This document shows positions 1 to 64,000 of a stretch of DNA of 64,000 nucleotides, piece by piece; position 1 is the first letter of the stretch; each line of letters starts with the position of its first letter. The notes under the pieces were generated by a model. That model searched no databases. It was not told the origin of the DNA and saw only the letters and a program-made list of their open reading frames with translations. The translations under genes were made by a program, and so were the position numbers. Origin of the DNA: Leptodactylus fallax (Eukaryota; Chordata; Amphibia; Anura; Leptodactylidae); contig CAMRHE010000168.1 of assembly GCA_947044405.1 (NCBI GenBank), positions 3,479,001 through 3,543,000 of the forward strand, read 5' to 3'.

Positions 1-212
1 CCCAAGTTTAATGCCCCCCCCTTAATCTGCACCCAGTTTGATGCCCCTCTCCATCTGCCCCCAGTTTAATGTCCCCCTTCCTCTCCCCCCAGTTTAATGT
101 CCCCCTTCATCTGCCACCAGTTTAATGTACCCCCTTCATCTGCCACCAGGTTGATTTTCCCCCTTCATCTGCTCTCAGTTTGATGTCCCCCCTTCATGTG
201 CCACCAGTTTAA
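1..212. repeat. Degenerate minisatellite, about 30-bp unit
   Basis: About seven tandem copies of a unit built on CAGTTTAATGTCCCCC followed by TTCATCTGCC are visible, with small length changes between copies. The array runs off the left edge. The unit resembles, more distantly, the arrays near 39.5-40.1 kb. Confidence 0.85.
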
Positions 213-620
213 CATAATAAAACACCGATACTCACCTCGACTCGCTTCGCTGCCGCTCTGTGAGGTCTTCCGGACTGTTCAGGGAGCTGCAAGCGCGATG
301 TGAGTGAGGTCATCACATCGTGCCTGCAGCTCCAGGGACCGGAGCACACAAGGATGTGCTTCACACACAATGGTGAAGCAGGGGATGTCCGCGGACGGCT
401 CCTGCTTTATCACTGTATCTAACTCATCTGCGTCCGGAGCGGCCCTGCATATAGCTGAAAGAAGCGATCACTCACTAACGGGGAATCCTGTACTAATGAG
501 TGATCATGGCAACATGCCAACTGATAGGGCTCTGCGTGCCAACACGGCCCTAGAGCATAATAATAGCATTTCCAGTTCAAATCGAAACTAAACTGCTGGG
601 CAAACCTCACGAATATTTAC
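213..620. other. GC-richer MITE-like debris, no gene
   Basis: The stretch holds ACTCACCT-type motifs and a short inverted repeat around 295-325 (GCGATGTGA / TCACATCGTGC). This layout is like the interior of the foldback elements found later in the window. Short open frames on both strands here look like chance. I could not define element ends. Confidence 0.4.
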
Positions 621-621
621 A

Positions 622-3262
622 AGATAATAATAATAATTATTATTTTTTATTTATATAGCAACATACTATACATATTTCGCAGCACTGTACAATTTTTAGG
701 GTTCAAGTACTGACAAAAAAGATACATTACAAAGAAATATTCAATTCACACACTGGGACTGAGGGCCCTGCTCGCAAGAGCTTACAATCTGTGAGGTAGA
801 GGGGGTGACACAAGAGGTAGCAGGGGAGGCAACAGACGTAGCATTGCTTGTACAATGGTCAGACAATTTTGTGATATAGGTTACTGCCATTACACATATA
901 TAAAGCTGTTTGAGCCATCACCAGTCGTGTCCTTTAACGTGCAGATGGTGCCTGGACATATAAAGTTAGTCTGATATGGCATCATATCCTGTGAGGTAAT
1001 GTGGGAAAATGAACGTACGTTTTCGGGATTCTAACTACGGAAGGGTTTACATTAGGAGTTGTGATAGGCTTGTCTGAAATTATATGTCTTTAGTTTACGC
1101 TTGAAGCTGTGAAATTGGGGGTTAATCTGATAGTCCGGGATAGAGCATTCCAGAGAAGTGGTGCAACTCAGGAGAAGTCTTGTATACGAGCGTGGGAGGT
1201 TCTGATAGAGGATGTCAGTCTTAGGTCATTTAGTGAACGGAGAGTATGGGTTGGGCGATAGACAGAGATGAGGGAGGAAATGTAGGGAGGTGCAGCATTA
1301 TGGAGAGACTTGTGAATGAGGGTGATAAGCTTATATTATATTCTGCATTGAATAGGCAGCCAATGTAATGACTGTCACAGACTGAAGGCATCGCTGTAGC
1401 GTCTGGACTGATAGATGAGCCTGGCCGCCGTATTCAGAATAGATTGTAGAGGGGAGAGTTTAGTAAGGGGAAGACTGATTAGTAAGGAGTTACAGTAGTC
1501 AAGGTGAGAGTTAATCAGGGCAACAATAAGTGTCTTTAGTGTATTTGTGTTAAGGAAAGGGCGGATTCTGGAGATGTTTTTGAGGTGGAGATGACATGAG
1601 CATGTGAGTGATTGGATATGGGGGGTGAAGGAAAGGTCTGAGTCAAACAAAACCCCGAGGCAACGGGCATACTGCCTAGGAGTTATGGTAAGGCCAGAGA
1701 CTGCAATGGAGATATCAGGGACAGATCTATTAGATGGTGGAAACAGCAGTAGTTTAGTCTTTGAGAGATTCAGTTTCAGATAGAGCGAAGACATGATATT
1801 TGAGACAGCAGAGAGGCAGTCACTGGTGTTCTGTATTAGTGCAGGGGTGATGTCACGGGATGACGTACTGTATATAATTGGGTGTCATCAGCATAAAGAT
1901 GGTACCGGAAACCAAATCTAGTGATGGTTTGTCCAATGGTGGCTGTGTAGAGGGAGAAGAGCAGGGGACCTAGGACAAAGCCCTGAGGAACCCCAACGGC
2001 AAGGGGAAGAGGGGAAGAAGCAGAGCCCGCAAATGATACACTGAAAGTGCGCTCAGAGAGATAAGAGGAGAACCAAGAGAGAGCAGTGTCTGTGAGGCCA
2101 ACAGAACGGAGCATAATGAGGAGGAGTTGATGGTCAACAGTGTCAAATGCTGCTGAGAGATCTAGAAGAATAAGAAGAGAGTAGTCACCTTTGGATTTAG
2201 CCATCAGGAGATCATTGGAGACTTTTGTGAGGGCCGTTTCAGTAGAGTGCAGAGTGCGGAAGAAAGATTGTAAGGGGTCAAGAAGAGAGTTAGCAGAAAG
2301 ATAGCGGATTAAATGAGAATAGACTAAGCGTTCCAAGATTTTGGAGATAAAAGGAAGGTTAGAGACAGGTCGATAGTTAGCAGCACAGGATGGGTCAAGG
2401 GAGGATTTCTTCAGTAGTGGGGTTATGACAGCATGTTTGAAAGAGGATGGGAAAATTCCAGAAGAGAGAAAAGGTTAAATATTTTAGTAAGGTAAGTCAG
2501 GTAAAGGTAAAGCAGGAGACAGAGACTGGAGAAGGTGTGAGGGGAAAGGGTCACTACTACAGGTTGTAGGGCGAGAAGAAGAAAGTAGCTGAGATACTTC
2601 CTCCTCTGTAACAGGTTCAAAAGATGAGAATGAACAGTCTGAAGTGCGGCTGGTGAGGGGATAAGTGCCATCTGGGGATTGGGCAGTTATTTCCTGATGG
2701 ATCTTATCAATTTTATCATGGAAATAAGTGGCCAGGTCATCTGCGCTAAGGTCTGTGAATGGCATCTGCACATTGGGAGTGACTAAGGAGTGAAAAGTTT
2801 CAAATAGCCTTTTAGGGATACAGGAGAGAGAAGAGAAGTGGGTGGTGAAATAGGCTTGTTTGGCTAGGTGAAGGGCAGAATTATAGGCTTTAAGCATAAA
2901 TTTAAAGTGGAGGAAGTCTGCAGGTGTACGTGATTTTCTCCACAGACGTTCAGCACACCTAGAGCACCGCTGAAGAAAATGTGTCGGTGGTGTGTGCCAG
3001 GGTTGCTGCCTCGTGCGTCTAACCTTTAGATTGGAGGGGCTAGCCGCCTCTTCCAATGCACTCTTAAGGGTTTCATTATAGTGACTGGTGGCTAGATTGG
3101 GGCAGGACAGTGAAGAGATGGGGGCCAAAGAGGACTGTAGAGTATCTGAGAGGTGCTGGGTATTAATAGCACGTAAATTCCTATATGCATGATGAGTAAG
3201 TGTGTCCTGTGAAGAAGAGAAAGCACTGATGAACTTTGCAAGGTTTCCCACCACTAGTGAGG
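622..3262 (-). mobile_element. L2-clade LINE, 5' truncated
   Basis: The minus strand encodes an L2/CR1-group reverse transcriptase broken into several frames. The 3' end lies at low coordinates, where an ATT-rich simple tail and a GCTATATAAATAAA motif (near 645-655, minus strand) form the typical L2 tail. The 5' part, including the endonuclease, is missing; homology to the coding region fades near 3262. Other L2 material is at 27.15 kb (tail only) and 32.1-35.4 kb. Confidence 0.85.
1375..3262 (-). pseudogene. L2 reverse transcriptase, decayed
   Basis: This is the RNA-dependent DNA polymerase of the L2 LINE, which copies LINE RNA into target DNA. Reading from high to low coordinates, the pre-RT linker lies in 3262-2484, the RT fingers and palm in 2336-1836, and the thumb and tail in 1794-1375. 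In the 2336-1836 frame I see [17 protein letters not shown], the palm motif [26 protein letters not shown] and the catalytic YADDTQLY near residues 147-154. The core is split by frameshifts and stops, for example between 2484 and 2336 and between 1836 and 1794, so the copy cannot make an intact protein. The endonuclease domain is absent. L2 assignment rests on motif wording; CR1 is the close alternative. Confidence 0.85.
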
Positions 3263-4124
3263 ATACATTTGTGTATTTTATTATAAACAAGATTGTATAT
3301 ACACAGTATTTTAGAACCAAAACAAATAGCACCAAAAAAAAAAAAAAGTTTGTTTGTTTAAAATTTAACTTTTAATAATGATATTTAAAATGGAATAAGC
3401 CACACAAAAAATTATTCAAATCCAAATTGAACCCAAACTATAGGTTCATCTAGATATGGTATCCAATCAAAAGGACAGTATAGGGCTAACGTGCCATGTC
3501 CCCAAGATTTATAAGAGGAAACGTGTCCGTTAAATATAGGGTTAATGGGACCTAAGTCCATGCATATCAGTGTTCATGGTCCCACCCCAATCCAATGATT
3601 GGAAGGAATGTGATTCCTCTTAGGGATAAATAGACGAAAATGCCCAACCTCTGAACCCTTTTAGAATTCACTTTTTGTATGAAAGAGTATCGGCTCAATG
3701 TATATAAAAACCATAATAGATAAATAAAGCTTAACATTACTGTAAATGGTGGCAAAGATGAAAATACCGCAGGTGAGTCGCAACCTACCAAAAGGGACAT
3801 ATTTAGGAGGTTTAAACTAGTATATACCTCCTCAATTAAAACGCCCACAGGGGTGTGACCAAAACAATCGGCGCATGTCAAAGCACTTAGTGTCTGCAAA
3901 CCATGTCACAAACAGGTAAATAAACTAAATTCCTCAAAAGGATAAAAAAGGACAAAGACACAGATAAGGAGGCATCTCAAAGGAACATAAAGATCGCAAT
4001 AAGCGCGTATATCAAAAGTGTTTAATAACAAGCACTTCATTATATTATAAAAAGGGGGTCAGAGCATATCAAAAATAAAAACAAGGTAATATGATAATCA
4101 AAAAGGATAAATAAAGCCCAGAAT

Positions 4125-4500
4125 CTAAATAAAGCACGCATAGGAGATCCCTTCATTCAGACCCCAAGGTTTCACAGTACGTAGAATAAAGGTCCACCGG
4201 GCTTCATGTTGTAACAATTTACAATCAAAATCACCACCCCTGGGTGATGGATAAACCAGTTCAATTGCTTGAAATGCCAAGAGAGATGAATTTCCCCCAT
4301 GTTGTTCACAAATATGGCGCGCAATGGGGGTATCATCACCACGTTCAATGTCATTGATATGCCCCCTGATCCTCCTGCCGAACTCCCTAATGGTCTTACC
4401 TACATATTGGAGTCCGCAGGAGGAACAGGTTGCCAGAAATATCACCCCCTGTGTTTTACAATTTACAAAATTCCTATTTTTATACCATTTTAATGTGATA
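4125..4500 (-). pseudogene. Penelope-like GIY-YIG endonuclease domain
   Basis: This is the C-terminal nuclease of a Penelope-like element, which nicks target DNA for integration. The minus-strand frame shows a cysteine pair context (ATCSSCG) followed by the GIY-YIG core GLQYVGKTIREFGRRIRGH, with the conserved arginines after the core and HICEQHGG further on. It follows the RT remnant at 5036-4608 in the order RT then nuclease, as in the family. The domain itself is largely open, but it is cut off from a functional RT. Confidence 0.8.
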
Positions 4501-4607
4501 TTACTTCTAAATGACTTGCTAGTTTTAATGGAGCAACAGGCTCGACATTAACCACAAGGATATGTGCCCACAATTTCCCTAAATTGTTTGTTCAGCCATG
4601 TATGCGT

Positions 4608-5036
4608 CTATAAAGATGATAGGTGACTATGAACTAATCTGTCTTTCAGGCTAGCACCCCTCCTATAAGTCACCAAAGGATGATCACTCAATAAAGAACC
4701 AATGTCGGGATCAGATTTTAAAATATCCCAAGCATTATTGAGCACTTTTAAAACTTCTCTATTGGCACCATTGTATGTTGCTATAATCCGTAAATCATGC
4801 TCTTCTTTCTGTTCGCGGGGTTTTAACAATGAACCTCTATCGGAGGCTAAAGCTGTTTGATGGGCTTTCCTCAGCACACCATCAGGATATCCCCGTCGTT
4901 TAAACCTCCCAAAAAGGTCCCGTGCTGATGTCTGATAGTCAGTCAAAAAGGTACAGTTTCTGCGAAGACACAAAAACTGTCCCTTAGGTATTCCCCGTTT
5001 TAAGGGACCCGGATGCCAGCTGTCCCATTTCAACAT
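4608..5036 (-). pseudogene. Penelope-like RT, C-terminal part
   Basis: This is the thumb and C-terminal extension of a Penelope-like reverse transcriptase. The visible start reads LKWDSWHPGPLKRGIPKGQF, followed by LCLRRNC and a basic helix with RGYPDGVLRKAH, wording characteristic of this group. It ends with a linker that leads to the GIY-YIG region at 4500-4125 in a neighbouring frame. The catalytic palm of the RT is not in the window; 5041-5443 shows no RT. The fragment is therefore inactive. The first methionine at 5036 is an internal residue, not a true start. Confidence 0.75.
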
Positions 5037-5458
5037 TTGATTCTGGTTTTAGATTGATATGTATTTCTTTTGGGTGCATTTAACACTGGCAAGCAGTGCA
5101 AGTAGATAAAAACATTGCTGCTGGTGATGAATGGCAAGTAAACTTGCAGTACTGCCATTTATGTTATTTTGCTAAGAGATAATGCACTACTGATACTGTG
5201 GATTATTATATCCTGATATGGTAGTGGCTTTATCTTGTATCTTTTTTGTATGGTCTGTGTGGTTTTTCTGTTGTTCTGTCCTATGAGTGGATTCCCTTTT
5301 TATTCAGATTATTTAATAAAATTTATATTTTAAATATGTCCCTTTTGGTAGGTTGGGACTCACCTGCGATATTTTTTGAAATTATTTATTGGGTATGTAA
5401 AACCCCCTTTTTTCTTCTCTTTAGTTGATTTCAAAGATGAAAATACACAGTATTTTAG

Positions 5459-6797
5459 TATTATTTGCATGGTATGTATGGAAGCCCAACTGTCATGTGC
5501 AATTATTAATATTATACAAACAATTTTAACCAGATGCCAAAAATGTATATATTAATAATAATAACATGGTAATAAGAAACGGCTGTATAGTATATTATTG
5601 GATTATAAATAAATCAAGCTAGAAAAAAATGAAAATTTTGTTATATTGAAAAACAATGTATATTAGATATGTTGACAACTATGTTTAAACTGTCCATTAT
5701 TCAGATGTAGGAAAAAAAAAATTCCACAATGGAGATCTACATAATATGATTTTTATCACAAACTACAGGGCAAAAATGAAGCTTTTAAGATGCCAACATT
5801 CAATTTTGGCAAGATATGTGAAATAAATACTAATGTGTACTTAAATCTGTAAGTATTGTACTTATGTGCTAACCAACCTCCTACAAATCTTTTAGAAATG
5901 AAGAATAATTGAAACAATTAATCTAATTAGAACAGACAAACTGTAGGTTTATGTTTGGCAAGACACCCATGAAGCCTATGCTCAACAGCTTTTTTTGTAC
6001 CTACGTTGAGAGAACGCATCTTTTAATTTTTCTCTGCCAATATTGTTAATATATTTCATTTGCAAATGGGTAACTTACAGTAAATGACAAAATGCATTCC
6101 AGAACATACGTAATCACTTTTCACATGGAAATCTTGTCATTTAATTAGTAAATACAGTTCTACAATAACCCAACAGTATAAAGATGCCATACTTTTTAGG
6201 ATTAAAGCAGGCTGTGAACACCAACTTGACCTCTTCTCTTAAATACTATAGGTAGGATTTGGATTTTCCCTAGCCCAATGATGTTCCATCCTTAATGGAC
6301 AGTGGACATTCTTGCTGGACTTTGTAAATATAGCCATAAACTGGTGACCCCTTGGATAATGTTCACATCTCAGTGATAGAATGTTATGCCATTTATTACA
6401 TTTTTTCTTGATATACAACCATCCCTTAAAAAAATATTGCCCAGATTTTAATGGACATTTTTCTTCCTCTGTAGACAATTGCTCCATAAATATCAGACTG
6501 AAGGCACAACAGGCCTTCCCCACTGAAATGAAATCTTCTGCACTGTCTTGAGCCACAATGGATTTCAAATGTCTTGAAACACTTGGATTTCACATCTCTT
6601 CGTTGAGGTATTGTTTTTTTGCTGAAGAGAAAAGTGTAATTGAGAAACTTTTCTTTTAGGATAGTTGCAGTGTTGGGATAAGCATTGAGCTCTAAATGCA
6701 AGGTAGGTGTGATACCTGATACCTTATCAATACAAAAAATTAAAATCTAAGGCATTATTTACCACTGCACTGAGTAGAGAGGGCAAGAAATAAAGAG
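5459..6797. other. AT-rich DNA, nothing recognised
   Basis: There is no recognisable element or gene. Two overlapping minus-strand open frames at 6239-6701 (109 and 91 codons) resemble nothing I know and have no supporting context. Confidence 0.5.
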
Positions 6798-7290
6798 TGT
6801 GACAATTTGTGGGGATTTAGCCTCAAAGGCGGCAGCCTCCTGGACTCCACAGAGGTGTTGGTGGTACTGGGTGCCAAATAAGCAGCATATCAGGCAGTGG
6901 TAATCCAACATAAATGGCTTTATTCAGCAAGTGGATAAAAACAGGAACAAAACAAAAAAACAGCCTAGCCCACACATAGGGCACTACCTCACTGCTTGAG
7001 CTCTGACTAGCCTCTGGGGGCAAGAAACTTTACTGAGATTTCTCCTCAGCAGCCTGGCTCACACTTAGCTCAAGCAAGTCTGCTTAGGAAATCTAGTCCT
7101 CCTGGGACAGACCACCTGTCTGTCTCCCACTGTTTCCACCGTCTACCTGCTTTCTGCAGGTCTCCTCAGCAGTCTCTCCTGCTGCGTACACTCAATCTGG
7201 AGTTGGGTCCCACCTGTGGGTGTGGCTGAGGACCTTTTTAAGCCTGGCTTTGGGTCGCTCACCAGCGCCCTCTAGGTTCACACTCTCACA
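6798..7290 (-). repeat. 3' LTR of the host-fragment retroelement
   Basis: On the minus strand it begins TGTGAGAGTG and ends TTGTCACA, the usual TG...CA form. A minus-strand AATAAA at 6919-6924 could serve as the polyadenylation signal, and an AT-rich CTTAAAAAGG near 7235 could be a TATA-like box. It pairs with 10624-11117. Confidence 0.92.
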
Positions 7291-7304
7291 TACCCTCCCC
7301 CTCA
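7291..7304 (-). other. Polypurine tract
   Basis: The minus strand reads GAGGGGGAGGGTA directly before the 3' LTR. This position and composition fit the plus-strand primer of LTR retroelements and fix the orientation of the element. Confidence 0.8.
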
Positions 7305-7494
7305 GCTCACTACCCATGGGGTGAGCGACAATGGGACAAGACATACTATGTCGACGTCCCTCTTCAATCATGTACGCTTGTCCAGTGTCTCTCCAGATGT
7401 CTTGATCTGGTGGTCTCCTTTTCCAAGTTCCGGTCAGTCGACATTTCTGGTTTCTCAGCCTCTTCTTTTTGTAGACAAATCTATCATCATATTT

Positions 7495-7638
7495 CAGCCT
7501 GTCAATTATACTGTTTTGTTCTGTACACTGGGCTTGCAAATTTTCCAGCTCCTTTACCTTTATTTCGGCATCATGGAGCTTATTTAGCGCATCCTCCAGT
7601 TCTATTAAGTGTTGCTCCTCTGCACTGTCAAGTTTAGA
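7495..7638 (-). pseudogene. Captured CLIP1/CLIP2 coiled-coil fragment, downstream piece
   Basis: About 48 residues match the coiled coil of the cytoplasmic linker proteins (CLIP-170 family), microtubule plus-end binding proteins. Visible wording is [20 protein letters not shown] then [18 protein letters not shown]. In the CLIP proteins this stretch follows, some 60 residues later, the stretch found here at 8265-8432; in this element roughly 600 bp of unrelated sequence separates them. The frame is open from 7911 through to the LTR at 7290, but the amino-terminal 90 codons (7911-7639) and the codons after 7495 match nothing I recognise. It is intronless and lies inside the LTR element. Confidence 0.78.
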
Positions 7639-7639
7639 T

Positions 7640-8260
7640 TGTAGTGTTTCATTTGGAGTATCTGATATCCCAGATGTTGAATACTGGTCAAAAAAGGTTG
7701 GAGAGCAAGCATTCATCGACATTGCAGACACAGGTAGAGTATGCTGGCTATCTGAACAGTCAAACATCAGCTCTGGATAGTCCTCATTGCTACATGATGG
7801 TGTTCTAGGAGTCTGCATGACCTCTTCATAGCTTGGGCATGAGATTACAGATGTAGGTGATGGTACACCAGTTGGCCTATTCTGATCTGGTCTTGGGGAA
7901 GCTGTGAGCACTTCCTTAATTTGGGGGCCATTCAGCTAGTCTTTAGAATCATTCCCAATCACAGCTTGTGTTTTATTTTTAGAGACAGATATATTCAAAG
8001 GGGGCAAATCTTTTGCTTTCTTTTCTTTCTGAAGAGGGTCGGTCACAGAGGTCTTCTTGTTGCTCAAATCCAAGCCGCACTTGCGCAATTCTTCAGCTTT
8101 TTTCTCTTTCAACTTAGGATCTCCAGATCGGTGCCTCATCTTTTCCATTTGTTTCATTCTTTCCTTATGCTTTTTTGTGCCTCTCTTCTATTTCAAGATC
8201 TTTCTGGCTAAACATTCTTTCAAAGCTGGTCTCCATCGCCCAACAGTTTTTCTCTTGGTC
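7640..8260 (-). other. Unidentified coding-like segments in the LTR element
   Basis: Two minus-strand frames (8157-7936 and 7911-7640) carry protein-like composition. The first is lysine-rich (KMRHRSGDPKLKEKKAEEL); the second is rich in serine and proline with [17 protein letters not shown]. They sit between the two CLIP-like pieces and may come from another host gene or from the element. I do not recognise them. Confidence 0.4.
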
Positions 8261-8264
8261 TAGT

Positions 8265-8432
8265 GTCTTTGCTAAAGGAAACAGTCAGTTCTTCCATTAT
8301 TTGCTGATGTGAACTGATGGCGGAGTCTAGTTTTGACTTCCAAAGTTCTATTACTTCTGCATTTTCCTTCTTGGCATGGCTGAGCTTTACTTTCAACGTT
8401 TCATTCTCTTTGGATGTCTTTTCTATAGATGC
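8265..8432 (-). pseudogene. Captured CLIP1/CLIP2 coiled-coil fragment, upstream piece
   Basis: About 56 residues match the CLIP-170 family coiled coil. Visible wording is [19 protein letters not shown], then [20 protein letters not shown] and TVSFSK. The frame is open and is directly continuous with the HNRNPU-like SPRY fragment upstream, joining at about 8432/8433 (SYSYSLK | ASIEK). Such a clean in-frame join of two unrelated proteins, without intron sequence, points to joining of processed RNAs rather than genomic shuffling. After SFSKD the similarity stops. Confidence 0.85.
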
Positions 8433-8863
8433 CTTCAGTGAATAGCTGTAAGAATTTTCATCTTCACCTAGCATGAATCCACAGGAGCTCAGAGACCAAC
8501 CAACACGTACTGTACTTCATGCACATCAATGTCTTTAGAGTATAAATGTTTCACGGGTACCTTTTCTATAACTTTCATCTCAAAGCAAACTTTGCCATTC
8601 GAGACACCATATGAGGCTTTTCCACCTGCCCACAGGAAGGCAAAACTCTCCATGGTGAGAGAAGTGGTGCTCAGAAGATCCCGTTAAATTTTGAAGTGAA
8701 GATCACAATTATAAGTGTCAAGAAGAATATTAGTTTCATCCAGTTTTTCATCTTCCTCTTCCACCGGTGGCTGTGGGGACTTAGACCTGGTGTATTTATT
8801 TTCTTCAATACACTAGAAGTAGCCACGACCATGATCTTCACATGGTCCTTTCACACCACGTTT
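8433..8863 (-). pseudogene. Captured HNRNPU SPRY-region fragment
   Basis: This matches the region of heterogeneous nuclear ribonucleoprotein U (scaffold attachment factor A) that leads into and covers the first half of its SPRY domain. Translating the minus strand gives [36 protein letters not shown], then [48 protein letters not shown] and [16 protein letters not shown]. Two in-frame stops (after GRGYF and after LHFKI) and a small insertion after HEV break the frame, so no full product is possible. The downstream end joins CLIP-like sequence in frame. Upstream an acidic linker (SDLPSDGDGKNQKDK) connects to the myosin-like piece. No introns are present, unlike a genomic copy. Confidence 0.9.
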
Positions 8864-8934
8864 CTTATCCTTTTGATTTTTACCATCACCATCACTGGGC
8901 AGGTCACTCATGTCTGTCTGACTTAATGGCTCTG

Positions 8935-9163
8935 CTTCCTCTGCCTCTATGCTGCCAGCTTTCTCCAATTCTAACGCCTTCTGTAGCACACAAATCGATG
9001 ATTCCAGCTCCAGATTTTTCTTCACTGCCACATTTTTCTGAGCAGCCTCCATCTCAGTTTTTACTATTGCAACTTGCAGCTCTTCCTCCTGTTTGTCCAC
9101 TTGCAGTTTTAGTTGAGCAGCAAGTATTTTTAGATCTACAATCTGAGCAGATAATTTGGACAT
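8935..9163 (-). pseudogene. Captured non-muscle myosin heavy-chain rod fragment
   Basis: About 75 residues match the coiled-coil rod of non-muscle myosin II heavy chains (MYH9/MYH10 type). The order LSAQIVDLK, LAAQLKLQVDKQEEELQVAI, EMEAAQKNVAVKK and ELESSICVLQKALELEKA follows the rod sequence closely. The frame (9187-8813) stays open into the HNRNPU-like part, ending at the stop after GRGYF. Which paralogue donated it cannot be told from this length; MYH9 wording seems nearest. Confidence 0.72.
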
Positions 9164-9203
9164 GTTTTCCTCAAACTGAATCCTCATGTCTTCTATCTGG
9201 AGG

Positions 9204-10151
9204 TCATGACAGCGCCCTTTCCAGGCTACATATTCTAGCTTTGAGTTCCATTTCTCTTTGTTCCAGAACTCCAGTTCTGCTCTGCCATTCTTTCACTTCT
9301 TGATTTAGTTGAACCTGCTTTAGTTCATGCAAGTTTTGCTCTGACTGCAATATCTGCACCACAGATTCTAAATTACTCTCTTGGTCAGACACCTCCTTCC
9401 TCAGCTCTGCAACTTCATTTTCTTTATCAATTAATGCAGCTGAAAGTTTTTCACGCTTTCTGACTTGGTCATCCAAACATTCTGAATGACACTGCAAAAA
9501 TTCACTTCTCTCACGTTTAGCAGTTTCAAGGTCATCTCTTAATTGTTCAATGACACTCTCTTTGGCAATGGAGTCTTGGACATGCTGCTCCTTTAAATCC
9601 TGCAGTTGCTTCTCAAGCACTTGCTTTTGCTCTACACTCTGTAGAACTTTATTAGATAGAGCACATTTCATTTCTGCAAACTCCTTCTTAGTGACACAGT
9701 CCATTCCAGGCAAACCCAGCACCACATTTTCACAATGACTAGGATATGAACTCTTCATAGAGTCAAGCTCTTTCTTTAACTTAAGGTTCTCTTTTTCTGA
9801 TACCTCAAGTTGCCATTTCCAATCAGATATTTCATCCTCATAAATGAACCTGATGGTTTTACTCACATCTTGAAGCTGCTGCACCATAACATTTTCTTCT
9901 TTGGCGCTTTTATGCACTCCAGTATGAGACATACAGTCAGCAGGGACATATTCATTCATAGAACAGAGGTGCTTTAGAAAAACTAAGTCACTCTCATGCA
10001 ACCTTACTTGCACTCCACATGCTCTATTCCGGGTTTTGTGTCTCTCTGCCTTGAGACTGCTACAGTAACACACCTGTGCACAGCTTTTCTGCTTTCTTAC
10101 AAACTGAAATTTTCTTTTTCTTGCCCTTGGTTCAATAACAAGATTACACAA
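9204..10151 (-). CDS. Long coiled-coil ORF in the LTR element, origin unknown
   Basis: A 315-codon open frame occupies the 5' half of the internal region. From about residue 95 it is continuous coiled coil rich in E, K, L and Q, for example KQVLEKQLQDLKEQHVQDS and KENEVAELRKEVSDQESNL. The first 90 residues are basic and cysteine-containing with no clear domain. I see no retroviral Gag motif or CCHC knuckle, so it is probably another captured host coiled-coil fragment, though an element-encoded protein is possible. The ATG at 10151 is the first in frame, about 470 bp after the 5' LTR. It ends just before the myosin-like piece begins in another frame. Confidence 0.55.
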   Translation of the reverse strand: MCNLVIEPRARKRKFQFVRKQKSCAQVCYCSSLKAERHKTRNRACGVQVRLHESDLVFLKHLCSMNEYVPADCMSHTGVHKSAKEENVMVQQLQDVSKTIRFIYEDEISDWKWQLEVSEKENLKLKKELDSMKSSYPSHCENVVLGLPGMDCVTKKEFAEMKCALSNKVLQSVEQKQVLEKQLQDLKEQHVQDSIAKESVIEQLRDDLETAKRERSEFLQCHSECLDDQVRKREKLSAALIDKENEVAELRKEVSDQESNLESVVQILQSEQNLHELKQVQLNQEVKEWQSRTGVLEQREMELKARICSLERALS

Positions 10152-10603
10152 TATTCACCAGAAATCTTGGGTTCAACCGGCAGCAACTTTTTACTATCTT
10201 CTGCAGTCACATGTATTCACCAAACAGTTAACTTATGTGGCACTACAACAACCAGCATTTTCTTCTGTCTTCCACAGAAAACACAAACATGACACCATAG
10301 CCTTTCACATAGACTGTTTGCAATATCCAGCTTCTACACACATTGCTTATTTTCTTGCCATCAGCAAGCACTTTACAGACTTCTGTGCCACAGTATACAC
10401 AAAGTCCATTCCCTGGATTCCTCTTCCAGAGTTTTACTTTCACCAGTTTTGCACACAATTTGCTATTTTGAAGTTCCACTCACCCCTCCTGGGTTTCTCA
10501 CTTGAAATCACAGACTTCTTCCAGCTGTAGGCCACAATGCACATTTAGCAGTACTGCAGTTACCAAACACTTGTCTTCCAGGACTTACGTGGATCTCATT
10601 ATG

Positions 10604-10621
10604 CCCGCATCCGAAGCACCA
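10604..10621 (-). other. Possible primer-binding site
   Basis: Two bases inside the 5' LTR the minus strand reads TGGTGCTTCGGATGCGGG. It starts with TGG, the complement of a tRNA CCA end. I could not match it to a specific tRNA. Confidence 0.5.
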
Positions 10622-10623
10622 TA

Positions 10624-11117
10624 TGTGACAATTTGGGGGGATTTAGCCTCAAAGGAGGCAGCCTCCTGGACTCCACATTGGTGTTGGTGGTACTGGGTGC
10701 CAAATAAGCAGCATATCAGGCAGTGGTAATCCAACATAAATGGCTTTATTCAGCAAGTGGATAAAAACAGGAACAAAACAAAAAAACAGCCTAGCCTACA
10801 CATAGGGCACTACCTCACTGCTTGAGCCCTCACTAGCCTCTGGGGGCAAGAAACTTTACTGAGATTTCTCCTCAGCAGCCTGGCTCACACTTAGCTCAAG
10901 CAAGTCTGCTTAGGAAATCTAGTCCTCCTGGGACAGACCACCTGTCTGTTTCCCACTGGTTCCACCGTCTACCTGCTTCCTGCAGGTCTCCTCAGCAGTC
11001 TCTCCTGCTGCGTACACTCAATCTGGAGTTGGGTCCCACCTGTGGGTGTGGCTGAGGATTTTTTTTAAGCCTGGCTTTGGGTCGCTCACCAGCGCCCTTT
11101 AGGTTCACACTCTCACA
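10624..11117 (-). repeat. 5' LTR of the host-fragment retroelement
   Basis: Nearly identical to 6798-7290 and in the same orientation. Differences are scattered substitutions and a one-base change in a T run near 11057-11064. As the upstream LTR on the minus strand it would drive the transcript. Confidence 0.92.
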
Positions 11118-11394
11118 AAAGGTATAATTGGTATTACCAACTTTACAAATGACCTTTATTTATTATTACTTAGAGGTTAACTGTTAAAACCATACTCATC
11201 AAGCAAAGCATATTCACCAAAAACTCAGCTTGAGACGGGGAACAATTTAAACATAAAACCTAAGAAAATTTAAAAAATTACCAGGATATTCACAATATTT
11301 GTTAAAAGACTTATTATACTGTACAGTCCTTGCCAAAAACTGTACTGTACCAATTCCTAATTTTATTGTTTAATAATGCAACTAAGGGGCCCGT
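11118..11394. other. AT-rich DNA, nothing recognised
   Basis: No open frame or repeat structure I can support. Confidence 0.5.
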
Positions 11395-11719
11395 AAACAT
11401 ACCAAAACAGTACTCACCTCTCCCCAGCCCTCCGTTTCCAGTTCCATTAATGTGTATACAGGTCCACCAGCTTACGTTACCAGTGATATCCTGTTTGCGC
11501 TAGTGGACCGCTGCAGTCAATCATATGCCTCAACTGTGACTGTTGTGATGTGCCATTTGTGATGTGCCATTTGTGAAAAGGTCAACACTGAGACCTGTGA
11601 TTGGCTGCACTTAACACAAACAGCCAGGTGAACCTGAATACAGATGAACAGAACTGCTATCCCTGGAAAGGGAGGCCTGGGGAGAGGTGAGTAATGGTTT
11701 GCTTTATTTAAAGGCCCCT
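11395..11719. mobile_element. Foldback MITE with AGGGGCC termini
   Basis: The ends are inverted copies: AGGGGCCCGTAAAC then ACTCACCTCTCCCCAG on the left, and the complement CTGGGGAGAGGTGAGT then TTTAAAGGCCCCT on the right. The middle contains a tandem TGTGATGTGCCATT pair near 11550-11575. I found no exact target duplication and no coding capacity. Confidence 0.65.
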
Positions 11720-12109
11720 CAGCAGCAGTTCAAATAATGAAATTATGACGTGGAGCACCCCTTTTAATATATTTTTTCAATACATTTCAATGGCTTTTCT
11801 TATTTTTTTGACAAGATATCAGTGTAATGCAGGGGTGTCAAACTCATTTTCACCGGGAGCCATTTCAGCCTCACGGGGTACCTTGAAGGGCCAAGATTAT
11901 TTTACACGTGTATAAAAGTAACTTCTCCTTAACAGTTAAGCGAGCTATTAAGGAGTAGTTACATTTGTACATTACTACTGTTACAATCAGCCCTTTGAGG
12001 GCAACCAGGAAGAACATAATGTATTGTTAAAACCTAAGACATTGGCATGTTACATACTATCCTCATCCTTTTCTGAATATATCAAAAATTAAGCAAAATA
12101 CAAATACCG

Positions 12110-12310
12110 TTTACCCCTGCAAACGGTATTATGCTCCATAGTGGCCCCTGCACACTGTATTATGCTCTATAGTGGCCCCTGCACACAGTATTATGCTCCA
12201 TAGTGGCCCCTGCACACAGTATTATGCTCCATAGTGGCCCCTGCACACGGTATTATGCTTCATAGTGACCCCTGCACATGGTATTATGTCCCATAGTGAC
12301 CCCCCACCCA
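12110..12310. repeat. 31-bp minisatellite, about 6 copies
   Basis: The repeating core is ATAGTGGCCCCTGCACAC followed by GGTATTATGCTCC. It directly abuts the foldback unit at 12317. The same unit, in either orientation, occurs at 16.24-16.80, 31.79-31.85, 50.78-51.12 and 56.47-56.70 kb. Confidence 0.9.
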
Positions 12311-12316
12311 TGAACT

Positions 12317-12648
12317 ATTATTATACTCTGGGGTCTTTTCAGACCCCAGAGTATAATGATCGGAGACCCAGGTGGTGACAAACATAAAAATCAGTGTTAC
12401 TTACCTGGGCTCGGGTGCGCTCCCTGCTTTCGGCCTTCTTCAATGTCGCACAGACCGGCGTCGCAACATAATGATGTCGGCCTGGCTCACGTGATGCCTG
12501 GGACGTCACCAAAGAATGCCGAAGCCTGCTGGGAGTAACATCGGATCGCCGGAGAGGTGAGTAACACAGGTTTTTATGTTTATCACCTCCCCTGGGTCTC
12601 CGATTATTATACTCTGGGGTCTGAAAAGACCCTGGAGTATAATAATAG
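12317..12648. mobile_element. Foldback element copy A, hairpin at both ends
   Basis: Each end carries a hairpin: ATACTCTGGGGTCT, four to six bases, then AGACCCCAGAGTAT. The two arms (GGTGACAAACATAAAAA...ACTTACCTGGGC and its inverse) pair with each other around a GC-rich centre. It is one of five copies in the window. Confidence 0.8.
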
Positions 12649-13113
12649 TAGTATTTGATGGGGTTTGACGGCCGCAGCCTCACTTACCATCCCCGCTCCT
12701 GCACACAGCCGCTTCTGCGTCCCATAGCAGAAGGGGGAAGCGGGGGCGGCCACGACCAGCAGCGGGGATCGATAAGTAAATAGGCCGTTACGTGCCGGGG
12801 ATACTCCAGCAGGCAACGGCCTATTTATATATATAAAAAAACTTATCCTCACCTACCTCCGATGCAGCCGCCGCCTCCTCCTCTTCTTGTCTGCGACGTC
12901 TGCATGTCAGCGTAGGCGGCGCGATGACGTCATTGTATCGCCGCCTGCGCTGACATGCAGAGGTCTTGTAAACCAGCCCAGGACAGGTTTCGCGCAGCTT
13001 TGTTTTTTTTTTTTTTTTTTTTAAGCGGTCTGTCCTGGGCTGGTTTACATTAAATAGACTATAAAAAATGACAGTGACGGGCCAGATAAGTGTCGGGCTG
13101 GATAACAGAAGGC

Positions 13114-14498
13114 AGCGGGCAAAAAGCAGTTACATTATTAATTAAAGTGCATTACATTTTGGTCTAGAATCACGTTTTACAGAATGAGATACAGGCTACA
13201 CTCCGATGACCGAGGTGCAAATTGGCAATGAAAAACAGCCATTTTTCACAGCCTTCTTGCACCCGATGGGCACCCACTTTCACAGATCCCACATACATTT
13301 CAGTTTATGGAGAGATCCATGAATCTGACAAAAATAGGACATGACCTATATTTTGACGGTCTGGTTCAACAGAAGTCAAAATAACAGTCATGTGAATAGC
13401 CCCCATTCACTGAAATTGAATTTAATGCTGCCATCCATTTAAAAAAACGGACAATGTAGCTTTAGTTGTCTGAAAAGTTAGTCACTGCATTGTAGTACGG
13501 CAATTTACACAGTCATGAGACAACAATACACGTATGTTATGGTGCAAATAATTATGATTATGAAGTGGAGTAGATCATATAGGAGCTCTATCAGATTTTC
13601 GCCAAGATGTATATTAAATCATAAAAAATAATAGTAATTTGTGCAATCCAAATTATCAATTTGTTTACAAAAGTAAAACTACTCCTATTGCAACATGTTT
13701 TTTATTCTCAATCCCTAAACAAAAGATTTACTAAATAGATTTAGGAACATTATTTCCATTAACACATTTATTTTATTCTTTGGGTCTAAACAAAATCCTA
13801 TTATCTACATAATTATACATAGGAACTAAAACAACATTGTATTGTCAGCTTTGAAAATGTTCACAATAGCACCTCATCTTGTTTCTTTTTTCTGTCTTTC
13901 TCACACCAACTGCGTTGTCCTTTCACAATATGTTGAGTAAATAATCTAGCTAGAAAACAATAAGTTTACGAATGGATAAACATAGTTATTGAGACAATGA
14001 TCACATGCTTTGTGGACTTTGTGCTGGTTTCCATATGGCTGTTTTCAATAACATGTTTTCTGTCCTATCATATCAGTCATTTTATAAAGTCTCAGTACCA
14101 TAAGAGTTCATGTTTCATAAGCACAATTTACTTGTATGTGACAATGCAAAATATTTCCCTTTTTCAGAACTACAATATTTCTTACAGGAAAAAATGCTGA
14201 ATTTGAAAAATTTGAGATGAATATACTGTATAACTCTTTCCACTAAAATATAACCTAATCATGATTGAATCATGGGTTTATTAATTGTCTCTTTCTGGTA
14301 GGGCCATATTACAGCCATATTTGATTTGTTACTAGAGATTTGTTTTGTGTTCAGGTCCCTGATTTGCTTTGGGTCAAACAATTTCTGTACAAACCACACA
14401 TTAAATTGGCTTACAACACTCTTAGGACTCATAGGAACCTATCTATCTCATGTCTATCTCTCTAAGGCAAACATAGCTGAAGTTACGTCGATATGACA
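13114..14498. other. AT-rich DNA, nothing recognised
   Basis: No gene. Short open frames such as 13997-14200 have no recognisable content and look like chance. Confidence 0.5.
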
Positions 14499-14823
14499 TT
14501 ATTATACTCTGGGGTTTCTTCAGACCGAAGAGTATAATAGATGGAGGCCCAGGAGAGGTGTAAAAAATAAAAAAAACATTCATACTCACCTTCTGTTACC
14601 ATTGAGGCCTGTGATTGGGCCACCAGCAGTCACATGGGCAAGCCAAGTGTCATGATGCTTGGCATGCCCAGGTCACCACTGAGGCCCAAGCACAGCTTCA
14701 TTGCTGAGCTTGGGCCAGTGACCTCACTGGGAAAGCACCAGATTTTGCGAAGAGGCCCAAAACAGGTAACAGAAGGTGAGTACATTCTTAAATTTTTTTA
14801 ACCTCTCCTAGGCCTGTACTTAT
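14499..14823. mobile_element. Foldback element copy B, right hairpin lost
   Basis: The left hairpin (ATACTCTGGGGTTT / ACCGAAGAGTATAA) and both inner arms (CTCACCTTCTGTTACC / GGTAACAGAAGGTGAG) are present. The right tip is replaced by a different terminus beginning at 14826. Confidence 0.7.
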
Positions 14824-14825
14824 TA

Positions 14826-14890
14826 CCGTATTTTTAGGAGTATAAGATATACCGGACCATAAGACGCACCTAGGTTTTAGAGGAGGAAAA
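14826..14890. mobile_element. Terminus of a TA-site DNA element
   Basis: The sequence CCGTATTTTTAGGAGTATAA then ACCATAAGACGCACC is like the inverted partner at 40080-40123 (GCGTCTTATAGTCCAAAAAA). Only an end is visible here. Confidence 0.5.
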
Positions 14891-14969
14891 TAAGCAAAAA
14901 ATGTGGTAAAATATTTAATATATGGGAGTTGTAGTTTTGCAACAGCTGCAAGGCCACATTGACAGGTGG

Positions 14970-15260
14970 TCCTGCAGCTGTACCGGGAAGCATAGGGCAT
15001 CTTTTTTTGAGAGGTCAGGTGTACTTTTTAGTTATAACATTTTGAGGAATGTCTATACCTTTGATCACTTTTTATTTAAAATCAGAGGCGAAACAAATAA
15101 ACGGCAGTTCAGCACTTTTGAGACTTTTTCCCACTATGACATTTACCCTACGGGAAAAATATTTTTATAAGTTTGTAGACCAGGCATTTTCGGACACAGG
15201 GATACCTAATGTGTATGTGTTTCACAGTAATTTTCTATTTTTTATATATATTCTAGGGAA
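14970..15260 (-). repeat. Unclassified interspersed repeat X, inverted copy
   Basis: This matches the reverse complement of about 18385-18655, including TACTTTTTAGTTATA, GATCACTTTTTATT and GACACAGGGATACCTAATGT. A third copy of the family is at 41.16-41.54 kb, covering a different part. No coding signal is seen. Confidence 0.7.
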
Positions 15261-15780
15261 AGGGGGTGATTTAGCGCTTTTAATTTTTTTTTTTTTTATA
15301 TATATATATTTTTTTTAAACTTTGTTTTAACTATTTTATTAGCCCCCCAGGGGGCTTGAAACTGCAATCATTTGATTGCAAGTCCCATTGATCTAGTCCC
15401 GCATCAGTGCCCAATCGCAAGCCTGTCAGAAAATCAGTCACGGACGCCCACGCATTCACACATTACACAAAGCCGGATTCTGTCTTTTACACAATCTCAT
15501 TGAGGTGATGCGCAGGCGGCAATTGTGAGCAGGCACATAGGTCGAAAAGAATAAGTGGGAATAGCACATGCGTTCGGGCACGCTGCCCAATGTTTACTGT
15601 TCACACGTGCCACTTGTTTTATACTGTCTAAAGGGAATCATTGTTGGCTTTATCTATCTTACATCTAATAGTCCATAATGTTGTTATATATACCACTTCA
15701 TATACATTTTTGAAGATGGATTTTACTAGCTTTATCTCCTTTATATATATTATTCTTTGATGTTATTGTGTACTGTATAC
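15261..15780. other. T-rich tract and unremarkable DNA
   Basis: A T-rich run lies at 15279-15316. The rest shows no feature I can name. Confidence 0.4.
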
Positions 15781-16239
15781 TAGGGGCAGGCAACCTTTTT
15801 TGTTCGGCGTGCCGATTTTAATTAAAAAATCAAAGATGAGGTACTCGGAGTGCCGGTCAATAATTGTAAGTCTGATGACCCCTAAACTAAAGTCATATAC
15901 CACAAACCATAACACAGAAGAGCTGCCACCAGATGCTTTTGGACACATGTGTTTACTGCTATTTCCTGGGGCGCACCTGTACTTTCTGATTAGAAACAAT
16001 GAAAGTACATATGCAGCCCCCAATTAGTGGTAAATGTATGTGTACAGGAGCACCGTATCGCAGCATCCTTATTGTGAAAACACAATATGTATCTTGATTC
16101 AGCTATATTCTTAGGCCACTAGAACTTTTACTTCGATGTAAAACTGCGTTCACATGGTGCATTTTTGCACAAAAAAAAAAAAAATTCCTGCGTTTTCTGT
16201 GCAAAAACACATCCTTAATACAGAAAACACACGTTATAC

Positions 16240-16800
16240 AGAATTATGTCCCATAGTGGCCCCTGCACACGGTATATGTCCCAAAGCGGCTCCTGCACAT
16301 GGTATTATATCCCATAGTGGCCTCTGCACATGGTATTATATCCCATAGCGGCATCTGCACACTGTATTATATACCATAGAGGCCCCTGCACATGGTATTA
16401 TATCCCATAGCGGCCCCTGCACACGGTATTATATCCCATAGTGGCCCCTGCACACGGTATTATATCCCATAGCGGCCCCAGTACACTGTATATGTCCCAT
16501 AGGGGCCTCTTCACATGGTATTATATATCCCATAGCGGCCCCTGCACACCATATTATGTCCCATAGCAGCCCCTGCACATGGTATTATATCCCATAGCGG
16601 CCCCTGCACACGGTATATGTCCCATAGCGGCCCCTGCACACTGTATTATTTCCCAGAGAGGCCCCGTCACACGGCATTATGACCCATAGCGGCCCCTGCA
16701 CATGGTATTATGTCTGATATCTGCCCATGCACACAGTATATGTCCCATAGTGGCCCCTGCACACGGTATATGTCCCATAGTGGCCTCTCCAAACTGTATA
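16240..16800. repeat. 31-bp minisatellite, about 18 copies
   Basis: Copies of CATAGCGGCCCCTGCACA followed by GGTATTATGTCC are repeated with some shortened units (GGTATATGTCC). It is the largest array in this orientation. Confidence 0.92.
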
Positions 16801-16845
16801 ATATTCAAACTTTTATAATATTCCAATTTTCACCAGTCACTAGCT

Positions 16846-17172
16846 ATTATTATACTCTGGGGTCTCTTCAGACCCCAGAGTATAATAAGTGGAGGGCCAA
16901 GAGAGGTGACAAACATAAAAAATAATGTTACTCACCTTTCTTGCGCTCCGCGGCGGCTCTGTTCTCTTCGGACTGATTGGGTCTCAGGACGCCCTGATGC
17001 CCTGATGCCCTGTCAGCAATCTCTCACTTCAGGCAGAAGCGTCTGCAGAGCACAGAGCCGCCGCGGAGAGCAGGAAAGGTGAATAACATTGTTTTTTTTA
17101 TGTTTGATCACCTCCCCAGGGGCTCCACTTATTATACTCTGGGGTCTGAAGAGACCCCAGACTAAAATAATA
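16846..17172. mobile_element. Foldback element copy C
   Basis: Left hairpin ATACTCTGGGGTCT / AGACCCCAGAGTAT at 16851-16886; right hairpin at 17131-17165. The inner arms contain GCTCCGCGGCGGCTCT and its inverse AGAGCCGCCGCGGAG. Confidence 0.85.
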
Positions 17173-17296
17173 GTAGTTTCGTTTCGGCCGTGTTTGGTCC
17201 TATCGAAAATGCTGGGTGAGGACTCGGGCTGCCCGTGCCAGGGAAATAAGCCTAAATGCCACTCTTGGCACGTGTGCCGGGGGTTGCCGACCCCTG

Positions 17297-17629
17297 TTAT
17301 AGATATAGTATATATAACTCCCAGGAAAAGAGAAAGAAGGGTATAATTTTTAAAAGGTGTAATTATTATCATAGGACTATTAATTTTTCATAATCAATGT
17401 CGGCCACTTAAATAAGTCTACATTACTATATTACTCCAACTTTTGATAAATCTCTGTCAAAAAAATATATTTCTACAATCAAAATATGTATGACATACTC
17501 AGTTACTAAGAAAATAATTAAACTGCTTCAAAGTTATGCGGCAAATGTGAAGCCATCATTTAAGCTATTCAGGCTCAGGCTATTCAACTTTTCAATCCAC
17601 CTTCTTTTTGTAATAATTTCTTATTATGG
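17297..17629. other. AT-rich DNA, nothing recognised
   Basis: No supported feature. Confidence 0.45.
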
Positions 17630-17950
17630 TCACCTTTCCTGTGGGCCTAATTTGATTTGGCAGATACCCCAAAATTTTAACATATCTATATTCTGATTGT
17701 GGGCAAATCGAATGTGACGAGATAAAGACCTGCTAATATGTTGGGATATCCTCCTCCTTAGTTGTTGAATAGTCTTACCCACATATATCTTAGGGAAAAT
17801 ACATTGAGCCACATAAATTACACCAGATGTGCAGCACGTAATAAATTGGTGGATTTCATAGTCTCTACCATTTATTGGATTACAAAAGCACTTCAACCTG
17901 GGATGAAAAAAAAAAGTCCCCACAAGGGAAAAAAACTTTCAATGGTCAAT
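17630..17950 (-). pseudogene. Penelope-like GIY-YIG fragment
   Basis: A minus-strand frame of about 97 codons reads CNPINGRDYEIHQFITC, TSGVIYVAQC, then the GIY-YIG core KIYVGKTIQQLRRRISQHIS and RHIRFAHNQN. The cysteine spacing ahead of the core and the core itself are of Penelope-like type. The RT is absent and both ends are undefined. The protein wording differs clearly from the domains at 4.1-4.5 and 48.5-48.9 kb, so this is a separate lineage. Confidence 0.7.
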
Positions 17951-17984
17951 CTCAGCCAGCTGATATTTGGTCTATCAGTCAGCA

Positions 17985-18880
17985 CCTCCTTAACGTAGTA
18001 ATACGGTGGACGTCGGGTATTTAAATATGGCGGCCGCTAAGCTGCTGAGGGGTCTCTGATGTATTGTACAGCAGAGACCCAGTACTAATGCCAGTTGTCA
18101 GTCCCCGCAACTGATCACGGGCATTAAGGCCCCCCAGCTTGGACCAAGCTGCCATTTTGCCAGTGGTGCCTGGGCACCGCCATTTTGTCGGGGATCGCCG
18201 ACACCCAGAATGAGATCTGTGTCCAGCGTCCAGTTGCCATGACAGTCAGGAGCCTATTGAAGGCTCTCAGGCTTGTCTGACGTATAATTCTATTGCAGGC
18301 TGTAATAGAAGTGCCGGTATTTTGTAATGCATTGCAATGTGCAAAGCACATTAGTGATCAGGTCCCCTGGGGTTCAAGACGAAAAATTACTGTGAAACTC
18401 ATGCACATTAGGTATCCCTGTGTCTGAAAACGCCCGGTCTAGAAAGTTATAAAAATATGTTTCCTATACGGTGAACGATGTAGCGGGGAAAAAAAAAAAA
18501 ATCAAAATTGCCAAACCACCATTTTTTCGCTGTTTCACCACTGTCAAAAATTTGAATAAAAAGTGATCAAAGCAATAGACATTCCCCAAAATGGTATAAC
18601 TAAAAAGTACATCTAGCCCCGCAAAAAAAGACGCCCTATGCATACCCGTACACAGAAATATAAAGAAGAAAAATTTTATTTGCAAAGTTTTAGATTATTG
18701 TTAAGGGGTTAAAATGTAACTAAAATTATATAAATTTGGTAGCTTTGGAATCATACCGAAACATAGAATACAAGTGACATGTCATTTTGACTGCAGTGAA
18801 TGCTGTAAAAACAAGGCCCGTCAGAAAGTCACACAAATGCACTTTTTCTCCAATTCTGCCCAATTCTGAATTTTTTTTAC
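17985..18880 (+). repeat. Unclassified interspersed repeat X
   Basis: This is a long copy. Its first part (GGTATTTAAATATGGC ... GATCACGGGCATT) and last part (CATAGAATACA, GAAAGTC.CACAAATGCA) recur in the same orientation at 41.16-41.54 kb; its middle recurs inverted at 14.97-15.26 kb. Class unknown. Confidence 0.65.
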
Positions 18881-19024
18881 AGTACATTGTACAGAATAAT
18901 AAATAGTACCATTATGAAGAACAATTTGTCCCACGAACATTAAGCCCTCATTTGGCTCTGTGAATGGAAACAAAAAAGTTATGGGGTTTGGAAGGTGGGG
19001 GGTCAGAAACGAAAATTGAAAAAA

Positions 19025-19200
19025 TGTCACCGCCACTGAGGGACATTGACATTTGTCTGGGAGCCAATGGGGGACATTACCATTTGCGTGGGGGAAACTG
19101 GGGGACATAACCATTTGCCTGGGGGCCACTGTGGGCATTACTATTTGACTGGAGGCCACTGGGGGAATTACTACCTGCCTAAGGGAACACTGGCGGGGCA
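19025..19200. repeat. Degenerate minisatellite, about 32-bp unit
   Basis: About five units follow GCCACTGGGGGACATTAC and CATTTGCCTGGGG. The GGCCACTG...GACATTA core resembles the 31-bp unit of the other arrays. Confidence 0.75.
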
Positions 19201-19379
19201 TTTCCAAACATAAAATGATGTAGCTTTAAGATACATTCACATGATGCAGTTGTGGTGCAGTTACAATTGCACCAAAATTGCATCAGAAAACAAATACATG
19301 CAGTTTTGAAGTGGTTTTTGGTGAGGTTTTCTACATTTACAAGTTAAACAAATGTATATTCCAGCTATAAATTCAAGAA

Positions 19380-19497
19380 GTGTGCTAAAAAACACATCAA
19401 CTGCCATATTTTTTTCTTTTGGTAAAAATTATTTCATAGGGGTGTCCCGAAGAAAAAAAAAAATTACCAGGGGTGCTCTGAGTCTGAAAAGGTTGGG
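19380..19497 (-). mobile_element. hAT-type terminus
   Basis: Read on the minus strand, the tip is CAGTGTTTCCCAACC-like (AGTGTTTCCCAACCTTTTC). The same sub-terminal sequence appears at 21.67-21.76 kb inside another hAT MITE. The opposite end was not found. Confidence 0.5.
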
Positions 19498-20647
19498 AAA
19501 CACTAATCTAGACATAGCGGATGTCCTGTGAATGTCACTGGCCTAGGAGTAAAAAGACCATTAGAAAATTATTTGCTGTTATTAGATCTCCCTGTAGATG
19601 TCTTTTTTCTAAGCTGAATAACATTTTTCATTGTACTCCAATCCCTAATTATCTTGTTTGCCCTTCTCTACACTAACTCTAGTTCAATTATGTTCTTCTT
19701 GTACACTGGGGCCCAAAATCAAAGGCGTATTCCCATCTCAAGGATCCTATCTACATTGATAGCTTATGTAAATTCAAGAGATTTTCTAAATAAATTGCTT
19801 TTTAAATGCTATTTCATTTTAAATGCTATTTCATGCTATTTCAAATGCTATGTGAAAATATTCCTCCCACATCGTTTCCTTGGTGCCCGGCCTGTACCTA
19901 ATTATACAGGTCGGAGGATGACTCACTGATCTCTGGGGGGACTGAGTTCTCCAGTGTACTGTACTCACTTCCAAAGCTCTTATGTACAGCTCTGCCGTTT
20001 TTGCAATTTGCTGATAAAGGCTCACACAGTGTGTGTTATCTCTCTAAGCAATCACAAAGATAATATTGAGTTTACTGCAAGTCCATTCTCTCCTTTGCAG
20101 CATTTAAGTCTTTTTTTCTCTCCAAACCTGTGTTATGTAATATACATTTACTGTGCATATTATTTTATCTGCATTTATATTATATATCTAGTAATGTTAA
20201 TAAATTATCTTTCATGGTAAAGCCATGTCTATATCTACTGAGATACTTCATAATGTCCTGTTCATCAAACAGTCAAACTTACTACCAGCTTGTTGAAGAA
20301 TACAGAAAGTGAGAAGAAGAGATAGCAGGCAAAGCTGAAGAGAGAAGGAGATTGGAAAACCCATTTAATTAAGCATAATGGTCTATGTGTGGTTTTACCA
20401 GTGATTTGAATAGAGACATTACTATGTTCTTATCATGAGAATCTACACTTTTTTTAGTGCATCCGATAATTTTATTTGCCTTGAGAGCAGCTGCCTGGCA
20501 CTGGTCGCTAAATGAAAGCTTACTGTCCACCAAAATCCCAAGTCTTTCTTAGTAGCAGACTTACCCAGTAATTTACGATTAAGTAAATAATCATACATTT
20601 TATTTCTTTAAACAAAATGTATAACATTACATTTTTCTACATTAAAT

Positions 20648-21125
20648 TTAAAGAGGACCTTTCATGTCCTCATGAAAGTGCAGTTTTATATACCGGTAGA
20701 AAGCTGACAGTTTTCCCAGTATGTGCCCCAGTGGAGGAGATATTGGTGCCGATAGTTTCGGCACCAATCTCTTCCCACTGTCAGAAGGGCATTCCTCATA
20801 GCTCAGCGTCATTGCTTGGCTGTGAGGAACACCCCCCCGACAGTACTCATCCATAGACTTGTACTGGGGGGGGCGTTTCTCACAGCTCAGCATCATCGCA
20901 GGGTGGTAAGAAATGCCCCCTCTGACAGTACAAGGCTATGTTACAGTACTGTCAGGGGAGCGTTCCTTACAGCCCAGTGATGACAATGAGCTATAAGGAA
21001 CACCCTTCTGACAATGGGGAGAGATCGGAGCCAAAATTAACTACACCGATATCTCCTTCACCGGGGCACATACCAGGAAAGCCGACAGTGCACTGAATTC
21101 AGAGGACATGAAAGGTTCTCTTTAA
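20648..21125. mobile_element. TTAA-site MITE inside the CR1 copy
   Basis: TTAA at both ends (20648-20651 and 21122-21125) flanks inverted termini AGAGGACCTTTCATGTCC and, from the right, AGAGAACCTTTCATGTCC. The inside holds three diverged copies of a GACAGTAC...AGCTCAGC segment. The TTAA site suggests a piggyBac-type origin. Confidence 0.75.
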
Positions 21126-21129
21126 TTTT

Positions 21130-23250
21130 CCAAGTCTCTGCCCATGCTTCCAGCTTCCCTAGATCCCCTGTAATATTCTACTATCCTCCTGAGTTTTGAT
21201 TACTTTGCAGAGTTTAGTAACATCCGCAAATATGGAAACTCTGCTCTCTAAACCCTCAACTAGGTCATTAATAAACATGTTAAAAAGGAGAGGAACCAAT
21301 ACAGACCCCTGTGGCACCCCACTGGTGACTGTGATCCAGTCTGAGTATTTACCGTTAAAAAGTAACCTTTGTTTCCTATCACTGAGCCAATTCTGAACCC
21401 AAATGCATATGTTTTCCTCCAGTCTCAACATTCTCATTTTGTATACCATAGTTTTATATAGTAGAGCAGAGGTCAGCAACCTTTTTAGTCTGAAGTGCCA
21501 ATTTTGAAAAAAAAAAAAATCAAAAGATGAAGTACTCAGTGTGCCATGTAATAATTGTAAGGGTGTCGCCCTCCTACATCGGTGATTACCAGCAGGGGGC
21601 CTCAACACTCTAGAAGTATTTAGAAGGATAATCCCATGCCTTTATGCAATGTTATCTGTGTCATTAGGATGTTTTTTGTCTTTTGGTAAAAATTATTTTG
21701 TAGGAATTTTTTTTTTCCAAGGGGACCCTGAGTCTGAAAAGGTTGGGAAACACTGTCCTACATGAAAGTAATATAACGCAAACCATAACTACAACCAGTT
21801 AGTTAGTCGATTGAGCCTACATTTCAATGTGATCCTTTAGCAAAATGATTAATATTTGAACTGGACATGGGGCTAAGTGTAATCTGCAGTAAGCCTGCTT
21901 TGTGGGGGCAGAGGGTGCCCATCACGCAGCCTAGTCTTTTTGTTGAATGAATGAAGGCAAATTTAGCTGCCATATTATACTTTGCACAAGTAATTGCTGT
22001 CCTTTGACTATACTACTGGCATGGACACTTAGACATTGTGCCTCATGTACCCACCACCTCCCAGTGCATCCTCCTGTCCGACTGCATTTAAATGGTCGAT
22101 TAGAGAGAGATTGCCACCTGGAGCAGCACTACCATTTGTTTAAAACAGCAGAGAGTCCTGTGCCAGGTAGATATGCCTTGGGTGCCAACTCCGGCACCAG
22201 TGCAGGGGGTTGCTGACCCCTGTAGTACAGTATCAAAAGCCTTTGAAAAGTCCAGATATACCACATCCACTGCATTATTCATGTCCAATCTAGAACTGAC
22301 TTCTCTCTGATTCCTCATAAACCCATGCTGATTGGGTTCTATAAGATTATTTACACTGAGATATTCCAGGATATATCTTACCCAACATTGAGGTTAGAAT
22401 TACCAACCTATTGTATCACCGTGCATAATTCCCTCAGAACTCTGGGGTTTATGCCATCTGGACCCGGCAATTTGTCTATTTTAGTATTTTAAAGGCAGCG
22501 CCACACTTCCTCCTGGGTTAAACAGGTGACATTAATTGGAGAATTTACATTTCCTCCTTTTCCTCATCCTCCTCCACCATTACACCCAAATTATTTTTGA
22601 GAGGGCCCACATAGTCAGTTTTTCTTTTCTTAGTATTCATGTAGTTGAAGAATAATTTTGGATAATTTTTACTTTCCTTGGCAATTATTTATTATTTATT
22701 ACACAATTTATTTTTCTCTTGATATTTTTTAATGCTACCTTTGTGTTTTAAACACTTTATATTTATCTCTCATTGCACTCCTTACAGTTTTAGTTGCTAT
22801 ATTTTTTTTTTTTTATGTTTTCTAAACCACTTATTTCCATAAGGTATATGTTTCACTGGCCCTATGTAGGATGTTTTTGAAAATGTCCAACTTAATTTGT
22901 GTTCCCTTCACTTTGAGGACATTGTCCCAGTTTATGCTGCTAAGTTCCTCTCTGGGCTCGCGAAAATTGGCTTTCCTTAAGTTTTTGTAACTCTTCTAAT
23001 AGACATTAAGTGCACATGAAAACTTATTATGTTGCAGTCACTATTACCTAGTTGACCCCGGACCTCCACTTTTAACAATCTGTCATGTTAGTTTGTCTTG
23101 CCTTGCCTCTTGTTGGGTCCTGAACTAGATGTGATAGGTAGTTATCTTTAATTACTGACAAAATCCTGTTCCCTTTGTTGGTCCTGCAGGATTTTGCCTC
23201 CCAGTTTATTTATGGGTAGTTGAAGTCTCCCATAATAATGACTTCATTAT
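21130..23250 (-). pseudogene. CR1-like endonuclease and reverse transcriptase, broken
   Basis: The endonuclease part shows VIIMGDFNYP then INWEAKSCRTNKGNRIL on the minus strand near 23250-23150, the APE-type motif for catalysis. The RT palm begins NAVDVVYLDFSKAFDTV at 22280-22227, is cut by the hAT MITE, and resumes at 21466 with NWLSDRKQRLLFNG, YSDWITVTSGVPQGSVLVPL and IFADVTKLCKV. The catalytic FADD is changed to FADV in this copy, and frameshifts and stops occur throughout, so it is dead. The family reads closest to CR1-group LINEs of amphibians and birds. Confidence 0.82.
21467..22222. mobile_element. hAT MITE inside the CR1 RT, with 8-bp duplication
   Basis: Termini CAGAGGTCAGCAACC and, from the right, CAGGGGTCAGCAACC are inverted. 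Flanks TAGTAGAG (21459-21466) and TAGTACAG (22223-22230) match at 7 of 8 bases. The CR1 RT reading continues on both sides. It includes the end of a second hAT type near 21755. Confidence 0.85.
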
Positions 23251-24549
23251 GTTTTGCAGCCTCATCTATTTGTCTTATTAGCTGATTTTCAGCTTCTTCC
23301 ATTATTTTGGGAGATTTGTAACAAACTGCTAACAGAATATTATTATTCTTTATTCCTCCCCTTATTTCAAACAATAAGGACTACACATATTCATTTTACT
23401 CCCAGATGTCATCACACCAGACCGGCTTATGGCAGGATTTTACATACAAGCAAATCCCTCCCCTTTCCTATTTCTATGCTCTTTTCTAAACATACTGTTT
23501 CCAAACTGGGAGGGGTTACTAAACAGCCCCTATGTTCTAGTTCCTCCATCTTAATAGTGAGACTTCTGACGTTACTATACCATTACTATACCTGCATTTT
23601 ATGTGTTTTTCCTTATCTCTACTCTGCCTACTGACTGTTCTTACTCCAACCCCACTCCAGCCTCAGTTTCATATAATATATCTTTATTTCATAAAAAATG
23701 ACAGAAATAACATAATATCATAATAATATCATAAAACTGTTTTCCACATATTATCCACATGTTTCACTCTCGTAATTTGATTTTTAACATAGTTGGATAC
23801 CTTAAAGATGTCAAGATCACTTGTACAGTTTAAAATAGCCAAAATGATGGTTCTAGGAATCACAATTTTAATTTGAGTCTCCATCTTTAAAAATACCTTA
23901 CCACAGTATTGCGCAATAAATGGGCATCACCATACCAAATTAATAAAATCTGCCAATTGTGGTTGATATCTAATACAGTTGAAATTGTCTTTAATACTTA
24001 TTTTATCCATAGCAATGGGGTAAAGTATGTTCAGTGCAAAATATTACATTCAACTAATTGGTGATTAATGCTCAGTTTTTATAAATATTATCCCATCCCT
24101 TTTGTTCTAGTGGGCCTAAATTCTTATTCCAGGCACTCAGACTTATAAAGTATATTGTCGGAGAGTGTTTTATTAACAATTTTATAGAGACCTGTTAGTG
24201 AACCTGGACTCAGCAGATAACACAACCTAACCCCTGGTGCCTTTGATTCTTAAATAAACGCATATATCAATTGTTTTAAAATAAGTATGTTCTACTTGAA
24301 AATTCACACTAATCCCATACTTTTCCTCTAACTATACAAATGTGATAATCAACAATCTCTAAGTAAGTATGAAATTAATGGGATTCCATATCTTTCCCAA
24401 CCTATCCAATTTGGGAATGGCAATTTTCTTCAAATTTAAATTTTTCCATATAGGTCTACAGCGCAAAGCCCGCCTAATACATCCTTATGTGCCATCCAAC
24501 TATCTTGAAGTAATCTATTTATATGCCATGCTTTAAATTTCCCTTGGTA

Positions 24550-26082
24550 CAGTGGGGAAAAAAAGTATTGTCAGCCACCATGTATGCAAGTTCTCCCACT
24601 TAAAAAGATGAGAGAGGCCTGTAATTGATATCATAGGTAGACCTCAACTACGATAGACAAAATGAAAAAACAAATCTAGAAAATCACATTGTCTGATTTT
24701 TTAAGAATTTATTTGCAAATTATGGTGGAAAATAAGTATTTGGTCACCTACAAACAAGCAAGATTTCTGGCTCTCACAGACCTGTAACATCTTCCTTAAG
24801 AGGCTCCTCTGTCCTCCACTCATTACCTGTAGTAATGGCACCTGTTTGAAATTGTTATCAGTATAAAAGACACCTGTCCACAACCTTAAACAGTCACAAT
24901 CCAAACTCCACTATGGTGAAGACCAAAGAGCTGTGAAAGGACACCAGAAACAAAATTGTAGACCTGCACCAGGCTAGGAAGACTAAATCTGCAATAGGCA
25001 AGCAGCTTGGTGTGAAGAAGTCAACTGTGGGAGCAATAATTAGAAAATGGAAGACATACAAGACCACTGATAATCTCCCTTGATCAGGGGCTCCACGCAA
25101 GATCTGGACCTAGTGAATGACCTGCAGAAAGCTTGGACTAATGTAACAAAGGCTACCATCAGTAACACACTACACCACCAGGGACTCAGATCCTGCAGTG
25201 TCAGACGTGTCCCCCTGCTTAAGCCAGTACATATCCGGGCCCATCTGAAGTTTGCTAGAGAGCATTTTGATGTTCCAGAGGAGTATTGGGAGAATGTCAT
25301 ATGGTCAGATGAAACCAAAGTAGAACTGTTTGGTAGAAACACAACTAGTCGTGTTTGGAGGAGAGTGAATGCTGAGTTGCATCCAAAGAACACCATACCT
25401 ACTGTGAAGCATGGGGGTAGCAACATCATGCTTTGGGACTGTTTCTCTGCAAAGGGACCAGGACGACTGATCCGTGTACATGAAAGAATGAATGGGGCCA
25501 TGTATCTTGAAATTTTGAGTGCAAACCTCCTTCCATCAGCAAGGGCATTGAAGATGAAACGTGGCTGGGTCTTTCCGCATGACAATGATCCCTAGATCAC
25601 CTTCAGGGCAACGAAGGAGTGGCTTCCTCAGAAGCATTTCAAGGTCCTGGAGTGGCCTAGCCAGTCTCCAGATCTCAACCCCAAAGAAAACCTTTGGAGG
25701 GAGTTGAAAGTCTGTGTTGCCCAGCGACAGCCCCAAAACATCACTGTTCTAGAGGAGATCTGCATGGAGGAATGGGCCAACATACCAGCAACAGTGTGTG
25801 CCAACCTTGTGAAGACTTACAGAAAACGTTTGTCATTGCCAACAAAGGATTTATAACAAAGTATTGAGATGAACTTTTGTTATTGACCAAATACTTATTT
25901 TCCACCATAATTTGCAAATAAATTCTTAAAAAATCAGACAATGTGATTTTTTGGATTTGTTTTCTCATTTTGTCTCTCATAGTTGAGGTCCACCTATGAT
26001 GTCAATTACAGGCCTCTCTCATCTTTTTAAGAGGGAGAACTTGCAAAATTGGTGGCTGACTAAATACTTTTTTTCCCCACTG
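24550..26082 (+). mobile_element. Tc1 element A, 1.53 kb, long TIRs
   Basis: TA dinucleotides at 24548-24549 and 26083-26084 flank termini CAGTGGGGAAAAAAAGTATT and its inverse. The TIRs extend about 200 bp, through AATAAGTATTTGGTCA on the left and the inverse TGACCAAATACTTATT on the right. A decayed transposase lies between them. The element sits in the L1-like copy. Confidence 0.93.
24913..25856 (+). pseudogene. Tc1 transposase, element A
   Basis: The DDE transposase that binds the TIRs and cuts and pastes the element. It starts MVKTKEL at 24913 but hits a TGA after seven codons, another stop at about 25079 and a frameshift in the paired-like DNA-binding region (RKWKTY...SGAPRKI). From 25110 the catalytic domain reads well: [33 protein letters not shown]. 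The catalytic residues D (25308-25310), D (25581-25583) and E (25686-25688) are all present with 34 residues between the last two (DD34E), but a TAG stop follows HDNDP at 25593. It ends TKDL then TAA at 25856. Confidence 0.9.
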
Positions 26083-26246
26083 TACATCTGTCTTGACTTC
26101 AACAACTCAAATATGTTTTTGATCGCCCCTTATGCAATCTTAACAACGTCAAATCACCTATCTCCCGGCTAAGAAGTGCAACTGTGAAGCAAGGTAACAT
26201 GCTTGAAAACACTGAAGGAACAAACCCCATTCACTAGCCGGTTTCC

Positions 26247-26514
26247 TTAAAGAGGTTGTCCAGAATAAAAAAGTTTTGTTTGTATTAGGCCGGGGAAAGT
26301 GAAAAAAATTAAATAAAAACCATACTCACCTGTTCCCAGTGCTCCAGTGTCTCCCAGTGTGGTCCAGTCCTGCTGCTCTGGTGTTTTCTTAATGCTGAGC
26401 AGCAGGACCAGACAACGCTGGGAGACACAGGAGCACTGGGAAAATGTATGTTTTTGTTTTTTTACCTTCCCTGGCCTAATATCTAAAAAATGTTATCCTG
26501 AATAACCTCTTTAA
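26247..26514. mobile_element. TTAA-site MITE, 268 bp
   Basis: TTAA at both tips frames inverted ends AGAGGTTGTCCAGAATAA and, from the right, AGAGGTTATTCAGGATAA. The centre has the arms CTGCTGCTCTGGTG / TGAGCAGCAGGACC. No coding capacity. Confidence 0.8.
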
Positions 26515-26906
26515 GTACTTCTGCTACATTCAGACAGCTTCCGGCCCTATGTCATTTGTGATAACCACAATGAATTTAAATAGCCTTTCCTCTATTCACA
26601 CTGCATTTGCTGATATCACATAATGTAATAGGGGCAAAAAACTGTTTTAATAAGGGCTACCCTATCTGCTTTCAGTAATAGCAGTTTGATCCATATAAAG
26701 GCTTTAGTCCTAATTTTTGTCAATGAATGCATTACATTTAAAGAAATCTAATTACTTACATTACTGTCTGCTTTGATTCCTAAATACACAAAACTCTGTA
26801 ATTAATTTAAGATCTTCATTTCTCCTACTGGATCTAACCTTGTCACTTCCAAAGGCAAGAGTGTAGATTTACTTCAGCTTATAAAGGTTCTGCACACTTC
26901 AATCTC

Positions 26907-27660
26907 CTAAGTGACCCTATGGACTGGCCTCTCCAAATCATCCAAACAAAATAAAATACCATCGGAATATAATAGGATCTTATCACTTTCCCCGCGACTG
27001 CCAAATCCACAGATGTCTTCCTGCTCCCTTATTCTAATGGCAAGATTGCCACTCACATTCTCCCTAGCTCGTGGGCTGGCATACATCAATTTCACATAAT
27101 TAATACAATTATTTCAGATGCCAAACCTTTTCATTACTCTACAGAGGAAAATTATCATTATTATTTATTTATATAGCACCATTAAATCCATGGTGCTTTG
27201 AAATCCACTCCACCGGCCACAGGCCTTCATAGCATCCAAGATCAGGATGGAGCAATAACCCTCACCCCAACTGCATTTTGAAAATAGCAGATTATTGTAT
27301 ACATTCTTTTTTGGTATGAAGTCATTCTGATCCTATGAAGCCATACTGTATAACCCTATGTAACCTAATAGCCAATACATTAGCAAAAATCTTTACATCA
27401 GTATTAAGAATTGAAATAGGTCTATATTACTCCTCCTTTGGGTTTTTCCCCTTTTTCAAGATGAAAATAATAATGGCTTCTGACATTGAATAGGTAACCA
27501 GTCTATTTTGAGCCCTTCAAAGCATCTAAAAGTAACGGAAGCATAACTTCCCAATATTTTTTGTATATTTCAAATGGAAAGCCATCTGGGCCTGGGGTTG
27601 AGATACCTGAAAAAAGATTTCAAAGCCTCTTTAAGCTCCTTCCAATAAAGTAGAAAATTT
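26907..27660 (-). pseudogene. L1-like reverse transcriptase, decayed
   Basis: The linker and fingers show PDGFPFEIYKKYWEV then LLLDALKGSK at 27600-27500, matching the 'GPDGFP.E.YK' region of L1-group ORF2. The palm side shows ASPRARENVSGNLAIRIREQ and a changed catalytic motif LLYSDGILFCLDD where L1 proteins have YADD. Stops are frequent and an L2 tail lies between the two pieces. The protein would nick DNA and copy L1 RNA in an intact element; this one is inactive. Confidence 0.65.
27150..27215 (-). repeat. L2-type 3' tail fragment
   Basis: The minus strand reads GGTGCTATATAAATAAATAA, like the tails of the L2 copy at 622 and of the SINE at 52.3 kb. Only the tail is recognisable. Confidence 0.6.
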
Positions 27661-27670
27661 TATCTGGGCA

Positions 27671-29490
27671 CCAGCAGCTTGGCCATGTGTGAGTTAAGTT
27701 AATTCTGAGCATATTGCTGTTTCCTAAACACACATTCCCTTATGGATGATTGACATTGATGTGGAAGGAAGAGGAGAAATAGTTATTGATGATGATAACT
27801 AAGACCATGTGGTAGGTGTAGATGTGATCTGCCTAAATGGAAGATTACGGGGCGGAGGAATATGCAGAGTAGGCCAGTTTTGCTCCTACATCCTACGTTT
27901 GTTCATGCACAGCAACGGCTAAGTTTCTGCTTGGAGATCTTGCACATTGTCAAAGATTTATCATTTGGCAGTGTTTAAGAAAATTCCCACATGTAGTTCC
28001 GCCAACACCAGCAGTAGTGGAAACGTGTCTGCCACTACCACCACCAGTGCAACCACCCTGTTGGACCTGCACAGTTTCTGGAATTGTTACTATCACCACT
28101 GTCACCACCCTTTTTATATGATGTTACCTTGTCACCCCAACCCAGTTGCCAGGTCCTCAGCAAAAACTCATCATTATCGACAATATCATCATCTTCCCCC
28201 ACTTTTTTCTGACACATCATGGCCATGGGACTCCTGCACACCTTCATAATCCCCACCTCCAAATTTCCCCCTAGTTCCCCTATCAGAACAACTTAGTAAT
28301 TGTCCACCCATGTGTCGGAGAATGTGGAGCAGCAATTATGGACAAGGACAATACGTGACTTTCATGGCCCACTGGGTCAATGTTTTGAGTGGCAGCAGCC
28401 AGCGTTCAGAAACAACAAAGCGAGGTGCTAGTTTCACCCTGTTTGTGCAGGCCCAGTTTCAACACTATGCAGGGCCCATCTACCTCCCCTGGACCAATTC
28501 CCAGCTCCCATCACCAGGGCAAGTTGATGCTTCCACTCCTACTCCTCCCTCATTTCATGGGTGTAAGGTGAATTGCTGCAATGCGGTTTTACAGTTAATA
28601 AGTCTATTTCATAGGAGCCACACAGAGGAGGAGCGGAGGAGCTTCCAATTGTATCCTGCAGCAAGTATCCCATTGGATGGCTCCTTGCTGACTCCAACTG
28701 AGCAACATTGGCAGCAACAATGTCACTAATATTGCTTCTGCACTGCAGTTGGGTCAAATAACACATTGTCCCTGTATAGCACATGTGCTGAATCTAGTGG
28801 TGCACTGCTTTATTAACATATATAGTGACTTAGAAGAGTTGCCCTTTGTCTGTGCGCATTTCAGCCATTCTTTTGTCATAAGAAACACCCTAATCGGTGT
28901 GCAGCTACAAAATGGTCTGCCTTTGCACCTCTTTATTTGCAATGTTCCAATTCAGTGGAACTCCATCGTAAAAATACTGGAGTATCTGTGTGAGCAGCAG
29001 AAGACAGTGTATAATTAATGCATGCAGCAGACCACAGGGAGAATGTGTCCTTTTTTAGATCCGTCATTGGAGAATCATGAAGGAACTTTGTCAGCTTCTC
29101 AAGCCCTTTGATGAGTCCACCAAATTTGCCAGCAGGGAAAACTGCAGCATCAGTGATGTCATCCCTCTATTATATACATGAAAAAATTACACTCATGCAA
29201 TGAGGAACAGAAGGGGAAGAACTGCTTCCATCTCTTAGTCAACTAGTCAATGTCATCACCCTGGGTTAAAGATGTAGGATGAAGATATGGGTCAGGGTTA
29301 TTATGGTGGAGGAACTAGGAATCCAGAAGGAAAAGGAGGAAGACTCTCCTTTGGATGCAAAGGAGGCCCTTGATATGTCACAGGCACAGCCATGGGAGGA
29401 GGCTGACCCTTATTTCTCTCAAGATGATGATGATGACAACTACACTGGCCAAGAACATCAACCATGGAAGACCCTTGGGACCTAAAGGGC
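27671..29490 (+). pseudogene. Decayed hAT transposase
   Basis: Several plus-strand frames together resemble a hAT (ZBED-like) transposase, a cut-and-paste enzyme with an RNase H fold and a helical insertion. Visible blocks are QITHCPCIAHVLNLVVHCFI (about 28752-28810), HLFICNVPIQWNSIVKILEY (about 28927-28985, the 'D..TRWNS' block of hAT proteins with changes) and, near 29065-29160, WRIMKELCQLLKPFDESTKF then SISDVIPLLY. An acidic tract QDDDDDNY is at 29420-29445. Stops and frameshifts separate the blocks. No termini were identified, so the element bounds are open. Confidence 0.65.
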
Positions 29491-31554
29491 TATCACCAAT
29501 GCCACCACAATAGTTAGTATGGTTGAAAAAATACATATGTCCATCAAGTTCACTGAACCCTGTTGTGCATCACTTATAATAGAGGACCAGTCTGAGCTGT
29601 GGTCATTGACCATAACTCTCTGGATATGATCCTTTAACCAGTTTTCAACCCAATTACAAACTATATTTTCCAAGTCAATGGACCTGATTTTACCCATTAA
29701 ATGTATTCTAGGGATAGTGTCAAATGCCTTTACAAAGTCCAAGAACACTCTATCTATAACCTCCCCTCTGTCCAGACTTCTACTCACCTGTTCAGAAAAT
29801 CAGGTTAGTCTGACAACTTCTGTCTTTAGTAAAACCATGCTGGCTGTCAATCATATTATTATATATAGTCACATACTCATGTATATAGTCCCTTAAGATC
29901 CTCTCAGTTCACCCACAATGGATGTTAAACTTGCTGGTCTGTAGTTACCTGGGGAAGACCTAGAGCCCTTTTTGAAAATAGGCACAGCATTTGCATTGTG
30001 CCATTCCCTTTAGAATCCCAAAAAATATGAATAGGGGTACAGAAATGACTGGACTGAGTTTTTTAAGTACTCGTGGGTGTAATCCATCTGGACTCAGAGC
30101 TTTGCTCACATTTATTTTGTTAAGCTTGACTTGGACCATTTCTATGTTTATCCAGTTTACTATATTGGTTGATGTATTACCAGCATTGGTGACACCTACA
30201 TCAACTACTGCCTGTTCTTCTGTATATACGGAGCTAAAGAACCCTTTGAGTAGCTCTGCTTTTTCTTGATCCCCAGTGACCAGCTCTCCATTACCATTAT
30301 TTAGGGGACTACTTTTTATGACCTTGGTTTTTTGCATTAATATATTTAAAGAATTTTGAGGGGTTAATGTTGCTATCCTTAGCCACCTGCTTTCCATTAT
30401 ATATTTTAGCTGATTTTATTCCTCTTTTAGAGATTTTATTAATCTTTATCGCTTTGTAATTCTCAAAGGCTACACCTGACCCTTCAGATTTATATTTTTT
30501 AAAAGCCTGTTTTTTATTGTTTATAAGCCCTTTTAACCATATCTGTAAGCCACGGGGGGTGTTAATTTAAGTTGTTTACATATGGGTATACATTTTGGTA
30601 TATACTTGCTCAATGTAGATTTAAATGTCTTCCACTTAACCTCTGTATCACTGTTTGACAATAGCTGCTATCAGTCTATATCCTGAAGTGCAGCCCTTAA
30701 CCTGTGAAAATTGGCCATTTTAAAATTAAAGAATTTTGCCCTCCCAACCTTTGTTTGTTTTTTACAATATAAGCGGAATCTGATTAGATTATGGTCATTA
30801 TTGCCAAGGTTTTCACCAACAGTAACATTTCCAACAAGTCATACATTATTAGAAATGATTCAAGTTCACACATTCATTATCAGAAATGTGCATTCTTGAC
30901 GTTTTATGGCCAGATTCATCTATATTGTTCGGTTGCAATAATGGATCTCCCTATCAACTATTCTAATCCCCCCACCACAATCCACTTCTCCACCCACCAT
31001 GGTAGCCTGTCCCCTCTCTAACCTATCTACCCCTATTTCTGCCAGCCCTCCTCCCGCGTTCCTAGTTTTAATGTTCTGCCACCCCCGCTAAGATTCTCTC
31101 CCACAGCACAGCAGCCCCCTTTCCATTCAGTGCAATTTATCTGTGGAAAACAGCTTGTACTCCAGTGAAAGGTCAGCCCTGGGCTCTAGGAACCCAAACT
31201 TTTCTTTCCTGCACCAAGACTTGAGCCAAGCATTTAACTCCCTAAGCTTCCACTGCTTTTCCTGTGTAGCTCTTGGCACAGGTAGTATTCCAGAAAATAC
31301 AACCATGGAGATCCTTCCCTTCCAATTGGAGCCTTTATCGCTATAATTATTGTTGAGGAGCCTCCACCTACAATTTATTCTGACATTGGCACCCACATTG
31401 GACATAACAGCTGGGTCTTCACGAGCCCCTCCCAGCAATTTGTCCACCCGTTCCACCACATGCTAAACCCTGGCACAAGGAGACAGCAAACCATTTGGTT
31501 GAGACGGTCAAATAAATTTATCCATCTTCCTGATTATAGAATGCCCTATAACCA
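29482..31554 (-). mobile_element. CR1-like LINE, part 1 (3' side of the hAT insertion)
   Basis: Decayed RT on the minus strand reads VFLDFVKAFDTIP, NWVENWLKDHIQRVMVND and, upstream, KAELLKGFFSSVYTEEQAV and SKALSPDGLHPRVLKKLSPV. ORF1-like sequence follows at 31459-31127. The element continues at 36088-36480 beyond a hAT insertion. Confidence 0.78.
31127..31554 (-). pseudogene. CR1 ORF1 esterase-like domain, C-terminal half
   Basis: The minus strand encodes a fragment related to the SGNH esterase-like ORF1 protein of CR1 LINEs, thought to help particle or membrane association of the LINE RNA. I see DPAVMSNVGANVRI (a decayed 'VV.HVGTND' block), VVFSGILPVPRATQEK, LNAWLKSWCRKEKFGFLEP and TDKLH (the terminal 'DGLH' block with its histidine). 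Asparagine and aspartate positions of the blocks are partly changed. The N-terminal part lies beyond the hAT element at 36088-36325, so the gene is cut in two by that insertion. Confidence 0.7.
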
Positions 31555-31779
31555 GGGGCACACCGCTAATGAGGCGACCGCCTCAGGCGGCACTATCCGT
31601 CACTGTCTGGGGGGGCGGCATTTTTACTATTTATTTAATGTAAACCAGCCCAGGACAGGCCGCTTTAAAAAAAACAAAGCTGCGTGGTACCTGTCCTGGG
31701 CTGGTTTACGAGACCTCTACATGTCAGCGCAGTCGGCAATACAATGACATCATCACGCCTCCTATGCTGAGACACAGAG

Positions 31780-31855
31780 TATAATAATAATTCATGGGTG
31801 GGCCACTATGGGGCATAATACCGTGTGCAGGGGCCACTGTGGAGCATAATACCGT
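31780..31855. repeat. Two-copy remnant of the 31-bp minisatellite
   Basis: GGGCCACTATGGGGCATAAT and one more unit follow AGAGTATAATAATAATTCAT, the right edge of a foldback hairpin. The rest of that foldback unit is gone. Confidence 0.75.
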
Positions 31856-32086
31856 GAGATAAATGACACTATGTAAACAGAGAAGCGGTCATGGCGCTTA
31901 CAGAGGTACCATTCAAACAGATGATCAGTAGGGGTCCAGGGTTTTTGAGCCCCACTGATTAGTTTATTAATGACCTGGAAAACCTTTTAATTAGTTAACA
32001 CCTGGGGCATTATTAATAAGGGGCACTATTTATACAGGGTACACACAAACATTATTAATATAAAGATGCACTTGGGAGTATTATTA

Positions 32087-32087
<1 letters not shown>

Positions 32088-32137
<50 letters not shown>
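32088..32137. repeat. (ATA)n microsatellite
   Basis: About 16 ATA triplets. It lies at the 3' end of the L2 LINE (-) and is probably its tail expanded. Confidence 0.9.
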
Positions 32138-32138
<1 letters not shown>

Positions 32139-35100
32139 GTCCTTTAATAGTCCAACAATGGGGAAATTCAGTGTGTTACAGCAGCAAAGATAAGCAGATA
32201 CGAATACAAATACAAACATGAACAGGAATGTTCCAAGGTAAGAGGCATTACATTGATAGTAGACAGACAGATAGGAAGTATCAGAGGAGGGGCGGGGGAT
32301 TTAACAGGCAGAAAGATATTTCAGTTCTCTGTGTGTATTGATCTCCGCTTAGGTCGGTGTTGGTTGTATAGCCTAACCGCGGGAGGAAAGACTTCTGATA
32401 GCGCTCCTTCTCACACTTAGGGTGGAGCAGTCGGTCACTGACAGTACTGCCCAGCGCGATCACGGTCTCATGCATGGGTTGGACCTTCTTCTCCCGCATG
32501 GAGCTCACTACAGACATTATCCTTCTGTTACTCACCACCTGCACTGGGTCCAGGGGGCTCCCCAGGACAGAGCTGGCCCTTCTAATCAGCTTGTCAAGTT
32601 TCTTTCTGTCCCTGGTTGATATACTGCTCCCCCAGCAGCCACTCTGAAGAAGATGGCTGATGCCACTACCAAGTTGAAGAAAGTCCTAAGAAGTGCCCCC
32701 CGGATTCCAAAGGCTCTCAGCCTTCCTGTACAGAACCTCCATGTGATCTGTCCAGTCCAGCTTATTATTAAGGAGCAAACCCAGGTACTTATAGGTGTTC
32801 ACAATCTCGATGCCCGTCCCCAGGATGTCCACTGGTTTAGGAGGGCATCTGCATTTACGGAAGTCCACCACCATCTCCTTGGTCTTCCCCGCGTTACTCT
32901 TCAGGTGGTTCCGCTGGCACCAGTCCACAAAATCCCGGTTCAGTTCCCTGTACTTCCTGTCATCATCATCTGTGATGAGACCTACTATTGCAGAGTCATC
33001 AGAATACTTCTGTAGGTAGCAGCTAGATGAGTTGCACCTAAAATCTGCAGTGTACAGTGTGAAGAGGAAAGGGGCAAGAACTGTACCCTGAGGTGCCCAC
33101 GTATTACAGATCACAGTATCTGACACACAGTCTCAGGCTCTCACGTATTGAGGTCGATTTGTGAGGTAGTCTAGGATCCAGTTAGAGAGGTGGTGGTCCA
33201 CTTCAGCCAGCAAGGCCCAGCTTGTCTCTCAGTAACCCAGGCTGTATGGTGTTAAAAACACTGGAGAAATCAAAGAACATTATTCTCACCGTGTTGCCTG
33301 GTTTCTCCAGGTGAGACAGAGCCCTGTGCAGAAGGTGGATGATGGCATCATCTACCCCAATGCCCGGCCGATAAGCAAACTGGAGAGGGTCCATAGCGGG
33401 GCTCACTAGAGGGCGGAGATGTGTGAGAACCAATCTCTCTAAGATCTTCATCAAGTGGGATGTCAGTGCTACAGGTCTGTAGGTCCATAGGGTGAGGTTT
33501 CTTTGGAACTGGTACCACACAAGAAGATTTCCATAATTCAGGGACTATTTCCTGCCTCTGGCTCATATTAAACATGTATGTAATTATACCACAAAGCTGG
33601 TCCCCACAAGTCTTAATTAGCCTCGCACTGATGTCATCTGGCCCTGCGGCTTTCCTCGCCTTGATCTTTTTCATCTCCTTCCTCACCTGGGCCCTTGTGA
33701 AGGTCAGACTGTGGTCAGATATAGACGGATTTCTGGATTTAATGGTCTGTTGGGGGGTAGCCGCATGGGGTGAAGTGATTGTGGTGGGGGGAACTGAAGG
33801 ACATGCAGGGGAAGGAAGAGTTGGTGTGTGATCAAATCTGTTGAAGAATAGGTTTAGTTCATTAAGCCAATTAACATCTGCCTCAATCTGGCAGACAGAC
33901 TGTTTATGACCCGAAATTGACTTAAGCCCCTCCCAGACTCCCCTTATGTCTTTCCTTTCCATTTGCTTTTCCATTTTTTCCTTATAACTGGCTTTTCCCT
34001 GCCTGATTTGGTGCCTCAGCTCCTTTTGTACTTCCCTCAGCCCCTCCTTATCTCTTGTCCTGAATGCCATCTTTTTCTCCTTAAGTAGTGTTTTTATGTC
34101 AGAATTAATCCATGGTTTGTTGTTGGAAAAGCACCTCACCACTTTTGTGGGTACTGTGTTGTCGACACAAAAATTAATGTAGTCCGTTATGCAGTGTGTA
34201 AGTCCTTCTATATCTTCTCCATAAGAATCCTGCAGAACTTCCCATGCGGTTTTGTCAAAACAATCCCTCAGAGCCTCATCACTCTCCTCGGACAATATCC
34301 TCACTGTACGGGTGACAGCTGGTTCTCTACGTACAAGTGGCTTGTACACAGGTCGGAGATGCACTAGGTTGTGATCCGATCTTCCCAGGGGCAGTAGGGC
34401 TGATGAGTTTTATGTCTCCCTCGCATTGGCAAAGAACAAGTCCAGTGTTTTGTTGTCTCTTGTGTGGCAGGTTACATACTGTGTGAAACTGGGCAGTGTG
34501 GATGATGGAGAGACATGGTTGAAGTCACCCGACACAAGAAGGAGGGCCTGGGGGTGTCAAACTGCAGCTGGCTCACCGTGGCTTGTAGGACCTTGCAGGC
34601 AGCGTCAGCTTTCACGAGGGGGGGGGGGACATATGCTGCTATCACAATGACATGTGATAGTTCCCTTGGTAGATAGAAAGGTCTCATGCTCACAGCTAAT
34701 AGTTCAATGTCCTTACAGCAAGTTTGCTCCTTAATCACAATGTGCCTAGGATTACACCATCTATCATTCACAAATATTGCCAGCCCTCCTCCTTTCCTCT
34801 TACCACTCTCCCTTGTCCTGTCCGCTCGAAGGAGTTTAAAGCCATCCAAGGAGACAAGAGTGTCTGGAGTAACTTCAGTGAGCCAAGTCTCTGTAAGCAG
34901 CATCATGCTGCACACCTGAAACTCCTGATGATGCCTGGTGAGCACCCTTAGTTCGTCCATCTTGTTTACAAGAGATCTCATATTGCCCATAATGATGGAG
35001 GGGAGAGCTGGTCTGAAACGTCTCTTTTTAATCCTCTGTTGGGCTCCAGCCCTACACCCCCTTCCCCCTCCTTTTCCTTCTCCTGGGGGATGTCTGGGCT

Positions 35101-35363
35101 ATTGGAATGCCACCCTGCTGTGTCTCTAAGATGCAAAAGTTCCTCTCTGGAGTAGACAAAAGAATTGTCTGCAGACACAACAGTTCCCATTTGAAGCAGA
35201 ACAAAACAAACAAAAAGTATAACAAAGGTCCAATTCCAAGTTTTCATGTGTTTCTTCATAGTGCAAAGTCCCTTAAGTAGAGCGATAAAACAAGACAAAG
35301 AAAGAAAAATAAGATAAAGAATCAGAACTGCTGAAACAGGCTGCCACTCCAGCGGCGCCATCT
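32138..35363 (-). mobile_element. L2-clade LINE (Maui-like), nearly full length
   Basis: Endonuclease, linker and RT lie in order on the minus strand over about 3.2 kb, with an (ATA)n tail at the 3' end. It is inserted in the hAT element, so it is the youngest layer of the nest. The 5' end is taken at the ATG context near 35361. Confidence 0.85.
32686..35361 (-). pseudogene. L2 ORF2 endonuclease and reverse transcriptase, frameshifted
   Basis: Frame 35361-34978 gives the N-terminal region. The endonuclease (34990-34472) reads MGNMRSLVNKMDELRVL, LLTETWLTEVTPD (with the catalytic glutamate) and RKGGGLAIFVNDRWC. A 338-codon frame (34364-33348) holds the linker and RT start with KARKAAGPDDISARLIKTCG. 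The RT palm (33520-33203) reads DPLQFAYRPGIGVDDAI and MFFDFSSVFNTI, and 33126-32686 reads APQGTVLAPFLFTLY and the catalytic motif KYSDDSAIVG. SDD in place of ADD is known in this subgroup, so the catalytic aspartates are kept. Frame changes between the blocks show it is inactive, but it is the best-preserved LINE in the window. Confidence 0.85.
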
Positions 35364-36030
35364 ATGGGGGGTTATATCATATATTTTATAATTGGGGGTA
35401 GCAGCAGGATGAGTGTGCAGGTGAGGACAATGTGGGTCGGGTGCCTGGAAAAGTGAGGAGCCAAAGATATCTGTGTTGCAAACTTTACAGAGACAAGTCA
35501 CAGCTTTAAGAAGTGGTCATCGCGGTCCAGAGGGAAGAGAAGGGAAATGTGAAGGATTAGTGAGAGACGTCACCTGTAAGTCATAAAATGTTACTGCACT
35601 GTATTCACCTAAATGATAGAGGATAAATACCTGATTGATGGGGGTCTGTCTGCTGAGACCCCCACTGAGCCTGAGAATTGGGTTTTTTTACCCACTGGGT
35701 GGGAATTCAGCCTGACCACAGCCACTTGGTGGATGGACGAACCCACGTGGCTCTCATTCACTTTAATGGGGAGTGCCAAAGATAGCCGAAGTACAGTACT
35801 CAGCTATCTGCGGCGCTCCTATTATAGAGAATGGGGGCCATGTGGACTCGTTCATCCACCAAGCAGAAGATGTGTGAAGTTACTTTCATTGTTAATACCG
35901 TGTTGTTGATCTGATACTGAATTAATACAGGAAGAAGATTTTCTTAAAAACTGTTTTATAACTTTGTGTATTGTGTATATTGTTCGACGATAACAGCATG
36001 GAAACTCAATTTTTTTTTTTTTTTTTTGGG
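35364..36030. other. Interior of the hAT element, no gene
   Basis: Non-coding. It includes a purine/pyrimidine run at 36011-36038 (T then G). Confidence 0.5.
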
Positions 36031-36087
36031 GGGGGGGCGTCTTTCTATAGTCCGCCTCAGGCAGCAAAGAGGCTAGGTTCACCACTG

Positions 36088-36480
36088 CCTATAACCACTA
36101 GCTGTTAGGGAGAGCAATGTCCGATAGGGCTCCCATTTCTGACACTGATATTCTCACATCATCACCAAACTTTGCAATTTTGTTTGGATGAAGAGAAACA
36201 GGAGTGGTTTTCCTTTTCTTGGATCCACTTCTGCCTCTTCTCTTTGTTTTCACCCAGCTCCTTGCCTGGTCTTCCAGATATCCCTCCAACTCTCCAACCT
36301 CCACATCTAACCCACTGATTGTCATTGGCCCTCACTGTAGCATTCCTGATCTTCCAGATCTCTAATTTGAGCTTCCAGATGGGCAACATGCTCACTTCTA
36401 CTACAGCAGTATTCACCCTGGAACTCTTGCTCCAGTAGTGCATACATATAGCATATTTTGAACTGAAGTAAATGTCCAAT
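36088..36480 (-). pseudogene. CR1 ORF1, N-terminal half
   Basis: The minus strand reads a basic region (DQARSWVKTKRRGRSGSKKR) then NKIAKFGDDVRISVSEMGAL and a sequence that continues across the hAT insertion at 31554. It is the upstream half of the ORF1 found at 31554-31127. The frame upstream of 36325 is broken. It proves that the hAT element landed inside a CR1 copy. Confidence 0.6.
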
Positions 36481-37041
36481 CTTGCTAGCCATTATCCAAA
36501 TTACAATAAACAGTAAGGCTAAGGCCCCATGCAGTGATTCGTTGCAAAAAAAACACAGTGAAAAAGACTGCAGTGGAAATGCATTGTGGTTTTTTCCGCT
36601 GAGTTTTCCTTTACTGACTTTCTGCCCAGAAGGGCCAAGCTAGGTGAGTTCTTTACGTCTATTTAAAGTACTTTAGTACAATAAACCCCCCCTCAATTAG
36701 GTGCAAAACAAAGGAAAAAAAAGCGTTTTAAATTATCTCAGTAGTTCTTACACAAACTGCACACAGCAAAGAAACATGCTATACTCAATGTACAATGACT
36801 CAAACCGTCCACTCAAATCACACTCAAAAAAAAAAAATAGCATATACTTATTATTATTATATTATTATATAGAACATTTTCAGTGGTTATTTTTTTCTTT
36901 TTTTTTTAAAGCCAAGTCTTCATCACTTTTCAACTAGGCAAATAGCAACAAATGTGTCTCTCCAATAACAACAATCCTGGAGCACTTACAAGTCAAAACA
37001 GACTCATTTTTTTTTATAAAACCATTGCTTTTTGCAATATA
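36481..37041. other. AT-rich DNA with a MITE fragment
   Basis: Around 36510-36600 the sequence GCTAAGGCCCCATGCAGTGA followed by TGCAGTGGAAATGCATTGTGG is half of the palindromic repeat type seen complete at 43.58 kb. Nothing else is recognised. Confidence 0.5.
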
Positions 37042-38675
37042 CAGTTGTGCTAAAAAGTTTACCTACCCCGGCAGATTTTTTTGTTTTTGGCCTTTTTTCT
37101 GAGAATATGAATGATAACACAAAAACTTTTTCTCCACTCATGGTTAGTGGTTGGTTGAAGCCATTTATTGTCAAACTTTTGTGTTTTCTCTTTTTAAATC
37201 ATAATGATAACCAAAAATATCAAAATGAACCTGTTCAAAAGTTCACATACCCTGGTGATTTTGGCCTGATAACATTCCCTAAGTTGGCACAAAGTGGTTT
37301 GAATGTCTACTACAGGTAACATCCTCACCTGTGACCTGTTAGCTTGTAATCAGTGTGTGTGCATAAAAGCTGAGTGAGTTTCTAGGATCCAGACAGACTG
37401 TTGCATCTTTTCTCTAGCCACTGTCGTTTCTGGATTGTGAGTCATGGGGAAAGCAAAAGAATTGTCCACGGATCTACGGGAAAAGGTAGTTGAACTGTAT
37501 AAAACAGGAAAGGGATACAAAAAGATATCCAAGGAATTGATAATGCCAGTTAGCAGTATTCAAACTGTGATTAACAAATGGAAACTCAGGGGTTCTGTAA
37601 AAACCAAACCACGGTCATGTAGACCAACCAAAATTTCAGCCACAACTGCCCGGAAAATTGTTTGGGATGCAAAAGAAAACCCACACATAACATCAGCTGA
37701 AATACAGGACTCTCTGAAAACTATCGTTGTGGCTGTTTCAAGATGCACAATAAGGATGCCCTTGAAGAAAAATAGGCTGCATGGTCAAGTTGGCAGAAGA
37801 AAGCCATTACTGCGCAAATGCCACAAAGAATCTCGCCTTCAATACGCCAAACAGCACAGAGACAAGCCTCAAAACTTCTGGAACAAGGTAATTTGGAGTG
37901 ATGAGACAAAAATCGAAATTTTTGGCCACAACCATAAACGTTACATTTGGAGAGGTGTCAACAAGGCCTATGATGAAAGGAACACCATTCCTACTGTAAA
38001 GCACAGAGGTGGATCACTGGGATGTGTGAGCTTCAAAGGCACAGGAAACTTGGTCAAAGTTGAAGGAAAGATGAATGCAGCATGTTATCAGCAAATACTG
38101 GAGGCAAATTTGCACTCATCAGCCAGGAAGCTGCGCATGGGACGTACTTGGACGTTCCAACATGACAATGATCCAAAACACAAGGCCAAGTCGACCTGTC
38201 ATTGGCTACAGAAGAAGAAAGTGAAGGTTCTGGAGTGGCCATCTCAGTCTCCTGACCTCAATATCATTGAGCCACTCTGGGGAGATCTCAAGTGCACAGT
38301 ACATGCAAGACAGCCCAGGAATTTACAGGAACTGGAGACTTTTTGCCAAGAAGAATAGGCAGTTTTACCATCTGAGAAATTAAAGAGCCTCATCCACAAC
38401 TACCATAAAAGACTTCAAGCTGTCATTGATGTTAGAGGGGGCAATACACGGTATTAAAAACTGGGGTATGTGAACTTTTGAACAGGGTCATTTTGATGTT
38501 TTTGGTTGTCATTATGATTTAAAAAGAGAAAACACAGAAGTTTGACAATAAATGGCTTCAACCAACCACTAACCATGAGTGGAGAAAAAGTTTTTGTGTT
38601 ATCGTTCATATTTTCTGAAAAAAGGCCAAAAAACCAAAAAATCTGCCGGGGTATATAAACTTTTTAGCACAACTG
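37042..38675 (+). mobile_element. Tc1 element B, 1.63 kb
   Basis: TA flanks at 37040-37041 and 38676-38677. Inverted termini CAGTTGTGCTAAAAAGTTTA and its inverse extend about 210 bp, to AAAAGTTCACATACCC / GGGTATGTGAACTTTT. A nearly intact transposase lies between. Confidence 0.95.
37444..38457 (+). pseudogene. Tc1 transposase, element B, one nonsense codon
   Basis: The transposase starts MGKAKELSTDLREKVVELYK at 37444. Residues 1-110 form the bipartite helix-turn-helix DNA-binding region, with a basic GRPR-like hinge changed to SCRPTK near residue 58-63. The catalytic domain has D153 (WSDETK), D241 (FQHDND) and E276 (LNIIEPLW), giving DD34E. The expected glycine-rich block near residue 189 is slightly altered (HRGGSLGCVSF). 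The single break is TAG at 38356-38358, where related proteins have tryptophan; the frame then stays open to GGNTRY and TAA at 38457. All catalytic residues precede the stop, which removes about 32 residues. Confidence 0.93.
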
Positions 38676-38677
38676 TA

Positions 38678-39465
38678 ACCACTAGCAAGCAACTTTCCCC
38701 AAAAAAGGGTATTTTATGGAGTCTTTAAAATGTTAAAATGTACTCTGAGTTTTAGTGCGATGTATGGTTAAACTCAGAGTTTGTATCCATTGCGTGCAAT
38801 CTGTTTTTCCATAGACATAAATGTCACTTTCACTTTGACATAACCTCGGCAATTGCCGGCTTCACTACTGTACCAGAGCAGAGGTTGCTCTCCTGGGCTC
38901 GGCAGCAACTCCAGTAGGTGCTGTGGCCCGAACGCCCACTCATCTAGTAGTGAAGCCTGCTGCTTTCACACATGTGAGCTCCGATCCCTGATGCCGTAAG
39001 GAATGAGGACTTGCGGGCGGGAAATTATGTATGGAGAGAACATTAATGGGGAATTATACTGTGGGTGGGGGAATAGTAAGTAGTGTTAGAGTAGTCATTA
39101 TATAGTTAATTTCATATATAACCAAATATAATTTCATATAACCAAACATATATTTCTGTATCACTCATGTATTGTGAACCAATGTTACAAAATACTCTGT
39201 ATTCTGTATCACGTGACATCTTTTTGCTTTTTACCATTTTTGAATGAATTCTCATTTTTATACCGTAAACAACTTGTACTGCCAAGATTGGTGGAGGCCG
39301 TCTGACCAGATATGTCACAAGATATCGGTGAAGGATGCGAAGGAGTCAAGATTACGTCATCCATCATTGTTATGTAACATTCCATCTATTGTGTAACATG
39401 GGTTAAATATAATTTTATATTAATTCCCAGAAATGGTATGAGAAGGCACAACTGAGAAGGCACAA
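38678..39465. other. No supported feature
   Basis: Mostly AT-rich. A short TATAATTTCATATAACCAAA repeat pair lies near 39105-39145. No gene recognised. Confidence 0.45.
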
Positions 39466-39469
39466 TAAT

Positions 39470-40060
39470 GTTCCATTCGTGTCCCCAGTATAATGCTCCT
39501 TAATGCCCTCACCCACAGTATAATGTCACGTTAGTATCCCATGCACAGTATAATGCCATGTTAGTTGCCCCTGTACAGTATAATGTCTCATTAGCCCCCC
39601 ACACAGTGTAATGCCATATTAGTGCCTCCTGCACAGTATAATATCACGTTAGTTGCCCCATACAGTATAATGCCACAATAGTCCTCCACACAGTGTAAAG
39701 CCATATTAGTGCCCCTGAACAGCATAATGCCATGTTAGTTCCCCCATACAGTATAATGCTAGATTAGTTGCCCCCGTACAATATAATGCCACGTTAGACC
39801 CCCACAGTGTAATGTCACCTTAGTGTCCCTTGCACAGAATAATGCCATGTTAGTCACCCCTGCACAGTATATTGCCACGTTAGTTGTCCCTGTACAGTAT
39901 AATGCCACGTTAGCCCCCCACACAGTGTAATGCCACATTAGTGCCCCAGCACAGTATAATGCCATGTTAGTCACCACCAGCACAGTGTAATGCCACGTTA
40001 GTCACCCCCCACACACAGTATAATGCCACATTAGTCGCTCACAGTTTAATCTTAATTTTT
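39470..40060. repeat. 30-bp minisatellite, about 19 copies
   Basis: Units follow CAGTATAATGCCACGTTAGT then YGCCCCYGYA. The unit is alignable by eye to the 31-bp array unit (CAGTATTATG...TAGTGGCCCCTGCA). Some units are shortened. Confidence 0.92.
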
Positions 40061-40123
40061 CTGGTCTAAACCTGGTGTGCGTCTTATAGCCAGACGCGTC
40101 TTATAGTCCAAAAAATACAGTAT
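40061..40123. mobile_element. Right terminus of a TA-site DNA element
   Basis: GTGTGCGTCTTATAGCCAGA followed by CGCGTCTTATAGTCCAAAAA and ATACAGTA ends an element of the type whose left tip is at 14826. The minisatellite to its left probably belongs to its interior. Confidence 0.55.
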
Positions 40124-41154
40124 ATACTGGACATGTTCAGCTCCGACCTTTACTTGATGGCGGACCCCAGTCAACGAACCTTTACTAAAAGTAGTTGGGT
40201 ACCCTTGCTCTATTGGCCTCAGCAGCCCATCATTTCTTGTGGACCATCATGGCAAAAACTGATGGTAAAAACTGATGACAGCTGATGACAACTTATGGTT
40301 TTGGAGTAGAAATTTGTAAAAAAGCCTGATGACAACTGATGCATTTTCACATCAGTTTTGGTATCAGTTGTAATGACTAAGGCACAAAAAAACTGATACT
40401 GATACAACTGATATATATGAACCTTAAGCATATACAATCCTGCCATCCCTTGACAGCCTCATTAAGCTCTATTCTTCAAGGGCTTCACAGAAATCTCCCC
40501 TGGCAACCACAGAGAGTGTGCATAACATTCAGTCCAAATAAGTTTTATTACAGACCGTCTTATGACTCTCACCAATCCTGTTGAAGCAGACCTGCATAAA
40601 TCCTGATTTGTAATGTTGGTCTGGAAATATATAGACCTAAACAAAAGTGTAGGCTGAATGGTGACAACAAACACCTCTCCGGTCTACTCTTTTAGTTGAG
40701 CAGAGAATTAAACTACAGTTTCCAAAGGGCAGAAGATCTGACCGTAAATCATTTGGGTAGCTGTGATAGCACAAGGCAAAAGTACCCTTAAGCACAGCAG
40801 CAGCCAAGGGAGCTAGTGGTAGATATATATTTACAGGATAAATCAACAGCACCTTAACTTGACTGAACCAGCCAATTATACATCCAGCCGCGTATACTAC
40901 TCAGTGTTTCTCACATGCCATTTGGCTTGGCATACATCATGCAGACAGGAAGCCAGAAAACCTTACAGGGCAGCAGATCTAGTATGACATGTCCTCATGT
41001 CATGCAGTCACATTCGACATCTCGACATGTCATTTAGATTAATAACAAGAAAACCCTTTGACTGGTCCTCTTTGGTCATATTATTGCTGGCAATAATCAT
41101 AAATTGAAAGTTTGAAAACTTCTCTCTATGCATGAACATTTGAAGTAAACTGAT
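40124..41154. other. No gene; ACTGATG-rich stretch
   Basis: 40245-40410 repeats ACTGATGACA and its variants, including inverted forms (CATCAGTTTT). The remainder is unremarkable. Confidence 0.4.
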
Positions 41155-41540
41155 AAGTTTAACCATTTCCTGACATCTGCCAGGTATTTAAATATGGCAG
41201 CAGCTCAGGAGCTAAGCAGCCATCACAGCTGCCTGATCTCCTCTATATTAGTGCCCGCACTGATCACGGGCATTTTCCTTCCTGGCGCCTCAGTCAAAGC
41301 TGACAGAGGTGCCATTTACCAAAGTGTTGGATCTTTTTTAAGGGATTAAATCATAAAAAAACCTATATGAATTTGGTATCCCTGTAATCATACTGATGCA
41401 TAGAATACAGGTGATATAATTTTGGTTTCATAGTGAACATCATAAAAACAAAGCTCATAAGAAAGTCGCACAAATGCAGTTTTTCTCCAATTCCACTCCA
41501 TTCTGGCACAACTGAGGTCTACCTAATGGAATGGTTGCAG
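41155..41540 (+). repeat. Unclassified interspersed repeat X, shorter copy
   Basis: Shares CAGGTATTTAAATATGGC, CACTGATCACGGGCATT and CACAAATGCAGTTTTTCTCC with 18.01-18.87 kb in the same orientation, but lacks the middle of that copy. Confidence 0.7.
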
Positions 41541-43570
41541 CATCTAAAATCACAAAATTCCCAATTTGTTTTTAACTAGTAATTTCTCCATTTCTGTTAT
41601 ATCTAGAGCTTCAGTATTGGTAGTGTATAAAAGCTGAGACTTACACTTTTCAATGTGTTATAAAAGCGGAGATAAAACAGAGATTTAAAGTGACACCCTT
41701 CTTTGGCATTTGCTGTATGTTGTATATATTGGCATGGCAGGTTGAATGCGGGACAGATCTTACTAGTAATGCGTAGTTATTGTGTTGCTAGGGAGAACTT
41801 TATAACTTGTTTTTGTTGAAAGAAAGTACAATAGGTTAATAAAGTATATAAGGGGTTCAGCAAATCACTCCGTACATAATAGCAAAACAAAAGTCCTTAA
41901 TAAAAGTTGTTTAGTGTATCAAAAATAAAAATAAATACACATAATTGGTATTATTACATCCATAATAACCATCACAAGCTAAAAATAAAAATACTTTTAA
42001 AAAGAAAGGTATCATTTAGTAAATTCTGCTATTCTCATGGGGAGACAGATCAGAAGTCTTGTAAATTGCTCTTATGAGAAAGGGTAAACCTCTAAAGGCA
42101 GTGGTCACACATTGCAAATTCGTAGTGGGTGAGCCGCAAGTAAAGTCACCAGCAGTTAACCTGCTGCAAATTTTAGATGGCAGTGAAATAGATAAGATTT
42201 CAACAAATCCCATCAACACGCTGCGGAAAAAGTGTTTTGCTTTGCAGGTTTGGAACTCGAGACATGTAAAATATTGCTGCAAATTCCACAGCGGTTTGAA
42301 ATTCAAAAATAAGATGAAAAAAATTGGAATTGTGGAATTCCTGATTTAAACATCAAAGACCCCCTTTTTTAATGCTTCTATATAGTTATATAACTGTTTT
42401 TGCATAATATTGTACTACCATCTTAGTGAGCATGGTAATATCCTGGTATTACATTTCTAAACTCAACTATGCAACTTTACAACAGATAAAAAATATGTTT
42501 TTATGGATGCCTACTAGATGTAATACGGTACACTTTGCATGTGTTAAAAGAAAAAAAGGGACAGATTTGCAGTATACAATCTGCCTTTGTGATGATTGCA
42601 TATTGTGGCATTTCTAGCCCATATGGATCAGGAAGACATAGAAAAGGAGACATTTGACCTTCAGAAGCATGCAAATGTGTAACTAGACTTTCACTTTTAC
42701 TGCTAGGGAAGTCACAGTATGACTTCTCCAGCAGTTTTACAAAGCAGTGATTAAAATCCATGTTGACTTCAGGAATTGTGGAGAATTTTTCACACTGCCA
42801 TTTTAGGAGTCTGAACTTGTATGTTTCCAGTCTCTTCGATAGCTGCTGGCTAGCCTCCACTCATTAGCACCTATGACTCAATTGCTGATCATTTAAGAGA
42901 ATGTTGTTAATTTACAGCCAAGAGCTATGTATAAGAAAGGCTTGAAACCTTTTTGCTCATGCCATTGTTAATCGTACGATAAAGTCATAAAGATGATTTG
43001 AAAAGGTCTAAACGTGGCTCTCTGTCAGCCGCATTAGAAAGTCTTATATTCTGGCACTAAGAAACCTTGATCATGCCAGATCCAATAAAGGATAGTTTCG
43101 CTAGCGGTGTTTGAGTTCAGGGTTTATATAGCATCACATTTTACATATACTAGTATGTCTATATTTATTACAGTAGGATATTAGCATCTATGAATTAAAA
43201 TTATATTTTACATTGAATTAAATTAAACATGACTTCCGAAATTATAACAAAATATACAAAAGATAATAAGAAAGGCTGCATAACAGTATAAATATGTGCT
43301 GAAAACATGGCACAAGGAAGAAGCAATGTACTATAAATGACCATTTAAAACTGCCCTCTACAATAATGCAGCCATGCCAAATGCATGATGTTTTAATGAC
43401 AATGGCCATGGAAAGATGCTCAAGTGATAAATAATTTGTAGAGAAAAAAAGGCTGAAACTAATTTTTATAATTTAAGCAACACACTTTAAGGGTCCCTGA
43501 TGTGAGGCCCAGAACATATAACAAATCGATCGGTGCTTGTTTAATGGAAATACACACTGGAAATCTTTTC
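41541..43570. other. AT-rich DNA without recognisable genes
   Basis: Open frames at 42016-42349 and 42501-42860 have no recognisable motif. No transposon ends were found. Confidence 0.45.
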
Positions 43571-43574
43571 CGGA

Positions 43575-43797
43575 ATGTGGGGCCTTAGCCTGAGGTTAAG
43601 GTTTTTTTGTTGCAGATTTTGTTGCATTTTTTTTTTTAGCCAAATCTAGAAATGAATTGAGTAAAAAGAAGAAGTATACTTTTCTGCCTAGATATTTCCT
43701 ATTTCTTCTGTAACCATTATTAGGGTTGGTTTAAAAAAAAAAAAAAAAAATGCAACAAAAGAAGTAGTGTTTCCGCAACATGGGGCCTTAGCCTAAG
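43575..43797. mobile_element. Palindromic MITE with GGGGCCTTAGCCT ends
   Basis: The left arm contains TTTGTTGCAGATTTTGTTGC and AGCCAAATCTAGAAATGAAT; the right arm contains the rough inverse (CATTATTAGGGTTGGTTT, then AAATGCAACAAAAGAAG). The outer motif TGGGGCCTTAGCCT appears at both sides in the same orientation. Confidence 0.55.
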
Positions 43798-43799
43798 GT

Positions 43800-44847
43800 C
43801 AGATTCACACAGTGCACAACTGCAATCCTGCAAGCACAAGATTAATGTGCATTTGTGTTTTGTTTTAGACAATACAGTACTGTAGATATACATTTGCAAC
43901 CCTTTTTATTGCTTAATTGTATCTAGACTAAAAAATGTGGCAAAGTTACATGTTACATTTGTGATTCCTGGTCCTGCAGATCCTAATCCCTCTTACCCCA
44001 CTTTTTGAAAGAAAAGAAACAGTAGATAGGGTGTAACTAGGGGCAGACACAGATAGTAGATGGCCTCAATGCACAGTATATTGGCTCTTTTTCTCAAAAA
44101 AAAAAATCTGTATCGTAACTTGCCTTAAAGGGATTGTCACTAATGGGTTGTTAGATCATGCAAAACAGAAAAAAATTTCAATTTCAAAATTTTTTTCAAG
44201 AACATACAGATATTCCTGTTACATACTTGTCACTGTACTCCCGTAGCTCTTTTGATTCTGTTAGCATAGAACAAGACGTGCATTATAATAGACAGCAGGA
44301 AATTATTTTTAAGAAGGATTCTTTGCATGCTGCAAAGATTGTACAAATGGTATGTTCAAAGCATGACTGCAGGATCTGCCTGCAAACAGTAGCCCTCCTT
44401 TACTAATAATTAGATAGTGTAAACGTAGACAGGCAGTCTAAAAATCCAGAAGATTTATCAAAGTGACTGATGCTGGATGATAAATCTGGAATATCTTTAG
44501 ACTAAGTTTATACCACCTATTAGTTGGCTAATTTAAGCCAGAATTTTATGCCAAAATTTTGTTGCATTTTGTTACTTAGTTCATGCCCATTTCCTGGTAA
44601 ATCGTTCTCACTTGTCTAGAAAATCAGAAAAATATGATCTCAAACTAGACAAAATGTGCCAAAATATACTACGGTAGTCCACCAAGATGCATCACATTTT
44701 GGCATATTTTATTTATATTTTATTTTGATTATGTACCTGATAGACAGACCTTTATATCTGTTGGTTCCACATGATTGGCACATAGTAATTGTGGTGCCAA
44801 TAGTCAAATAGGGGTCTAAAATCCAGAGCCTGGAAACAAGAGACCTG
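43800..44847. other. No supported feature
   Basis: AT-rich; an 82-codon open frame at 44158-44406 has no recognisable motif. Confidence 0.4.
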
Positions 44848-44990
44848 TAAGTTTCACCTCTGTTGTGGGAAAATTATTTGAGGAGTTTCTTAAAGATGTT
44901 ATCCTGGAGTATCTCAATGATAATAAACTTTTAACACAGTACCAACATAGGTTTATGAGGAATAGGTCCTGTCTGACCAGTAGAGTAGAG
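44848..44990 (+). pseudogene. CR1-like RT fragment
   Basis: The plus strand reads RPVSFTSVVGKLFEEFLKDV, then ILEYLNDNKLLTQYQHRFMR and NRSCLTS. This is the RT fingers region of the CR1-like family, in which 'RPVSLTSV.GK' and 'Q.GF....SC.TN' are conserved. Only this short block survives and the sequence around it is unrelated. Confidence 0.8.
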
Positions 44991-45164
44991 TAATAACTCA
45001 GAGAAAGAGCAGTAGAGTAATAACTTAAGCAAGCAATTACTCATCTTGTCTGTTAGAGGTAGCATGATATGTAGTCCTGAACAATGTTTATAAATGTGGA
45101 TCCTTGTTTCCCAACTAGGTAACTCCTTAACGTTAAGTCCCCACATAGCAAGCTGCAGCCAAAA

Positions 45165-45260
45165 AGTGCTGAGGGAAAAACCACAGCAGAAACGCATTGT
45201 GGTTTTTCCCTCAGCACTTTTCACAGAAAGTCCACAGAGTTTTCCACTGTGGACTTTCTG
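45165..45260. repeat. Twin hairpins with perfect arms
   Basis: AGTGCTGAGGGAAAAACCAC at 45165-45184 (21 bp with the next base) has a perfect inverse at 45198-45218. A second hairpin follows, CAGAAAGTCCACA at 45224-45236 with its inverse at 45248-45260. It is probably a compact MITE. Confidence 0.8.
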
Positions 45261-45289
45261 CTTCAATTATATGTAGGTATAATTGACAT

Positions 45290-45947
45290 TGTTATGTCTC
45301 TGCCTGTTCGGGTCTCTGCGCCACCGTCTGCTCGCACGCTGTGGTGTAGGAGGTGTCCTCAGTTTGATTCTTTGCTTAGGATTCTGGATGCTTAGTCTGA
45401 ACGCGGTCCTAGTTCCCTTGCTGTGTAATGGGTTCCAAGCCACACCCGTGTTCTGAGCATTGTTTCTCTCGGGACCGCATAGAGTTAATCTTTACCTTGC
45501 CTGTGTGATTGACAGCATGTGTACCTATCAGGTGTGGGGCTGGGCCCAGACTTTCTGTATACGAGATGTCACTTTCACAGCAAGTGGCCGGTTATTGCAC
45601 TAACTTTGCCTGCTTTCTTTGTACCTTTGATTTTTACCTTGCTATTATCTCTGACCTTTGGCTTGCCTTGCGACTACTCTCTTGGATTTCGATTTGGTAC
45701 CACTTTTGCTTCTCTGGTTGTGACCCCTGGCTTGTTTACCATTCTTCTATGTTGTTTGTTTTGTTCTGTGTGTCACTTTACTCAGTATAGGGCTTGTCTT
45801 CGAGTTGTCCTTTTACCGTTTAGGGTAAACTGAGGCAATAGGAAGGGACAGTGGCTGGGGTGAGATTAGGGCTCACTTGTCTCTGTCCTTCCTCCCAGAC
45901 CCCTGCAGTAGTGTGAGGGTACTGCTACGTCTGTCAAGACCTTAACA
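45290..45947 (+). repeat. 5' LTR of the Ty3 element
   Basis: Begins TGTTATGTCTCTGCC and ends AAGACCTTAACA. It includes a segment near 45536-45590 that the 3' LTR lacks. A diverged partial copy is at 55165-55590. Confidence 0.92.
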
Positions 45948-45994
45948 GAATAACCGGCCAATAACCTTCTGCCATTGTTTCCCCTAGGATCAGC

Positions 45995-46985
45995 ATGGAT
46001 CCTATTCAGGGCCTTGCGGCCAAGTTGGAAGGTTTGTCAGGGCTGGTAGCTGAGCTTGCTAAACAGGTTCAGACCCTTACTGAGGCTGCTGCAGCATCCC
46101 CACCTGTTTCTTCCCCTTTTAAGGTGAAGATGTTACTCCCGGATCGTTTTTCAGGGGATCGTGAAAAATTTTAGACTTTCCGTGAGTCCTGTCGCCTGTA
46201 TTTTCGGATTAACCCGCATTCTTCCCATGCCCAAATGGTAGGAGTAGTTATATCCCTCCTACAAGGGGATCCACAAGCTTGGGCCCTTAAACTCACTCCT
46301 GGGGCAGAGGAGTGGATTGACTTTGAAAAATTTTTTTTTGTCCTTGGGGTCTATCTATGCTGAGCCAGACAACATTGGGCTTGCGGAATCGCAACTCCTC
46401 ACCATGCAGCAAGGCAAACGCTCTGTCGAGGAATATTGCGCAGAATTCCGCAACTGCAGTGTGACTACAGGTTGGTGTGAGTCAGCTCTTAAGGCTCACT
46501 TTAAACAAGGCCTGTGTGACTGTGTTAAGGAGGTCTGGGTTGGTCACCCAGATCCTCCCACTCTTGAGCAGGCCATGACTTTGGCTGTCCGTATTGACCG
46601 TAGGATCCGGGAAAATGTTAAAGAGAGAGTAGGGTCTGCTTCTTCCAAGTTTTCTGTCTCTCCCTCTCTCTCTTGAAAAACCTGTTATTTCTCCCATGAC
46701 TCCGGTTGAGGAGCCCATGCAACTGGGAGTTATGGACGCCAAGACGTGACAAGATCATCGTCTCAGGAACAGCCTCTGCCTGTACTGTGGTGGTTCCGGT
46801 CATTTCATCCGTGACTGCTCGATCAGACCTCGCAGACCAGCAGAAAAGCTTCAGTGCCTGAGTGGTAATCAGAAGAACCACTCAGGCAACCAGGTATTTG
46901 CTGACATGATTGCTCTGCACACTTTAAATTGTGTTACTGAGTCTGTCTCGGCTGCTAAAAGTAGGAAACACCAGGTGAATTAAAA
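45995..46985 (+). pseudogene. Ty3/gypsy Gag with CCHC zinc knuckle
   Basis: Gag packages the element RNA into a particle. The start MDPIQGLAAKLEGLSGLVAE (45995) leads to a short coiled coil, then LLPDRFSGDREKF and a capsid-like region LYFRINPHSSHAQM, VVISLLQGDPQAWALKL. A TAG stop lies at 46172-46174 and a frameshift at the T run near 46330. Capsid continues as LLTMQQGKRSVEEYCAEFRN in another frame (46317-46676). A zinc knuckle CLYCGGSGHFIRDC is at 46778-46819 with the pattern C-x2-C-x4-H-x4-C. The layout resembles the Sushi-ichi type Gag from which mammalian RTL genes arose; that assignment is by wording only. The copy cannot make an intact Gag. Confidence 0.85.
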
Positions 46986-47098
46986 ATGTTTGCCTGGCCC
47001 ACCAGTGTCTGTGGTTGTGCAAAAAGATCCTGAATTTAAGGCAGGGAAAATATTGAAGCCCTCTAAAACCAGTTTGTCTGGTGAGGGTCCGATGGCCC

Positions 47099-47118
47099 CT
47101 CATAAAAGGGGGGGGTAC
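47099..47118 (+). other. Polypurine tract of the Ty3 element
   Basis: ATAAAAGGGGGGGGTAC lies directly before the 3' LTR, the usual site for second-strand priming. Confidence 0.8.
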
Positions 47119-47724
47119 TGTTATGTCTCTGTTCGGGTCTCTGCGCCACCATCTGCTGACACGCTGTGGCGTAGGAGGCGTCCTCGGTTTGATTCTTTGC
47201 TTAGGATTCTGGATGCTTAGTCTGAACGCAGTTCTAGTTCCCTTGCTGAGTAATGGATTCCAAGCCACACCCATGTTCTGAGCATTGTTTCTCTCTGGAC
47301 CGCATAGAGTCTATCTTTACCTTGCCTGTGTGATTGACAGCCTGTGTACCTATCAGGTCTGGGGCCGGTTATTGCACTGACTTTGCCTGCTTTCTTTGTA
47401 CCTTTGATTTTTACCTTGCTATTATCTCTGACCTTTGGCTTGCCTTGCGACTACTCTCTTGGATTTCGATTTGGTACCACTTTTGCTTCTCTGGTTGTGA
47501 CCCCTGGCTTGTTTACCATTCTCCTCTGTTGTTTGTCTTGTTCTGTGTGTCACTTTACTCAGTATAGGGCTTGTCTTCGAGTTGTCCTTTTACCGTTTAG
47601 GGTAAACTGAAGCAATAGGAAGGGACAGTGGCTGGGGTGAGATTAGGGCTCACTTGTCTCTGTCCTTCCTCCCAGACCCCTGCAGTAGTGTGAGGGTATT
47701 GCTATGTCTGGCAAGACACTAACA
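47119..47724 (+). repeat. 3' LTR of the Ty3 element
   Basis: Direct repeat of 45290-45947 with one internal deletion; followed by the GACAT duplication. Confidence 0.92.
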
Positions 47725-47916
47725 GACATGCTGCGATTTACAAAACCTCAACGGTTTTTAAAATCACAGCATGTGCGCTGCAGATATTTTTATGCAATGT
47801 GTGGAAGGGATTAGCCAGAATCTCATCCACTTTGCAGGTACTGTATAACACAGGTTTTTGCCAAGGCGTTTCCACTGTAGCAAAATTGCGGCATTTACGC
47901 TATGTGGGGCTTTAGC

Positions 47917-48204
47917 TTAAGCCCCCTTGCACACCACTGTATGACTGTTCAGTGTGCTATCAGAGTTTTTACACGGTCACGTTTGTGGGCCGACAGTCCG
48001 GGTCACAAAATATGGAACAGGTCCTATTCCTGTCCGATTTTGCAGCCCTGCTTCCTCGGTTCCTATTCATTGAATGAAAGGGGCCGCGGAAGCACGGCTG
48101 GTGCAGGGGCAGCACATGGGTGACATCCACATGTCCCCCATGCGCCGCCCGTGCCTTTAATTCACGGCAGCCAGTTAGCACACAGTCGTATGCAACCGGC
48201 TTAA
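47917..48204. mobile_element. TTAA-site MITE, 288 bp
   Basis: TTAA at 47917-47920 and 48201-48204. Ends GCCCCCTTGCACACCACTGT and, from the right, GCCGGTTGCATACGACTGTG are inverted. GC-rich centre, no coding capacity; piggyBac-type by its target site. Confidence 0.75.
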
Positions 48205-48317
48205 GTCTGTAAATTCTGCTAAACCATTGCCCTAATGAGGAAACTCACTGCTCAACCACAAAGGTGAAATTAGTAGTTTTGCAGCCTGAATTATTTGGGT
48301 GGGTAAGTGGTGTTTAG

Positions 48318-49321
48318 TAGTATAATATTGTACCATGTTAGCCATTGAAAGTAGTGGAAGAGTGAAGAAATCAGGCGATATCTCTTAGAGGCTTACGGAG
48401 TATATTTGATAAGTAAGCTTTCAAGAGTCTAGCTCTCTTCTTCAGACATGGTGTTATACAAGAACTGAAAATCCACAGATTATAGGAGAGGGGGGACTGG
48501 AAATATGTCCTTGAGTCCTTGAGCCCTCTCGTTTCCTTTCAACAACCACCAAACCTAAGGCATATTATTGTCCGGAGTGCCCTGAAGGCCCCAACTGAAA
48601 ATGGCACCTCACCTTGCCTACAAAAAAGGTGCATGACCTGCAAGCACATCCACACCGCTGACAGTGTACCTGTCCCACAGTCACAACAGGTGCACAGAAT
48701 TAGGGGGACATTTTCCTGCAGGTCTTCCAATGTGGTGTACCTCATAATGTGTGTGCAATGTCCCACCACAGGCCTCTATGTGGGGGAAACAGGGCAGAGA
48801 CTTAGTCAGCGAATGAACTCACATAGATCCAATATTAATAACAGCAGAACAGATCTCCCAGTAGCCGCACGTACATTTCTCCGGAGATTTGCGGGTTGTG
48901 GTTTTAATGGGACATTTTAAGATGCAGGAGGAGAGGAAACAATGGGAGTACAAAAACTCTGCAATTTGGACTTAATATTCATGCCAGCTTCATGTCACAC
49001 TATGTATGAACTGTGAGGGTCACAAATCACCTCCTGATAGCAAACAGATAACAGATCCCTCTGTCACGCACCACAACTTTCCAGATTGTTTTTTGACCGG
49101 TTGTAAATAACTTCTCTACTTAGATTGCATTTTGTTTTGGGTTTTTTTAAGGACTCTAAAATCCTTTGAAGACCATGTGTATAGAGTATAAATAATCTGT
49201 GAATTTTCAGTTCTTGTATAACACCATGTCTGTAGAAGAGAGCTAGACTCTTGAAAGCTTACTTATCAAATATACTCAATTAGCCTCTAAAAGGTATCAC
49301 CTGATTTCTTCACTCTTCCAC
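48318..49321 (+). mobile_element. Penelope-like element with inverted terminal repeats and 14-bp TSD
   Basis: TAAGTGGTGTTTAG occurs at 48304-48317 and 49322-49335. Inside, about 131 bp at 48352-48482 recur inverted at 49193-49322 with few changes (for example GTAAGCTTTCAAGAGTCTAG). A GIY-YIG domain lies between. The RT is missing. Inverted terminal repeats are known in Penelope-like elements. Confidence 0.88.
48519..48920 (+). pseudogene. Penelope-like GIY-YIG endonuclease
   Basis: The plus-strand frame of 134 codons reads HIIVRSALKAP, PCLQKRCMTCKHI (a cysteine cluster), GTFSCRSSNVVYLIMCVQCP, then the GIY-YIG core TGLYVGETGQRLSQRMNSHR with SNI after it. In the family this domain follows the RT and nicks the target. 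The true start is upstream and lost; MSPLV at 48519 is just the first methionine. After about residue 125 the frame drifts (FNGTF then TAA) where the conserved C-terminal 'H' region is expected, so a frameshift is likely there. Confidence 0.82.
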
Positions 49322-49335
49322 TAAGTGGTGTTTAG

Positions 49336-49500
49336 GCAGTGAACAAGAAAAGACTGATTCTGGAGTTGAAGAAGATGTATTGCAGATCCTATTGATATAT
49401 TTTCCTACTTCCTTCCAAAAGGGTTGCACAAGGGCTTTGGCTCCACCACACCTCCAACAAATGTTTATTGTGGTTAGCCCCATCTGAATCAAGGTCGCAA
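49336..49500 (-). pseudogene. L1-like ORF2 C-terminal fragment
   Basis: The minus strand reads MIQMGLTTINICWRCGGAKA then LVQPFWKEVGKYINRI. The C-x2-C block followed by PFW..V is the cysteine-rich C-terminal region of L1-group ORF2 proteins. The Penelope-like element at 48318-49321 appears to have inserted in or beside this L1 copy, since its 14-bp duplication abuts this fragment. Confidence 0.7.
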
Positions 49501-49529
49501 GAGTTTTGTACTTACCATTATTAAATATG

Positions 49530-49770
49530 AGTATTTCCAGAAGATACTAAGCTTTGTAATGTAGTTAACACATAAGATAGTATAATATTAAAAAAGGATT
49601 TGGAGACGCTGGCTAATGAATTTTAATGTGAATAAATATAAAGTTATGCACCTGGACCATGGAAGCAAGTTCTACAATTATGTATTAAATAATAAAACAC
49701 TGGGTAAAACTACCACTGAAAAAGACTTGGGTATATTGGATGACAATAAAGACAGGTTATCAAACTTGGG
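49530..49770 (+). pseudogene. CR1-like RT tail fragment
   Basis: The plus strand reads, across two frames, KKDLETLANEF, FNVNKYKVMHLDHGSKFYNY, VLNNKTLGKTTTEKDLGILD and DNKDRLSN. This is the region just after the catalytic FADDTKL motif in the CR1-like family ('FN..KCKVMHLG', 'EKDLGV'). Only this block remains. Confidence 0.78.
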
Positions 49771-50274
49771 GTCGTACAGTTTGGAAAAAGATGGCTTATG
49801 GATTCCTGGAAGCTGAACAGAAATATAACATCCACATTGAAATACATATAATAATTCCATGTATCAATTACATTCCACTTTTTCATGTTAGGATTCTTTC
49901 CAGAGTGCAAACTCTTATGGCTGGTTAGATAGGTGTGTCTCTTACATATGACAGCACTGGCTCTGCTACTTGTATACTAGCATTTTTTATACATGTCATA
50001 CACTCTGTTTTTGTTCTTGACTACTTCTGCCAAGAGCTTCACAGGCTACTCTCTCTGTCAAAAGGTCATTTCATCTGATATTCTTTTCTTCTATCGCTTG
50101 TAACCCACTGAGGACACAGTTTGATGTACTTAGCATTTTGTGTATTCCAGTATTGTAATATATTTCCAGCTAAATTCCAGTTATCTCAGATATGTCTTAC
50201 TGTATACTTTTCCTCTCACAATTGTTCTTTCAGTAATGTATTGTATTATAAAGATGTGTTCTTACCGTGTTTCC
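49771..50274. other. AT-rich DNA, nothing recognised
   Basis: No supported feature. Confidence 0.45.
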
Positions 50275-50430
50275 CCGAAAATAAGACACCCCCCGAAAGT
50301 AAGGCATAGGAGAGGTTTCGGAGAATTGCCTAATATAAGGCATCCCCCGAAAGTAAGGCGTATGTTCCCGAACAGAACATACGGTATATACGATATGTGA
50401 GGCCGCGGGAGAACCCCACAATCTCTGCTA

Positions 50431-50772
50431 TCATTATACTCCGGGGTCTTTTCAGACCCCGGAGTATAATAATCGGCGGCCCAAGGGAGGTGAGCGAACA
50501 TAAAAAACTATGTGCTTACCTGTCCTACGCTTCTCCAGGCTTCGGGCCTGTTTGGTGACGTCGCAGACGTCAGCGGACGTCATTTTGCGTCGCGACGCTG
50601 GCCGGATCATGTGACGCGACCTGGTCTAACAGTGAAGAAGGCCGGAGTAACACACGGGCATGCACCGGAGCGAGGAACAGGTAAGCAACGTTGTTTTTTT
50701 ATGTTTGTATCCTCCCCTGGGTCTCCGATCATTATACTCTGGGGTCTGAAAAGACCCCACAGTATAATAATT
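50431..50772. mobile_element. Foldback element copy D
   Basis: Left hairpin ATACTCCGGGGTCT / AGACCCCGGAGTAT; right hairpin ATACTCTGGGGTCT / AGACCCCACAGTAT. The GC-rich centre includes GACGTCGCAGACGTCAGCGG. It directly abuts the minisatellite. Confidence 0.85.
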
Positions 50773-50779
50773 GTTCATG

Positions 50780-51125
50780 GGTTGTCCACTATGGGGCAAA
50801 CTACTGTGTGCAGGGGCCACTATGGGGAATGATACTGTGTGCAGGGCCACTATGGGGAATGATACTGTGTGCAGGGCCACTATGGGGCATGATACTGTGT
50901 GCAGGGGCCACTATGGGGCATGATACTGTGTGCAGGGGCCACTATGGCGAATGATACTGTGTGCAGGGGCCACTATGGGGCATGATACTGTGTGCAGGGG
51001 CCACTATGGGGCATGATACTGTGTGCAGGGGCCACTATGGGGAATGATACTGTGTGCAGGGGCCACTATGGGACATGATACTGTGTGCAGGGGCCACTAT
51101 GGGGCATGATAATGTGTGCAGGGAA
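50780..51125. repeat. 31-bp minisatellite, about 11 copies
   Basis: Highly regular units of GGGGCCACTATGGGGCATGA followed by TACTGTGTGCA. Copies are nearly identical, so the array is young or homogenised. Confidence 0.95.
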
Positions 51126-51501
51126 ATTAATGGTTTGGATTGTTATGATGATGTCCTAGAAGATGATGACATAACTGTCATTGAATAAATTTTACTTTCT
51201 ATTCGTACCGTAAATATTGGTAAATGTACCATACTGTTAATTGTTGTACATGGAAATAATGGTACGGTAGTAAGAAATTCTTGATAGGATTCACAGTTTG
51301 TCTGGTTATGCTGGTTTGTGATGACAACTACATTACCGTACAGTACCGTATATAATAAATGTTCATTTTTTTGTTCAGCAATAAATGTGAATTCTTCTTC
51401 ATTGAAAAAAAAATAAGACATCCCCTGAAAATAAGACACAGCACATCTTTGGGAGCAAAAATTAATATAAGACGCTGTCTTATTTTCGGGGAAACAGGGT
51501 A

Positions 51502-52130
51502 CTGATGCTAAGTTCACTGCTTAAAAAGTAGTAACCTGCAAACACCCACGGACCCCATAGACTATAATTGGGTCTAATGGGTTTCTGCTCGGTTTTGCTG
51601 GTTTTATACTGAAACTGGCAGAGAGAAAAGTCCTCCTTACAGGACTTTTCTCTCTGTCGATTTTAGGTGGAATCTGCGGCAGAGTCTCAAACGCAGATGT
51701 GAATCCAGTCTTATCTATCCTTTGGAGAGCATGTTGTGATTTTGTGTTGAATTGGTTTCATGAAAAATTGGAGCCCTTAACTAAATTGGAGATAATTTGT
51801 ACAGTTAGGTTAGGTTCACAGTCAGAGGATAACAACAATGGACATTAAAGTTTCTCTCTTTCACTTGGGTAATGAAATAAAAATGGAAGGTCTCCACCAT
51901 TTGCTTTCCATTTAGTTTTTCTGTTAAAAAAATGTTGCATGCTAAAATAACAGAAAGCAAATAGAAGGGACCTTCTGGTATTACTTCATCATTCAAGTAA
52001 ATGAGGATGAATAGTGATTCTTGTTTTTAAAGAAAGAGGGGGCATTACATTACATATCAGACAGCTATCGGTTGGTCCAGGAGAATAAACCTCCCACAAA
52101 AGTGATTTATGACATACTACTTCTGCAAAA
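51502..52130. other. Hairpin repeat and unremarkable DNA
   Basis: CAGAGAGAAAAGTCCT at 51619-51634 has a perfect inverse at 51641-51656, inside a probable MITE (about 51525-51715). Nothing else recognised. Confidence 0.6.
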
Positions 52131-52132
52131 AG

Positions 52133-52356
52133 TGAGTAAATAGTGTATAAGTGCACTGCGGCCTTGCAGTGCTGGAGTCCTGGATTCGAATCCTGCCAAG
52201 AACAGCATCTGCAAGGAGTTTGTATATTATCCTTGTGTTTGCGTGGGTTTCCTCCAAAGACATACTGATAGAGAATGTATATTGTGAGCCCTATATGGGA
52301 CAGTGACTGCAAAGTGCTGAGGAATATGATGGCACTATATAAGTAAGATAAATAAG
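52133..52356 (+). mobile_element. tRNA-derived SINE with L2-like tail
   Basis: A pol III B box GGATTCGAATCC lies at 52182-52193 after a worn A-box region. The body contains GCGTGGGTTTCCTCC and CCAAAGACATACTGATAG, and the 3' end GGAATATGATGGCACTATAT then AAGATAAATAA resembles the L2 tail at 622-680 (minus). The SINE would be transcribed by RNA polymerase III and copied by an L2 RT. Confidence 0.82.
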
Positions 52357-52489
52357 TTGTTGATCTTTATGTTATCATCGGGTTCTGGTATCCATTTCAG
52401 ATATTTGTACAAATATTTTACAGACATGTAAATAGAAATTCCCATTAACATACATTAGAAATCAATATACTGTAAGTTATGTCTTATGT

Positions 52490-52496
<7 letters not shown>

Positions 52497-52521
<25 letters not shown>
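52497..52521. repeat. (AT)n microsatellite
   Basis: About 12 AT dinucleotides. Confidence 0.95.
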
Positions 52522-53219
52522 TTTATTTATCACATTAGTTTGGAGGTTTTAGCATAAACTATACTGCGAACTTGGTAAAAGTGACTCAGTACAGCATAGC
52601 TTCAGGATGAGATGGTAAAGAAAATATGAAAACAAAAAATCCTGCGAGAAAACTATTTAGTGAAACACATTTTCTGTTTTCTCTGCAGTAATGCTTACTA
52701 AGTATTCTAATAACTCGAGTAAACTGTGGGGACAAACAACGCAGATACAAATGTGTCTGGAGATTCTGCATCTGCCTTCCTTAATCAACTTCCTGTCCTG
52801 AATATGAATTAGAATAATGAGTCAATTAATGTTCTAAAATGCCAATGAGATGCAAAAAGCATTGGGTGGTGGAAACGGTTGCAATATAGTTCAGGAAACA
52901 TTCCATTGTTAGGATTTTTAACAAGCATCATGCACTGTGCTCAGTACTAATTATTTTTCACCTAGAAAAAATAGTAACAACTTGTGTGTTGTCATTTACA
53001 TGCAAAGAGATTAACATGAACTCTCCCCGCCATATACTCAATGACTAGATAATCAATATTGTTCAGAAAATGAAATCAGAGCATGATTTTACAGTATGAT
53101 TTGGCATAAACTATTATCAAGTTCTACTATTTAGCTGTAATGGAATTGCTTTTTAATCAATTGCCAGCATACTGCAGGCAACTGGTATAACAAAGACAGG
53201 AAGCAAAATAAGCTACCTA
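52522..53219. other. AT-rich DNA, nothing recognised
   Basis: No supported feature. Confidence 0.45.
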
Positions 53220-54782
53220 CAGTCATGGCCAAAAGTTTTGAGAATGACACAAATATTATATTTTCACATGATCTGCTGCCCTGTGGTTTTTATGTGTGTT
53301 TGTCAGATGTTTTTATCACATACAGAAATAGAATTGCATTCATATTATGAGTAACAGAAGCTTATATTGACAGTTAGAATGAGTTAATGCAGCAAGTCAA
53401 TATTTGCAGTGTTGACCCTTCTTCTTCAGGACCTCTGCAATTCTCCCTGGCATGCTCTCAATCAACTTCTGGACCAAATCCTGACTGATAGCAGTCCATT
53501 CTTGCAGAATCAATGCTTTAATTTTGTCTGAATTTGTTGGTTTTTGTTTGTCCACCGTCTCTTGATGATTGACCACAAGTTCTCAATGGGATTAAGATCT
53601 GGGGAGTTTCCAGGCCATGGACCCAAAATCTCTATGTTTTGTTCCCTGAGCCATTTAGTTATCACCTTTGCTATATGGCAAGGTGCTCCATCATGCTGGA
53701 AAAGGCATTGTTGAGCGCCAAACTGCTCTTGGACGGTTGGGAGAAGTTGCTCTTGGAGGACATTCTGGTACCATTCTTTATTCATGGCTGTGTTTTTAGG
53801 CAAGACTGTGAGAGAGCCGATTCCCTTGGCTGAGAATCCCCACACATGAATGGTTTCAGGATGCTTTACAGTTGGCATGAGACAAGACTGGTGGTAGCGC
53901 TCACCTCTTCTTCTCCGAATAAGCTGTTTTCCAGATGTTCCAAACAATCGAAAAGGGGATTCATCAGAGAAAATGACTTTACCCCAGTCCTCAGCAGTCC
54001 ACTCCCTGTACCTTTTGCAGAATATCAGTCTGTCCCTGATGTTTTTTCTGGAGAGAAGTGGCTTCTTTGCTGCCCTCCTTGAGACCAGGCCTTGCTCCAA
54101 GAGTCTCCGCCTCACAGTGCGTGCAGATGCACTCACACCTGCCTGCTGCCATTCCTCAGCATGCTCTGCACTGCTGGTAGCCCGATCCCGCAGCTGAAAC
54201 ACTTTTAAGAGACGGTCCTGCCGCTTGCTGGTCTTTCTTGGGCGCCCTGGAGCCTTTTTGGCACCAATGGAACCTCTCTCCTTGAAGTTCTTGATGATGC
54301 CATAGATTGTTGACTGAGGTGCAATCTTTCTAGCTGCAATACTCTTCCCAGTTAGGCCATTTTTGTGCAGTGCAATGATGACTGCACGTGTTTCTTTAGA
54401 GATAACCATGGTTAACAGAAGAGAAACAATGATGGAAAGCACCAGCCTCCTTTTAAAGTGTCCAGTGGTGTCATTCTTACTTAATCATGACAGATTGATC
54501 TCCAGCCCTGTCCTCATCTACACCCACACCTGTGTTAATGGAGCAATCACTGAAACGATGTTAGGTGGTCCTTTTACGGCAGGGCTGCAATGATGTTGAA
54601 ATGTGTTTTGGGGGATAAAGTTCATTTTCTAGGCAAATATTGACTTTGCAAGTAATTGCTGTTAAGCTGATCACTCTTTATAACATTCTGGAGTATATGC
54701 AAATTGCCATTAGAAAAACTGAAGCAGTAGACTTTGTAAAAATTAATATTTGTATCATTCTCAAAACTTTTGGCCATGACTG
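53220..54782 (-). mobile_element. Tc1/mariner element C, 1.56 kb
   Basis: TA flanks at 53218-53219 and 54783-54784. Inverted ends CAGTCATGGCCAAAAGTTTT and its inverse continue through GAGAATGAYACAAATATT. The transposase on the minus strand is open for over 90 percent of its length. Confidence 0.95.
53397..54409 (-). pseudogene. Tc1-type transposase with DD35E spacing, one frameshift
   Basis: The likely start is MVISKETRAVIIALHKNGLT at 54409; an in-frame ATG 11 codons upstream (54442) lacks family similarity. The DNA-binding region contains KKAPGRPRKTSKRQD with the GRPR hinge. The catalytic residues, counted from 54409, are D149 (IFSDESPFRLFG), D240 (QHDGAPCH) and E276 ([11 protein letters not shown]). 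The last two are separated by 35 residues, not the 34 of the other copies here. A one-base deletion near 53552 (after KRR) shifts the frame and ends it early at 53510; the original frame, reading QEWTAISQDLVQKLIESMP, continues to a stop at 53397. No nonsense codon precedes the deletion. Confidence 0.92.
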
Positions 54783-54784
54783 TA

Positions 54785-55160
54785 TAATCCAATACTCTTC
54801 TGGTTAGTCTAAGGCACCCCCAAGGTTTTCACCAGAACCAGCTGTAAGGCAGAATGGACTTTGCAGATCGGGACCCAGGTTATACACCAGAACTGGTGCA
54901 AAGAATAAATCCACTTGTAGACTAAGGACCAAACCAGATAACCTACAGCAGACAGAGTATAATGAACATGGTCAAAACTAGGAGAGGACAGGAGAATCCC
55001 AAACAGCAGAAGAATAATATGGTCCAAGCCAGGATTGAGTCCCGGCGTTCAAGGATTAAGCCAAATAAGCAAGAAATCAGATAACCAGGAAATCAAGCCA
55101 AAATCATTAACCAGAGATAAACCAAAAACAGGTAAGTTCAGAGAGCAAGCCGAATTACAA
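54785..55160. repeat. Degenerate A-rich repeat of unknown class
   Basis: CCAGAACC, GGTCAAAACTAGGAG, AGATAACCAGGAAATCAAGCC and similar pieces recur loosely at about 20-30 bp. It abuts the Ty3 LTR fragment. Class unknown. Confidence 0.35.
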
Positions 55161-55164
55161 TATT

Positions 55165-55590
55165 GTAACATATCTGCCTGTTCGGGCCTCTGCACCACCT
55201 TCCACTCGCACGCTGTGGTGCAGGAGGCATATCAGTTTTGATTCCTTGCTTAGCGTTCTTGTTGCTCTGTCTGAACACTGCTCTATTATCTCTTCTCTGT
55301 AATTGATTTTCTATCACACCCATCTCCTACACCTTTGTTTCCCTCCTCTCCTCAAATAGTTAATCTTAGCCTTACCTGTGTGATTGACAGCCTATCTACC
55401 AATCAAGTCTGGGGTGGTTCTGGACTTTCTATAACTGGTCATCTGTCCACACATGTTTGCTGGCTATTGAGACTTTGTCCTTGCTAAGTGCTTCTCTTGC
55501 TATTATTGTATTACTGACTTCTGACCTTTTGCTTCCCTTGTTACTACTCTTTTGGATTTCGATTTGGTACTGTTTGTCTGAATTGCACAA
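55165..55590 (+). repeat. Partial Ty3 LTR related to 45290-45947
   Basis: CTGCCTGTTCGGGCCTCTGC, CGCACGCTGTGGTG and TTTTGGATTTCGATTTGGTA match the LTRs at 45.3 and 47.1 kb at lower identity. The first few bases and the last third are missing. No internal region follows. Confidence 0.8.
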
Positions 55591-56059
55591 CTAGCATTTC
55601 CCTTACAAATATATTCACAGGCACCAGAGGAACCTCAGTGCTAAGTCTTAATACCCTGCTTCAGCTCAGGATTAAACATTGAGGCAGCATTCTAATGAAT
55701 TCTGTGTCTCAAAGCTCTAACTGGCTGCAGCTCTAGCCAGAGTTTGACTTGTAGGCATAGCAACTTTAAAGCAGCGGCGTAAGTGCCTGTAGTCCCCTGC
55801 TGCTTTTTTTTTTTTTAATAGGCCGTTACCTAACGGGCCCTATTTACTTACATATCCTTGCTCCTGCTCACAGCCACCTCCACTTCTCCTTCTGTCCTCG
55901 AGGGCGCCCCATGAGTCCGAGCAAGATCATATGGGAGGCATGGGGCCCCTGGAGGGTAGAAGGGGAAGCAGAGGTGGCCGTGAGCAAGAGCAGGGATTGG
56001 TAAGTAAGACCGTGGACCTGCGGTTAAAGTATTTGTTGAGTGAACACAAACAAATACTA

Positions 56060-56420
56060 CTATTATTATACTTTGGGGGTCTCTTCAGATCCAAGAGTAT
56101 AATGATTGGAGGCCCAGGTGAGGTGAGCGAACATAAAAACCAGTGTTACTCACCTCTCCTGGGCTACAACGCGATTCCATGCTGCCGTCAGGCCTATGTA
56201 GTGATGTCCCAGACATCACGTGGGTCAAGCCAGCGTTGTGACACATAATGATGTCGGCAAAACCCATGTCTGTGACTTCATTGAATATGGCCGAAAACAG
56301 CAGGGAGTTATGACGGAGCCCAGGAGAGGAGAGTAACACAGTTTTTTATGTTTATCACCTCCCATGGGCCTCTGATCATTATACTCTAGGATCTAAAGAG
56401 ACCCCGAAGTATAATAATAA
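56060..56420. mobile_element. Foldback element copy E
   Basis: Hairpins are more worn than in the other copies (ATACTTTGGGGGTCT / AGATCCAAGAGTAT on the left). Arms GGTGAGCGAACATAAAAA and the inverse TTTTTTATGTTTATCACC are clear. Confidence 0.75.
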
Positions 56421-56469
56421 TAAAATATTCGGCTAAACCCAATATTTTTGCAATATTTACAATGATCTC

Positions 56470-56691
56470 TGTAGGGGCCACTATGGGACATAATACTGTG
56501 TGGGGGGGCACAATGGAACATTATACTGTGTGGAGGAACTGCTATGGGACATTATGCTGTGAGGAGGGGCCATTTTGTGACATTATGCTGTGTGGAGGAT
56601 CACTGTGGGACATTATACTGTGTGGAGGGGCCAATATGGCACATAATACGGTGTGGAGGGGCTACTGTGGGACATTATACTGTGTGGAGGT
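56470..56691. repeat. 31-bp minisatellite, about 7 copies, interrupted
   Basis: Units of GGGGCCACTATGGGACATTA then TACTGTGTGGA. One to two further units are found at 57662-57710 beyond the insertion. Confidence 0.88.
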
Positions 56692-57655
56692 GTGAACCGA
56701 GAGCAAGGCAGGTGGTTTGGACTCCGCAACCAGAAATGAACGCACACGCGGTAGTTCAAGAAATGAATATATATTTACTATAAGTTAATAAAGGCTATTT
56801 GAAGGTAAAATGACAGGGATAAAGACAAGCAAAATATACAATATAGCATGAACAATTTCAAGGCAAATTCTGCAATGGTTTCTACTTTTACTCTGTCCAC
56901 TTCTGCAGTATGGACACTGAATGAACAATATACTCAAAACTATCCCTAACTGACCCTGACTTCACATTTGGGTGCACCCCCTTTTCCCCAGTGGTCCAGG
57001 TGGACCGCTTACAGTCTGTAGAAGCGCGCGGTGGGGCCCAAAGTCGTTCCTTTCTTTTATAGCGAAACGTCCTCTCCTCACGGTTATCAGGATCTTGGGA
57101 GAAATGAAGTCCTCTTTAACAGAGAAACCCAATGAATGCAATGTAATCCAACAGCAGATTCCACTCAGCACACTGACAGTCCTGCCGAATCCATACACTG
57201 AGCTGGGATGTAAGCCGGGGTTTAGCAGGTGCTGTCCAGTACATCAACAGCACTGCGAGTCTCTATCTGTGGTATCCATATATACAGTCACAATGTCAGT
57301 CTCACTGATCAGCCACTGAGCACAGTTCCTTTCACGTGGACTCACTAGTCCTGTTGTCTCTTTACACTCTGTTTGTCTCTGGACCAAGATACAGCTTAGC
57401 TGTACAGAAAAATCTCCACACCAGTTCAATACAACACTTGCTAAGATGGCTGCTGCTCTCTGTCTCGTCACTTCCTGCTTCTCTGCTCACATTCTGTCTG
57501 CAGAACAGGCAAGCTGACATAAAAGGGGGGGGGAGTCACTCCAGCATCATGTCACAATTACAATGGCTGCTGTCTTAAAGGAACAGAATCACAGAAATAC
57601 ATTCAACATTAACAGTTTATACAGACAAATGAAGCTTAGGACAACATTGGCTGTC
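56692..57655. mobile_element. Possible solo LTR inserted in the minisatellite
   Basis: About 960 bp starting TGTGAACCGAGAGCAAGG and ending near AAGCTTAGGACAACA (57646) split the minisatellite. The TG start, CA end, an AATAAA at 56787-56792 and lack of coding sequence fit a solo LTR, but no target duplication is clear and no second copy is in the window. Confidence 0.45.
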
Positions 57656-57814
57656 TCTTAGCCGCAATGGGATATTATACTGTCTGGAGGCACTTTGGGA
57701 CATTATAGTATGTGCAAATAGAGCTTTAAAGGGGGTGCTATGGTGTGTGGGGGGGGCCAAGTCAAAAGTTTGATATTGGGCCCAGTCATTACTAGCTATG
57801 CCCCTGCTTTAAAG

Positions 57815-59574
57815 TGATGGCTATGAGCAGTGCTGCACTGAAAAGCATGATGAACATAGATTTTGAGATTAAAAACATAGGATAAAACATACGATCCAGA
57901 AAAAGACAACACAAAATGATGCCATTATTTATGTCCTCCAATGCCTGTTTATTAGCTTTATTTAATGTAGGCTCTAGTGAAGGCTTAAGTTAACCAACTA
58001 TGCTCCATGATGTTGTCACAGGAATGAGACTCGGAAGACTCATGGTTGCAGGAAAACAGGTCACACAAAACTTTACTTGTAAAACAGCATAGTAAGGCAA
58101 CCAACAGCTTCCAGGTCATGAAGGCACAGTTCTTAGAGAATAGATCTATTGTGAGAATGAGGTGAGCTGGTGGAAGTTATATCCAGCAGCTTGCATCTGA
58201 AATCACTCTCTCTAGGTGCCAGTCTCTTACTCACTCAATTTCAGGATGGCTTGTCCACCCTGTGGCTCATCAGGGTCAGTGCTCTGAGGCCCTGTATACG
58301 CTTGCCCTCAGACTGCACAATAAGGCACTATAACTTCAGAACAGTTGTAGTGTTCTAGGTACCAGCTCTGTTTCCTTTCCTCTATGGAATCTATAAGAAG
58401 ACTTGCAGTCTCCACACACACGCTATATACCTAAACACCCTGGTTCTTGAAAACAGTCCCAGTGGTGGGAGGCCCACTGATCAGCCAGTTACCCCTTGGG
58501 GCGTAACTTGCTTTAACTGGAATAATCCTTTAACTTAAACTCACTAGATAGTTATGTGCCTTGCCCTTTGCATCTTAAATGGCATATTATAATCAATGGC
58601 TTAGGACTCCAAAAAGTATCCCAGTGTAGCTGAAGTGACACAATGCTATTTCCTATTAATGGTGCCACTTCATTTTAGAGATTGACAAGAACACAGTGGT
58701 AGTACCCATGTGAACAGACACTGAAGTCATATCGCAATGAAATTCCATTAGTGTACCTAGCGAGACTACTTATTTCTTTTTGCTTTGTTTTCAACCAGCA
58801 GTAAAAGTTATCCTAAAAAAATGTATCTGAATATTAAATTATATATTGTACCAGATAAAGATGCATTACTAAATCTAAAGAATGTAACAAAGTCAATAAA
58901 GTGAGCTCACAGAATTGTCAACAGGAAATATTCAGCCATTAAAAGGATGACCTTTAATCTACATTTGTTATGTAGTTTCAATGACTAAAGTGTTTACATT
59001 GTCCTCTGGTTTATTTATGCAGCAAAATTGACTTTTGAATCTCCCTGTTGGATTGTGTTGTTGGATACTAGGTTGTGCTTGAATTATGGCACAAGAATCA
59101 GACCTCCATGGACTTATTTAAGTCAGAGTCAAAGAATAAAAGAAAATGTAAGCCTAACATGATGGATTAATCTCTAACCTCTGTCTAATAGTTTTGTAAC
59201 TCCACATTTGTGTTATGTACCATTAAGTAAAATCACGCAGGCCATTTCATTTTTTGGGCCAATTGATTTCTGCTTCACTTAGTAATATGTGTGATTATAT
59301 CTGACAAGTGTGTCTATGAAGATTGCAATATTTTCTGCGATCGACATGTCTGTTTACATACTTGAGAAAGCATTTCACCTAATTTTGTAACTGTACTACA
59401 TTTATATAAAGCATACCGTAGACTGCATTACTTTACATACAGTATCAGACAGGGGCTTCATTCTACATATAGCTCCTGCAGCAACTGACTCAATAGGAGA
59501 TAACTCAATTCCAGGCTGTTTAACCCCTTAGATGCCAAGGTCATTAGCAATTATAAGGTGCCAAGGTGTTTCAG

Positions 59575-59577
<3 letters not shown>
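57815..59577. other. No gene; possible LTR-like segment
   Basis: 58015-58560 has the look of LTR sequence (TGTCACAGGAATGAGACTCG and AAAACTTTACTTGTAAAACA) but no partner copy, ends or duplication are visible. The remainder is AT-rich and unremarkable. Confidence 0.35.
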
Positions 59578-59614
<37 letters not shown>

Positions 59615-59856
59615 CTCAAAAAAGCATTTGTAGCAGCACCAGCAAAACTGGGTATCGTCCCATAAATTGCACGGCAGAAACCCCTCTCCAGCCAGAAGGG
59701 TTCCTAATAGAAAAAACAATCCAATCTGCCAGCAACTTGTAGAGATGGAAAATGTCCTTTTATTGGAAAAGCAATACACTTTTGTATTGTGTTGCTTTTC
59801 CAATAAAAGGAATAAAAGGACATTTTCCATCTCTACAAGTTGCTGGCAGATTGGAT

Positions 59857-59893
<37 letters not shown>
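59578..59893. repeat. Large palindrome between AT microsatellites
   Basis: (AT)n runs at 59578-59613 and about 59863-59893 flank an inverted repeat with arms 59713-59779 and 59787-59862. Both arms contain CCAATCTGCCAGCAACTTGT and GATGGAAAATGTCCTTTTAT. The right arm has an extra CCTTTTATT unit. The loop is only a few bases. Confidence 0.9.
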
Positions 59894-59897
<4 letters not shown>

Positions 59898-61541
59898 CAG
59901 TCATATGAAAAAGTTTGGGCACCCCTATTAATCTTAATCATTTTTAGTTCTAAATATTTGGGTGTTTGCAACAGCCATTTCAATTTGATATATCTAATAA
60001 CTGATGGACACAGTAATATTTCAGGATTGAAATGAGGTTTATTGTACTAACAGAAAATGTGCAATATGCATTAAACCAAAATTTGACCGGTGCAAAAGTA
60101 TGGGCACCTCAACAGAAAAGTGACATTAATATTTAGTAGATCCTCCTTTTGCAAAAATAACAGCCTCTAGTCACTTCCTGTAGCTTTTAACCAGTTCCTG
60201 GATCCTGGATGAAGGTATTTTTGACCATTCCTCTTTACAAAACAATTCCAGTTCAGTTAAGTTTGATGGTCGCCGAGCATGGACTGTCCGCTTCAAATTA
60301 TCCCACAGATGTTCAATGATATTCAGGTCTGGGGACTGGGATGGCCATTCCAGAACATTGTAATTGTTCCTCTGCATGAATGCCTGAGTAGATTTGGAGC
60401 TGTGTTTTGGATCATTGTCTTGCTGAAATATTCATCCCCGGCGTAACTTCAAATTCGTCACTGATTCTTGTACATTATTCTCAAGAATCTGCTGATACTG
60501 AGTTGAATCCATGCGACCCTCAACTTTAACAAGATTCCCGGTGCCGGCATTGGCCACACAGCCCCAAAGCATGATGGAACCTCCACCAAATTTTACAGTG
60601 GGTAGCATGTGGTTTTCTTGGAATGCTGTGTTTTTTTGACGCCATGCATAACACCTTTTTGTATGACCAAACAACTCAATCTTTGTTTCATCAGTCCACA
60701 GGACCTTCTTCCAAAATGAAGCTGGCTTGTCCAAATGTGCTTTTGCATACCTCAGGCGACTCTGTTTGTGGCGTGCTTTCAGAAACGGCTTCTTTCGCAT
60801 CACTCTCCCATACAGCTTCTCCTTGTGCAAAGTGTGCTGTATTGTTGACCGATGCACAGTGACACCATCTGCAGCAAGATGATGCTGCAGCTCTTTGGAG
60901 GTGGTCTGTGGATTGTCCTTGACTGTTCTCACCATTCTTCTTCTCTGACTTTCTGATATTTTTCTTGGCCTGCCACTTCTGGGCTTAACAAGAACTGTCC
61001 CTGTGGTCTTCCATTTCCTTACTATGTTCCTCACAGTGGAAACTGAAAGGTTAAATCTCTGAGACAACTTTTTGTATCCTTCCCCTGCACAACTATGTTG
61101 AACAATCTTTGTTTTCAGATCATTTGAGAGTTGTTTTGAGGAGCCCATGATGCCACTCTTCAGAGGAGATTCAAATAGGAGAACAACTTGCAATTGGCCA
61201 CCTTAAATACCTTTTCTCATGATTGGATACACCTGGCTATGAAGTTCAAAGCTCAGTGAGGTTACAAAACCAATTTTGTGCTTCAGTAAGTCAGTAAAAA
61301 GTAGTTAGGAGTATTCAAATCAATAAAATGATAAGGGTACCCAAATTTTTGCACCGGTCAAATTTTGGTTTAATGCATATTGCACATTTTCTGTTAGTAC
61401 ACTAAACCTCATTTCAATCCTGAAATATTACTGTGTCCATCAGTTATTAGATATATCAAATTGAAATGGCTGTTGCAAACACCCAAATATTTAGAACTAA
61501 ATATGATTAAGATTAATAGGGGTGCCCAAACTTTTTCATAT

Positions 61542-61546
<5 letters not shown>
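59898..61546 (-). mobile_element. Tc1 element D, 1.65 kb
   Basis: TA precedes CAGTCATATGAAAAAGTTTG at 59898, and the inverse ends at about 61546, next to (TA)n. The TIRs extend about 210 bp, through TTTGACCGGTGCAAAAGTAT on the left. The transposase is on the minus strand. Confidence 0.93.
60126..61148 (-). pseudogene. Tc1 transposase, element D, two nonsense codons
   Basis: The start is MGSSKQLSNDLKTKIVQHSC at 61148. The helix-turn-helix region includes GEGYKKLSQRFNLSVSTVRN and the hinge KPRSGRPRKIS. Catalytic D153 (LWTDETKIELFG), a second D in QQDNDPKH and E in LNIIEHLW are all present, with 34 residues between the last two. A TGA lies at about 60432-60434 (tryptophan position before IFQQDND), and another follows SYRK near 60170, after which LEAVIFAKGGSTKY completes the protein at 60126. 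No frameshift was noticed. The two stops look like simple C-to-T or G-to-A changes. Confidence 0.93.

Positions 61547-61574
<28 letters not shown>
61546..61574. repeat. (TA)n microsatellite
   Basis: About 14 TA dinucleotides, next to the Tc1 end. Confidence 0.95.
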
Positions 61575-61577
<3 letters not shown>

Positions 61578-61584
61578 GCCCCAT

Positions 61585-61960
61585 CCTTTTTGGATCCCAG
61601 CATCGCATCTCTCTAAATCTTGGTCCCCAGAATGGCTTTCCTCTTGTTACTATATGTCAGAATGTATCCTATTTTATTCCTGATCCCCAGCACAGTATCC
61701 CTTTAAACCGTGGTCCTCAGCATCATTGCCCTCTTGTTTCTGGTCCCAGAATTGTGGTCTTTATCTTGGCTCCTCTCTCATTCCTAATCCCCTGCATGGA
61801 ATCCTTTTAAATCATGGTCCTCAGAAATGTTCTCCTATAGGACCCCAGCGTGGCTGCCCCTCTCATTCCTGGTTCCTAGCATGTTTTCCCTTTCAATCTC
61901 AGTTTCTAGCATAGCTCACTTATCATTTCTAGACCCAAAGATGACTCCCCTTTCCATTTC
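61585..61960. repeat. Very degenerate minisatellite, about 33-40-bp period
   Basis: Motifs such as TGGTCCCCAGAATGGC, TGATCCCCAGCACAGT, TGGTCCTCAGCATC and TGGTTCCTAGCATG recur with CCCTCTCATTCC or CCTCTTG between them. It looks like an old array of TGGTCCCCAGCATGG-type units. Confidence 0.6.
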
Positions 61961-62577
61961 CCCCTTCCCGGATAACTAGAGATGGGAGAACCACTTTGTC
62001 ACTAGTCAGTTCGACCTGAATATTCCAAATAGTTCAGGTTTTAATGAAACCAAATTACGCTATTTAAAATGGCTGCCAGCACATGTTTGAGCATGAAGTA
62101 TAGAAGGGATACGTCAGGTAGGTTCTAGCACCGCCTGACTTCAGCCAATAGACAGTAGTAGGTGGACACTTTACAGTACTGATGTCATATACACTATATA
62201 GGGTGCTGCAAGTGTCATCACAAGCTAGTTGCAGTAATGGCAGAAATAGTGAAGGATTTGTGATTCATCTCACTATATTATACAGAGCACAGTTCTGAAA
62301 AGTTTAAAAATGCAGGAAATAAAGCCTCTTGCCATTTTATTTTCTGCTCTGCTGACAAAATACACAGTGTATATATAAAATCTAATAATTTCTTCTTTTT
62401 CTTGTTTTCGCTGTGCATATATACGGTATTGCAGTCTCCACTAATCTAAAAAAATCTACATTATTTAAGGGATATTTTTAAATGTGTTCAGGTGTTCAGT
62501 TCACCTACTATATAGTCTAGTATGCGCTAATCTGAAAAGAACTCTTGTTACTTAATTTTTTTCTGGTCTGCTCACAG
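61961..62577. other. AT-rich DNA, nothing recognised
   Basis: No supported feature; an (AT)n run follows at 62578-62612. Confidence 0.45.
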
Positions 62578-62578
62578 A

Positions 62579-62611
<33 letters not shown>

Positions 62612-62612
62612 T

Positions 62613-63365
<753 letters not shown>

Positions 63366-63406
<41 letters not shown>

Positions 63407-63482
63407 TATATATATAAAAATGAGTTCCTGTCTGTCTGTCTGTCTGTCTGTCTATCTGTCTGTCTGTCTGTCTGTCTGTCTG
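63366..63482. repeat. (TA)n and (TCTG)n microsatellites
   Basis: (TA)n at 63366-63415 with one interruption, then (CTGT)n at 63428-63482 with one TCTA variant. Confidence 0.95.
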
Positions 63483-63910
63483 TTCTTTATGCACAACCAA
63501 ACGACTGGCCCGATCCTCACCAAATTTGGCACACATGTACATCAGATGTTCGGGAATATTATAGACCGGGTCTCAGCTCTCTTGGACGTACCGTTCCTGA
63601 GATACAGTATTCCCAAAAAATGACCAGCATTAGTCTATACAAGCCTGCAAGTCTTTCACTCATATTCCAACTGCCATACACACGGTCACATGTCCCTTAT
63701 CAGCCAATAAGAGCTCGCAGGCGCTTACTCTCCTCAGGCACACAGGTTTCCATAGCAACCAAGCTATGTATGACCTGTATTAGTCAATAGCAGTTCACAG
63801 GACCTTAAATATTCAGTCATATCACGTGTATCAGCCAATATAAGTTCACATTTAATTTACCAGGTTTCCATAACAACACAGCCATAAATAGACTGTACCT
63901 ATACTGGACT
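63416..63910 (+). repeat. Unclassified interspersed repeat beginning with (TCTG)n
   Basis: After TATATAAAAATGAGT and the tetranucleotide run, the sequence GCACAACCAAACGACTGGCC then CACCAAATTTGGCACACATG follows. In translation it reads NQTTGPILTKFGTHVHQMF. I recall similar passages as dispersed repeats in several animal genomes but cannot name the class. Confidence 0.45.
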
Positions 63911-64000
63911 CAGTGGCGTAACTAGCAATGGCAGGGCCCCAAGGCGAACATTTGACATGGGACCCCCCCCCACACACAAACTGCATTCCTGCACACACTA
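63911..64000 (+). mobile_element. Left end of a hAT-type element, cut by the window edge
   Basis: CAGTGGCGTAACTAGCAATG and GCAGGGCCCC resemble the ends of the elements at 31555 and 55772. The rest is outside the window. Confidence 0.6.

Follow-up and report, generated by a model that had tools for sequence, protein, structure and literature searches.

The acutely transforming retroviruses E26, MH2, and AEV-ES4 carry two host genes each, which are oncogenes, and retain viral genes. LTR-mediated retroposition in metazoans is said to have been described by Tan et al. in 2016. As presented in passages of a review, this process joins mRNA to LTR sequence by template switching at microsimilarities, with zebrafish and chicken among the species concerned, and several switches are possible in theory (PMC5408686). 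In maize, the LTR retroelement Bs1 appears in passages of a review as a carrier of transduced segments from three host genes, none of which is a full-length ORF (PMC13317346). Likewise, excerpts on crocodilian endogenous retroviruses describe CrocERV29 and CrocERV31 as containing captured host mRNA (for KIT-ligand and nectin3, respectively), with one host gene per group and with frames that are under purifying selection according to the authors (PMC4299795).

The window analyzed here, a stretch of 64,000 nucleotides from the frog Leptodactylus fallax, contains an element that is a real variant of this known process. Like E26, MH2, and AEV-ES4, it is a vertebrate LTR genome that unites two or more host genes, whereas those retroviruses hold oncogenes together with retained viral genes. 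It resembles Bs1, as portrayed in the passages cited, in combining segments of several host genes within one LTR element. However, Bs1 is a plant element with three donors, whereas the frog element has at least four, one of which is nested in the stretch of another. With CrocERV29 and CrocERV31 it shares captured host mRNA in a vertebrate LTR element, but where the excerpts on these precedents give one host gene each, the frog element holds its four or more donors as short internal pieces, two of which carry stops and frameshifts. LTR-mediated retroposition is similar in that host mRNA and an LTR element are joined through template switching. The passages of PMC5408686 concern retrocopies of a parental gene and make no mention of a chain of several donors such as that of the frog element.

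We consider it probable, with good confidence, that this is a non-autonomous LTR retroelement whose coding region was replaced by host-mRNA fragments chained together via template switching. Its features, all on the minus strand, are listed below in the sense order of the element.

10624..11117, minus: 5′ LTR, 494 bp, TGTGA...TCACA, with an AATAAA signal
10604..10621, minus: candidate primer-binding site, a stretch starting with TGG, 2 nt inside the 5′ LTR
9960..10623, minus: leader without recognized coding sequence; contains a 78-aa ORF without family
9207..9959, minus: 251-aa Met-to-stop coiled-coil ORF; stop codon at 9204-9206
8933..9199, minus: MYH9 rod fragment, human MYH9 residues 1045-1133, 42/89 identical
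8427..8890, minus: HNRNPU fragment, Leptodactylus residues 184-336; two in-frame stops, one frameshift at about 8510
8268..8441, minus: CLIP1 fragment a, Mixophyes residues 541-598, 50/58 identical
7651..8270, minus: ANKRD11 fragment, Staurois residues 58 to about 270; one stop, two frameshifts
7495..7650, minus: CLIP1 fragment b, Mixophyes residues about 664-713; E = 1.7e-12
7304..7494, minus: tail, with an 8-residue HNRNPU match at shuffle level
7293..7303, minus: polypurine tract GAGGGGGAGGG, just inside the 3′ LTR
6798..7290, minus: 3′ LTR, 493 bp

The donors of the chain would be a coiled-coil gene, MYH9, HNRNPU, CLIP1, and ANKRD11. Such an element would be transcribed from its own LTR and would rely on the proteins of another element for packaging and reverse transcription. 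The reverse transcriptase would have switched templates among co-packaged RNAs, thereby joining host mRNA fragments over one or more copying rounds, and the finished patchwork would then have been copied again into the present site.

Indeed, the 3.3-kb body between the LTRs contains the coding sequence of several host genes, as expected for a host-gene-transducing element of the Bs1 kind. The matches to the donors exceed chance because the E-values for HNRNPU, ANKRD11, and CLIP1 are 6e-69, 5e-51, and 2e-12 in a database of 5.8 billion sequences, to which the myosin evidence described below is added. The original prediction had proposed several host donors in one element, all in sense orientation, and had named MYH9, HNRNPU, and CLIP1. 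Each of these was matched to the named protein by a significant protein-search result, and all five identified fragments lie in the sense of the element. The list was nonetheless incomplete, as ANKRD11 had been missed between the two CLIP1 pieces. We infer solely from the uninterrupted protein alignments that donor introns are absent. Seven ORFs of the body, set beside Bs1, yield no gag, pol, or env domain (Pfam, E ≤ 1), which agrees with the predicted lack of pol, and the gag and pol of an autonomous LTR retrotransposon or endogenous retrovirus are thus not found among them. NCBIfam produced only matches far under the curated cut-offs, and two sets of six donor peptides had no match printed in papers. 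The weak resemblance of the leader to HNRNPU is equaled by 22 of 300 shuffles, and the same holds for 42 of 500 shuffles in the case of a second HNRNPU piece (LQKEEAEK) in the tail. Because both matches are at shuffle level, we do not claim an onion of the order HNRNPU-CLIP1-ANKRD11-CLIP1-HNRNPU.

A chimeric retrocopy of this content could also have been made by a LINE, through template-jumping over several mRNAs, inside an ordinary LTR element that later lost its own genes. The window contains ORFs, recognized by eye, that we take to encode LINE-like reverse transcriptases and that would favor this origin, as would the fact that LINE-RNA chimeras are a known class (PMC13174262). However, the body includes no A or T run of at least 8, and the exact direct repeats common to the zones 10623-9700 and 7700-7291 do not exceed 9 nt; thus neither the poly(A) tail nor the flanking target duplication of a LINE-made processed pseudogene was observed. 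A separate retrogene insertion, which had been named as one finding that would overturn the prediction, is likewise not seen in the zones tested. Moreover, every identified fragment comes from the interior of a coding sequence, and no donor C-terminus is reached. We therefore regard a LINE origin as unlikely.

The joints between fragments are consistent with chaining at the RNA level. Five codons (8427-8441) are common to the HNRNPU fragment and CLIP1 fragment a, and the corresponding residues are SLKGS in Leptodactylus HNRNPU as well as in Mixophyes CLIP1, precisely at the boundary of the two fragments; the element itself has SLKAS there. This overlap is seen at the protein level. The exact match to SLKGS rests on Mixophyes, because the motif is looser in the other amphibian CLIP1 proteins compared (LKVS in Bombina, LKAS in Spea). 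Farther downstream, CLIP1 resumes in fragment b about 65 residues beyond the end of fragment a, and in place of the skipped residues lies the ANKRD11 segment (58 to about 270), nested in an otherwise collinear CLIP1. ANKRD11 is matched with E = 4.8e-51, and 137 of 175 residues are identical in the longest frame. The SLKGS overlap and the placement of ANKRD11 within CLIP1 point to RNA template switching, of which they would be the mark.

If the fragments were gathered stepwise, the insertion of ANKRD11 into CLIP1 would be the clear case of an mRNA spliced into an existing patchwork. Protein P0123, considered as one that might span ANKRD11 and CLIP1, is instead read as a relative of ANKRD11 that bears a loose extension.

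The LTRs have the 493- and 494-bp lengths that had been predicted, at exactly the positions given, and the purine tract adjoins the 3′ LTR as proposed. In sense (minus) orientation, both LTRs start with TGTGAGAG and finish with TTGTCACA. They are in direct orientation with TG...CA ends and are 97.2% identical (blastn), with 13 mismatches over 493 aligned sites, one gap column, and a K2P distance of 0.027. A clear target-site duplication of 4-6 bp was not found, as the flanks read CCTTT and CTCTT, and it may have been lost through mutation or recombination. No tRNA genes were detected in the window by ARAGORN. A 23-mer from the LTR had no match in genome contigs, and exact occurrences of an LTR 14-mer in 51 viral-contig stretches are regarded as chance.

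The missing target-site duplication would also fit a patchwork assembled at the DNA level, by recombination or repair among gene loci or processed pseudogenes, on either side of which two related LTRs were inserted. The direct orientation and high identity of the LTRs, along with a correctly positioned purine tract, argue against such an assembly, as do five fragments that are all in sense and that each align without an interrupting non-coding stretch. Accordingly, we judge this second alternative to be quite improbable.

The captured pieces are probably passengers, because stops and frameshifts interrupt both the HNRNPU and the ANKRD11 piece. The HNRNPU fragment (E = 6.4e-69, 89% to Leptodactylus fuscus) is placed, with weak support, among hyloid frogs, with a branch length of 0.10 compared to 0.008 for Leptodactylus; its frame piece alone finds only a weak bacterial match in PDB. 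Thirteen of its 127 codons are unlike all 29 best-matching HNRNPU records, with 11 at columns that are invariant among these records and 2 being stops. By our own estimate, which assumes 2.2 nonsynonymous sites per codon, neutral change over the age of the LTRs would account for about 3.8 codon changes (P about 2e-4; with 12 changes counted, 6e-4). Because the changes exceed the number predicted from LTR age, the capture of HNRNPU probably predates the present insertion. An artefact of genome assembly or transcript contamination, for which we saw no supporting point, is extremely improbable given that HNRNPU and ANKRD11 have element-only changes, stops, and frameshifts, unlike contaminating cDNA, and that repeat-rich sequence surrounds the element.

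The two fragments nearest the leader have kept open frames. The coiled-coil ORF belongs to a 316-aa stop-free run, and the maximum among 500 shuffles is 116. It has no match at E ≤ 0.001 among proteins of about 670-2131 aa, none in PDB at E ≤ 1, and none in viral contigs. Assignment of this ORF to CLIP1 was rejected, as its best forward score against 27 CLIP1 or CLIP1-like records was 138, versus 139 on the reversed proteins; the forward score is above those of all 300 heptad-preserving shuffles (maximum 137). The adjacent MYH9 piece matches Pfam Myosin_tail_1 over the curated cut-off (E = 5.5e-12) and MYH9 in PDB (E = 2.5e-10 among 177,635 sequences; E = 7.3e-11 in a second search), and the reversed piece, used as a control, has no myosin match. 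This piece lacks a stop in 89 codons and is far more diverged than that of HNRNPU. A stop-free yet diverged myosin piece is not well explained as a simple neutral passenger.

Joined inside coding sequence, with one of them nested, the donors may be read as traces that a retroelement and host messages left when templates were switched repeatedly between them, and the element is a clear record of how LTR elements copy and shuffle host messages. More tentatively, it could be one member of a frog LTR-element family that gathers host mRNA fragments stepwise by template switches. The outer pieces (coiled coil and MYH9) would then be the oldest and still have an open frame, whereas decay would already have set in among the inner, youngest ones. 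Germline mRNAs would thus be archived in layers by such a family, perhaps with a bias toward coiled-coil messages rich in A/G, which have short matches in common. Should there be other copies, sequence alone might reveal when and in what order the captures took place, which would test whether chimeras arise in one round of reverse transcription or by stepwise addition.

The purine fraction of the body in sense is 0.59. A/G-richness sets the body apart only weakly, in that the strongest skew over 2.7 kb in the window (0.61, start positions 701-1501) occurs outside it.

The element occupies positions 11117 to 6798 of the window on the minus strand and is bounded by LTRs in direct orientation, 494 and 493 bp long and 97.2% identical by blastn, at the lengths originally noted. 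Each LTR starts with TGTGAGAG and ends with TTGTCACA, and the pair differs by 13 mismatches at 493 aligned sites plus one gap column (K2P distance 0.027). The predicted purine tract, GAGGGGGAGGG, is likewise in place, ending two bases short of the 3′ LTR inside the element, and a TGG-starting stretch that is a candidate primer site lies two bases past the 5′ LTR. When up to 3 mismatches are allowed, a 27-nt LTR end occurs twice within the window, once per LTR. No convincing target duplication was found in the five flanking bases, which are CCTTT on one side versus CTCTT on the other.

The sequence between the LTRs contains host-gene fragments. Seven ORFs in this body lack any match to gag, pol or env families (Pfam, E ≤ 1), and of the Pfam matches Myosin_tail_1 alone (E = 5.5e-12) scores above the curated cut-off. 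A search of 5.8 billion proteins identified HNRNPU with E = 6.4e-69, where the best hit is Leptodactylus fuscus at 89% (493 proteins at E ≤ 1, the best 120 of which were listed). A search that returned 43 proteins at E ≤ 1, with a protein length range set to keep full-length ANKRD11 from masking CLIP1, matched ANKRD11 of Staurois parvus (E = 4.8e-51, 81%) and CLIP1 of Bombina bombina (E = 1.7e-12, 78%). A search of solved structures aligns the myosin piece with residues 1045 to 1133 of MYH9 (E = 2.5e-10), and all six distinct sequences at E ≤ 1 are class II myosins, among which MYH9 scores best. Trimming the piece gives E = 7.3e-11 with myosins as five of five matches, and the reversed control retrieves no myosin, only two sarcoglycans (E = 0.19 and 0.29). 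The lack of a recognized pol and the non-muscle myosin rod, HNRNPU and CLIP1 fragments that had been read from the DNA are all upheld by these searches.

The myosin piece is free of stops across 89 codons despite being less than half identical to human MYH9 (42 of 89 residues), which is consistent with either a diverged myosin donor or a 5′ part that is older and was kept open. Upstream is a coiled coil of 251 residues (9959-9207) within a stop-free run of 316 residues, compared with a maximum of 116 in 500 shuffles. None of 2554 candidates among proteins of about 670 to 2131 residues matched it at E ≤ 0.001, nor did any PDB entry at E ≤ 1. This coiled coil resembles CLIP1 no more closely than it resembles the reversed CLIP1 sequences, and its assignment to CLIP1 was rejected.

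The remaining fragments, located by tblastn of the retrieved proteins, are arranged as follows, where CLIP1a and CLIP1b denote the CLIP1 pieces before and after ANKRD11.

8890-8427, minus strand, element sense: HNRNPU residues 184-336
8441-8268, minus strand, element sense: CLIP1 residues 541-598 (CLIP1a)
8270 to about 7650, minus strand, element sense: ANKRD11 residues 58 to about 270
7650-7495, minus strand, element sense: CLIP1 residues about 664-713 (CLIP1b)

HNRNPU and CLIP1a overlap by five codons, and at this joint the element reads YSLKAS, where Leptodactylus HNRNPU has YSLKGS and Mixophyes CLIP1 has ESLKGS; the same CLIP1 site is LKAS in Spea and LKVS in Bombina. Such an overlap is the trace that would be expected of switching at a short shared sequence, with the nucleotide match deduced from the proteins. 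Past ANKRD11, CLIP1 resumes collinearly with approximately 65 residues absent. The simplest history would be one wherein copying of a CLIP1-bearing template jumped to an ANKRD11 mRNA and then jumped back. The purine fraction of the body in the sense orientation is 0.55 to 0.64 by segment versus 0.53 in the LTRs, and it is conceivable that A/G-richness may favor switches between such messages. The most A/G-skewed stretches of the window are located outside the body.

Decay is evident in the HNRNPU fragment (two stops and one frameshift) and in the ANKRD11 fragment (one stop and two frameshifts). At 13 of 127 codons the element has a state seen in none of the 29 HNRNPU records that match it best, which are frogs wherever a name is given; 11 of these states fall at columns invariant in those records and two are stops. 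Neutral drift since insertion predicts about 3.8 changes versus the 13 observed (P about 2e-4), taking half the LTR distance as the age and assuming 2.2 nonsynonymous sites per codon. Because the changes exceed this expectation, the capture of HNRNPU probably took place before the element inserted at this site, with the patchwork probably going through at least one more round of copying. Error-prone reverse transcription could be a further contributor. Element-only positions number 3 of 58 for CLIP1a and 7 of 52 for CLIP1b against five amphibian proteins, and 30 of 176 for ANKRD11 against five records that include just one named frog, counts that cannot tell drift from species difference since no named hyloid CLIP1 is among the proteins retrieved.

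An HNRNPU tree (27 rows, 127 columns, first HNRNPU piece only) groups the element with Leptodactylus with weak support (87/78), nested in a clade of ten rows made up of Hyloidea and Myobatrachoidea (97/91). The tree leaves 14 of its 24 inner branches open, and its bootstrap had yet to converge. The branch length is 0.10 for the element versus 0.008 for Leptodactylus. The superfamilies of Leptodactylus and Mixophyes were checked, and the remaining group labels are given as background. The placement of HNRNPU would suggest a hyloid frog as host, perhaps a leptodactylid. CLIP1a is identical to Mixophyes at 50 of 58 residues, which is above the identity between any two of the five amphibian CLIP1 sequences compared (≤0.78). 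This affinity agrees with the placement of HNRNPU among hyloid frogs. CLIP1b is uninformative on this point, with 40 of 52 residues identical to Mixophyes and 41 of 52 to Bombina.

LTR elements are already known to capture host mRNA via template switching. Gene capture by such elements is mentioned in general terms in one source (PMC8232201), and LTR-mediated retrocopies are present in zebrafish and chicken according to another (PMC5408686). Bs1 of maize carries three host-gene segments (PMC13317346), whereas the frog element has four or more donors. Crocodilian ERVs include two groups with one captured gene each, KIT-ligand in one and nectin3 in the other (PMC4299795), in contrast to the four or more donors here. 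Among open-licence publications, most of them covered through listings and the openings of their abstracts, no report was found of a vertebrate LTR element with at least four donors.

Other repeats are present in the window. Direct repeats at 45290-45949 and 47119-47726 (88% identical over 660 aligned positions) flank a Retrotrans_gag ORF at 46248-46676 (E = 3.5e-5), and this unit may be a further short LTR element carrying a fragment of gag. A 31-bp minisatellite of the CCCCTGCACACGGTATTATG... type is dispersed at 12114-12303, 16243-16804, 50786-51123 and about 56470-56690, the fourth array coming from self-comparison of the window. Each array has similar flanks of several hundred bases, as if the arrays were carried by one dispersed repeat family. 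The ORF at 4125-4547 (minus strand) gives a weak GIY-YIG match under its cut-off and resembles a Penelope-like element. Long ORFs recognized by eye as Tc1/mariner-like transposases are located at 37441-38358, 53510-54484, 60432-61202 and 62675-63229. That at 53510-54484, the sole one of the four examined with Pfam, was confirmed as such, and self-comparison reveals inverted repeats beside some of the others.
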